Positions 1 to 43,246 of a stretch of DNA of 43,246 nucleotides are shown here, one piece after another; positions within the stretch are counted from its first letter, which is position 1, and every line of letters starts with the position of its first letter. The stretch is taken from assembly GCA_003222155.1 (NCBI GenBank), contig QHUU01000093.1:1-43246 (forward strand), written 5' to 3'. This DNA is from Gemmatimonadota bacterium. Its GTDB lineage: Bacteria > Gemmatimonadota > Gemmatimonadetes > Gemmatimonadales > GWC2-71-9. A model generated the notes under the pieces. That model was not told the DNA's origin. It saw only the letters and a list, made by a program, of their open reading frames with translations, and did no database searches. A program made the position numbers and the translations under genes.

Positions 1-146
1 GGCTGCGGCTCGGCTTTGCGATGACCTATCACGGCGCCACGGTCGAAGGCGGCTTTTCGATCGAGCAGACAGTCAGCGGCGGGGGCTTCGTCCCGGGCGC
101 GACGGTGTATCGGCTGGTGATGCGGACGTCGCGGAGGCTTTTCTGA
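1..146 (+). CDS. C-terminal fragment of a probable outer-membrane beta-barrel protein (5' end outside window)
   Basis: An open frame runs from the window edge to a TGA at 144-146 (codon phase set by CTG at 3-5). It gives about 47 residues of alternating polar and hydrophobic character, ending TSRRLF. A terminal phenylalanine after an amphipathic strand is the usual signature recognised by the BAM machinery, so this is read as the last strands of an outer-membrane protein. It converges with recN and overlaps its last 74 bases. The conserved part of RecN ends close to this stop codon, so both readings are possible. The family cannot be named from so short a piece. Confidence 0.4.
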   Translation, partial: LRLGFAMTYHGATVEGGFSIEQTVSGGGFVPGATVYRLVMRTSRRLF

Positions 147-1794
147 GCAGCTCGGCCGCATGGCCGAGGGCGCTGTCCATGTCGGGATCGCCCAGCATGC
201 GGGCCAGCTCGCGCGTCCGCGCCTCTCCGGCAACGGCCCGTACGTCGCTGGTCGCGACACCGCCGCGCGCTCCTTTGGCCACGACCAGCTGGTGCCGGGC
301 GTACGCCGCGATCTGCGGCAGGTGCGTGATGACGAGTGCCTGGCGGCGCTCGGCGCGCGTCACCGCCGCCAGTGCCTCGCCCACTCGCCCGCCCACTTCC
401 CCCCCGATGCCCTGATCCACCTCGTCGAACACGAGCGTCGGCACGGCGTCGTGCTCCGCCAGCACGACCTTGAGCGCCAGCATGAGGCGCGACAGCTCGC
501 CACCCGAAGCGACTTTGGCGAGCGGGCGCGCGTCGAGGCCCACGTTCAGCTGCACGTCGAAGGTGACGTCCTCGCCCCCGTGTGCGCCGTGCGCGGTGCG
601 CGGTTGCAGCGTAACACCAAACCGGCCTCCCGGCATGCCGAGCGCCGGCAGGAGCTGGTTCACAGCCTCGGCTAGTCGCCCGACGCCCTCTTTGCGCTTG
701 GCGCTGAGCGCCGCGCAGGCGCGCGCGAAGTCGGCCGCGGCACTCGCGCGCTCGCCGGCGATCTGGCGGAGATCCAGGTCCGCCGTGTCCAGCAGCTCGA
801 GCTCGCGGGCGGCGCGGTCCCGCGTGGCGAGCACGTCGGGCAGCGCGGGGCCGTACTTCTGCGTCAGGCGGAACAGCGCATCGCGGCGCTGCTCGACCGC
901 GGCGAGTCGGCCGGGATCGCCCTCGATCCCCGCGCCGTAGTCGCGCGCGGCCTGCGCCAGCTCCTCGAGGTTGGCGAACGCCCCGTCCACCAGAGTTCGC
1001 CATGGCTCGACCGACGGGTCGAGCTTCGTCAGGCTCGCGAACAGCTTTGCCGCCCGCGCCAGTCCCGCCGTATTCACGGTCTCGAGCGCCTGCTCCAGCT
1101 CCCGCGCCAGCCTGCCCAGCTCGTCGGCGTGCGCGAGACGCTTCGCCTCCGTGTCGAGCGCCTCCGTCTCCCCGACTCGCGGACCGGCGCGCGAGATCTC
1201 CTCCACCACGTGGCGCAGGTAGTCCGCCTTGCGCTGCACGTCATCGCGCTGCGCGAGCAGCGCTTCCTCCCGCTGCTCGAGCTCCCGCAAGCGCGCGTGC
1301 GCGTCACGCACCGCGGCCCGCTCCACGGCGGCCGCGGCGTAGAGGTCGAGCATGTCGCGCTGTGCATCGGACTTGAGCAGCGACTGCGTCTCGTGCTGCC
1401 CGTGCAGGTCGACCAGCAAGGCGCCGAGCTGCGTCAGGATGCCCACCGTGGTGGGGCTGCCGTTGACCCAAGCGCGGGAGCGCCCCTCCCCGCTGATCTC
1501 CCGCTTGAGGACGAGGCGCCCGTCCTCCACGTCCACCCCCAGGGCGGCAAAAGGCGGTAGCAGGCGGGAGAGGGCGGTAGAGGACAATTCGAACGCGCCT
1601 TCGATCACGGTCTTTTGAGCGCCGGGACGGACGACGTCGCTCGAGGCGCGCTCGCCCAGGAGCAGCGCCAGGGCGTCGACGAGCATGGACTTCCCCGCAC
1701 CGGTCTCCCCGGTGAGGACGTTCAGGCCGGGAGTGAGAGACAGGGTGACGTCGGCGATGACGGCGAGGTCGCGGACGCGCAGCTCCGTCAGCAC
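73..1794 (-). CDS. recN: DNA repair protein RecN (SMC-like ATPase)
   Basis: The protein is 573 residues; RecN is usually about 550-570. RecN is an SMC-like ATPase acting in double-strand break repair. Walker A GETGAGKSM lies near residue 32, a long coiled-coil region follows, then the ABC signature ASGGELSR and Walker B LVFDEVDQGIGG near the C-terminus. The start is GTG at 1794, sharing one base with the nadK stop (TAGTG), so translation is probably coupled. The C-terminal 20 or so residues (Ser/Pro/Arg rich) extend past the conserved domain into a convergent plus-strand frame. Around 1553-1585 the gene carries degenerate copies of the decanucleotide repeat also found in dnaG and hemW, encoding the SSTALSRLLPP stretch. 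Confidence 0.95.
   Translation of the reverse strand: MLTELRVRDLAVIADVTLSLTPGLNVLTGETGAGKSMLVDALALLLGERASSDVVRPGAQKTVIEGAFELSSTALSRLLPPFAALGVDVEDGRLVLKREISGEGRSRAWVNGSPTTVGILTQLGALLVDLHGQHETQSLLKSDAQRDMLDLYAAAAVERAAVRDAHARLRELEQREEALLAQRDDVQRKADYLRHVVEEISRAGPRVGETEALDTEAKRLAHADELGRLARELEQALETVNTAGLARAAKLFASLTKLDPSVEPWRTLVDGAFANLEELAQAARDYGAGIEGDPGRLAAVEQRRDALFRLTQKYGPALPDVLATRDRAARELELLDTADLDLRQIAGERASAAADFARACAALSAKRKEGVGRLAEAVNQLLPALGMPGGRFGVTLQPRTAHGAHGGEDVTFDVQLNVGLDARPLAKVASGGELSRLMLALKVVLAEHDAVPTLVFDEVDQGIGGEVGGRVGEALAAVTRAERRQALVITHLPQIAAYARHQLVVAKGARGGVATSDVRAVAGEARTRELARMLGDPDMDSALGHAAELLRKASATSASPADTPSRPGRSPRR
1553..1585 (-). repeat. Degenerate family C decanucleotide repeat inside recN
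   Basis: On the plus strand the segment reads GGCGGTAGCA, GGCGGGAGAG, GGCGGTAGAG, then GACA. These are diverged copies of the GGACGGTAGA unit seen in dnaG (25883-25913) and hemW (32824-32859). In the RecN reading frame it encodes SSTALSRLLPP, resembling the STV..YRPLPPSTV peptide of the other two copies. It falls in the N-terminal ATPase half, between two conserved strands. Divergence makes this the weakest of the three copies. Confidence 0.45.
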
Positions 1795-2666
1795 TACTGG
1801 CGCTCGCGGTCGGAGAGGTCGCCCCACTGCAGCTTCTTGCGCATGCGGGCGAAGAAACCCTCGGGTCCGAGCCGCACGAGCAGGACCGCCTGCTCCGAGC
1901 GCTTGACCACGAGCCGCTCGCCGGACTGCATGGTGGTGCCGACCTGGCCGTCGAAGGACACGAGCACGTCCTCGGTCCATGGGGGAATCGGCTCCACGGT
2001 GACGCTGGCCTGAGATGGCACCACCAGGGGACGCACGGCGAGCGTGTGGGGACAGATGGCGGCGACGACAATGGCATCGACACCGGGGACGACGATCGGC
2101 CCACCGGCGGAGAGGGCGTAGGCCGTCGAGCCGGTGGGCGTGGCCACGACGATTCCGTCCGCCGAGTACTGGCCGACCTCGTCGCCGTCGACCGACACGC
2201 GCAGCCGGATGACGCGGGCCACGCCGCCCTTGTGGACGACGGCGTCGTTCAGCACCACCGGCTCGGGGCGGCTCTTGCCCTGCTTGTCGAGGATGAACGG
2301 AGCGAGGGCGAGACGCGACTCGGTGGCGTACGCCCGGCGCACCAGGACGTCGAGCGCCCAGTCGAGCGTCTGCGCGTTGGCGGTGGTGAGGAAGCCGACG
2401 CGCCCCAGATTCACGCCGAGAATCGGGGTGCGGGCGCCGTTGAGGCTGCGCGCGCCGCGCAGCAGCGTGCCGTCGCCGCCCAGCGTGACGAGGCACTCGA
2501 GCTGGGGCGCGCCGTGCAGCGGCGCGGGCGCGGGCTCGGGCCAGAGCGCCGCGATGTGCTCCTCGGTGAACAACGTGAGCCCGAGCCGGGGCGCGACCTG
2601 CGCGAGATGCGCGAGGATGCTCTTGAGATCGCGGTAGCTCGGGTTGCCGACCACCCCGACGTTCAT
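1794..2666 (-). CDS. nadK: NAD kinase
   Basis: This 290-residue cytosolic enzyme phosphorylates NAD+ to NADP+. The diagnostic GGDGTLLRGA motif sits near residue 66, followed by the LNDAVV segment and the glycine-rich block ADGIVVATPTGSTAYALSAG that forms the NAD site. Length and motif order match the family. The ATG start overlaps the dxs stop by 4 bp (ATGA) and its TAG stop shares a base with the recN start. The dxs-nadK-recN order is therefore a tight translationally coupled unit. Confidence 0.96.
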   Translation of the reverse strand: MNVGVVGNPSYRDLKSILAHLAQVAPRLGLTLFTEEHIAALWPEPAPAPLHGAPQLECLVTLGGDGTLLRGARSLNGARTPILGVNLGRVGFLTTANAQTLDWALDVLVRRAYATESRLALAPFILDKQGKSRPEPVVLNDAVVHKGGVARVIRLRVSVDGDEVGQYSADGIVVATPTGSTAYALSAGGPIVVPGVDAIVVAAICPHTLAVRPLVVPSQASVTVEPIPPWTEDVLVSFDGQVGTTMQSGERLVVKRSEQAVLLVRLGPEGFFARMRKKLQWGDLSDRERQ

Positions 2667-4564
2667 GAGTGCGCGGGCGATGCCTCCGCCGCGAGCGCGC
2701 GCACCCGGGCGGCGATCGCGCTGCCCGTGAGACCGGCCTCCGCAAGCTGCTGGGCGCGGGGCGCGTGCTCGTAGGTGCGATCGGGCGCCCCGAGCAGCCC
2801 GACCCGCACCTCCGGGGCCACCGTCGCGACCAGCCCCGCGAGCTGGGCGCCGAAGCCGTTGGTCACGGTTCCGTCTTCCACCGTGACGAGCAGGCGATGG
2901 TCACGCAGCAGGCCGTCCAGCAGCTCGCGGTCCACCGGCTTCATGAAGCGGCAGTTCACGACGGTGACATCGAGCCCGTCGGCGGCGAGCAACTCCGCGG
3001 CGGCCACCGCCGGCTGGCACATCGCGCCGACCGCCAGCAGCGCGCATTCCCGACCCTTGCGCAAGATCTCCCACGTGCCGTAGGGGATGGGCGCCACTTC
3101 GGCTGCGGGGGGAGCCTCACCCGGCGCCCGGTCGCGCGGGTAGCGAATCGAGAACGGCCCGGCGGCGTGCTCCAGCGCGCAGCGCAGCAGCCCGATCAAT
3201 TCGGCGCTGTCCTTGGGCGCCGTCACCGTCATGTTCGGGACCGCGAGCAGGTACGCGATGTCGTACAGGCCCATGTGCGTCTGGCCGTCTTCGCCCACCA
3301 TGCCGGCGCGGTCGAGACAAAACAGCACCGGCAGGCGCTGGATCGCCACGTCGTGGATGATGCTGTCGTACGCGCGCTGCAGGAACGTCGAATAGATCGC
3401 GACCGCCGGCCGGATGCCCTGCGTGGCGAGTCCGGCGGCGAACGTGACGGCGTGCCCCTCCGCGATACCGACGTCGAAGAACCGATCGGGCCATTTTTTC
3501 TGGAACACGCCGGTCCCCGTGCCCGACGGCATGGCGGCGGTGATCGCCACCAGCTTGGGGTACTCCCCGGCGAGCTGCGCCAGGGCTTCGCCGAACACCG
3601 CGGTCCACTGCGGCGGCCCCGCTTTCACGGGCCGCAGCTCGCCGGTGACGGGGTCGTAGGGCGCGCGGGCGTGATACTTCTCCGTGTCGGGGTGCGGCAA
3701 CGGGAACCCTTTGCCTTTTTCGGTAATGACGTGGACCACGCGGGGGCCCTTGAGCGTCTTCACGATCTGCAGGGTCTGGACCATTTGCGCGATGTTGTGC
3801 CCGTCGATCGGCCCGAAATAGCGGAACCCCAGCTCCTCGAACAGCATGCCCGGCGACCAGAAGTTCTTGATGCTCTCCTCCATCGTCTTGGCGAAATCGA
3901 CGAGCTTCTGGCCGCCGACGACGTGCGACACGGACTCGATCAGCCCTTTCATGCGCTCGCGGATCCGCACCGTGATCGGACTCGCGATGATGGAGCCCAG
4001 GTACTTGTTGATGGCACCGACGTTGGGGGCGATCGACATGCCGTTGTCGTTCAGGACCATGATGACGTCGCGACCGGAGTGGCCGGCATTGTTCATCGCC
4101 TCGTACGGCAGGCCGCAGGTGAGCGCGCCGTCGCCCACTACCGCGACGACCTTGAACTGCTCGCCCTTCAGATCGCGCGCCGCGGCGATCCCGAACGCGG
4201 CCGAGAGGCCTGTGCCGGCGTGCCCGGCGCCGAACTGGTCGTGGGGACTCTCGTCGCGCCGCAGGAACCCCGACAGGCCGCCCGGCTGACGCAGCGTCGG
4301 CAGCCGCTCGTTGCGACCGGTGAGGATCTTCCACGGGTAGCCCTGGTGGCCCACGTCCCACACGATCCGGTCGCGCGGGGAGTCGAAGCAGTAGCACAGC
4401 GCGACCGTCAGCTCGACCACCCCCAGCCCGGCGCCGATGTGGCCCCCGGTCTGGGACACGACCTCGATCAGCCGGTGGCGCACCTCGTCGGCGAGCGGCT
4501 GGAGCTGGGCGCGGTCCAAGCGCCTGACATCCTCGGGACCACGAACGGACTCGAGTAGCGCCAT
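2663..4564 (-). CDS. dxs: 1-deoxy-D-xylulose-5-phosphate synthase
   Basis: This 633-residue thiamine-diphosphate enzyme condenses pyruvate and glyceraldehyde-3-phosphate, the first step of the MEP isoprenoid pathway. Visible features are GHQGYPWKILTGR, the ThDP/Mg motif GDGALTCGLPYEAMNNA with a downstream NDN, and the transketolase-like pyrimidine domain with FFDVGIAEGHAVTFAAGLA. The usual Gln after IAE is Gly here. A TTG codon precedes the ATG at 4564; ATG is preferred because GAGG lies just upstream. The next upstream gene is ispA, also isoprenoid synthesis, so precursor supply and prenyl elongation are linked. Repeat element A1 fills the 111-bp gap between them. Confidence 0.97.
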   Translation of the reverse strand: MALLESVRGPEDVRRLDRAQLQPLADEVRHRLIEVVSQTGGHIGAGLGVVELTVALCYCFDSPRDRIVWDVGHQGYPWKILTGRNERLPTLRQPGGLSGFLRRDESPHDQFGAGHAGTGLSAAFGIAAARDLKGEQFKVVAVVGDGALTCGLPYEAMNNAGHSGRDVIMVLNDNGMSIAPNVGAINKYLGSIIASPITVRIRERMKGLIESVSHVVGGQKLVDFAKTMEESIKNFWSPGMLFEELGFRYFGPIDGHNIAQMVQTLQIVKTLKGPRVVHVITEKGKGFPLPHPDTEKYHARAPYDPVTGELRPVKAGPPQWTAVFGEALAQLAGEYPKLVAITAAMPSGTGTGVFQKKWPDRFFDVGIAEGHAVTFAAGLATQGIRPAVAIYSTFLQRAYDSIIHDVAIQRLPVLFCLDRAGMVGEDGQTHMGLYDIAYLLAVPNMTVTAPKDSAELIGLLRCALEHAAGPFSIRYPRDRAPGEAPPAAEVAPIPYGTWEILRKGRECALLAVGAMCQPAVAAAELLAADGLDVTVVNCRFMKPVDRELLDGLLRDHRLLVTVEDGTVTNGFGAQLAGLVATVAPEVRVGLLGAPDRTYEHAPRAQQLAEAGLTGSAIAARVRALAAEASPAHS

Positions 4565-4571
4565 CAAACCT

Positions 4572-4665
4572 CGCGGAACGCGGAAGTCGGAACGCGGAAC
4601 GCGGAACAGTTACAGCGGAGTCCGGCCCGCCTGTTCCGCGTTCCGAGTTCCGCGTTCCGCGTTCG
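4572..4665. repeat. Family A palindromic heptad element A1 (between ispA and dxs)
   Basis: The left arm 4572-4609 consists of GGAACGC/GGAAGTC heptads ending GGAACAG. The core is 4610-4630, and the right arm 4631-4665 is the reverse complement (CTGTTCCGCG onward). The transcript can form a long hairpin in the ispA-dxs spacer. The element begins about 10 nt after the ispA stop and ends just before the dxs ribosome-binding region. Confidence 0.9.
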
Positions 4666-4675
4666 CTCGCGCACT

Positions 4676-5605
4676 TCAGTTCGGTCTGGTAACAATGTAC
4701 TGCGCCAGGCCAGCGAGCGTAGGAGAAACTAACCCCGCCTGCCGCAGACGGTCCACCGCCCGCGCCGCCAGGCGCTCGGCTTCGGCCCGCGCCGCGCCCG
4801 CCCCCAGCAGGGTCACGAAGGTCGACTTTCCGTCCGCCGCGTCCTTCCCCGCCGTCTTGCCCAGCTGGTCGGAGGTCGCGGTCGCGTCGAGCACGTCGTC
4901 GTAGATCTGGAAGGCGAGCCCCACGTCGGCCCCGTAGCCGCGCAGCGCCTCGCACGTGGCGCCCGGCGCTCCCGCCGCCATGGCGCCGATGACGCAGGCC
5001 GCCGAGATCAGCGCGCCGGTCTTGCGGCGATGGACGTCCTCGAGCACCGCCGGTGGCAGCTGCCGGCCCTCCGCCTCGAGGTCCAGTGCCTGCCCGCCGA
5101 TCATGCCCCCGGCGCCGGCCGCGCGAAACAGCTCGAGCGCAATCCGCCGGCGGGCCTCGGGCGCGAGCGCGAGCGCCGCGAGCCCCGCGTCGAGCACGCG
5201 GGCGCCCAGGGCGACCATGTGATAGCCCGCCACGACCGCGGTGCCCACGTCGAAGGCGCGGTGCGTCGTGGGTCGCCCGCGGCGCAAGTCGTCGTTATCC
5301 ATGCAGGGGAGATCGTCGTGCACGAGCGAGTAGGCATGCACCACCTCGACCGCGGCCGCGAGGTCGGCCACGCGCTCCGCCGCGCCCCCCCCTCCCACCG
5401 CCTCGGCCGCGGCAAAGACGAGCGTCGGCCGGAGCCGTTTGCCGGTGGAGAGCAGACTGTAGCGCATGGCCGCGGGCACCGGGGCGGGCCACCACTCCCC
5501 GGCCCGCACCCCCCAGGACTCCAAGACCGCGTCCACGCGGGCCCGGGCCTCCGCGAGGTACGCCTCCAGTGCGGGGTCAGCCGTCGAGGTCTTCGACCCG
5601 GACAT
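4676..5605 (-). CDS. ispA: Polyprenyl synthetase (farnesyl/geranylgeranyl diphosphate synthase type)
   Basis: This 309-residue trans-prenyltransferase has the first aspartate-rich motif HDDLPCMDNDD near residue 87, preceded by STGKRLRP, and the second motif QIYDDVLD near residue 230. These bind the Mg-diphosphates of the allylic substrate. The two-residue insertion in the first Asp motif is typical of bacterial FPP/GGPP synthases; the chain length made cannot be fixed by eye. The start chosen is ATG at 5605, which overlaps the xseB 3' end by 29 bp. The longer upstream frame is Ser/Arg-rich shadow of xseB. Clustering with xseB and dxs is the common bacterial arrangement. Confidence 0.93.
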   Translation of the reverse strand: MSGSKTSTADPALEAYLAEARARVDAVLESWGVRAGEWWPAPVPAAMRYSLLSTGKRLRPTLVFAAAEAVGGGGAAERVADLAAAVEVVHAYSLVHDDLPCMDNDDLRRGRPTTHRAFDVGTAVVAGYHMVALGARVLDAGLAALALAPEARRRIALELFRAAGAGGMIGGQALDLEAEGRQLPPAVLEDVHRRKTGALISAACVIGAMAAGAPGATCEALRGYGADVGLAFQIYDDVLDATATSDQLGKTAGKDAADGKSTFVTLLGAGAARAEAERLAARAVDRLRQAGLVSPTLAGLAQYIVTRPN

Positions 5606-5810
5606 TGCCCGCCTGATCGGCGAGGACCTGCTTGACCTGGGCCTCGGCGGCGGTGAGGCGCTCCCGCGCCTGCCGCAGGCGCTCGACCCCCTCCTCGAAC
5701 AGCTTGAGGGCGGCGTCGAGGTCGAGCTCCTCGCCCTCGAGCCGGCGCACGATTTCCTCGAGCCGCTCGAGCTGCTCGCCAAAGTTGAGGGGCTCGCGGG
5801 CGCGCGCCAT
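5577..5810 (-). CDS. xseB: Exodeoxyribonuclease VII small subunit
   Basis: This 77-residue acidic, helical protein has the typical pattern NFGEQLERLEEIVRRLE..LDLDAALKLFEEGVERLR, which matches XseB length and composition. It assembles in several copies with XseA to form exonuclease VII, which degrades single-stranded DNA to short oligonucleotides. The ATG shares one base with the xseA stop (5810), and its 3' end overlaps ispA by 29 bp, indicating coupled translation. Confidence 0.94.
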   Translation of the reverse strand: MARAREPLNFGEQLERLEEIVRRLEGEELDLDAALKLFEEGVERLRQARERLTAAEAQVKQVLADQAGNVRVEDLDG

Positions 5811-6967
5811 CAGGACTCCGTCACCCGGGCGGCCACGGTGCCATCCGTGACGCGCAGCCGGAACGGCAGCGCCGGCGTGAACTGCGCGGCCCGCTTCAGC
5901 ACGCGGCCCTGCTCGTCACGCGCCAACGCGTACCCGCGCTCGAGGATGCGGAGCGGCGACAGCGCGTCGAGGCGGCCGGCGAGGCCGGCGAGCGCCTGCC
6001 GGTGACGCTCCAGCCGCCGCTCCAGAACCGCCGTGAGGCGATCGAAGCCGCGATCGAGGCGCTCGGCCACGCGACCCGAGCGTGCCGCGAGCCCCCGCGC
6101 CAGCCGCCCGCCGAGATGTTCCAGGTCGACCAGGACCTCGGCGGCATCGGGCGTGGCGGCCTCGGCGGCCGCGGAGGGCGTCGGCGCGCGCAGGTCGGCC
6201 ACCAGATCGCACAACGTGACGTCGGTCTCGTGCCCCACGGCGGAGATCACGGGTACGGGCAGCGCCGCCACGGCGCGGGCCACGCGCTCGTGATTGAAGG
6301 TCCAGAGATCCTCGCGCGAGCCGCCGCCGCGCCCGATGATGACGAGATCGAGCCCCTGGAGCCGCGTCACCAGGGCGAGCGCCCCGCGAATCTCGCCCTC
6401 CGCCCCATCGCCCTGGACGCGCGTCGGGACCACGAGCAGCTCGGCGAGGGGCCAGCGCCGGGTGGCCACCGCGATGATGTCGCGCAGCGCCGCTCCGTCG
6501 GGGCTGGTGACGACCGCGATGCGCCGCGGGTAGCGGGGCAGACGCCGCTTGCGCGCCGGATCGAGCAGCCCGTCCTTGGTGAGCGCCGCCTTGGCCTTCT
6601 CGAACGCCACCTGCCACAGTCCGCCGGCCTCGGTCGACAGCAGGTCGAGCACGGTGAGGCGAAACTCACCCTTCTCTTCCCACATCGTGGGCCGGGCGAA
6701 GACGAACACCTGCATGCCGTCCGTGGGGGGCGCCGGTAGCCGGCGGTTGTCCTTCTGGAACATGACGCAGCGCAGCTGCGCGGTCCGGTCGCGCAGCCCG
6801 AAGTACCAGTGCCCGCTCTGCCACGCCTTGAATCCGCTCACCTCGCCCCGCACCCACAGCGGCGCGAGGCCCGCCTCGACCACGGCCCGGGCGCGCCGGG
6901 TCACCTGCGTCACGGTCCAGGCGCCCTCGGGGGAGACGGCGGCGAACAGGTCTAAGATTTCGCCCAT
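5810..6967 (-). CDS. xseA: Exodeoxyribonuclease VII large subunit
   Basis: The protein is 385 residues, slightly shorter than the E. coli protein. The N-terminal OB-fold domain (VTRRARAVVEAGLAPLWVRGEVSGFK, HWYFGLRD) binds single-stranded DNA. The catalytic domain contains the conserved GRGGGSREDLWTFNHE and SAVGHETDVTL blocks. A C-terminal coiled coil interacts with XseB. The start overlaps the folD 3' end by 16 bp and the stop overlaps xseB by one base. Confidence 0.96.
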   Translation of the reverse strand: MGEILDLFAAVSPEGAWTVTQVTRRARAVVEAGLAPLWVRGEVSGFKAWQSGHWYFGLRDRTAQLRCVMFQKDNRRLPAPPTDGMQVFVFARPTMWEEKGEFRLTVLDLLSTEAGGLWQVAFEKAKAALTKDGLLDPARKRRLPRYPRRIAVVTSPDGAALRDIIAVATRRWPLAELLVVPTRVQGDGAEGEIRGALALVTRLQGLDLVIIGRGGGSREDLWTFNHERVARAVAALPVPVISAVGHETDVTLCDLVADLRAPTPSAAAEAATPDAAEVLVDLEHLGGRLARGLAARSGRVAERLDRGFDRLTAVLERRLERHRQALAGLAGRLDALSPLRILERGYALARDEQGRVLKRAAQFTPALPFRLRVTDGTVAARVTES

Positions 6968-7839
6968 TGCCGAGCCGCCTGCACGGTATTGAAAAGCAGC
7001 ATCGTGATCGTCATGGGCCCCACGCCTCCCGGTACGGGCGTGATGGCTCCCGCCACCTGCTTCGCTTCGTCGAACTTCACGTCCCCCACCAGCCGGTAGC
7101 CCTTCTTGGTGGCGGGGTCGTCCACGCGATTCGTGCCCACGTCGATCACCACCGCCCCCGGCTTGATCATGTCACCCGTCACGAACTCCGGCTTTCCCAT
7201 CGCCACGATCAGGATGTCGGCCAGGCGAGTCACCGCTTTGATCTCACGCGTGCGCGAGTGGCACACCGTGACGGTGGCGTTGCCCCCCGGCCCGTCCTGC
7301 AGCAGCAGGGCGGCCATGGGACGACCCACGATGTTGGAGCGACCCACGATCACGGCGTGCTTGCCGGTCGTGTCGATGCCGCTGCGCACCAGCAGCTGCT
7401 GCACGCCGAACGGCGTCGCCGGCCGAAACCCCGTGGGGTCCCCGATCGACACCTTGCCGACGTTCTCGGGGTGGAAGCCGTCCACGTCCTTGGCCGGCGC
7501 CACGCGGCGCAGCACCTTCTGCGAGTCGATCTGCTTGGGCAGCGGCAGCTGCACCAGAATCCCGTGGATCTTCGGGTCCGCGTTGAGACGATCCACCAGC
7601 GCCAGCAGCTCGGCCTGCGTCGTCTCCTTCGCAAGGCGTACCGTCTCGTGGTGGAGCCCCGTTTCCTCGCAGGCCTTCCCCTTCATCCGGACGTAGGTGG
7701 CGGAGGCGGGGTTGTCCCCGACGAGGACGGCGGCGAGGCCCGGGGTGACGCCCCGGCTGGCGAGGGCACGCAGCTCGCCCTCGAGCTCCGCGCGCATCGC
7801 CAGGCCCGTGGCGGTGCCGTCGATGAGCCTAGCGGGCAA
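6952..7839 (-). CDS. folD: Bifunctional methylenetetrahydrofolate dehydrogenase / cyclohydrolase
   Basis: This 295-residue enzyme interconverts 5,10-methylene-, methenyl- and 10-formyl-tetrahydrofolate. The catalytic segment shows YVRMKGKACEETG (Tyr and Lys of the active site), ILVQLPLPKQID, the NADP-binding IVGRSNIVGRPMA and the C-terminal PVPGGVGPMT. The conserved N-terminus ARLIDGTATGLA begins before any ATG. The only in-frame candidate is TTG at 7839, giving MPARLIDGT and an 11-bp overlap with rny. It sits between rny and xseA in the usual order. Confidence 0.95.
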   Translation of the reverse strand: MPARLIDGTATGLAMRAELEGELRALASRGVTPGLAAVLVGDNPASATYVRMKGKACEETGLHHETVRLAKETTQAELLALVDRLNADPKIHGILVQLPLPKQIDSQKVLRRVAPAKDVDGFHPENVGKVSIGDPTGFRPATPFGVQQLLVRSGIDTTGKHAVIVGRSNIVGRPMAALLLQDGPGGNATVTVCHSRTREIKAVTRLADILIVAMGKPEFVTGDMIKPGAVVIDVGTNRVDDPATKKGYRLVGDVKFDEAKQVAGAITPVPGGVGPMTITMLLFNTVQAARQWAKS

Positions 7840-9343
7840 AGTCCACCGCGCGGGTCTCGCGGATGACGACGACCTTGATCTGCCCGGGGTACTGCAGCTC
7901 ACGCTCGATCTTGCGCGCGATCTGGTCGGAGAGCTCGCCGGCCTTGCCGTCGTCGATCGCGCTGGGCGTCACCACCACGCGCACTTCCCGGCCCGCCTGA
8001 ATCGCGAAGACCTTCTCCACGCCCGCGAACTCGCCGGCGAGCTGCTCGAGCTGGGTGAGCCGCTTGACATAGGTCTCGAATGCCTCGCGCCGGGCCCCCG
8101 GGCGCGACCCGGAGACGGCGTCCGCCGCCTGCACGATCACGCTGATCGGCGACTCGTGCGCCACGTCGTCGTGATGCGCCGCGATGCAGTTGATCACGAT
8201 CGGGTGCTCCCCGTGCTTGGTCGCCACCTCCACTCCCAGCTGCACGTGGGTGCCGTCGTGCTCGTGGGTGAGCACTTTGCCGACGTCGTGCAGCAGCGCG
8301 CCGCGCTTGGCGAGCTGCGAGTCGAGCTTCAGCTCGGTGGCCATGATCCCCGCGAGCCAGGCGACTTCCTTCGAATGCTCGAGGATGTTCTGGCCGTACG
8401 ACGTGCGGTAGCGCATGCGACCCACCAGCTTCACCAGCTCGGGGTGCATGCCCTTGATGCCGGTCTCGTAGACGGCCTGCTCCCCCGCCTCCACGATCGA
8501 CGACTCCACCTCCACCCGCGCCTTCTCCACGACTTCCTCGATGCGACCCGGATGAATGCGCCCGTCGGCGATCAGGCGCTCGAGCGCGAGGCGCCCCACC
8601 TCGCGCCGTACCGGGTCGAAGCACGACACGACGACCGTGTCGGGCGTGTCGTCGATGATCACGTCCACACCGGTCGCGGCTTCGAAGGCCCGGATGTTGC
8701 GGCCCTCCCGACCGATGATCCGGCCTTTCATCTCATCGGAGGGCAGCGCGACCGTCGAGACGGTGGTCTCGGCCGTGGATTCCGGGGCGAGCCGCTGGAT
8801 GGCGAGGGCGAGGATCTTCTTCGCTTCCTTGTCCGCGTTGCGGCGCGCCTGCTCTTTCAGGTCCCGCGCGAGGGCGGCGGCCTCGTTGCGGGCCTCGTCC
8901 TCGAGCTGGCGCAGCAGCTCCTGCTTGGCCTCCTGCGCCGTGAGCCCGGCGACCTGCTCGAGCCGGGCACGAACGGCGAGCTCCTGCGCGGCGAGCGCCT
9001 GGTCGCGCTCCTCGAGCGCGCGGCCCCGCTGCTCGAGCCCCCGCGCGCGCTCCTCCAGCCCCGTCAGTCGCTGCTCGACGACCTGCTCGCGCCGCTCGGT
9101 CTCGCGGCGGCGGCGCGCCGCCTCCTGCTCGAACGTCTCGCGCGCCTGCATCAGCTCCTCACGCGCCGCCAGCACCACGCGCTGCCGTGCGTCCGCCAGG
9201 AGCCGCTCGCTCTCCGCCGCCGCCGCCCGCGCCGCCGCGTCCGCCGTGCGCCGCTCGACCCGGCGCCCCACGGCGTAGAACGCCACACCGGCGGCGACGC
9301 CTCCGCCGAGGAGGCCTGCGACGATCCCCAGCACGTCCCCCAT
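7829..9343 (-). CDS. rny: Ribonuclease Y
   Basis: This 504-residue membrane-anchored endoribonuclease initiates mRNA decay. An N-terminal transmembrane helix (VLGIVAGLLGGGVAAGVAF) is followed by a long Arg/Glu/Ala coiled coil, then a KH RNA-binding domain with GRIIGREGRNIRAFE and the HD catalytic domain with LLHDVGKVLTHEHDGTH. ATG at 9343 is chosen because GGAG lies nine bases upstream and the membrane helix follows at once. A GTG at 9361 would add six residues. The short spacer to zapA (9344-9392) holds no recognised feature. Confidence 0.96.
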   Translation of the reverse strand: MGDVLGIVAGLLGGGVAAGVAFYAVGRRVERRTADAAARAAAAESERLLADARQRVVLAAREELMQARETFEQEAARRRRETERREQVVEQRLTGLEERARGLEQRGRALEERDQALAAQELAVRARLEQVAGLTAQEAKQELLRQLEDEARNEAAALARDLKEQARRNADKEAKKILALAIQRLAPESTAETTVSTVALPSDEMKGRIIGREGRNIRAFEAATGVDVIIDDTPDTVVVSCFDPVRREVGRLALERLIADGRIHPGRIEEVVEKARVEVESSIVEAGEQAVYETGIKGMHPELVKLVGRMRYRTSYGQNILEHSKEVAWLAGIMATELKLDSQLAKRGALLHDVGKVLTHEHDGTHVQLGVEVATKHGEHPIVINCIAAHHDDVAHESPISVIVQAADAVSGSRPGARREAFETYVKRLTQLEQLAGEFAGVEKVFAIQAGREVRVVVTPSAIDDGKAGELSDQIARKIERELQYPGQIKVVVIRETRAVDFAR

Positions 9344-9392
9344 AGGATCTATCTCCAGCACCGCTCCGCGTGGCAGGCGGAGCGAGACTCGT

Positions 9393-9704
9393 CTACAGCT
9401 GCCCGACGACCGCCTTGCGCTTCCCGGGGGGAAGCAGTTTCGCCAAGTCGTCCGCGAGCGCGGCGAGCCGGGCGGCGACCTCGCGCTCGCCCTTCTTCGC
9501 CTGGAACAGCTCGTTCGTGATGTCGAGCGCCGCCAGGATCGCCGCCTTATGGGTCTCCACGATCGGACCCTGCGACAGCACCTTCTTGAGCGCCTGGTCC
9601 ACGTACGCCGCGACCTCGCGGGTGTACTCGGGCGCCAGATCGGACCGCACCGTGTACTCGTCGCCCCCGATCATCACCTTGACCGCGTGCTTCTTGGTGC
9701 TCAT
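9393..9704 (-). CDS. zapA: Cell division protein ZapA
   Basis: This 103-residue small protein has the ZapA pattern: an N-terminal beta-hairpin (VKVMIGGDEYTVRSDLAPEY) followed by a long helix with the conserved AALDITNELFQAKK. ZapA cross-links FtsZ protofilaments at midcell. Its ATG overlaps the upstream coiled-coil gene by 4 bp, and rny lies downstream, an order seen in many bacteria. Confidence 0.9.
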   Translation of the reverse strand: MSTKKHAVKVMIGGDEYTVRSDLAPEYTREVAAYVDQALKKVLSQGPIVETHKAAILAALDITNELFQAKKGEREVAARLAALADDLAKLLPPGKRKAVVGQL

Positions 9705-10090
9705 GGCACGCCTCCACCCACGCCGGTGGAGCCCCCCGTCGCCGACCCCCCGGCCGCGCGTCCACCGCCGTTGCCTCCCGAATCGCGCGCCTGCTCCTCG
9801 AGGAACGTGAGCCGCGAGAGGAGGTCGTGCACCCGCAGGCGCGCCGCCTCGACGCGCTGCCGCAGCGTCTTGTTTTCCTGCTCCAGGTCCGCCACGCGGC
9901 CGCGCGCCTCGAGATCCAGCTTGGCGCCGCCCGTGCCTCCGCCCCCGCCCTTCGCGCCACTCTCCTTCAAGTCGGCTTCGGCCTTGAGGGCACGCGTGCG
10001 CCAGCCCGTCAGCTCCTCCGCTACGTGGCGGAGGATCGTCTCGAGCTGGTCGAGCACCTGTCCATCAGCCCTCTCTCCGTCGTACGCCAA
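9701..10090 (-). CDS. Small coiled-coil protein, possibly ZapB-like cell-division factor
   Basis: This 129-residue protein is mostly one predicted coiled coil: residues 14-45, and 58-103 with heptad leucines (VADLEQENKTLRQRVEAARLRVHDLLSRLTFLEEQA). A glycine-rich linker (about residues 46-55) and a Gly/Ser tail are low complexity. The TTG start at 10090 is supported by GGAGG six bases upstream, inside the pheT 3' end. A GTG at 10057 is an alternative. Position directly upstream of zapA suggests a divisome role like ZapB, but no family-specific residue proves it. Confidence 0.7.
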   Translation of the reverse strand: MAYDGERADGQVLDQLETILRHVAEELTGWRTRALKAEADLKESGAKGGGGGTGGAKLDLEARGRVADLEQENKTLRQRVEAARLRVHDLLSRLTFLEEQARDSGGNGGGRAAGGSATGGSTGVGGGVP

Positions 10091-12542
10091 GCTCGTCCTC
10101 CAGAGCCACGAGCCCCTGCGCCAGCGCCGCCTTCACCTCCGCCTCGCGCAGCGTGCGCTCGGGGTCGCGGAACGTGCAGTGCCACGCAACGCTGCGATGC
10201 CCGGCGGGGATGCCCGCCCCGCGATACTCATCGAACACCTCGAGGCGCTCGAGCAACGGGCCCACGGCGCGCTGCAGCACCGCGGCTACCTGCGCGACGC
10301 TCACTCCCGCCGGGAGCACGAGCGCGACATCGTGCTCGACCGCCGGCTGTACCGGGAGCGGACGGTACGCCACGGGACTCCGCCCCGTCAGCGCCAACCG
10401 CACTTCCAACCCGAACAACGGGACTGCCCACGCGGGGGCGTCCGCCTCGAGGGGGCCTGCCTGCCCCACCACGTCCCCTCCGGGTTGCACCGCCACCCAA
10501 CCCACCTCCCCACCCGTTGCCGGTTCCACGTTACACCCGGGGGCGGCGAGCTCTACCGCTAACTCAAAGTGGTGCTTCAAGTCCCATATGTCCATATCAG
10601 GTAGTTTCGCACCCTGGGACCAATGGGGCGGCTGGCGGGCGCCCGTGAGGACAGCCGCGACGGAGGTCCATTCCTCCACCGGGGAACCGGCGGGCTTCCG
10701 GAACACGGTCCCCACCTCGAACAGGCGAATATCGCGGTTGCCGTTCGCCCAATTGTGCTCGACTCGTCGCACCAGGCCCGGCAGCAGCCGCCGCCGCAGG
10801 TGCGCTTCCTCGGCCGACAGCGGGTTGAGAATCGTCACCGAGTCCGGCCCGTCCGGAGGGCCGAGCGGGATCGTCCGGGCCTCGAGCAAGCCGAGGCGGA
10901 CCAGCCCCTCGCGCACCCGAGCGCGGGCCAGCTCCTCGGGCGCGTCGGGGACCGTCCCCGGGCGATAGGGACGCAGCTCATCGGGGAAGGCGTCGTACCC
11001 CTTCAGCCGGGCGACCTCCTCGATCAGGTCCACCTCCCGGGTCACGTCGGGACGCCAGCCCGGCACCTGGACCGCGAGCCGGCCGTCCTTGGGCGCCAGA
11101 AAGAACCCCACGGCCGTGAGCCGCCGCTCGATCTCGGCCGGCTCGACGGGCACGCCGAGCAGGTGGGCGACACGCTCGGGACGCAAGAATATTGTCTTTT
11201 CCTGCTGCGGCTCGGGCCACAGATCGAGCGGGGGCTCGCGCAGCTCCCCGCCCGCTACGGCGACGATCAGCTCGATGGCGCGACGCAGCGCATCCGGCAT
11301 GCCGAGCATGTCGATCCCGCGCTCGAAGCGGTAGCTCGACTCGCTCGACAGCTCGAGCGCGCGGCGGGTGCGCCGGATGCGGGTGGGCTGGAAGTAGGCG
11401 CACTCCAGGACCAGGTCGGTCGTGGCCGGGCTCACCTCCGAATCGGCGCTCCCCATGACTCCCGCGACGATGGTAGGCCGCTTGGCGTCACAGATCGCGG
11501 TCATGTCCGAAGTGAGCGTCCGGGTCAGACCGTCGAGCGTGACGATCTTCTCCCCCGGCTTGGCCCGGCGTACGACCACCGCCGGGCCGTTCAGCTTCGC
11601 CAAATCGAACGCGTGCAGCGGCTGGTTCAGCTCGAACAGGATGTAGTTCGTGGCGTCCACGACATTGTTGATCGACCGCTGCCCGATCGCAGTCAGACGG
11701 CCACTGAGCCACCCGGGGCTGGGGGCGACCTTTACCCCGCGGATCACGGCGATCATGTAGCGGGGGGCGCCTTCCGGGTCCTCGAGGCGAACCTCTACGC
11801 CGTCGACGACTCCGCTCGTCGCGGCGGCAGGACGGCTCCGGCCGGCGGCCACGCCGGGCTCGGCGGCCGTCGCCGTCCCACCGCCGCGACGGCTGGGGGC
11901 ACCGCGAGGGCCGCCGAGGGCGGCGTCCCCGCCGGCCCGAGCGGTGCCGCCAGCCGGAGCTGGAATGGGCGGCAGCTTAACCGTCCCGCCCAGGACGGCC
12001 GCCAGCTCGCGGGCGACGCCCTTGTGGCACAGCAGGTCGGGGCGGTTCGCGGGCACGTCGATGACGATCTGATGATCCGCCACGGGCACCACGTCCAGGA
12101 ACCGGCTCCCCGGGGGCGCGGTGGTGTCGAGCTCGAGGATCCCGGCGTGGTCCTCGCCGAGGCCCAGCTCCTTGGCCGAGCACAGCATGCCGTTGGACTC
12201 GACGCCGCGGATCTTGCGGCGCTCGAGCTTCACGCCGCCCGGCAGCGTGGCGCCGACCGGCGCGTAGGGGTACGTCTTGCCCGCCTGGACGTTGGGTGCG
12301 CCGCACACCACCTCGACCGGTCCTCCGGCCCCACCGGCGTCGACCCGACACAGCGACAGGCGATCGGCATTGGGGTGCTTCTGCACGTCGAGCACGCGCC
12401 CGATCAGGACGTCGCCCAAGTCCTGGTGCCGGGGGATGACGGCGTCCACGGCCGCGGCGTGCATCGTGAGACTCTCGGCGAGCTCGCGCGCGTCCAGCGG
12501 GCGGCCGAGCAGCGCCTCCAGCCAGCGGCGTGAGACGATCAC
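10065..12542 (-). CDS. pheT: Phenylalanyl-tRNA synthetase beta chain, with a repeat-derived insertion
   Basis: The 825-residue beta subunit of the (alpha-beta)2 enzyme charges tRNA-Phe. It shows the N-terminal VSRRWLEALLG, the EMAP-like tRNA-binding domain (GRVLDVQKHPNADRLSLCRVD, VVCGAPNV), B3/B4 editing regions (YRFERGID), B5 and the C-terminal anticodon-binding fold. The GTG start overlaps the pheS stop by 4 bp. An Ala/Gly/Arg-rich low-complexity stretch of roughly 55 residues sits between KLPPIPAPAGGT and VEVRLEDPEGAPRY. It contains a 39-bp block nearly identical to one in mutS2, so it is probably a mobile-repeat insertion tolerated in a surface loop. Confidence 0.96.
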   Translation of the reverse strand: MIVSRRWLEALLGRPLDARELAESLTMHAAAVDAVIPRHQDLGDVLIGRVLDVQKHPNADRLSLCRVDAGGAGGPVEVVCGAPNVQAGKTYPYAPVGATLPGGVKLERRKIRGVESNGMLCSAKELGLGEDHAGILELDTTAPPGSRFLDVVPVADHQIVIDVPANRPDLLCHKGVARELAAVLGGTVKLPPIPAPAGGTARAGGDAALGGPRGAPSRRGGGTATAAEPGVAAGRSRPAAATSGVVDGVEVRLEDPEGAPRYMIAVIRGVKVAPSPGWLSGRLTAIGQRSINNVVDATNYILFELNQPLHAFDLAKLNGPAVVVRRAKPGEKIVTLDGLTRTLTSDMTAICDAKRPTIVAGVMGSADSEVSPATTDLVLECAYFQPTRIRRTRRALELSSESSYRFERGIDMLGMPDALRRAIELIVAVAGGELREPPLDLWPEPQQEKTIFLRPERVAHLLGVPVEPAEIERRLTAVGFFLAPKDGRLAVQVPGWRPDVTREVDLIEEVARLKGYDAFPDELRPYRPGTVPDAPEELARARVREGLVRLGLLEARTIPLGPPDGPDSVTILNPLSAEEAHLRRRLLPGLVRRVEHNWANGNRDIRLFEVGTVFRKPAGSPVEEWTSVAAVLTGARQPPHWSQGAKLPDMDIWDLKHHFELAVELAAPGCNVEPATGGEVGWVAVQPGGDVVGQAGPLEADAPAWAVPLFGLEVRLALTGRSPVAYRPLPVQPAVEHDVALVLPAGVSVAQVAAVLQRAVGPLLERLEVFDEYRGAGIPAGHRSVAWHCTFRDPERTLREAEVKAALAQGLVALEDELGVRRREG
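11824..11950. repeat. Family B GC-rich inverted-repeat element inside pheT
   Basis: The block 11835-11873 differs at one position from 27460-27498 in mutS2. The flanks GGACGG and CCGTCC form short inverted ends here. A second dyad (GGCACCGC at about 11899 and GCGGTGCC at about 11941) follows immediately. The block is read in the frame giving AATAAEPGVAAGRSR in pheT, a different frame from the mutS2 copy. Confidence 0.8.
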
Positions 12543-13567
12543 CGGACCCCGCCCGCGAACTGCGCGAGGAAGCGCACGTCGCTCTCGTGGAGCAGCCGGA
12601 TGTCGGCGATGCCGTGGCGAGTCATGGCGATGCGCGCGGGGCCCATGCCCCATGCGAAGCCCGAGTACCGCTCGCTCGAGACGCCGCAGTTCTCGAGCAC
12701 GGCGGGATGAACCAGCCCCGAGCCGAGGATCTCCATCCAGCCCGTCTGCTTGCAGGTAGCGCACCCCGCGCCCTTGCAGATCTGGCACTGCACGTCCATC
12801 TCGGCCGACGGCTCTGTGAACGGAAAGAACGACGGCCGGAACCGCACCCGGGTGTCGGCGGTGAAGAAGCGCCGGGCGAAGGTGGCGAGGGTGGCCTTGA
12901 AATCGACGAAGCTGAGTCCCTCGTCGACGGCCAGGCCCTCGATCTGCTCGAACACGGGGGAGTGGGACGCGTCGAACGGGTCGCGCCGGTACACCTGGCC
13001 CGGAATGACGACGCGGATGGGCGGCGGGTAGCGCTCCAGCGTGCGGATCTGCACCGGCGACGTGTGCGTGCGGAGCAGGAGGCCGTCGCCAAGATAAAAC
13101 GAGTCCTGCGCGTCGAGCGCGGGATGGTCCTTGGGGAAGTTGAGCGCGAAGAAGTTGTACCGCTCGGTCTCGGCTTCCGGCCCGACCGCACGGGTGAAGC
13201 CCAGCTCGCGAAAGATGTCGCAGATCTCGTTCACGACCTGCGTGACGAGGTGGAGGCCGCCCCGCCAGACGGCGCGCCCGGGCATGGTCAGGTCGAGGCC
13301 GGTCACGGAGCCGGCGGCGCGCTTGAGCTCGCGCTCCCGGGCCGCGAACGCGGCTTCGAACTCGCGCTTCAGCGCGTTCGCCGCCGCGCCGACTTCTTTT
13401 CTGGAAGACGGGTCGAGCTTCGGGACGCGCCCGAGAATCTGGGTGAGTGTGCCGGCTTTGCGCCCGAGGATCTCGGTCTTGAGATCCTGGAGCCGGCGTT
13501 CGTCCGCCTGCGGAATCTCCTGCAGACGCTCCCGCAGCTCGGTGAGGGCCGCCAGGAGGTCGCGCAT
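12539..13567 (-). CDS. pheS: Phenylalanyl-tRNA synthetase alpha chain
   Basis: This 342-residue class II synthetase catalytic subunit has an N-terminal coiled coil (ELRERLQEIPQADERRLQDLKTE). Class II motif 2 is around FDASHSPVFEQIEGLAVD and motif 3 is FAWGMGPARIAMTRHGI. Cysteine pairs CQICKGAGCATCKQTGW near residue 265 resemble the metal-binding loop seen in some PheS proteins. The ATG lies two bases after the rplT stop, and the 3' end overlaps pheT by GTGA. The infC-rpmI-rplT-pheS-pheT order is classical. Confidence 0.97.
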   Translation of the reverse strand: MRDLLAALTELRERLQEIPQADERRLQDLKTEILGRKAGTLTQILGRVPKLDPSSRKEVGAAANALKREFEAAFAARERELKRAAGSVTGLDLTMPGRAVWRGGLHLVTQVVNEICDIFRELGFTRAVGPEAETERYNFFALNFPKDHPALDAQDSFYLGDGLLLRTHTSPVQIRTLERYPPPIRVVIPGQVYRRDPFDASHSPVFEQIEGLAVDEGLSFVDFKATLATFARRFFTADTRVRFRPSFFPFTEPSAEMDVQCQICKGAGCATCKQTGWMEILGSGLVHPAVLENCGVSSERYSGFAWGMGPARIAMTRHGIADIRLLHESDVRFLAQFAGGVR

Positions 13568-13569
13568 GG

Positions 13570-13923
13570 TCAGAGTGCCTGCTTGGCGACCTCCGCGAGC
13601 TGCTCGAACGCCACGGGATCACGCACGGCGAGGTCGGCGAGCACCTTGCGGTTGATCTCGACGCCGGCCTTGCGGAGCCCGTTCATCAAGCGGCTGTAGG
13701 ACAGCTGGTGCATCCGCGCGGCGGCGTTGATGCGCGTGATCCAGAGACGGCGGAAGTCCGCCTTGCGGCGGCGCCGGTCGCGGTAGGCGTACTTCTGGGC
13801 GCGCTCGACCGACTCCTTCGCCGCCTTCCACAGCTTGGAGCGCCCGCCAAAGTAGCCCTTGGCGAGCTTCATGATTTTGTTCTTGCGCTTCAGGCGCGCG
13901 ACGTTGCTTTTGACGCGGGGCAT
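13570..13923 (-). CDS. rplT: 50S ribosomal protein L20
   Basis: This 117-residue basic protein starts [28 protein letters not shown] and contains [19 protein letters not shown], both L20 hallmarks. L20 binds 23S rRNA during 50S assembly and represses its own operon in several bacteria. A good Shine-Dalgarno (AGGAG, six bases from ATG) is visible. It lies ten bases after rpmI. Confidence 0.98.
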
Positions 13924-13933
13924 GAGTCGCTCC

Positions 13934-14128
13934 TTACGCCATCAACAGGCGCTTGAGGCGGCGTTCGTCGGCGTGCGAGACGAGCGCCGCTTTGCGCAGG
14001 TGTCGCTTCCGCTTCGGATGCTTCTTCGTCAGAATGTGGCTCTTGTACGCGTGATGACGGCGCAACCGGCCGGTCCCCGTCAGGCGGACGCGTTTGCGCA
14101 ATGCGCGCTTGCTCTTCTGCTTCGGCAT
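13934..14128 (-). CDS. rpmI: 50S ribosomal protein L35
   Basis: This 64-residue, highly basic protein begins [20 protein letters not shown] and contains the conserved [19 protein letters not shown] block of L35. The ATG at 14128 is preceded by GAGAGG at eight bases. It sits between infC and rplT, as expected. Confidence 0.97.
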
Positions 14129-14151
14129 TCTTGCTTCCTCTCCAGTAGCCC

Positions 14152-14682
14152 CTACTTCGGCGCCAGGACCATCGACATGTTGCGGCCCTCGAGCTTCGGG
14201 TCCTGCTCGATCTTGGCGATGTCCTTCAGCTCGTTGGCCACCCGGTCGAGCACGTCGCGTCCCAAATCGATGTGGGCCATCTGCCGGCCCCGGTACATCA
14301 TCGTCACCTTGACCTTGTTGCCGTCCTGCAGGAACTCGCGCGCATGGCGCGTCTTGAAGGCGAAGTCGTGATCGTCGATCCCCGGGCGGTACTTCACTTC
14401 CTTCAAATGGATGACGTGCTGCTTTTTCTTGGCCGCCCGCGCCGCCTTCGCCTGCTCGAACTTGAACTTCCCGTAATCCATGATCTTTGCGACCGGGGGT
14501 CGCGCGAGCGGGGCTACCTCGACCAGGTCGAGGCCCCGCTCCTGAGCCGCCGCCAACGCCTCCTCGACGGTCAGCACGCCGAGCTGGGCTCCGTCCGGCG
14601 CGATCACGCGAATCGGGCTGATCCGGATCTGCCGGTTCACCCGGACGCGCGGCGCTTTGTTGTTTGGGCTTTCGATCGCCAG
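14152..14682 (-). CDS. infC: Translation initiation factor IF-3, probably with a non-canonical CTG start
   Basis: IF-3 promotes 30S fidelity and subunit dissociation. The N-domain (RVNRQIRISPIRVIAPDGAQLGVL), linker (KAARAAKKK) and C-domain (KYRPGIDDHDFAFK, VKVTMMYRGRQMAH) are intact. A GTG at 14640 begins only at VNRQIRI and has no Shine-Dalgarno. The frame stays open up to a TGA at 14698-14700, and the N-terminal residues SPNNKAPRVR look like genuine IF-3 sequence. A strong AGGAGGAG lies eight bases before CTG at 14682 and fourteen before ATC at 14676. A rare start codon would fit the known IF-3 autoregulation through poor start codons (AUU in E. coli). With CTG the protein is 176 residues. 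Confidence 0.9.
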   Translation of the reverse strand: MAIESPNNKAPRVRVNRQIRISPIRVIAPDGAQLGVLTVEEALAAAQERGLDLVEVAPLARPPVAKIMDYGKFKFEQAKAARAAKKKQHVIHLKEVKYRPGIDDHDFAFKTRHAREFLQDGNKVKVTMMYRGRQMAHIDLGRDVLDRVANELKDIAKIEQDPKLEGRNMSMVLAPK

Positions 14683-14700
14683 GTGTCGATCTCCTCCTCA

Positions 14701-14743
14701 AGAAGAAAAGAAAAAGCGGACTCCGCCGGCTCGGGAGTCCGCT
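14701..14743 (-). terminator. Intrinsic terminator / attenuator in the infC leader
   Basis: On the minus strand a perfect 10-bp stem AGCGGACTCC/GGAGTCCGCT encloses a 9-nt loop and is followed by TTTTTCTTTTCTTCTT. The T-tract touches the infC Shine-Dalgarno, so no promoter fits between hairpin and gene. Transcripts of infC-rpmI-rplT-pheST must read through it, making it an attenuator candidate rather than a simple end for the upstream MBL gene. Confidence 0.8.
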
Positions 14744-14744
14744 T

Positions 14745-14792
14745 CCCTCACGCCCCGCTCTCCCGCCTCGCGGAGAGAGTCAGGGGGTGAAG
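14745..14792. repeat. Family D-like element in the infC leader
   Basis: The ends CCTCACGCCCC and GGGGGTGAAG are imperfect inverted copies. Inside, CTCTCCCGC..GCGGAGAG forms a hairpin. The motif GTCAGGGGGTGA is shared with the direct repeats in mutS2 at 28510-28565. It lies just upstream (in minus-strand sense) of the attenuator hairpin and could take part in alternative leader folding. The rest of the leader, 14793-14876, holds no recognised promoter. Confidence 0.5.
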
Positions 14793-14876
14793 TCTCGGAA
14801 CCCTAGAGCGCTCTCACGTGGAGAGGCGGCGGGTGAGGCGCGCGCGGCGCCCGCTTGCCGTATTGTCGCGCGCAAG

Positions 14877-15761
14877 TTAGCCCGCCCCGAGCGGCTCCAC
14901 AAGCCCGAACCCCTTCCCCTCGCGCCCCAATCGCCCCGCGATCACGGACGCGTCGTGCTCGAAGAACAGCAGCCACGCCTCCGCCTCCGCCCGTTGGTAC
15001 AGGCGGCGTTTCGACTCGAGGGTCACCAGCGGCTCCAGGTCGTAGCCCATGATCCACGGCAGCGGCAGGTGGGCGGCGGTCGGCACCAGGTCCGCCACGA
15101 AGCAGACGCGCTCCCCGGCGCTCTCGACCAGGACCGACTGGTGAAAGGGGACGTGCCCCGGCGTGGGGAGGCAGCGGATGCCGGGCAGCGGCTCGGCTTC
15201 GCCGGCCACGAGGGTGAACGACACAGGCTCGAAATTGGGCGGCAGGTAGCTGGCGGCCGTGCGCTCGTTGGTGTGACGGGCGAACTCGAGCTCACCCTTT
15301 TGCACCACGTAGGTCGCCCGCGGAAACGTGACCCGAATGGCGCCTCCACCACCTCCACCCTCCTCCACAACCTCCCGATAGGTATTGCCGCCGGCGTGAT
15401 CGAAGTGGAGGTGGGTGTTGATCACCCAGCGCACGTCGCGCGGCGCGTGGCCGAGCTCGGCCAGCGCGTCCTCCAGGCACGTCCGCCCGTCCTTCCCCTC
15501 GTTCACGACTCCGTAGATGTCCTTGAACTTGGCATCCTCCTTGTTGCCGAGCCCGGTGTCTACCAGCACGAGGCCGTCGTCATGCTCGATCAGGAGGGAG
15601 CGCAGCGCCAACGGGATCCGGTTCCGGTCGTCCGCCGCGATCCGCCGCTGCCACAGCGGCTTGGGCACCACGCCGAACATGGCGCCGCCGTCGAGGGCCT
15701 GGCGGCCACCCTCCAGCGCGTGGCACGTGAGGCGGCCCACTCTGAAGGTCGTGTGGGTCAT
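14877..15761 (-). CDS. MBL-fold metallo-hydrolase
   Basis: This roughly 294-residue metallo-beta-lactamase-fold enzyme has the metal-binding signature THLHFDHAGGNT near residue 108, VDTGLGNKEDAKF near residue 58, PTPGHVPFHQS near residue 190 and late FVADLVPTAAHL. The pattern resembles lactonase or quorum-quenching-like MBL proteins, but the substrate is not predictable. The likely start is ATG at 15761, which directly follows a repeat arm and has no Shine-Dalgarno. An alternative start at 15857 would add about 32 residues encoded by the repeat (RNAEQ.., LPRSAFRV). A short GGTGGA microsatellite encodes a six-glycine insertion near residue 130. Confidence 0.85.
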   Translation of the reverse strand: MTHTTFRVGRLTCHALEGGRQALDGGAMFGVVPKPLWQRRIAADDRNRIPLALRSLLIEHDDGLVLVDTGLGNKEDAKFKDIYGVVNEGKDGRTCLEDALAELGHAPRDVRWVINTHLHFDHAGGNTYREVVEEGGGGGGAIRVTFPRATYVVQKGELEFARHTNERTAASYLPPNFEPVSFTLVAGEAEPLPGIRCLPTPGHVPFHQSVLVESAGERVCFVADLVPTAAHLPLPWIMGYDLEPLVTLESKRRLYQRAEAEAWLLFFEHDASVIAGRLGREGKGFGLVEPLGAG

Positions 15762-15763
15762 TT

Positions 15764-15918
15764 GAACGCGGAACGCGGAACGCGGAAGTCGGAACAGCAA
15801 TGGAAGACCATGGGCTGCACGACGCTCACCGGGCTGTTCCGCGTTCCGCGTTCGCACTTCCGCGTTTCATGGTTCCGCGTTCCGACTTCCGCGTTCCGCG
15901 TTTCGTGGCTCCGCGCTC
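15764..15918. repeat. Family A element A2 (between arcA and the MBL gene), with a duplicated arm
   Basis: The left arm 15764-15797 and right arm 15833-15867 enclose core 15798-15832 (AATGGAAG... GACGCTCAC). A second set of right-arm heptads continues to about 15918, beside the arcA TGA. The core resembles that of A6 (33905-33940). The compound structure suggests duplication or nested insertion. Confidence 0.9.
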
Positions 15919-17151
15919 TCACAGATCATCCCGCCGCAAGGGCAGCGTCATGCAGCGCGGACCGCCGCCGCCCCGGACCAGCTCGCTCCCCTCCATGGTG
16001 ATCACCGCCCGCTCCCCCTCCACCAGCGACTCCTCCCCGGTGAGCAGATTCACCGCCGCGACGGTCTTGAACCCCGTGTGCTCGAGCTCGCGCAGCGTGG
16101 CCTCGTTGCGGGCGTAGGTGACCACGACGCCCGGCCGCACGGCGATGAAGTTGCAGGCCGACGACCACTGCTCCCGCTCCTGGAGCGAGCGATCGGACCC
16201 GCCACAGAACACCGGCTCGAGCGGCTGATCGACCGCCTGCAGGGCCGCGAAAAAGTTCGGCATCTCTTTCACACCCTTCGATCGCTTGCGGCGGTGCAGC
16301 ACCGCGAGCCGCTCCGGTCCCACGAAGTGCGGCGGATAGATGCAGCACAGCTCGCGGTCCAGCTGCGTGAAGATCATGTCCAGGTGAATAGCGGTCCGCT
16401 CGTTGGGAAGCACCACGACGATCACGTCCTTCACGCCACAATGCTCGAACACCAGGTCGCACAGGTGGTCGAGGGCCGCGGGGCTCGAGCGCTCGCTGAA
16501 GCCGAGCAGCAGGAGATCGGGACGCAACGGATGGACGTCCCCGCCTTCCAGCGTGTAGTTGTTGCGCTTCTCCTCCGAGCCGTCGTACAGGATGCCGGCG
16601 TTCTCGAGACAGGGGTGATAGCGGAACAGCGCCTTGACGAGCAACTCCTCGGTCCAGCGCACGCCGTAGCGCATCGAGCCGATGATCGAGTGCTCCCCGA
16701 TGACGATGCCCACGTCGCGCGTGAAGAACAAGTTGGGGAGCGGGGGGAGTGCGTAGCCGGTCTCGTTCAAGGCGCGGGCGATCGGCCCCGCCTCTTCCAA
16801 CGCGCCTTCGACCATGCGGCCGACGAGCGCGTCGGGAGCGAGCGCGGCCAGCTGCGCGGCGAGGGCGTCCGACGGCACCACTTCGAGCGCGCGGGTCACG
16901 AGGAACTCGCGCACGTCGGCACGCGCCACCAGCTCGGTCAGGAGCGTACGCACTTCGTACACCTGCGCAAAGCGCTCCAGCACGGTCACAAACCGCCGGT
17001 GCTCGCGCTGGGCGAGCTCCAAGTCGATGATGTCGTCGTACAGGTAGTCTTCCCGGCTGCCGGGGGTGACCGCGACGAGCTCGCGCCCGGGCGTGTGGAC
17101 CAGGACGGCCCGCAGCGGACCGATTTCCGAGGTGACGTGGACGCGGGCCAT
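15919..17151 (-). CDS. arcA: Arginine deiminase
   Basis: This 410-residue enzyme hydrolyses arginine to citrulline and ammonia, usually as the first step of anaerobic arginine fermentation. Guanidino-group-modifying signatures are in order: PNLFFTRD near residue 140, LEGGDVHPL near 205, the catalytic HLDMIFT near 257, and the C-terminal GGGGPRCMTLPLRRDDL carrying the nucleophilic Cys. Length fits arginine deiminase. No arcB or arcC is adjacent. It lies directly downstream of rex, fitting a redox-responsive anaerobic role. No Shine-Dalgarno is visible; a repeat arm ends about twelve bases upstream of ATG. Confidence 0.92.
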   Translation of the reverse strand: MARVHVTSEIGPLRAVLVHTPGRELVAVTPGSREDYLYDDIIDLELAQREHRRFVTVLERFAQVYEVRTLLTELVARADVREFLVTRALEVVPSDALAAQLAALAPDALVGRMVEGALEEAGPIARALNETGYALPPLPNLFFTRDVGIVIGEHSIIGSMRYGVRWTEELLVKALFRYHPCLENAGILYDGSEEKRNNYTLEGGDVHPLRPDLLLLGFSERSSPAALDHLCDLVFEHCGVKDVIVVVLPNERTAIHLDMIFTQLDRELCCIYPPHFVGPERLAVLHRRKRSKGVKEMPNFFAALQAVDQPLEPVFCGGSDRSLQEREQWSSACNFIAVRPGVVVTYARNEATLRELEHTGFKTVAAVNLLTGEESLVEGERAVITMEGSELVRGGGGPRCMTLPLRRDDL

Positions 17152-17163
17152 GGGGCGGAATCT

Positions 17164-17293
17164 AACGCGGAAGGGGGAACGCGGAGCCGAAGTCGGAACG
17201 CGGAAGGCGGAACGCGGAACCGCAAGGAGAGGTCGCTCGCGCTGCTCGGGTCGGGTTCATGTTCCGCGTTCCGCGTTCCGACTTCCGCGTTTC
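17164..17293. repeat. Family A element A3 (between rex and arcA)
   Basis: The left arm 17164-17222 is expanded (eight or so heptads with GGAAGGG, GGAGCC, GGAAGTC and GGAAGGC variants). The core 17223-17260 contains GGTCGCTCGC, also present in A6. The right arm 17261-17293 includes the rex stop codon (TGA then AACGCGG). It occupies the entire rex-arcA spacer. Confidence 0.9.
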
Positions 17294-17912
17294 AGCGGTT
17301 CGCCAGCGCGAAGCTCAACGTTTCCAGCTCGAGCGCCATGTTCACCGACTTGACCACGACGTCGGCGGGGACGGTGAGCTGCGCCGGCGCGAAGTTGAGG
17401 ATGGCCTTGACGCCGGCACGCACCAGCCGATCCACCACGTCTTGCGCCGCGTCCGCTGGCGTGACGACGATGGCGATGTCGATGGGCTCCCGGGCGAGGT
17501 CCGCCTCGAGATGGCGGACGTCCCGCACCACGAGGCCGTTCCAGCGGGAGCCGATTTTCTTCGGGTCTCTATCGTAGATGGCGGAGACGTGAAACCCGCG
17601 CTGCCGGAAGCCGGGATACTGAATCAGCGCCCCGCCGATGCGACCGGCGCCGACCAGTACGACGCGGTAGGTGCGGCGTAACCCCAGAATGTCGCGGATC
17701 TTGGCCGCGAGCTCGGGGACCGAGTAGCCGAGGCCGCGCTTGCCGAACGAGCCGAAAAACGAGAGGTCCTTGCGCACCTGTGCCGACGTCGTGCCGCCAC
17801 GCCGGGCCAGCTCGGCAGAGGAGATGGTGGTCTGGCCTTGTGCGGCGAACTGTTCGAGGAACCGCAGGTACAGGGAGAGCCGCCGCACGGTACTCTCGGA
17901 AATCTTCCGCAT
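17292..17912 (-). CDS. rex: Redox-sensing transcriptional repressor Rex
   Basis: This 206-residue protein has an N-terminal winged helix (MRKISESTVRRLSLYLRFLEQ, SSAELARRGGTTSAQVRKDLS FFGSFG) and a Rossmann NAD(H)-binding domain (VVLVGAGRIGGALIQYPGF). Rex senses the NADH/NAD+ ratio and represses anaerobic or fermentative genes. ATG at 17912 gives the conserved N-terminus; a GTG at 17939 would put the operator inside the coding region. A Rex-type palindrome abuts the ATG. The start codon has no Shine-Dalgarno, so a leaderless transcript or coupling to rsmA is possible. Confidence 0.95.
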   Translation of the reverse strand: MRKISESTVRRLSLYLRFLEQFAAQGQTTISSAELARRGGTTSAQVRKDLSFFGSFGKRGLGYSVPELAAKIRDILGLRRTYRVVLVGAGRIGGALIQYPGFRQRGFHVSAIYDRDPKKIGSRWNGLVVRDVRHLEADLAREPIDIAIVVTPADAAQDVVDRLVRAGVKAILNFAPAQLTVPADVVVKSVNMALELETLSFALANR

Positions 17913-17932
17913 ATTGTGAACAATTTCACAAT
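17913..17932. promoter_or_regulatory. Rex operator (ROP) at the rsmA-rex junction
   Basis: A 20-bp site has perfect inverted halves ATTGTGAA and TTCACAAT around CAAT, matching the general Rex operator pattern TTGTGAA-N4-TTCACAA. It touches the rex ATG and contains the rsmA stop codon (17926-17928). It probably mediates autoregulation and, by position, control of rex-arcA. Confidence 0.85.
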
Positions 17933-18753
17933 CGCGCACTCCAACGCAAGAGCCGCGCGAACTCGGGAGCCCCGAGTGTCTCAGGCCGAGCCGCGGGATC
18001 GAGCCCGAGCTCGCGCAGCCCCGTGCCCACCAGCGCCGCCGACCGCCCGGACGCCGTCATCACGACGTTGCGCAGCTGTTTGCGGCGCCGCGTGAAACAC
18101 GCGGTGACGAACGCGCGAAATGCCGCGATCTCCTCGGGCGCCACGAGCGGCTGCGCCAGCGGCGTGAGCCGCAGCAGGGCGCTGTCCACGCGCGGCCGCG
18201 GATGGAACGCGCCGGCCCGCACCGTCGCCAGGCGCTCCACGCGACACACCGCCTGCACGCCGACCGACAGGGCGCCGTACGCCTTCGACCCGGGCGCCGC
18301 CGCGACGCGCGCGGCGACCTCGGCCTGGACCAGAAACACGATGCGCTCGGGCAACGGCGGCGTGAGGGCTTTGTCGATCAGGGGAGAGGTGATGGCGTAG
18401 GGGATGTTGCCGACGACTTTGAAACGCGGAAGGCGGAACGCGGAACGCGGAACAGCAGGACCGGCGTCAACGAGTGCATGCCAGTCCAGCTGCAGCGCGT
18501 CTCCGTGCACGATGGTCAGTCCCTCTGTTCCGCGTTCCGCGTTCCGCGTTGCGAGTTCAGCAGTCAGCCGCCGATCTTTCTCGATCCCTATCACCCGCAG
18601 CCCGCGGGCGAGCAGGACCTCCGTGAGGCTCCCCCGCCCCGCCCCGATCTCGAGCACGACGTCGTCGGGCGCGGGGTCGAGCGCGTCGACGATTTTCTCG
18701 AGAATGGTGCGATCGGTGAGGAAGTGCTGGCCGAGCCGTTTGTCGGGAATCAC
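17926..18753 (-). CDS. rsmA: 16S rRNA dimethyladenosine transferase RsmA, carrying two repeat-encoded loops
   Basis: This 275-residue SAM-dependent methyltransferase dimethylates the adjacent adenines of helix 45. The N-terminus PDKRLGQHFL, motif I LEIGAGRGSLTEVL, acidic HGDALQLDW and catalytic VVGNIPYAITSPLI are present. The GTG start at 18753 overlaps the phosphatase stop by 4 bp. Two segments are alien: TRNAERGTE before the HGDAL motif and VPRSAFRLPRF after it. Both are encoded by inverted family A arms. They fall in loops flanking motif II/III, so the enzyme is probably still functional. Confidence 0.95.
   Translation of the reverse strand: MIPDKRLGQHFLTDRTILEKIVDALDPAPDDVVLEIGAGRGSLTEVLLARGLRVIGIEKDRRLTAELATRNAERGTEGLTIVHGDALQLDWHALVDAGPAVPRSAFRLPRFKVVGNIPYAITSPLIDKALTPPLPERIVFLVQAEVAARVAAAPGSKAYGALSVGVQAVCRVERLATVRAGAFHPRPRVDSALLRLTPLAQPLVAPEEIAAFRAFVTACFTRRRKQLRNVVMTASGRSAALVGTGLRELGLDPAARPETLGAPEFARLLRWSARL
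18421..18557. repeat. Family A arms A4a/A4b inside rsmA
   Basis: Arm 18421-18457 (AACGCGGAAGGCGGAACGC.. ending GGAACAG) and inverted arm 18524-18557 (CTGTTCCGCG.., ending GCGAGTTC) flank 66 bases that encode the conserved GLTIVHGDALQLDWHAL of RsmA. The core is therefore host sequence, not element core. The arms appear to have inserted separately, or the enclosed segment was retained. Both are translated in frame. Confidence 0.9.
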
Positions 18754-20279
18754 GCCTTGAGGATGACCACGGTGCGGTCGTCGGTGGGCGGGGCGCCGCC
18801 GGTGAAGCCGGCCAGGTCGGCGTGCACCGACTCGAGGATTTCCAGCGCCGGGCGCGCCCGGAGACGGGCGACGTGGCCGAGCACGCGCTCCTCGCCGAAC
18901 CGCTCGCCCCGTCCGCCCACGGCCTCGGCCACCCCGTCGGTGAACAGGCACAGGATCGCGTCCTTGCGCGTCCACGGCCGGGTCGTGTCCGCGCCCGGCG
19001 CGGTGGCGAGGCCGAGCGGCGGGCGAGTGGCCTCGAGCCGGGTGGCTTCCCCGGTGCGGGTGGACACGAGAAACGCATGGGGATGGCCCGCGTTGCCGAA
19101 CGTGATGCGCCCGGCCTGCGGGTCCACGACGGCATAGAACACGGTGAGGAACATCTCCGTGTTGGCGAGCTCCTCGGTGAGGGACTCTTCCAGTCGGCGC
19201 AGCACTTCGGTGGGCGTCTCCGCCGATTCGGCGTGGATACCCGACGCGGCCATCACGAGCGCCATGATCAGCGCGGCGCTGAAGCCGTGGCTCGTGACGT
19301 CGCCGATCATGACGCCGATCAGGCCGGCGCGCAGGTTCAGCAGATTGTAGAAGTCACCGCCCACCGATTCCGCCTGGCGGCAGCGGGCCGCCACGTCGAC
19401 GCGCGCCGCGAGCACGAGGGGCGACGGCAGCAGCTTCAGCTGGAGGTCGCGCGCCAGCTCCAGCTCGCGGCGCACGCGCTGCTGCCCCAGGTCCTGCGCG
19501 ACGAGGCGCGCGTTTTCGATCGCGGCCCCGATCTGGTTCGCGATCGCCGCGACGAGCTTGCGATCCCCCGCCGTGAATGCGTCCTCGCCCACCCGGTCCG
19601 TGAGGTTGATCACCCCGATCGGCTTGCCGCGCGCGCCGGGCGCCGCGTACAGCACGGGCACCGACAGGAACGCTTCGCCGCGGTAGTTCCGGCCCTCGGG
19701 GCAGCCGGGACTGACGGCCTTGGGATCGGTCGGGTCGTAGCTCACGATCCGCATCTCGCGGAACACGCGCGCCGCCACCGAGCAGAGATCGTCGACCTCG
19801 ATCGGCTCGAGGTCGTCCGGTGCCATGCCGCGCGCGGCGACGATGCGCAACACGTGGGCCTCGGGGTCGTGCACCAGCAGCGTGGCGCGGCGCGCCCCCA
19901 CCACCGTCGAGACTTCGCGCAGGATCCGCTCCGCCGCCTCGTCCAGCCGGATCGTGTGGCCGAGGATCTCGCTGATCGTGTAGATCAGATCGATCTCCTC
20001 GTAGCGGTCCGACAGCTCGGCCGCGACCTGGGCGGCGTCGCGCTCGGCGGACAGCACGGCGGCAATGATCTGGGCGAGCTCCTGCGCCTTCCCCGGTCCC
20101 CCGTTCGCGATCTCGAGCCACACGCCCTCCGCTTCGGGAATGGGCACGAGCGACGCCGACGCCGGCGGCGCGTCGCCCGCATCCGTGCGCAAGCGCAGGC
20201 GCGCGCCGCTCAGCCGCTCGAGCACCGGCAGCAGCCGCTCGAGACGCTCGCCGGTCAGCCCGCCAGGAGCGTCAGGCAC
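18750..20279 (-). CDS. GAF-domain PP2C/SpoIIE-family serine phosphatase (RsbU-like)
   Basis: The protein is 509 residues. The central GAF domain (about 100-260: RILREVSTVVGARRATLLVHD, GVINLTDRVGEDAFTAGDRKLV) is followed by a short coiled linker (RELELARDLQLKLLPS) and a SpoIIE phosphatase domain with VGGDFYNLL, GDVTSHGFSAAL, FGNAGHPHAFLV and LFTDGVAEAVG. These residues coordinate the metal pair. It probably dephosphorylates the adjacent STAS antagonist in a partner-switching circuit, with GAF as the input. The GTG start overlaps the RsbW-like gene by 25 bp. Confidence 0.9.
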   Translation of the reverse strand: MPDAPGGLTGERLERLLPVLERLSGARLRLRTDAGDAPPASASLVPIPEAEGVWLEIANGGPGKAQELAQIIAAVLSAERDAAQVAAELSDRYEEIDLIYTISEILGHTIRLDEAAERILREVSTVVGARRATLLVHDPEAHVLRIVAARGMAPDDLEPIEVDDLCSVAARVFREMRIVSYDPTDPKAVSPGCPEGRNYRGEAFLSVPVLYAAPGARGKPIGVINLTDRVGEDAFTAGDRKLVAAIANQIGAAIENARLVAQDLGQQRVRRELELARDLQLKLLPSPLVLAARVDVAARCRQAESVGGDFYNLLNLRAGLIGVMIGDVTSHGFSAALIMALVMAASGIHAESAETPTEVLRRLEESLTEELANTEMFLTVFYAVVDPQAGRITFGNAGHPHAFLVSTRTGEATRLEATRPPLGLATAPGADTTRPWTRKDAILCLFTDGVAEAVGGRGERFGEERVLGHVARLRARPALEILESVHADLAGFTGGAPPTDDRTVVILKA

Positions 20280-20713
20280 ACCGAGTTTCCCTTCGCATTG
20301 AAGGCGACATGGTCCACCAAGCGTCGCAGCACGAACAGGCCGCGCCCGTCCTCGAGCTCCAGGCGATCGGGCAGCGTGGGATCCGGAATCCCGTCCGGGT
20401 CGAATCCGTCTCCCTCATCGGTCACGTGCAGGCGGACGACGTCGTGCCCGACCTGGACCAGCACGTGCACGACCCGGGCGGGGTCGTGGTGGTTGCCGTA
20501 CGCGATGGCGTTGGCAAGGGCCTCCGCGAGGGCGGTGCGGAAATTGAAACGGATGCGGCGCGGCGAGAGGGGGCCCGAGGGGAGGCGCCCGACGATCAGC
20601 TCGACCGCCGGGCCGACGTACTTCAAGTCGCTCGGCACATCGAGCAACAGCTCGGTTTCGGTCTCACCTCCCCCCGCCCGGCGGCGGACGTCGAGGTGCA
20701 GCGGCGTGGTCAC
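20255..20713 (-). CDS. RsbW-like anti-sigma factor / serine kinase (HATPase_c)
   Basis: The 152-residue GHKL ATPase domain shows the N box ALAEALANAIAYGN, G1 box DEGDGFD and G2 region DGRGLFVLRRLVD. It has the size and layout of RsbW/SpoIIAB kinases that bind a sigma factor and phosphorylate a STAS protein. The GTG start lies three bases after the STAS gene stop. The sigma factor it would control is not in the window, so the target could equally be a non-sigma effector. Confidence 0.88.
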   Translation of the reverse strand: MTTPLHLDVRRRAGGGETETELLLDVPSDLKYVGPAVELIVGRLPSGPLSPRRIRFNFRTALAEALANAIAYGNHHDPARVVHVLVQVGHDVVRLHVTDEGDGFDPDGIPDPTLPDRLELEDGRGLFVLRRLVDHVAFNAKGNSVCLTLLAG

Positions 20714-20716
20714 GGG

Positions 20717-21052
20717 CTAGAAGGCGGCGAGCGCCTCCTCGGACGTCTTGGTGATGGCGAAGAGGGTATCCAGCTTGGTCAGCTCGAACAGCGTCTGCAG
20801 GTCCTCGTTCAGGCCGCACAGCCGCAGATCCCCGCCCTGCTCGCGGATCTTCTTCGAGAGCGACACGAGGACGCCGAGGCCGGAGGAGTCGATGTAGCCG
20901 GTCTTCGCGAAATCGACCACGAACTTCCGGCCGCCGCCCTCCAGCGCGTCGAGCACCTTCTGCTTCAGCTCCTGGCGATTGCCCACGATCAGCTGGCCGT
21001 CGACGCCGACGACGACGACGCCGTGCTTGTCTTTGCGCAACGTGAAGCTCAT
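20717..21052 (-). CDS. STAS-domain anti-sigma factor antagonist (RsbV/SpoIIAA-like)
   Basis: This 111-residue single STAS domain has the canonical phosphoacceptor loop GYIDSSGLGVL (Ser57 by analogy) and the SLSKKIREQGGDLRLCGLN helix-strand block. Unphosphorylated protein would bind the RsbW-like kinase and free its partner. The ATG at 21052 overlaps the pta stop by 4 bp (ATGA). The longer upstream frame is a shadow of pta. It completes the RsbV-RsbW-RsbU order on the minus strand. Confidence 0.9.
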   Translation of the reverse strand: MSFTLRKDKHGVVVVGVDGQLIVGNRQELKQKVLDALEGGGRKFVVDFAKTGYIDSSGLGVLVSLSKKIREQGGDLRLCGLNEDLQTLFELTKLDTLFAITKTSEEALAAF

Positions 21053-21966
21053 GGCTGCTCCCCGGCTTGAAGGACGGCGACCGCGGCGGTGTCCACAATA
21101 TCGTCGGCGGTGGCGCCCCGCGACAGGTCGGCGACGGGTCGCGCCAGCCCCTGGAGAATCGGCCCGATCGCCTCCCACCCACCCAGCCGCTGCACCAGTT
21201 TGTATCCGATGTTGCCACTGTCAAGATCGGGGAACACGAGCACGTTGGCCCGGCCCGCCACCCCGGAGCCCGGCGCCTTGCGCGCCGCCACGTCCATCAC
21301 GAGCGCCGCGTCGCTCTGCAGCTCGCCGTCGAACGCGAAGTCGGGCCGCCGGGCAGCCAGGAGCTCGAGTGCCCGGCGCACGCGCTCCACCCGCGGCCCG
21401 GTGGCGCTCCCCTTGGTGCTGTACGAGAGAAACGCCACCACCGGCTCGTCCCCCACGATGCGACGGCGGTCGTGCGCGGCCGCGACGGCCGCCTCGGCGA
21501 GCTGCTGCGACGTCGGCTCGGGTACGACCGCGCAATCGGTGAACGTGAGCACGACGTCGTCGCGCACCATGTAGAACGCACCGCTCACGGTCGTGATGCC
21601 GGGCGCCGTGCCCACCGTACGCAGGGCGGCGCGGATCGTGTCGCCGCTCGGAAACGTGGCGCCCCCGACCATCACATCGGCGCGGCCCAGCGCCACGAGC
21701 GCGGCGCCGTACGTGAGGGGATGCGCGAGGGCGGTGGCGGCGGCGGCATCGTCGGGATACTTGTCCGGGTGGCGGGTCCGCAGGAGCTGGAGCATGTCGG
21801 GGAGCGGGGAGCCGGCGGCACCACCTTCCAGGAGCTGGACGGGTCCCAACTGTAATTGCTCGATGCGCGCGGCGGCGGCCCGGACGCGGTCGTCCTGTCC
21901 CTCGGGCAGCACGATGCGGCGGCGCGCGCGCCGGGCCCGCTGGTACAGGGCATCACGGAACGTCAC
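21049..21966 (-). CDS. pta: Phosphate acetyltransferase
   Basis: This 305-residue short-form phosphotransacetylase interconverts acetyl-CoA and acetyl phosphate. Family blocks are ADVMVGGATFPSGDTIRAAL, FTDCAVVPEPTSQQLAEAAV, AFLSYSTKGSATGPRVERV, DGELQSDAALV and the C-terminal FPDLDSGNIGYKLVQRL. It lacks the N-terminal DRTGG extension of the enterobacterial enzyme. The GTG start overlaps the coaD stop by 4 bp. No ackA is present in the window. Confidence 0.92.
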   Translation of the reverse strand: MTFRDALYQRARRARRRIVLPEGQDDRVRAAAARIEQLQLGPVQLLEGGAAGSPLPDMLQLLRTRHPDKYPDDAAAATALAHPLTYGAALVALGRADVMVGGATFPSGDTIRAALRTVGTAPGITTVSGAFYMVRDDVVLTFTDCAVVPEPTSQQLAEAAVAAAHDRRRIVGDEPVVAFLSYSTKGSATGPRVERVRRALELLAARRPDFAFDGELQSDAALVMDVAARKAPGSGVAGRANVLVFPDLDSGNIGYKLVQRLGGWEAIGPILQGLARPVADLSRGATADDIVDTAAVAVLQAGEQP

Positions 21967-22442
21967 TTCCCGAACTTTTGCTTGAGCGCCTGGCCCACCG
22001 CGGGGTGCACGAGCTGCGACACATCGCCTCCGAAGCGGGCCACTTCGCGCACGAGGCTCGAGCTCAGGTAGGTGAGGTCGAAGGCGGGCACGAGGAACAC
22101 CGTTTCGACCCCGGGAGCGAGATTGCGGTTCATGAGCGCCATCTGGAACTCGTACTCGAAGTCGCTCACCGCGCGGAGACCGCGCACGATCAGGGTAGCG
22201 CCGGCGGCGCGCACGAAGTCGGCCAGCAATCCGTCGAACGACCGGACCTCGACGTGCGGATCGGCCGCGGCCTTCTGAATCAACGCCACGCGCTGCTCCA
22301 GCGTGAACAGCGGCTGCTTCGCGACGTTGACGGCCACCGCGACGATCACCCGGTCGGCGAACGTCAGGGCCCGCCGGATCAGGTCTTCGTGCCCCCGCGT
22401 GATGGGGTCGAACGAGCCCGGGTAGACGGCGACGCGCGTCAT
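21963..22442 (-). CDS. coaD: Phosphopantetheine adenylyltransferase
   Basis: This 159-residue enzyme catalyses the fourth step of CoA synthesis. YPGSFDPITRGHEDLIRRA contains the HxGH-like nucleotidyltransferase motif (TRGH), and the C-terminal half has LIVRGLRAVSDFEYEFQMA and YLSSSLVREVA, both diagnostic of CoaD. The ATG overlaps the rsmD stop by 4 bp; the rsmD-coaD pair is very common. Confidence 0.97.
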   Translation of the reverse strand: MTRVAVYPGSFDPITRGHEDLIRRALTFADRVIVAVAVNVAKQPLFTLEQRVALIQKAAADPHVEVRSFDGLLADFVRAAGATLIVRGLRAVSDFEYEFQMALMNRNLAPGVETVFLVPAFDLTYLSSSLVREVARFGGDVSQLVHPAVGQALKQKFGK

Positions 22443-23059
22443 GGCGCGTAAATGAAGGTGACGGCCGTGTCGCCGTAGCGCCGCGTGTCGTCGCCGGGGA
22501 TGGGCTGGTCCGCGCGGTGCTCGATCGAGAAGATGCGCGCGAAGGCGTTGACGCGGAACACGGCCACCAGCCGGGCGGCCTCGTGCCCGGCGTACGGGGG
22601 GTCGGCGAACGCCACGTCGTACTGACCCGGCTGGAGTCGCTCCGCGAACCGGAGCGCGTCCGCGCGGTGAATCGCGGCGCGGTCATCCACGTCGAGCGTC
22701 TTGACGTTGGCCTTGAGCGTGGCGAGCGCGAAGCGGTGCAGCTCCACGAAGTCCGCGCTCGCGGCCCCGCGCGACAGGGCTTCGAAGCCGAGCGCCCCGG
22801 AGCCCGCGAACAGGTCGAGCACCCGGGCCCCCCGGATCGAGCGCTGCAGGATCGAAAACCACGCCTCGCGCACCCGGTCCGCCGTGGGACGCACTTTGTC
22901 GGTGGCGGGCGTCTTGAGACGGCGGCCTTTGAATTCGCCGGCGATGATGCGGACGAAGCCCAACCCGGCCCCCTTCCCAAGTCGGGACGCGGAAGGCGGA
23001 ACGCGGAACAGCAAGCGAAGCGCCTGCTCCGCGTTCCGCGTTCCGAGTTCCGCGTTCAT
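22439..23059 (-). CDS. rsmD: 16S rRNA (guanine-966-N2)-methyltransferase RsmD, with a repeat-encoded N-terminus
   Basis: The methyltransferase core begins at RIIAGEFKGRRL, then VRPTADRVREAWFS, SAM motif VLDLFAGSGALGFEAL and catalytic FADPPY. The first ATG (23059) overlaps the recJ stop (ATGA) and makes a 35-residue N-terminal extension (NAELGTRNAEQ.. FRVPPSAS) that comes entirely from repeat element A5. A TTG at 22963 with GGGGG upstream would start just before FVRIIAG and avoid the extension. Which start is used is uncertain. With ATG the protein is 206 residues against the usual 180-200. Confidence 0.92.
   Translation of the reverse strand: MNAELGTRNAEQALRLLFRVPPSASRLGKGAGLGFVRIIAGEFKGRRLKTPATDKVRPTADRVREAWFSILQRSIRGARVLDLFAGSGALGFEALSRGAASADFVELHRFALATLKANVKTLDVDDRAAIHRADALRFAERLQPGQYDVAFADPPYAGHEAARLVAVFRVNAFARIFSIEHRADQPIPGDDTRRYGDTAVTFIYAP
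22981..23058. repeat. Family A element A5 (recJ-rsmD junction)
   Basis: The left arm 22983-23011 and right arm 23032-23058 (CCTGCTCCGCG...) enclose a short 20-nt core. The recJ stop codon is the outer edge of the right arm (TGA then ACGCGG on the minus strand). It is the most compact copy of the family in the window. Confidence 0.9.
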
Positions 23060-24762
23060 GCGCTCGGCGCCATAGCCGCCACGCGCGCCTGCAGCGTCGC
23101 CCGCCCGTGCCACTCGTCGCGCTCCAGCCGGAACGCCACGTCCAGCCGTTCGGCGAGCCACTGGTCGGGAATCGCGTCGGCCCACTGGAACGCGATCGCC
23201 GGTAACGCGCCCGACTCGTCGTCCAGCGTGAAACGCAGGTGGTTCGTGCCCACCCGCCGCGCGCCCACGGCGCGGGCGCCGCGCACCCCGAACACCGGCG
23301 CGGGATTGCCGGCCCCGCACGGCTCCAGATAGCGGATCAGCTTCTCCAGCTCGTCGCTCACGAGGCCCAGGGGCAGCTCCAGGTCCACGCGCTGCGCCGG
23401 CACCAGGTCGTCGGGGCGCAGAAGCTCGCCCGCGACGGCGAGAAACGCAACACGAAAGTCCTCGTAACGGTCCCGCCGGAGGGTGAGGCCGGCGGCCATG
23501 GTGTGCCCGCCGTATTTCTCGAGATGGGGCGCCACGCGGTGCAGCGCGGCGTGCAGGTCGAAGCCGGCAATGCTCCGCCCCGAGCCACGCCCCATGCTCC
23601 CTCCCTCGTCCCACCCGATGAGAAACGTGGGCCGGCCGTAGCGCTCCACCAGCCGCGACGCGACGATGCCGATCACGCCGGGATGCCACGCGTCCGACGC
23701 GAGCACCAGCGCCCGGTCCTCCGGCCGCAGCACGCGCTCTGCCTGCTCGACCGCCTCGTCGAGGATGCGCTGGTCCAGCGCCTGGCGCCGCGCGTTGAGC
23801 GTCTCCAGCTCCCGCGCGATGGCGGCGGCCTCGGCCGGATCGTCTGAGAGCAGCAGCCGCAGTCCCAGGTTTGCGTCGTCGATGCGGCCGGCCGCATTGA
23901 GCCGCGGGGCCAGGATAAACCCCACGTGACCGGACTTGACGGGCTTCCCCGTCAGGCCGGCGGCGTCGACCAGCGCGCGCACGCCCGTCCAGCGCGAATC
24001 GGCCAGCATCTTGAGCCCGTGGCGCACGAGGATGCGGTTCTCGCCGGTGAGCGGGACGACGTCGGCCACGGTCGCCAGGGCCACCAGGTCGAGAAAGTGC
24101 AGCGGCAGGTTGGGCGAGAGGCCGAGCGCGGGCACGAGCGCCTGCACGAGCTTGAACGCCACGCCCGTCCCGCAGAGGTACTTCTCCTCCGAGGCGCAGT
24201 CGGCGCGGCGGGGGTCGAGGACGGCCGAGGCAGGTGGGAGGACGTCGCCGGGGAGGTGGTGATCGGTCACGATGACGTCGATGCCCGCGGCGCGGGCGGC
24301 GGCGACCGCGTCGACGGCCGTGATGCCGCAGTCGCAGGTGATGACCAGGCCCGCGCCTACGCGCCGGGCTTCCGCGAGGCCGGCCGGGCCGAAATCGTAG
24401 CCGTCGCGCAGGCGGTGCGGCACGAACGCCCGGATGTTGCCGCCCACGCTGGAGAGCGCGCGCGTGAGCAGCGCCGCGGCACACTGCCCGTCGACGTCGT
24501 AGTCCCCGTGCACCAGGATCGGGGCGCGCGCGCGCACGGCGGCGGCGATCAAATCCACGGCCCGGGGCATGTCGGCCCAGGCGCGCGGATCGGACAGCCG
24601 CTCCAGCTCCGGGCGGAGAAACGCCCTGGCGAGCGCCGGCGCGGCGAGTCCGCGTTGCACGAGGATCGCGGCCAGCGGCTCGGGAATGTGCAGGTCGGCG
24701 GCGAGCGTCGTCGTGAGACGCGGGTCGGGCGGCGCCGCGACCGTCCAGCGGGCCGGGATCAT
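23056..24762 (-). CDS. recJ: Single-stranded-DNA-specific exonuclease RecJ
   Basis: This 568-residue 5'-3' ssDNA exonuclease has DHH-family motifs HGDYDVDGQCAAALL, CDCGITAVDA and VTDHHLPGD. LNAAGRIDDANLGLRLLL and the DHHA1 motif GGHTMAAGLTL follow, then a C-terminal OB domain. The ATG at 24762 overlaps the zinc-ribbon gene by 4 bp. No repeat insertion is seen inside it. Confidence 0.96.
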   Translation of the reverse strand: MIPARWTVAAPPDPRLTTTLAADLHIPEPLAAILVQRGLAAPALARAFLRPELERLSDPRAWADMPRAVDLIAAAVRARAPILVHGDYDVDGQCAAALLTRALSSVGGNIRAFVPHRLRDGYDFGPAGLAEARRVGAGLVITCDCGITAVDAVAAARAAGIDVIVTDHHLPGDVLPPASAVLDPRRADCASEEKYLCGTGVAFKLVQALVPALGLSPNLPLHFLDLVALATVADVVPLTGENRILVRHGLKMLADSRWTGVRALVDAAGLTGKPVKSGHVGFILAPRLNAAGRIDDANLGLRLLLSDDPAEAAAIARELETLNARRQALDQRILDEAVEQAERVLRPEDRALVLASDAWHPGVIGIVASRLVERYGRPTFLIGWDEGGSMGRGSGRSIAGFDLHAALHRVAPHLEKYGGHTMAAGLTLRRDRYEDFRVAFLAVAGELLRPDDLVPAQRVDLELPLGLVSDELEKLIRYLEPCGAGNPAPVFGVRGARAVGARRVGTNHLRFTLDDESGALPAIAFQWADAIPDQWLAERLDVAFRLERDEWHGRATLQARVAAMAPSA

Positions 24763-25463
24763 TCCCGCGCGTACAACAGCACGCCGCAGGCCTCGCAGCC
24801 TTCGATCGACGCGCCGCGCTGGATCAGCGCCCGCCGCTGGGTGGGGACGGCCGTGAAGCAGTGACCGCACGCGTCGCCGTGCAGCGGATAGAGCGCGAGC
24901 GGCGCCTTGCCCCGACGGATGCGCTCGTAGCGCGACAGCAGACCGGCGCCGACCCGCGTCGCGGCGCGCTCGCGCTCGGCGACGGCCTGCTCACGCTGCG
25001 CGGCGATCGCGTCGCGCCTCCCCGCAAGCGCCTCGCGCAGCGGCGCCTGCTGCGCCCGCACTTCCTGAAGGGCTTTTTCCGCCTCCGCCGCCTTGCGCTC
25101 GGCCTCCGTCACGGCATCGCCGGAGCGCATGAACTCGGCTTCTTCCTTGGCCAGCACGGAGCGGGCGAGGTCCAGCTCCGCCATGAGGGTCGACGCTTCT
25201 TTCGCGCCCCGCACCCACTCGAGCCGTTGCCGCCGCTGCTCCTGCATGGTGCGGTAGTTGGCGATCTTGCCTTCGAGCTCGTCGCGCCGGTCGATCGCGG
25301 CCTGAATCGCCGCCTGCGCGCCTGCGAGGGCGCGCTCGGCCACCGCCTGCGCCTCGTCCAGGGCCTGGAGCTCGGGCGCGAGCGCCGCCAGGCTCTCGTC
25401 CGTCGCCGTGACCGCCTGATCTTTCTCCTGCAGGGCCAACAACGCTTCAAGTTCCGGGTGCAC
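24759..25463 (-). CDS. Coiled-coil protein with C-terminal C4 zinc ribbon
   Basis: In this 234-residue protein, residues 1-165 form a long Ala/Glu/Arg coiled coil (LEALLALQEKDQAVTATDESL onward). The C-terminus holds CGHCFTAVPTQ and CEACGVLLY, two CxxC knuckles as in the C4-type zinc-ribbon family (PF02591) of unknown, possibly nucleic-acid-related function. The GTG start at 25463 has a GGAGGAG just upstream inside the dnaG 3' end, giving a 17-bp overlap. Position between dnaG and recJ suggests a DNA-metabolism link but does not prove it. Confidence 0.85.
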   Translation of the reverse strand: MHPELEALLALQEKDQAVTATDESLAALAPELQALDEAQAVAERALAGAQAAIQAAIDRRDELEGKIANYRTMQEQRRQRLEWVRGAKEASTLMAELDLARSVLAKEEAEFMRSGDAVTEAERKAAEAEKALQEVRAQQAPLREALAGRRDAIAAQREQAVAERERAATRVGAGLLSRYERIRRGKAPLALYPLHGDACGHCFTAVPTQRRALIQRGASIEGCEACGVLLYARE

Positions 25464-27198
25464 CTCTCCTCCTCGCAGCGATTTTGTAACGCGGGTAACG
25501 TTTGCGGAGCTCGTCGAACACGCGTCGCTTCTCCGCAATCAGGGACGCCTGGCGCTCGGGACTCTCGAACGGCAGCTGGTCGTCGAGCTGCTGCAGCTGC
25601 CGCTCCAGTCGCCGCGCTTCCATCCAGTTCACGGCCAATTCGTACATCTCGTTGGGATCGCGCCCGCCGAGGCCTTCCTCCTTGAGCTGCTCGTAGGCGC
25701 GCGCGGACGTGTCGTCCAGGGCGAGCACCGCGTCGTCCGCCACGGCTTCGAACACGGCGCGATACGGGGGAAACGCGAGCTCCTCGGCGTCGACGGCCTC
25801 GGCGACGCGGGACTTCCACGGCTCGCCTTCGAGCATCAGGAGCACAAGAGCTTTCTCGGCGCTGGCGGGCAGAACAGTCGAAGGCGGTAGAGGACGGTAG
25901 GGGACGGTAGAGGTTGCGGTCTTCCCCGTTGCCACGACTTCCCGTTCCAAGACGTCCTTGCGAACGCCCGCGGCCTCCGCCGCGCGCGAGATATACAGCT
26001 CCCGCGTGATCGGATCCTTCGCCGCGCGGATCGTGGGGAGCAGGCGGTCGAGCGCCCGGCGCCGTCCCGGGAGGCTCGAGAAGAAGGCCTTGCGGTCGAG
26101 GATCTGGATCTTCCGCTCCAGCGGATCGACCGCGTCCTTGAGGATGGCTTCGAGCCCCGGGGCGCCGCGTTTCTGGACCAGCGTGTCCGGGTCCTCTCCG
26201 ACGGGAAGGGTCGCCACGCTCACGCGCACGCCCTGCCGCAGCAACTCGTCGCCGGCGCGGAACGTCGCGCGCAGTCCGGCGTCGTCCGAGTCATGCAGCA
26301 GGATCACGTGGGGGGTGTGACGCGCGAGCAGTTGAGCCTGATCGGGGGTGAGACCGGTGCCCAGCGGGGCCACCACTTCTTCGATTTCGGCGAGCGACAG
26401 ACGCAGCACGTCGAAATACCCTTCCACCAGGATGGCGCGCTCCGCCTTGCGCATCGCGTGCTTGGCGACGTGCAGGTTGTACAGCAGCTTCCCCTTGTGG
26501 AACACGGGCGAATCGGGCGAGTTGAGGTATTTCGGCTCTCCTTCACCGAGGATGCGGCCCCCGAACGCCACAACGCGCGCGCGCAGATCGTGGATCGGAA
26601 ACAGCAGCCGGCCCCGGAAGCGGGGCAGCAGCGTGCCGTCCTCTCGTTTAACGAGGAGCCCGGCCTCGAGCAACACCTCGTCACGCACGCCCAACCCTTT
26701 CATTGCGTCGAGAAACGCCTTGCTCCTGGGCGCGTAGCCCAGGCCCAGCGGCAGGACGACTGCCAGCTCCAAGTGTCGGGAGGCGAGGTAGTCGCGGGCG
26801 ACCTGCGCGTCGGGGCTCTCGCGCAGCTGGCGCGCGAACCAATCGGCGGCGGCCGCCACGGCCCCGTACAGCGGCTCACGCGGGTCGGGGCCGGTCGGTC
26901 CCCGCTCCGGGATGGCGATCCCGACGCGGCGCGCGACCTCGCGCACCGCGGTGGGATAGTCCATGCCGAGCCGCTTCATGAAGAAGGTGAAGACGTCGCC
27001 GCCCTCGTGGCACACGAAGCAGTAGTACATCCCTTTCTTCGGGATGACGGCGAAATTGCGGTGCGTGCCGCCGTGAAACGGGCAGGGAGCGCGAAAGTCG
27101 GTGCCCGTACGTTTGAGCTCCACGTGCTCGCCGATGATCCCCACGATGTCCGCCGCTTCCCGGACCTGCTCGATCACGTCGTCGGGAATGAGACTCAC
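25447..27198 (-). CDS. dnaG: DNA primase
   Basis: This 583-residue enzyme makes RNA primers at the replication fork. The CHC2 zinc-binding domain is CPFHGGTHRNFAVIPKKGMYYCFVCH. The TOPRIM core follows with LVEGYFDVL and LLHDSDDAGLRA, then a divergent C-terminal helicase-interaction region. Between VVATGK and ASAEKAL the peptide TSTVPYRPLPPSTVLP is encoded by a decanucleotide tandem repeat (family C) and lies in the hinge before the C-terminal domain. The ATG overlaps mutS2 by 4 bp. Confidence 0.97.
   Translation of the reverse strand: MSLIPDDVIEQVREAADIVGIIGEHVELKRTGTDFRAPCPFHGGTHRNFAVIPKKGMYYCFVCHEGGDVFTFFMKRLGMDYPTAVREVARRVGIAIPERGPTGPDPREPLYGAVAAAADWFARQLRESPDAQVARDYLASRHLELAVVLPLGLGYAPRSKAFLDAMKGLGVRDEVLLEAGLLVKREDGTLLPRFRGRLLFPIHDLRARVVAFGGRILGEGEPKYLNSPDSPVFHKGKLLYNLHVAKHAMRKAERAILVEGYFDVLRLSLAEIEEVVAPLGTGLTPDQAQLLARHTPHVILLHDSDDAGLRATFRAGDELLRQGVRVSVATLPVGEDPDTLVQKRGAPGLEAILKDAVDPLERKIQILDRKAFFSSLPGRRRALDRLLPTIRAAKDPITRELYISRAAEAAGVRKDVLEREVVATGKTATSTVPYRPLPPSTVLPASAEKALVLLMLEGEPWKSRVAEAVDAEELAFPPYRAVFEAVADDAVLALDDTSARAYEQLKEEGLGGRDPNEMYELAVNWMEARRLERQLQQLDDQLPFESPERQASLIAEKRRVFDELRKRYPRYKIAARRRGAPGT
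25883..25913 (-). repeat. Family C decanucleotide tandem repeat inside dnaG
   Basis: The plus strand reads GGCGGTAGA, GGACGGTAGG, GGACGGTAGA, GG. The minus-strand reading is open and encodes STVPYRPLPPSTV; the opposite strand has an in-frame TAG. The same unit occurs in hemW and, diverged, in recN. Confidence 0.85.
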
Positions 27199-29537
27199 GC
27201 GGTGAACTCCACGATCGTGACCCCGTGCCCGCCCTGGTTGGGCGGGGCGAAGCCGAACCGCTCGACGCGGGTGTCGGCGGACAGGATGTCGTGCACCAGC
27301 TGGCGCAGCGCGCCGGTGCCCTTGCCGTGGATCACGCGGAGATAGGGCAGGTCGGCGAGGACCGCCTCGTCGAGCGCCTTGACGAGCCGGGCTTCGGCTT
27401 CATCGGCGCGCAGGCCACGGAGCGAGATCTCGGTCGCGGCCGTCGCCGTCGGGTGCCCCGCTCCGGCCGGCGGCCGCGCCGGGCTCGGCGGCCGTCGCGG
27501 GGCACCCGGCGCCTCCTGCCGCTGGCGCCGCAGGTCCTCGAGCGACACCCAGCCCTCCGGCTTGCCAGCGCTCTCGTCTTCCGCGGTTTCTTCAATCGCT
27601 TTCTCGACCAACCGGCGGGCTTCTCGGGCGGTCGCTTCGTCCACCGCCGCGCGAGCGCGACCGAGCGCTTCCTCGACCTTGCGGCGCGCCTCGAGCAGGT
27701 ACCCGCGCGCCTGCTCCCGCGCGGCGCGCTCCAGTGTCTGCCCGCGGGTCTTGACCTCGCGCTCGCGTGCGACAACCTCCTCGGCGCGGCCATCGACCCG
27801 TGTCGCGTCTTCCTCTACACGCTGCTCGCGTGCCGCGAGCTCGCGCTCCCGGGCCTCGAGCTCCCGCGCCCGGGCTTCCACGCTCGCGAGCAGCGCGTCG
27901 AGGGTGCGTTCACGGTCGGGCATGGCGCGCTCCGCGATGTCCAGGACCTCGCCCGCGATGCCCAGGCGTCGGGCGATGGCGAGCCCGTAGGAGCGCCCCG
28001 GGACGCCCTTGAGCAGCCGGAACGTCGGCGTGAGCGTGGCGGCGTCGAACTGGAGCGAGGCGTTCACGATCCCGACCGTCTCGGCGGCGAGCTGCTTCAA
28101 GACGCCGAGGTGCGTCGTCGCCAGCGTGACCGCGCGCCGGCGCGCGAGCGTTTTGAGAACGGCGGCGGCGAGCGCCCCTCCTTCCGCTGGATCGGTCCCG
28201 CTCCCGATCTCGTCGAGCAGCACGAGGGAGCCCGCGCCGGCACGCTCGAGCATGTCGCGCAGCACGGCGACGTGAGCCGAGAACGTGGAAAGACTGGCGG
28301 CGATGGACTGGCGATCGCCGATGTCCGCGAACACCCCGTCGAACACCGGGAGCGTCGACTGCGGCCCGATGGGCGGGACGATGCCGCTCTGCGCCATCAG
28401 GCACAGCAACCCCACCGCCTTGATGAGCACCGTCTTGCCACCGGTGTTCGGGCCGGAAATGAGGACCGTGAATTCGTCGGGCGCGAGCACCAGGTCGAAG
28501 GGCACGACGTCACCCCCTGACCCCCTCTCCACGCCGGCGTCCTCACCCCCTGACCCCCTCTCCACTTCGTGGAGAGGGGGAACGAAGGGAGAGATGAGCA
28601 GCGGATGCCGGCCGTCGTGGATCTCGAGCGGTCCGGTGCCGATGGCCGGGGCGAAGCCGTTGACGAGCACGGCGTAGCGGGCGCGGGCGCAGAGATCGTC
28701 AAACGCGACGCACATCTCCCACGCGGCCGCGATCGTCGCGCGTACCGGGCGAAGTAGCTGGGTGAGGTCGCGCAGCACCTGCAGCACCTCCCGCTGCTCC
28801 TCCGCCTCGTGCTCGCGCAGCGCATTCCCCAGCCCTATCGCCTCCGGCGGCTCGACGAACAAGGTGGAACCGGTGGCCGACTCGTCGTGCACGATGCCGC
28901 CGACCTTGGCCCACGCGGTGCCGCGCACCGGAATCACGTAGCGACCGCCCCGCACGGTAGCGGCTGCATCAGGGGCGCGCTCGGACGCATCGAGCTGCCC
29001 GAGGATGCTCTCGAGCCGCTGCACGAGCCGCTGGCGAGCCTCCCGCACGGCGCGGCGGGCGCGCGCGACGCCGTGCGACGCGCCGTCGAGCACCTGCCCG
29101 TCGGGATCGAGCGACTGGGCGAGCCGCGTCTCGAGCGCCTTCGGAGGCACGGCGCTGCGCAGCGCGGCGGTGCGCGGTGCGTGCTCGGCCAGCCTTCCCA
29201 AATCGGCCGCGACGATGCGCGCCGCCACCAGCGCCCGGCCCAGCCCGGCCAGCGCCGGGCCGTCGAGCGCACTGCCGGGCACGGCGAGCAGCTCGAGCGC
29301 GGGCCCGATGTCGGGGACCGGCTCGGCGCGGAGGGTGTCGTCGCGGAGCAGCAGCGCCGCGAGCTCCGCGACTTGCGCGAGCGCGGCGCCGATCGCTGCG
29401 GTGTCGGTCACCGGCGTCCGGCTCCGGACGCGCGCCGCGCCCAGCGGCCCGGCGGCATGCGCCGCCACGCGCTCCAGCGCGGCCGGGAATTCCAGTGTCT
29501 CCAGCACGGAGGGCGCGACCCCGCCGGGGGCGGTCAT
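27195..29537 (-). CDS. mutS2: MutS2 endonuclease/ATPase with two repeat-derived insertions
   Basis: In this 780-residue protein the MutS-type ATPase has Walker A SGPNTGGKTVLIKAVG near residue 356, then LLDEIGSGTDPAEGGALAAA and ATTHLGVLKQLA. A long coiled coil follows, and a C-terminal Smr nuclease domain (EISLRGLRADEAEARLVKALD, VIHGKGTGALRQ). MutS2 acts on recombination intermediates or collided ribosomes. Two inserts are visible: VERGSGGEDAGVERGSGGD before the ATPase (family D direct repeats) and a Pro/Arg/Ala-rich linker before Smr (family B). Both lie between domains. The gene overlaps yqeY and dnaG by 4 bp each. Confidence 0.95.
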   Translation of the reverse strand: MTAPGGVAPSVLETLEFPAALERVAAHAAGPLGAARVRSRTPVTDTAAIGAALAQVAELAALLLRDDTLRAEPVPDIGPALELLAVPGSALDGPALAGLGRALVAARIVAADLGRLAEHAPRTAALRSAVPPKALETRLAQSLDPDGQVLDGASHGVARARRAVREARQRLVQRLESILGQLDASERAPDAAATVRGGRYVIPVRGTAWAKVGGIVHDESATGSTLFVEPPEAIGLGNALREHEAEEQREVLQVLRDLTQLLRPVRATIAAAWEMCVAFDDLCARARYAVLVNGFAPAIGTGPLEIHDGRHPLLISPFVPPLHEVERGSGGEDAGVERGSGGDVVPFDLVLAPDEFTVLISGPNTGGKTVLIKAVGLLCLMAQSGIVPPIGPQSTLPVFDGVFADIGDRQSIAASLSTFSAHVAVLRDMLERAGAGSLVLLDEIGSGTDPAEGGALAAAVLKTLARRRAVTLATTHLGVLKQLAAETVGIVNASLQFDAATLTPTFRLLKGVPGRSYGLAIARRLGIAGEVLDIAERAMPDRERTLDALLASVEARARELEARERELAAREQRVEEDATRVDGRAEEVVAREREVKTRGQTLERAAREQARGYLLEARRKVEEALGRARAAVDEATAREARRLVEKAIEETAEDESAGKPEGWVSLEDLRRQRQEAPGAPRRPPSPARPPAGAGHPTATAATEISLRGLRADEAEARLVKALDEAVLADLPYLRVIHGKGTGALRQLVHDILSADTRVERFGFAPPNQGGHGVTIVEFTA
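27452..27506. repeat. Family B element inside mutS2
   Basis: Perfect 9-bp inverted ends GGTGCCCCG and CGGGGCACC flank the 39-bp core 27460-27498. That core matches 11835-11873 in pheT at 38 of 39 positions. Here the core is translated as RRPPSPARPPAGAG, a different frame from pheT, so conservation is at the DNA level. Confidence 0.85.
28510..28580. repeat. Family D direct repeat and hairpin inside mutS2
   Basis: Two identical 23-bp copies (28510-28532 and 28543-28565) begin TCACCCCCTGACC and end CTCTCCAC. The second is followed by its inverted half, so CCCCCTCTCCAC/GTGGAGAGGGGG (28554-28580) forms a 12-bp stem with a TTC loop. It is translated in frame as VERGSGG twice. Confidence 0.9.
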
Positions 29538-29971
29538 GCCGCCGACAGCTCTTCGCGCACGATCTGGTTCACGACCTTGCCGTCCGCCCGGCCCTTGAAC
29601 TTGGGCATGACCTGTCCCATGACCTTGCCCACGTCGCGGGCCCCGCCGGCGATGGCGTCCCGGACGGCGCGGCGGATCTCTTCCGGGTCGACCGCGGCCG
29701 GCAGGAATTCCTCGAGCACCTTCACTTCACCGAGCTCGGCGTCGGCCCGATCGGGCCGGCCGGCGGCGGCGTACTGCTCGGCGGCCTCGCGGCGGCGCTT
29801 CATGGCGCGCCGCAGGACTTCCGCCGCCTCGTCGTCCGAGGGCGGGTGCTGCAGCTCGAATTCGCGGTTCTTGAGGTCTGCGAGGATCGTGGAGAGGAGA
29901 AGGGTACGCGGTTGATCGCGGTGTTTCCGGGCCTCGTTCATCGCGGCACGCAGCCGCTCGGGCAGGCTCAT
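29534..29971 (-). CDS. yqeY: GatB/YqeY domain protein
   Basis: This 145-residue helical protein is homologous to the tRNA-binding tail domain of GatB. It shows SLPERLRAAMNEARKHRD, TLLLSTILADLKNREFE, VLEEFLPAAVDPEEIRRAV and the conserved C-terminal GKVMGQVMPKFKGRADGKVVNQIV. The exact role is unknown. ATG at 29971 is five bases after the S21-like mini-gene, the usual rpsU-yqeY neighbourhood. Confidence 0.92.
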   Translation of the reverse strand: MSLPERLRAAMNEARKHRDQPRTLLLSTILADLKNREFELQHPPSDDEAAEVLRRAMKRRREAAEQYAAAGRPDRADAELGEVKVLEEFLPAAVDPEEIRRAVRDAIAGGARDVGKVMGQVMPKFKGRADGKVVNQIVREELSAA

Positions 29972-29975
29972 CACG

Positions 29976-30065
29976 TTACGCGGCTCGCAGGCGGTGGCCC
30001 TTGCGGCGCGCCGCGCTCGGTTTGCGCTTGCGGCGCTCGCTATCATGAATGATGACTTCCGGCAT
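29976..30065 (-). CDS. rpsU: Very short S21-like ribosomal protein gene (internal part missing)
   Basis: This 29-codon frame starts MPEVIIHD, like the N-terminus of S21, and continues directly into SERRKRKPSAARRKGHRLRAA, like its basic C-terminal tail. The roughly 35 central residues of normal S21 (60-70 residues) are absent. AGAGGG precedes the ATG and yqeY follows, the classical rpsU location. It may be a genuine mini-S21, an internal in-frame deletion, or a degenerate gene. Confidence 0.6.
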   Translation of the reverse strand: MPEVIIHDSERRKRKPSAARRKGHRLRAA

Positions 30066-30094
30066 ACCCTCTCGCTAACTGTGATAGTCCCAAA

Positions 30095-30123
30095 AACTTA
30101 GCCCTGCCCGTCGGCCCGTGCAA
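30095..30123 (-). promoter_or_regulatory. Possible promoter for the S21-like gene and yqeY
   Basis: On the minus strand TTGCAC (30118-30123) is followed after 17 nt by TAAGTT (30095-30100), about 30 bases before the ATG at 30065. Each hexamer matches consensus at only three of six positions. The location in one of the few longer gaps supports it weakly. Confidence 0.25.
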
Positions 30124-30126
30124 CCC

Positions 30127-30468
30127 TCAGCCGGGCGGCCACTTCATCGGCCGACCTCCCAGCAGGTGCAGGTGCAGATGGAACACGGTTTGGCCGCCGT
30201 CGGGATTGGTGTTGACCACCACGCGATACCCGCGCTCCGCGATCCCCTCGGCGCGCGCCACCTCGCGCGCGAACGCGAGCAGACCGCCCAGCAGTCTCGG
30301 ATCCTTCGCGTCGTTGAGCGACGCGAGGTGGTCGGTGGGGATCACGAGAACGTGCGTCGGTGCCTGCGGATTCAAATCCCGGAACGCGAGCATCCCGTCG
30401 CCCCCCTTCACCATCGTCGCCGGGATTTCCCCCGCCGCGATCTTGCAGAACACACAGGCTCCGGGCAT
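30127..30468 (-). CDS. HIT-family nucleotide-binding hydrolase
   Basis: This 113-residue protein has the histidine triad HLHLHLLGGRPMKWPPG at its C-terminus and the N-terminal CVFCKIAAGEIPA typical of bacterial HINT-type purine phosphoramidases. THVLVIPTDHLASLND is also typical. It lies ten bases after dnaJ. The natural substrate is unknown. Confidence 0.93.
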   Translation of the reverse strand: MPGACVFCKIAAGEIPATMVKGGDGMLAFRDLNPQAPTHVLVIPTDHLASLNDAKDPRLLGGLLAFAREVARAEGIAERGYRVVVNTNPDGGQTVFHLHLHLLGGRPMKWPPG

Positions 30469-30478
30469 GGTCCCTCTT

Positions 30479-31642
30479 TTAGCGTCCGAACGCCTGACGC
30501 AGCTGCTCCCAGAACTTTTTCCCGGTGTGCTCGTCGGCTGACGGCGAGCCCTCGACCTTGGCGAGCTGCTCGAGCAGCGCCCGCTGCTCCGCCGTCAGCT
30601 TGGTGGGTGTCCACACGTGCACGCGCACGTGGAGATCGCCGCGGCCGCCCTCGCCCACCCGGGGCAATCCCTTGCCGCGCAGCCGGTACACGGCGCCGGT
30701 CTGCGTGCCGGGTTGCAGCTTCAGCGCCGCCGCCCCGTACGGGGTCGGTACATCGAGCTCCGCCCCCAACGCGGCCTGCGTGAAGGACAGCGGCAGGTCG
30801 TAGATCAGATCGTCGCCTTGACGCTCGAAGCGCGCGTCCTCGGCGATGTCGAGCACGGCGATCAGGTCGCCCGGCGGACCATTGCGCGGCCCCGGCGCGC
30901 CGGCCCCGCGCATCGTGAGATAGTGATGATCCGCGACGCCCGCGGGGACGTTGATCTCCACGGTTTTCTCGGCGCGGACCCGCCCCTCTCCCTGGCACTT
31001 GGGGCACGGCTGGGCGATCACGCTCCCCTCACCGGCGCAGGTGGGACAGGGCGACACGGAGACGAACTGCCCGAACATGGAGCGCGCGGCGCGGCGCACC
31101 TCGCCCGATCCCCCGCACGTGCCGCAGCTCGTAGAGCGCGACCCCCGCGCGGCGCCGCTGCCGCCGCATTCCGCGCACCGCTCGTAGGTCCGCACCTTGA
31201 TCTTCTTGGTGGTGCCGCTCGCCACCTCGGCGAGATCGAGCTTGAGCGTCACCTTGAGGTCCTGACCGCGGTGCTGCTCCTGGCGGCCGCGCCCGCCGCC
31301 CCCTCCAAACAGGGCGTCGAAGCTGCCCAGGCCGCCGAAGTCCCGCATGAACACATTCAGCGCCTCGGCGAGGTCGAAGTGCGCGAACCCGAAGTCGCTC
31401 CCCCCGGCCCCGCGCCGCAGCCCGGCCGCGCCGTAGCGGTCATAGGTGGCGCGCTTCTCGGGATCGCGCAGCACTTCGTACGCCTCGGTGATCTCCTTGA
31501 ACTTCGCTTCCGCCGCCTCCTTCTGATCCGAGCCCACGCGGTCGGGGTGATGCTGCATCGCGAGGCGGCGGTAGGCCTTCTTGATCTCGGCTTCGTCCGC
31601 GTCGCGCGTGACCCCGAGCAGGGCGTAGTAGTCGTGCGTCAC
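30479..31642 (-). CDS. dnaJ: Chaperone protein DnaJ
   Basis: This 387-residue type I Hsp40 has a J domain with HPD (MQHHPDRVG), a Gly/Phe-rich segment, and four zinc-finger repeats ([32 protein letters not shown]). The C-terminal substrate-binding domains end near [10 protein letters not shown]. DnaJ delivers clients to DnaK. The GTG start overlaps the hrcA stop by 4 bp, so dnaJ follows hrcA with no grpE or dnaK between. Confidence 0.96.
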
Positions 31643-32676
31643 TCGAGCAGCTCCCCGACCAGACGACTGGTGTGATCCACGAGGGCGACGATCTTGTCGT
31701 AGGGCATGCGCGTCGGACCCATGACGCCGATGACGCCGGCGAGCGCGCCCAGCCGGTACGAAGCCGTGACCAGCGTGAAGGGGGCGAGCTTCGGGTCCTG
31801 GTGCTCGGTGCCGATCGTGATCGTGAGCCCCTGGCCGAGCCGCTGGGCGAGTGCTTCGCGCAACAGGTCGCGTCGCTCCGTGACCTCCATGAGCCCTTGC
31901 AACCGTTCCTTGGTGGCGAACTCCGGCTGGCCGGCCAGCAGCTGCGCGCTCCCCAGCACGACTCCGACGCCCGCGTTTCCGGCGGTCGGCATGTCGAAGA
32001 GCTCGTCGGCCTCCTGGATGAAGATGTTGAGCAGCTCGCTCGAGTCGGGGTCCGGCGTGGCATCGCGCAGCCGCTCGGGGAGCGTGCCGCGGATCTCGCG
32101 CAACGTGAGCCCAGCGAGCCGTTCGTTCAGGACCGCTCCGACCTGCGCCACCGCTTCCGGCGCCAACCGCGCGGGCACTTCGACGAAGATCGAGCGCACC
32201 ATGCCGCTCTTGAGGGTGAGCACCAACAGCAGCCGCTCCGACGACGCCTGCAACAGCTCGACCCGCTCGAGCACCGCGGCATCGAGCCTAGGGCCGACGG
32301 CGACGCCCAGTTCCTTGGTCAGCACCCCCAACACCTGCGCCGCGCGCTCGAGGATCTGGTCCATGGCATTGTGGTCGCCCAACCCCTCGCGGATCTGGTG
32401 CGACTCCGACGCCGAGACCGGCGGCAGCCGCATCAGCGAATTCACGTACACGCGGTAGGCGAGGTCGGTGGGGATGCGCCCTGCGGAGGTGTGGGGGTGG
32501 TACAGGTACCCCTTCTCCTCCAGGTCGCTCATGGTATTGCGGATGGAGGCAGGCGACAGCGAGAGCCCGAACCGCTTCGAGACCGTGCGACTCCCCGCCG
32601 GTTCGGCAGTTTCGACGTAGGTCTCGATGACGGCTTCGAGGACCTGCCGCTCGCGCTCGTTCAGGGACGCTGTCAT
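31639..32676 (-). CDS. hrcA: Heat-inducible transcription repressor HrcA
   Basis: This 345-residue protein has an N-terminal winged helix ([64 protein letters not shown]) and the HrcA C-terminal domain ending [26 protein letters not shown]. HrcA represses chaperone operons through CIRCE sites. ATG at 32676 is chosen; TTG at 32685 has a better-spaced AGG and is possible. No CIRCE element was found upstream. A small palindrome (32696-32709) overlaps the hemW stop. Confidence 0.95.
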
Positions 32677-32704
32677 ATCAGCCAAGCTATTACCTGCTAA
32701 CAAT

Positions 32705-33859
32705 TTAGCCCGTTGTGCCACAGCCGGTCAAGTCACGCACCAAGGCGTCGAGCCGGAGCCAGCCCTCGGGCGTGCAGACCAGGCGTTGGTTGCGGACTTC
32801 GGCCCAGCCCCGCTCGAGCCACCGGACGGTAGAGGACGGTAGAGGGCGATAGAGGGCGGCAACATCCAGCCCGGCGTCGGTGCGCAATGCGAGGTATACC
32901 CGCTCGAGTTCCCGTTGCTCATTCGACAGGATTTCCTGGGAAGCGACGGGAGATCGCCCTGCCGCGACGGCGCGACGGTACGACTCCCACGCCGACAGAT
33001 TCCAACGTCGCGCCGCCCCGTCGAACGAGTGCGCCGCGGGGCCGAGGCCCGAATAGGAACGTCCCGACCAGTAGGCCGAGTTGTGACGCGAGCGGCAACC
33101 ATCGAGCGCAGCGTTCGAGACCTCGTAGAAATGGTACCCGCAAGCCGCCAGCCGCGAGTGCGCAAGCAAGTACTCCGCGGCGTAACGCTCGTCGTCCGGC
33201 GGGGACGCGGCCCCGCGAGAGATCCAGCGGGCGAGCGGCGTGCGCTCTTCCACGGTGAGACCGTAGAGGGAGAGGTGGGCGGGACGCAGGGCCAGCGCCT
33301 GCTCCAGGTCGCGCCCCCAATCGCGCGCGAGCCCGGCGGGCAGGGCGAAGATCAGGTCGAGCGAGATGTTGTCGATCCCCGCGAGGCGGAGCGTCGCCAC
33401 GGCGGCGGCAATCCGCGCCGCGTCGTGGGAGCGGTGCATCCACTGCAAGGCCTGGTCGTCGAACGACTGAGCCCCCAGCGATACGCGATTGATTCCGGCG
33501 CGGCGCCACGCTGTCGCAGTGTCGCGTGTCACGTCTTCTGGATTGGCCTCGAGCGTTACTTCGACGGCGTCACGCAACGACGTCAAGTGAAAGGCGTCAC
33601 GCAGAGACGTGAGAAGCGTCGCCAGGGCATCGGGCGGCAGCAGCGACGGTGTGCCGCCCCCCAGATAGATCGTCTCCAAAACCTCGCTCCCAGAATCCCC
33701 GGGCTCGCGCCCGGGGTCTGTCACCCCAGGAATGTTCACCTCCTGCAGCACGGCATCGACGTACTCCCGCGCCGGGATGCGCTTGCGGACCGCGATGGAA
33801 AAGTCGCAGTACGTGCAGCGGCGCCGGCAGAAGGGGACGTGGAGATAGAGGTGGCGCAT
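32705..33859 (-). CDS. hemW: HemW (radical SAM heme chaperone) with several repeat-like insertions
   Basis: In this 384-residue protein the radical SAM cluster motif CRRRCTYCDF lies near residue 11, with YLGGGTPSLL and the HemW-type SRHNSAYWSG. Homologues deliver heme and are often misnamed coproporphyrinogen oxidase. Three inserted-looking segments are seen: GVTDPGREPGDSGS (GC hairpin), a nine-codon duplication TSLRDAFHLTSLRDA, and YRPLPSSTV near the C-terminus (family C). The ATG at 33859 has no Shine-Dalgarno; element A6 begins 14 bases upstream. Confidence 0.93.
   Translation of the reverse strand: MRHLYLHVPFCRRRCTYCDFSIAVRKRIPAREYVDAVLQEVNIPGVTDPGREPGDSGSEVLETIYLGGGTPSLLPPDALATLLTSLRDAFHLTSLRDAVEVTLEANPEDVTRDTATAWRRAGINRVSLGAQSFDDQALQWMHRSHDAARIAAAVATLRLAGIDNISLDLIFALPAGLARDWGRDLEQALALRPAHLSLYGLTVEERTPLARWISRGAASPPDDERYAAEYLLAHSRLAACGYHFYEVSNAALDGCRSRHNSAYWSGRSYSGLGPAAHSFDGAARRWNLSAWESYRRAVAAGRSPVASQEILSNEQRELERVYLALRTDAGLDVAALYRPLPSSTVRWLERGWAEVRNQRLVCTPEGWLRLDALVRDLTGCGTTG
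32824..32859 (-). repeat. Family C decanucleotide tandem repeat inside hemW
   Basis: GGACGGTAGA occurs twice, then GGGCGATAGA and GGGCGG on the plus strand (3.6 units). The minus-strand reading gives ALYRPLPSSTVR, nearly the same peptide as in DnaG. Confidence 0.88.
33566..33619. repeat. 27-bp tandem duplication inside hemW
   Basis: GGCGTCACGCA at 33566-33576 recurs at 33593-33603, with similar following bases (GACGT..). The period of 27 nt equals nine codons and gives the repeated peptide TSLRDA in a region where HemW homologues have one copy. Confidence 0.7.
33697..33716. repeat. CCCCGGGC hairpin inserted in hemW
   Basis: A perfect 8-bp stem CCCCGGGC/GCCCGGGG has a TCGC loop. Translated as TDPGREPGD between the N-terminal strand and the YLGGGTPS motif. 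A similar hairpin lies in dprA at 34178-34200. Confidence 0.75.
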
Positions 33860-33872
33860 GGAACGAACAATA

Positions 33873-33973
33873 GCGCGGAACGCGGAAGTCGGAACGCGGA
33901 ACGGTAATGGAAGGTCGCTCGCCGCAGCGACGCTCACGTCTCTGTTCCGCGCTCCGCGTTTCGCCTTCCGCGT

Positions 33974-33976
<3 letters not shown>
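33873..33976. repeat. Family A element A6 (dprA-hemW junction)
   Basis: The left arm 33873-33904, core 33905-33940 and right arm 33941-33976 are clear. The core (AATGGAAGGTCGCTCGC... GACGCTCAC) resembles A2 and A3. The dprA TGA forms the outer edge (TGA then ACGCGG on the minus strand). It separates dprA from hemW. Confidence 0.9.
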
Positions 33977-36490
<2,514 letters not shown>

Positions 36491-36494
<4 letters not shown>

Positions 36495-37129
36495 CGTTTC
36501 CGTCTCCTCACATCCGCCCACTGCTCGTGCGCTCTTCGGAGGTACTCCGGGTCCAGATCCGGCGCCACCAGCTCCAGCACCGCTTCCACCTCCTCGGGCG
36601 AAGCCCCGGTGTTGAGCGCCCCGCGCAGGTGCGCGTGCAGCTGCTGGGCGGTACCCAGCACGGCGATCGCCGCCACGGTCGCAAGCTCCCGCCGCTTCAG
36701 GTCGAGCCCCGGTCGACCGATCACCTTCCCGTACGCGTCCACCAGCACCAGGTCCTCGAGCGCGGGGTGCAGCGCCCGCAGGTTGACGAGCAGCTTGTGG
36801 TAGGCGCGCCCGTACACGTCGCGGCACACCGCCGCGCCCCGATCCGCCCACGCCTGCCAGTCCTCGTGCGCCAACGGCTCCGCCGCGGGCCGACCCTGTT
36901 CCTCTGCGGCGGGTCCCGCCACGTCGCGCCACACGCCGAAGGCCACCAGCGCCAACGGGTAGCCGACCACGAGCATGCTCTGCAGCAGCAGCTCGTCGAT
37001 CCACAAGGGCGGCACACCCGCCTGCCGGGCAGCGACGAAGCGCTCGTGGAGCTCGGGCAGGTGGCCTTCGGCGACGGCGGCGGCCAACCGCACCAGCGCC
37101 GCGGTCGCCGCATCGAGGGGCTCGCTCAT
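36491..37129 (-). CDS. Carboxymuconolactone decarboxylase-like (AhpD-fold) protein
   Basis: In this 212-residue protein the C-terminal half has the CMD-like block DLKRRELATVAAIAVLGTAQQLHAHLRGALNTGASPEEVEAVLEL. The cysteines used by AhpD-type members are absent, so a peroxidase role is unlikely. LLVNLRALHPALEDLVLVDAYGKVIGRPGLD precedes it. The substrate is unknown. ATG at 37129 follows the asparaginase stop with GAGGAG as Shine-Dalgarno. Confidence 0.8.
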
Positions 37130-37130
37130 A

Positions 37131-38198
37131 TTACTCCTCCCCCGTGCGGGGTCCTCCATCCTTTTGTTGCTCGAGCCCCCCATTTACGCGCAGCTCGCCC
37201 ACGGTCTCGCCGCGCGTGTTCACCATGGGCCGGGCGGCGAGCGACACCGGTCGCGGCCGGAGCCCCAGCTGCTCCAACACGGCGGCCATCGCGAGCGCCG
37301 ATGCCACGGCATGGCCGTCGGCGACCTTGATGGCCACGCCCAATCCGTCCCGCGGCAGCACCGCGCAGTAGACGCCCTCGGCACCGACCTTGACGATCAC
37401 GCGGCCAGGGTGGGCGCGCATCATCTCGGTACAAGGACGGCCGTCGCCGGCGAGGAGCTCGGGGTGGCGGAGCATGGCTTCGACAACGCGGAACGCGGAA
37501 GGTGGAACGCGGAACCGCACGTCGGCTTCTTTCGTGTAAGGACCCTCCACGGACTGTTCCGCGTTCCGCGTTCCCACTTCCGCGTTGGCCAATCTCGCGT
37601 ACGCGAGCGCCATGGCTCGCAGCGGGATCCCGAAGCACACTACCCCGCAGCCATCGGTCGCCGTGCGAATGTCGGCCGCCGCGACGTCCGTCCAGCGGGC
37701 GACTTCCCGCAGGCAGCGCTGCTGCACGGGATGCTCGGGACGGGTGTAGAACTGCGTGGGCCACCCGTGGTGGCGGGCGAGCGCCAGCATGCCGGCGTGC
37801 TTCCCCGAGCAATTCGAGTACACCGCCGTAAGCCGCAAGCCGCGAGTCGCGTAGTCTTGCGCGACGCGCTCTGAGAGCGGAGGATGAGGCCCGCACACCA
37901 GATCGCGCTCGCTGCAGCCGATCTTCCCGAGCAGCTCGCGCACGCGCGCCACCTGGCCCGGCTCGCTCGAGTGCGACGCGCACACCAGCGCCAGCTCCTC
38001 GCTCGTGAAGCTGAACCGATCGGCCGCCCCGTCTTCTACCAGCGGCAGCGCCTGGAACGGCTTCGCCGCCGAGCGCCAGAAGGTGACGAGGTCGGCGTCG
38101 CCGGTGCGCGCGACCAGGCGCCCGGCCGCGTCCACCACCGCCGCGTGGACGTCGTGAACGGCTTCCACCATCCCTCCCCGCAGCTGTTCAACGCGCAT
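37131..38198 (-). CDS. Asparaginase (thermolabile, Rhizobium-type family) with an in-frame repeat insertion
   Basis: The 355-residue protein is related to the asparaginase II family of Rhizobium (PF06089-like), which hydrolyses asparagine to aspartate. Visible blocks are FWRSAAKPFQALPLVEDG, CASHSSEPGQVARVRELL, the conserved YSNCSGKHAGMLALARHHGWP, TDGCGVVCFGIPL and HPGRVIVKVGAEGVYC. Between AYARLA and VVEAMLRHPELL about 34 residues (NAEVGTRNAEQ..VRFRVPPSAFR) are encoded by family A element A8. The insert follows a helix and probably forms a surface loop. ATG at 38198 has GGGAG at a good distance. Confidence 0.9.
   Translation of the reverse strand: MRVEQLRGGMVEAVHDVHAAVVDAAGRLVARTGDADLVTFWRSAAKPFQALPLVEDGAADRFSFTSEELALVCASHSSEPGQVARVRELLGKIGCSERDLVCGPHPPLSERVAQDYATRGLRLTAVYSNCSGKHAGMLALARHHGWPTQFYTRPEHPVQQRCLREVARWTDVAAADIRTATDGCGVVCFGIPLRAMALAYARLANAEVGTRNAEQSVEGPYTKEADVRFRVPPSAFRVVEAMLRHPELLAGDGRPCTEMMRAHPGRVIVKVGAEGVYCAVLPRDGLGVAIKVADGHAVASALAMAAVLEQLGLRPRPVSLAARPMVNTRGETVGELRVNGGLEQQKDGGPRTGEE
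37485..37587. repeat. Family A element A8 inside the asparaginase gene
   Basis: The left arm 37485-37517, a 35-nt core and right arm 37553-37587 are complete and inserted in frame. The core translates as SVEGPYTKEADV. Unlike rsmA, here the whole element seems foreign to the protein family. Confidence 0.9.
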
Positions 38199-38232
38199 CG
38201 TTATGCTCCCGTCCCCGTCCCCCACCGCTCCT

Positions 38233-38288
38233 AACGCGGAAGTCGGAACGCGGAACGCGGAGCAGCAGTGAAGGGTCGTCCGAGTTCA
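38233..38288. repeat. Family A element A9, single-arm remnant (asparaginase-EamA spacer)
   Basis: One arm 38233-38266 (AACGCGGAAGTCGGAACGC..) is followed by CAGTGAAGGGTCGTCCGAGTTCA, which resembles the start of the A6/A2 core. The second arm is missing and the EamA stop follows. The rest of the 38199-38285 spacer contains only the asparaginase ribosome-binding region. Confidence 0.8.
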
Positions 38289-39173
38289 TTGTCTCGGCCC
38301 CAGCGCCAGGCCAATCCCCACGAGCACGAGCACGCCCCCGACGACGGTCGTTACCGACGGCACCTCGTGAATCGCGGGTACCAGCCACGCGATCACGCTC
38401 GCCCCCACCGGCTCGCCCAGCGCCGCGACGTTGACGGTCGTCGCACGGAAGTGCCGCAGCGCGTAGTTCATTCCCGTGTGCCCGATCAGCATCGGCCCCG
38501 CCGCCATGGCGCCGAACACGGCCCAGTCGCGGCCGGCGAATCCCACCAGCGGGACGGCGGCGGCGAGGGCGAGCAGCGCGAGCACCGCGGCCGCGACGGC
38601 GTAGACGCCGGTGGCGTAGCGCCAGATCCCGACTGTCTGGCGCACGCGCCGGCCGATCACGTAGTAGCCCGCTCCGGTTGCCGCGCCGAGCAGCGCGAGA
38701 CCATCGCCGCCCAGGGCGCCGACCGAGAACCGGGCGTCGCCCACACCGATGAGACTCGCGCCGCTGACCGCGAGTGCGATGCCCCACGCTTCCGCGCGCG
38801 TGGGGTGCTCGTGCAGCCACAGCGCCGCGATCGCCCAGGCGAACACCGACTTGAGCGAAACGAGGACGACGGAGCTGGCGACGGCGGTGTAGCGGAGCGA
38901 AGCGATCCAGGACCAGAAGTGGAGGGACAACAGCAGGCCGGCCAGGACCATCAACGGGAGCGGGGAGGGACGAGCGCTACCGTCTGGCCCATCGGTGGGT
39001 GCCGCGTCCCGCTCCCCGCGCCGCTCCCACGCCGCCAATCCGCCGGCCACCGGCAGCACCAGCGCCAACCTCCAGAACGCGATCGCCAACGCCGGCGCCG
39101 CGGCGAAGCGCACGATCGGGCCGGCGTACGTCGTGGCGAGGACCGCCACGATGAGCACCAGGAGGGGAGACAT
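38286..39173 (-). CDS. EamA/DMT-family transporter
   Basis: This 295-residue, very hydrophobic protein has about ten predicted membrane segments in two homologous halves (PLLVLIVAVLATTYAGPIVRF and a second EamA repeat from LALLGAATGAGYYVIG). The motif ALGEPVGASVIAWLVPAI in the last third is typical of EamA exporters. The substrate is unknown; members export amino acids and metabolites. ATG at 39173 faces the Wzi-like gene divergently. Confidence 0.9.
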   Translation of the reverse strand: MSPLLVLIVAVLATTYAGPIVRFAAAPALAIAFWRLALVLPVAGGLAAWERRGERDAAPTDGPDGSARPSPLPLMVLAGLLLSLHFWSWIASLRYTAVASSVVLVSLKSVFAWAIAALWLHEHPTRAEAWGIALAVSGASLIGVGDARFSVGALGGDGLALLGAATGAGYYVIGRRVRQTVGIWRYATGVYAVAAAVLALLALAAAVPLVGFAGRDWAVFGAMAAGPMLIGHTGMNYALRHFRATTVNVAALGEPVGASVIAWLVPAIHEVPSVTTVVGGVLVLVGIGLALGPRQ

Positions 39174-39253
39174 GGGCGCGAAACCTCACCCCCCTGTCTC
39201 CGCTCCGCAATGCGGTTGCCCTCCCTCTCCCTCAGCCCCAAATTGCGCGCTCG
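39174..39253. promoter_or_regulatory. Divergent intergenic region with a family D-like repeat
   Basis: This is the only divergent gene boundary in the window. It holds CCTCACCCCCCTG followed by CTCCGCTCCGCAATGCGG and CCTCCCTCTCCC, similar to family D ends and the infC-leader element. Promoters for both flanking genes must lie here or inside the genes, but no convincing -10/-35 pair is seen and the plus-strand gene lacks a Shine-Dalgarno. Confidence 0.35.
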
Positions 39254-40798
39254 ATGCGCGCTCCCCTCCGGCTGGCGGTGGTTGGCACGACGTGCCTGTT
39301 GATGATCCCCGCCCTGACGGGCGGGGCCATGCTCCAGTGCCAGGAGGCCTCCGCGTACCTGCCGCTCGACGATTGGACGATGCCGTATGTCGAGCATCTC
39401 ATTGCCACGCGCGCCATCGCGGATCCCTCACCCCTCACCCGTCCGCTGCGCCGGGCCGACGTGGTGCACGCGCTCGAGGCGGCGGATACCGCGCGTCTGA
39501 GCCTCGCCGCAGCCGCGACCTTGCACCGGCTGCGGGCGGCGCTCGCGAGCGAGCAGCGCCAGCCTCATGTCCGGGCGACGGGAGGCGTGGGCGCGGCCGT
39601 GGCGAATTACGCGCGCCGCGACCCGCTCGCCGCGATCGACTCGACGGGCCCGCGCCAGGCCGGCTCCGGCCATGGCACCGGTCACGCCGACCTGGCGTTC
39701 GAGCTGGCGGCGGGCCACGTCGTCGCCACGACGCACCTGCAGCTCGATACACGCCTCAAGTACGATCCGGACTGGTTCGGCAAGAAAGACCGCGCGATCG
39801 CCGGCCGGACCGCCGAAGCGTACGTCGCCGCCCAATGGCGGTTCGGTGAGGTCTTCTTCGGAAGGCTGGACCGCAACTGGGGTCCCGCCGGCATCCAGGG
39901 CCTGCTCCTCTCCGCCAACCCCTATGGGCTCGACCACGTCGCGGTGTCGGTCGGGAGCGCCCGCCTGCACGTCGCGGCCATCGCGACCCAGCTGGACGAT
40001 CGCGACTCGCTCGGCAGCGTGGTGCATCGCTTCATGATGCAGCACCGCCTGGTCGTCGCCCCCGGCCGGTGGAGCGTCGCGCTGTGGGAAGGCTCCGTCC
40101 TGGCGGGCCGCGACCGCTCGTTCGAGCCGTGGTACCTGAACGCGCTCACCGCCGGCATCCTGGAGCAGTGGAACAACGGCGGGAACGTGAATTCGTTCGT
40201 CGGGCTCGACTTCGAGCACCGCGCCCCGGTGAGCATTTTCGGTCAGCTGATGCTCGACGACATCCAGGTCGACCGCGGCGGCGCGACCGACCAGAAGCCG
40301 GTGAGCTACGCGCTCACCGCGGGGGTACGGGGCGGCATCCGCGCCGCGGCCTGGCGCGTCTACTATACGCGGGTCACGAACCTCACCTACCGCAACGAAG
40401 ACAGCCTGCAGGTGCCGCTGTATCACGCGCTCGGCACGGGCAGGAACTTCGACGACTACGACCAGCTGACCGGGACGCTCGGCCTCCTGCCCCGCGCGGG
40501 GCTGCTGCTCACGCCGGAGGTCACGTATCTCCGTCAGGGGGAAGGTGACCCGCGCCTGCCGCATCCCGTCGTGTCGGCGTACCCCACCACCCCGACGATC
40601 CTTCAAGGGGTCGTGGAGCGGACGGTGCGTTTCGCCGTGACGGGCGCCTATGCGCCGTCCGGACGCGTAGGACTGAGCTTCGATGCGGGCGTGCACCGCA
40701 TCACCAATTTCGAGCATGTGAGCGGCGACACACGCACACGGTTCCTCGGAAGCGTGCGGCTGAGTTACCGACTCCGGACCGAAGGGGCATTGCCGTGA
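39254..40798 (+). CDS. Wzi-like capsule-assembly / outer-membrane beta-barrel protein
   Basis: In this 514-residue protein an N-terminal signal peptide (RLAVVGTTCLLMIPALTGGA, cleavage probably after EASA) is followed by helical and barrel segments. FFGRLDRNWGPAGIQGLLLSANPYGLDHVAV resembles the conserved loop of capsule-assembly protein Wzi family members. Alternating aromatic strands continue to the end (FLGSVRLSYRLR). It probably sits in the outer membrane and helps anchor surface polysaccharide. Its stop overlaps the heptose kinase GTG (GTGA), linking it to LPS or surface glycan synthesis. Confidence 0.78.
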   Translation: MRAPLRLAVVGTTCLLMIPALTGGAMLQCQEASAYLPLDDWTMPYVEHLIATRAIADPSPLTRPLRRADVVHALEAADTARLSLAAAATLHRLRAALASEQRQPHVRATGGVGAAVANYARRDPLAAIDSTGPRQAGSGHGTGHADLAFELAAGHVVATTHLQLDTRLKYDPDWFGKKDRAIAGRTAEAYVAAQWRFGEVFFGRLDRNWGPAGIQGLLLSANPYGLDHVAVSVGSARLHVAAIATQLDDRDSLGSVVHRFMMQHRLVVAPGRWSVALWEGSVLAGRDRSFEPWYLNALTAGILEQWNNGGNVNSFVGLDFEHRAPVSIFGQLMLDDIQVDRGGATDQKPVSYALTAGVRGGIRAAAWRVYYTRVTNLTYRNEDSLQVPLYHALGTGRNFDDYDQLTGTLGLLPRAGLLLTPEVTYLRQGEGDPRLPHPVVSAYPTTPTILQGVVERTVRFAVTGAYAPSGRVGLSFDAGVHRITNFEHVSGDTRTRFLGSVRLSYRLRTEGALP

Positions 40799-41835
40799 CC
40801 ACGTCCGCCACCGACGCCCGCCTCACGCGCGACCATCTCGAGCGCCTGTTCACGCAGATGAAAGCGCGGCGCATCGTGGTGGTGGGCGATGCGATGCTGG
40901 ACATCTATCTCGCGGGTGAGGCGGAGCGGATCTCCCCCGAGGCGCCGGTGCCCGTGGTCAGCGTGCACACGCGGCGCCACGCCCTCGGCGGCGCCGCCAA
41001 CGTCGCCGCCAACGTCGCCGCGATCGGCGCGGAGTGCCTGCTCGTGGCGGTGATCGGAGACGACGACCGCGGGGATTCGTTCCGGGCGGAGCTGGCGCAG
41101 CACCGGCTCGCCGACCGTCACATCGTGGTGGCGGCGGCGCGGCCCACCACATCCAAAACGCGCGTCACGGCACGCGGCCAGCAGGTCGTGCGCATCGACG
41201 AGGAGATCGAGGACCCGATCCTCCCGCGCACCGAGAATCAGCTGCTCGGCCAGCTCGACGCGGTCATGGCGGACGCGGACGCGATTCTCATCGAGGACTA
41301 CAACAAAGGCACGCTGACGCCGGCGGTGATCGAGCGCTCGATGACCCTGGCCCGCAAGCGCGGCATCCCGGTCGTCGTGGATCCCAAGTTCAAGCACTTC
41401 TTTGCCTACCGCGGGGCGACGCTGTTCAAGCCCAACCGACGCGAGCTCGAGCAGGCGATGGGCGCCACGCTCGACCTGGCCCACCCCGACGCGCTGCCCA
41501 CCTCGCTCGATCAGCTGGGCGTCGACAACCTGCTCCTCACGCTCGGCGCCGAGGGCATGGTGCTCGTCACCAAAGACAAGCAGATCGGCCGCATCCCGAC
41601 GATGGCGCGCGAGGTGTTCGACGTGTCGGGCGCGGGCGACACCGTGACGGCCTGGGTCGGGACCGCACTGGCCGCCGGAGCATCGGTGCGAGAGGCGGCG
41701 CAGGTCGCCAATTACGCCGCCGGCGTCGAGGTGGGAAAGTCGGGCGTGGCGACGGTGTCGCCCGCCGAAGTCCTGGCGATGCACGAGGCGCACTACGACC
41801 AGCTGGGAAAACTGAGGCGGGGAGGACTGCTCTAG
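40795..41835 (+). CDS. hldA: D-glycero-beta-D-manno-heptose-7-phosphate kinase (RfaE1/HldE kinase domain)
   Basis: This 346-residue PfkB-family kinase has RIVVVGDAMLDIYLAGEAERISPEAPVPVV near the N-terminus, the sugar-binding GGAANVAANVAAIGA, EDYNKGTLTPAVI, and the C-terminal catalytic DVSGAGDTVTAWVG. It forms heptose-1,7-bisphosphate for LPS inner core synthesis. The adenylyltransferase half of HldE is absent, so a separate hldC is expected elsewhere. The stop overlaps the next minus-strand gene by 4 bp (convergent). Confidence 0.93.
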   Translation: MTTSATDARLTRDHLERLFTQMKARRIVVVGDAMLDIYLAGEAERISPEAPVPVVSVHTRRHALGGAANVAANVAAIGAECLLVAVIGDDDRGDSFRAELAQHRLADRHIVVAAARPTTSKTRVTARGQQVVRIDEEIEDPILPRTENQLLGQLDAVMADADAILIEDYNKGTLTPAVIERSMTLARKRGIPVVVDPKFKHFFAYRGATLFKPNRRELEQAMGATLDLAHPDALPTSLDQLGVDNLLLTLGAEGMVLVTKDKQIGRIPTMAREVFDVSGAGDTVTAWVGTALAAGASVREAAQVANYAAGVEVGKSGVATVSPAEVLAMHEAHYDQLGKLRRGGLL

Positions 41836-42464
41836 CGGCTCGACAGCCCGACGCCGATCACCACCCCGTCGACGGTTTCGAGGCGCGTGCCGCCGCCCAG
41901 CACCGCGTGATCGATGCGGTATCCCAGCCGCAGCTCGAGCGGCGCGCGCGCCAGATGCACGACCATGCCGGCCTCGCCCCCCTGGGCGTGGTCGAACGAC
42001 TCCGGCGCGTTCACGCTGGCGGACAGGGCGCGCCACAGCTCCACGTAGCCGCGCCCCGCCGAGCCGACGAACGCGCCCGAGGCGCGCGCGCGCAGCTCCC
42101 AGAACACCCAGCGCAGCTGCGTTCCGCCGGTGAGCGTGTACGAGCGGGCGTGCGGACCCACCGCGAGCCGGAGCCACGGCGCGGGCCGCACACCCAGCAG
42201 CGCCACGCCTTCCACCAGGTCCTGACCCGTCGCGCCCGCCCCTTCAGGACCGATCTTCCCCTGCACGTAGCTCAGCGCGAGCTCGAGCCGGCCGAGCGCC
42301 ACGGCGCCCTGCCCGCCCAGCACGGTGCCCGTCAACTGGTCGGTGCCCCGTACCCGGGCGCTCACGATGGAGAGTCCCCCCGCGGGGACGAGCCCCTGCG
42401 CGCCGGCCAGCGTCGTGCCGGCGGCCAGGGCCACGAGCATCGCCGCCAGGAATGAGACTCTCAT
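41832..42464 (-). CDS. Exported protein of unknown function, probable small outer-membrane barrel
   Basis: The family of this 210-residue protein is not recognised. An N-terminal signal peptide (VSFLAAMLVALAAGTTLAGAQG) is followed by alternating beta-strand-like segments (GRLELALSYVQGKIG, WLRLAVGPHARSYTL, LELRLGYRIDHAV, VIGVGLSSR) suggestive of a small beta-barrel. It overlaps the upstream partial gene by 4 bp, so they are co-translated and may form a secretion or surface pair. Confidence 0.7.
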   Translation of the reverse strand: MRVSFLAAMLVALAAGTTLAGAQGLVPAGGLSIVSARVRGTDQLTGTVLGGQGAVALGRLELALSYVQGKIGPEGAGATGQDLVEGVALLGVRPAPWLRLAVGPHARSYTLTGGTQLRWVFWELRARASGAFVGSAGRGYVELWRALSASVNAPESFDHAQGGEAGMVVHLARAPLELRLGYRIDHAVLGGGTRLETVDGVVIGVGLSSR

Positions 42465-43246
42465 CGGGCGCTCGGCTTGATGGCGGTCGGCTCACCAGCG
42501 TGGACGGCAAGGTGGACGTCGTCACGCCGCCGCACGTTCTCGGCTTTCAAGGCCGCCACGCCCTGCTGCCACCGGGCGCGTACGGCCCGATTCGCCTCGA
42601 TGTTCGCCGTGAGCGGCCGGCCGGGGCGGTGCAGCACGTACCCCAGCGCGCCGGCGAGACCCACGGTTCCCGCCACGACCAGGCGCGACCCGCTCGGGTG
42701 ATCGCTGCCCACGACCGAGGGCAGGGCAGCGACCGTGGTCGCGAGCAGCACGCCGCCCAGCAGCGCGCGCAACGCCGGGCGACTCCCGGAGCGCTCCGGC
42801 AACAACAGCGAATCGGCCGGGGGCTTGGGCCAGGGCAAGGTATCGACATGCACGACGCGCAGGTCGAGGGGCAGCTGCACGATGCCCGCGAGCTCGCCGG
42901 TCGGCGCCCGCGACGCGACGCGTAGCAGCACGCGGTTGACCGGAGGCATTTGGCCCGCCGCGTCGAGCCCGTCCCATTGCACCCGCAGGCTGTCTCCCAT
43001 GGGTCCGGCGTACAATGCCCGGAACGGCGCGCCGTCCTGATAGCGCAGCGTGACCTCCACGGTCTGGAACGCGCTCGCCACGACCCAGAAAGTGAAGGCC
43101 CCCGTCCCGGCCGAGATTTCCGTGTCGGGCGGCGCCACGAGCACCACCGCGCGCGTCTCCACGCGCACGTTGTCGAACACACTGGTCACCTCGGGTGGGA
43201 ACACCAGGCGGTCCGGCCGATAGCGCGGGTCGAGCTGCACGAGGCG
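42461..43246 (-). CDS. Membrane-associated protein of unknown function (5' end outside window)
   Basis: At least 260 residues run to the window edge. The N-terminal part looks like beta-sandwich extracellular sequence (RVETRAVVLVAPPDTEIS, VEVTLRYQDGAPFRALY). Two hydrophobic segments follow (ALLGGVLLATTVAALPSVVG and LVVAGTVGLAGALGYVL), then a short basic C-terminal part. A GTG at 43240 is only one possible start and the frame continues past the end. The family is not recognised. Confidence 0.7.
   Translation of the reverse strand, partial: RLVQLDPRYRPDRLVFPPEVTSVFDNVRVETRAVVLVAPPDTEISAGTGAFTFWVVASAFQTVEVTLRYQDGAPFRALYAGPMGDSLRVQWDGLDAAGQMPPVNRVLLRVASRAPTGELAGIVQLPLDLRVVHVDTLPWPKPPADSLLLPERSGSRPALRALLGGVLLATTVAALPSVVGSDHPSGSRLVVAGTVGLAGALGYVLHRPGRPLTANIEANRAVRARWQQGVAALKAENVRRRDDVHLAVHAGEPTAIKPSAR

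Follow-up and report, generated by a model that had tools for sequence, protein, structure and literature searches.

A conserved leader before the infC operon of Gemmatimonadota resembles the L20 attenuator of Bacillota

In Bacillus subtilis, the ribosomal protein L20 binds the junction of two helices in a leader RNA with two alternative folds, and the terminator is thereby stabilised (available portions of PMC6097659 and PMC10931766). The available text of PMC6097659 treats the L20-interacting RNA as narrowly distributed, in Firmicutes, and PMC3766115 gives the L20 leader a range of Firmicutes plus Thermotogales, with transfer as a possible cause, while suggesting that lineages seemingly devoid of a leader be re-examined. 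A different L20 scaffold is described in Deltaproteobacteria, in a paper in which no word beginning with Gemmatimonad occurs (PMC7247131). A second type of feedback at the same operon involves the initiation factor IF3, which represses noncanonical start codons including its own, and autocontrol in this way is established (PMC5472188, in the portion available). We found no report of an L20 leader in Gemmatimonadota or Actinomycetota in the open-licence literature. Here we describe an L20-type attenuator in the first of these phyla, where it is missed by the current Rfam model.

The window, i.e. the whole stretch of 43,246 nucleotides that was analysed, is a contig from the metagenome-assembled genome of a soil bacterium of the Gemmatimonadota (3.45 Mb, 130 contigs), and the relatives of its infC gene come from records titled Gemmatimonadetes. 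The genes infC, rpmI, rplT and pheS were confirmed by Pfam, and the membership of pheT in the operon is taken from the list of open reading frames. The neighbour upstream of infC, also on the minus strand, is a gene of the metallo-beta-lactamase fold that ends at 14877. The features discussed below are collected in Table 1.

Table 1. Features of the infC leader and operon in the window.
Feature	Position	Strand	Details
Promoter-like pair TTGTGG-17-TAACTT	14874..14902	-	TTGTGG 14902-14897, TAACTT 14879-14874; presumed function
AAGC and P1 hairpin	14836..14856	-	AAGC 14856-14853; arms 14852-14847 and 14841-14836; loop 14846-14842
CACCC, inner hairpin, closing strand GGGTTC (stem P2)	14798..14835	-	CACCC 14835-14831; GGGTTC 14803-14798
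Predicted antiterminator	14733..14803	-	GGG.UCCG in 14803-14796 with CGGA 14741-14738 and CCC 14735-14733
Linker palindrome ('family D')	14742..14792	-	not conserved
Intrinsic terminator	14700..14744	-	arms AAGCGGACTCC (14744-14734) and GGAGTCCGCTT (14724-14714); T-rich tract 14715-14700
infC Shine-Dalgarno (SD) GAGGAGGAG	14691..14699	-	read from sequence
infC (IF3)	14152..14682	-	Pfam IF3_N, IF3_C; start codon CTG at 14682-14680
rpmI (bL35)	13934..14128	-	Pfam
rplT (bL20), presumed ligand	13570..13923	-	Pfam
pheS	12539..13567	-	Pfam

The original prediction placed a terminator hairpin with a perfect 10-bp stem directly before the infC operon, leaving no space for a promoter. The hairpin is present, and its arms show 100% complementarity in a stem of 11 bp, one more than predicted, with a spacer of 9 nt; its T-rich tract holds 13 T in 16 nt and directly adjoins the SD, so that no promoter fits between hairpin and gene. 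A promoter-like pair is found ahead of the entire leader. The terminator score of the window is 35.3, a value reached by none of 300 dinucleotide shuffles (maximum 31.8), and in 53 of 59 related infC regions the score exceeds that of all 25 shuffles. It belongs to a longer leader, from about 14866 to 14700, in which it serves as expression platform.

This leader is conserved. When infC was sought in 61 genomes, it was found in 59, and the 59 upstream regions were read. In 57 of them AAG is followed by one base, a hairpin with at least 5 of 6 pairs and CACCY, against 0.28 expected from composition-matched shuffles, giving an architecture AAGY-[P1 hairpin]-CACCC...GGGU. AAG occurs in all 57 leaders (AAGC 37, AAGT 18, AAGA 2), and the strand after P1 is CACCC in 55 and CACCT in 2. 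The sequence of P1 varies while its pairing is kept: in the 39 leaders of families f1, to which the window belongs, and f3, 98.7% of the cells are paired, two-sided changes are seen at all six pairs, and covariation over the whole structure is 0.354 versus 0.142 in shuffled alignments (0 of 500 shuffles as high). The 16 leaders of family f2 behave likewise (95.5% paired; 0.563 versus 0.185; 0 of 500 as high). P2, which in the window pairs A14834-C14831 with G14803-T14800, has ACCC/GGGU kept in 38-39 of the 39 f1/f3 leaders; because these letters are nearly invariant they bring no covariation support, and P2 in these families is drawn from folding and from its resemblance to the known family. 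The closing strand of f2 is GGNGU and the straight CACCC/GGNGU register is mismatched in 16 of 16 leaders; a register shifted by two gives better pairing (94.8% versus 86.3% of cells over the whole structure), with one compensatory change. Two loci without a leader (L003, L014) were left out of all leader alignments, L058 was left out of alignments A2 and A3, and L050, a near copy of L049, out of A3.

The two exceptions, which lack P1 or the whole leader, are different from each other. In L003 (genome G006), from the same genus and with an infC 99% identical, the terminator is kept and about 45 nt carrying the -10, AAG, P1 and CACCC are missing, through either a real deletion or an assembly collapse of the G+C-rich hairpin. 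In L014 (G028), a palindrome like the linker palindrome of the window stands in place of leader and terminator before infC, perhaps because a repeat was inserted there and an attenuator was lost with it.

The promoter-like pair is sigma70-like and overlaps the stop codon of the preceding gene, that of the metallo-beta-lactamase fold, with a predicted +1 near 14866, some 165 nt before the SD of infC. A stricter pattern, TTG-[16-18]-TA--[ACT]T, lies 8-21 nt before AAG in 49 of the 57 leaders, where shuffles expect 0.07, and the spacer of the pair is 17 nt in 45 leaders. Since the pair precedes AAG in so many leaders, the order promoter, leader, terminator, SD and infC can be proposed. Alternatively, the hairpin could be a plain terminator of the upstream gene that insulates infC, the latter being expressed from another site or through read-through at a steady level. 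The strength of the terminator and the overlap of the promoter with the upstream gene would suit such a role, but a promoter-like pair stands between gene and terminator in the 49 leaders, the P1/CACCC leader is conserved, there is no promoter space past the terminator, and so strong a stop would silence essential genes if it were uncontrolled. We consider this explanation very improbable. The conserved leader, the promoter-like pair upstream of it and the predicted antiterminator described below support instead the idea, already put forward, that read-through is controlled in the manner of an attenuator.

Folding predicts two mutually exclusive states, as had been anticipated. The full leader of the window folds into P2, the linker palindrome and the terminator, and the same leader cut before the 3' arm of the terminator folds into the antiterminator, a predicted pairing of the P2 closing strand GGGUUCCG to the 5' arm of the terminator that encloses the palindrome and excludes both P2 and the terminator. 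In the window copy alone the signal is weak: the fold gives 6.1 expected pairs, as many being reached by 2 of 20 strand shuffles, and the duplex of -9.9 kcal/mol is equalled by 11.5% of shuffles (p about 0.115). In the family, at least 4 expected antiterminator pairs are found in 34 of 55 leaders versus 9.8 with the P2 strand shuffled (20 replicates, range 6 to 16). The effect is clearest in f2, with 14 of 16 leaders versus 1.9 expected, where GGAGUCC meets GGACUCC; outside f2 it concerns 20 of 39 leaders versus 7.9 expected. When arms are swapped among genomes, the mean loss is only 0.55 kcal/mol (76 of 5000 permutations equal), a modest effect because the arms are similar within families; L058 and L050 were left out of the duplex, arm-swap and fold tests. 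The modelled antiterminator is in our opinion likely for the family and plausible for the window copy. The alternative fold first suggested, the 'family D' hairpin, was discarded. It belongs to the linker and is present in either predicted state, its place is taken by a different palindrome in other members of the genus, and the predicted antiterminator strand at 14803-14796 is upstream of it. This palindrome is tolerated, and may be of use as a spacer drawing the two antiterminator strands near each other.

The closest described family is the L20 leader RF00558, whose alignment reads AAG-A-[AGAAGC..GCUUCU]-C-g-CC-U...AGG followed by a terminator, in position before infC. The leader before infC in Syntrophomonas reads AAGC-AGAAGC..GCUUCU-CACCUUA...UAAGGU, and a Bacillota leader (L097), AAGC-AGGAGC..GCUUCU-CACCCU...AGGGUU, follows the Gemmatimonadota pattern and is identical at the conserved positions. 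Searches with the RF00558 model gave no match in the window at the gathering threshold and none at E 10 within 14500-15000, none above cut-off over 21 genomes, and no infC leader as RF00558 when the upstream loci of 20 relatives were compared with Rfam at E 10, where the matches were unrelated and sub-threshold. At E 1, the 21 genomes gave 4 weak matches in 3 genomes, among which only that of G041 (17.7 bits) lies at infC; it was rejected, as its alignment leans on the terminator and on another AAG. Even in 15 genomes of Bacillota and Actinomycetota, where 10 match at E up to 0.001, none is above cut-off.

A covariance model (R1) was trained on 39 leaders, all of them from Gemmatimonadota. It matches the window, a training member, at 14798-14858 with 63.7 bits; a weak second match at 5624-5673 on the minus strand (17.0 bits, E 0.02) is probably due to chance. 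In 48 infC loci of other phyla, 15 R1 matches fell on the same strand as infC and 142-302 nt before the infC match, and 4 fell elsewhere, the upstream zone being 2% of the searched strand-bases; the matches precede infC in Bacillota and Actinomycetota. A model retrained with 13 of the 48 loci (R2), whose alignment A4 includes one off-target match (L026 557-597), gave 23 upstream matches, 10 of them outside the training set, and 6 elsewhere, all at E of 0.7 or more, the E-values of both home-made models being rough. No upstream R2 match was obtained in those of the 48 loci titled Gamma- or Alphaproteobacteria or Cyanobacteria. L104, titled Gastranaerophilales, was excluded as evidence for that group since its leader match equals that of L118; it carries an Oscillospiraceae-like leader, as L085, titled Candidatus Kuenenia, carries a Gemmatimonadota-like infC, and both contigs were probably mislabelled or misbinned. 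In 98 of 150 genomes of the phylum R1 had a match at E up to 1. Adjacency to infC was checked for 20 hits, picked from other parts of the phylum or from new genomes, so the 98 are not a prevalence: infC follows the match in 10 and is absent from the fetched stretch in the other 10. The former include families f4, f6 and f7 of the same class, so the leader is found beyond the order of the window.

All 7 of the R1 and R2 hits compared (4 of R1, 3 of R2 only) fall inside RF00558 matches on the same strand, and the assignment to the L20 type is made mainly because independently built models, the home-made ones and RF00558, point to the same letters. L20, one of three controllers that had been named, is the ligand best supported by the RF00558-like architecture, with a putative binding site at the P1/P2 junction. 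As the operon also encodes IF3 and L35, a genuine attenuator of the ribosomal-protein type could respond to another ligand (bL35, IF3 or another factor), the more so as known L20 sites have two consecutive G-C pairs, from which the f2 leaders depart. With respect to the L20 contacts named in the available portion of PMC7247131, AA is present in 57 of 57 leaders and CC/GG in 38-39 of the 39 f1/f3 leaders, with a mismatch in 16 of 16 in f2. The coincidence with RF00558, whose ligand is L20, at all seven compared loci, and the presence of these elements in f1/f3, make another ligand unlikely in our view. In three Gemmatimonadota 23S genes, AAG was seen by eye beside a helix in the H40-H41 region, and no mimicry is claimed.

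The level of tRNA-Phe, the second controller that had been named, could act on pheST through a T-box or a Phe leader peptide. The presence of pheS in the operon and a 17-codon frame with a GTG start, ending in Phe codons in the T-tract, would be in agreement with it. However, these three consecutive Phe codons come after the terminator stem, no SD was seen for the frame, and what is conserved is a hairpin and not a reading frame. No T-box (RF00230) was matched by Rfam in the window at the gathering threshold or within 14500-15000 at E 10. The candidate leader peptide was rejected, the three-frame translation of 14866-14700 having given no convincing Phe-rich frame ahead of the terminator. Control by tRNA-Phe can be given next to no credence.

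From the preceding in-frame stop to an internal GTG at 14640, the infC frame of the window has no ATG, GTG or TTG. Since no canonical in-frame start is found upstream of the conserved N-terminus, the start is most likely the CTG situated 8 nt past the SD core. CTG is the infC start in 33 of the 36 regions of f1, ATT in 7 of 7 of f3, and ATT or ATC in 13 of 17 of f2; these calls were automatic, from the SD spacing, with 4 regions unassigned, one ATG and one TTG. A CTG conserved in this way implies that gene callers will misplace the start of infC in f1. It also suggests that IF3, the third controller named, may plausibly act, at translation through the CUG start and not at the terminator as had been envisaged. 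A feedback by IF3 alone, with the leader serving mRNA stability, would draw on these starts and on the established autocontrol of noncanonical starts (PMC5472188, available portion), but it leaves the terminator, the complementary antiterminator strand and the P1/P2 motif unexplained. As a sole explanation we find it hardly credible, and such a feedback could act in addition.

Taken together, these data lead us to propose, with good though not full confidence, that the leader of the window is a transcription attenuator of the Bacillus type that responds to L20, combined with IF3 autocontrol through the CUG start. Transcription would begin inside the end of the preceding gene, roughly 165 nt ahead of the infC SD, and the leader would fold P1, with P2 (CACCC with GGGU) as an option. 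By binding where P1 and P2 meet, spare L20 would keep P2 in place and leave the terminator 5' arm free, so that the terminator would form and transcription would stop before infC-rpmI-rplT-pheS(-pheT). Once new 23S rRNA has absorbed the L20, the terminator 5' arm could pair with the closing strand of P2, leading to read-through. In a second feedback, IF3 would discriminate against the CUG start and limit its own translation, L20 limiting transcription of the operon. Transcription control by L20 and a probable translation control by IF3 would thus meet at one junction, where the T-tract touches the infC ribosome-binding site. In this scheme the leader, P1, the terminator, the promoter-like site and the likeness to the L20 family come from comparing sequences and the antiterminator from folding, while the binding of L20 and the direction of its control are inferred.

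In the Actinomycetota, 7 of 9 folded loci, mostly of Acidimicrobiia, show, in the 115 nt before infC, a CUUGC...GCAAG hairpin over part of the SD GCAAGGAG, with the terminator-like U-tract missing or marginal (L108, L112, L126, L129, L131, L132 and L144); in L108, L112 and L126 the L20-type motif was recognised by eye only. These folds suggest that the motif may act there on translation and not on transcription. On balance we lean slightly towards the L20 leader being an old modular RNA element, and not an invention of Bacillota, whose outputs were exchanged between phyla: one aptamer, AAGY-P1-CACC...GGU, would precede infC in Gemmatimonadota, Actinomycetota and Bacillota, with a terminator as output in Gemmatimonadota and Bacillota and an SD-covering hairpin in Acidimicrobiia. 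With the leader present throughout Gemmatimonadota and also in Actinomycetota, how old and how widespread it is can be tested directly. The finding shows that the RF00558 model misses G+C-rich members, and it adds a second system, far removed in evolution, in which to study the reading of an mRNA by a ribosomal protein.

Compared with known systems, the L20 leader candidate of Deltaproteobacteria shares an AA dimer and consecutive G-C pairs as the L20 site, on a different scaffold that sets it apart according to the available portion of its description (PMC7247131). The E. coli L20 operator of rpmI-rplT, a pseudoknot plus a hairpin, presumably has the same ligand protein (PMC10931766, available portion); it acts on the translation of rpmI and lies inside infC, whereas in the window a terminator stands before infC, and a pseudoknot of the E. 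coli style is not needed because the leader motif is of the two-stem Bacillus type. With the start-codon autocontrol of infC (PMC5472188, available portion), the window shares an infC without a canonical start, ATT in E. coli and ATC in Streptomyces versus CTG in the family of the window, where the same control is suggested by the start codon. The closest likeness is to RF00558 of Bacillus subtilis: both lie directly before infC-rpmI-rplT and have AAG, P1, a C-R-CC...GG stem, a linker and a terminator with an exclusive alternative fold, the antiterminator in Gemmatimonadota being predicted by folding. The Gemmatimonadota leaders differ by a G+C-rich and variable P1, a larger inner hairpin in P2 and a linker that is not A/U, to which the Rfam model is blind, and in f2 by a P2 strand changed to GGNGU, while some Bacillota members of RF00558, such as L097, have ACCCU/AGGGU exactly as in Gemmatimonadota.
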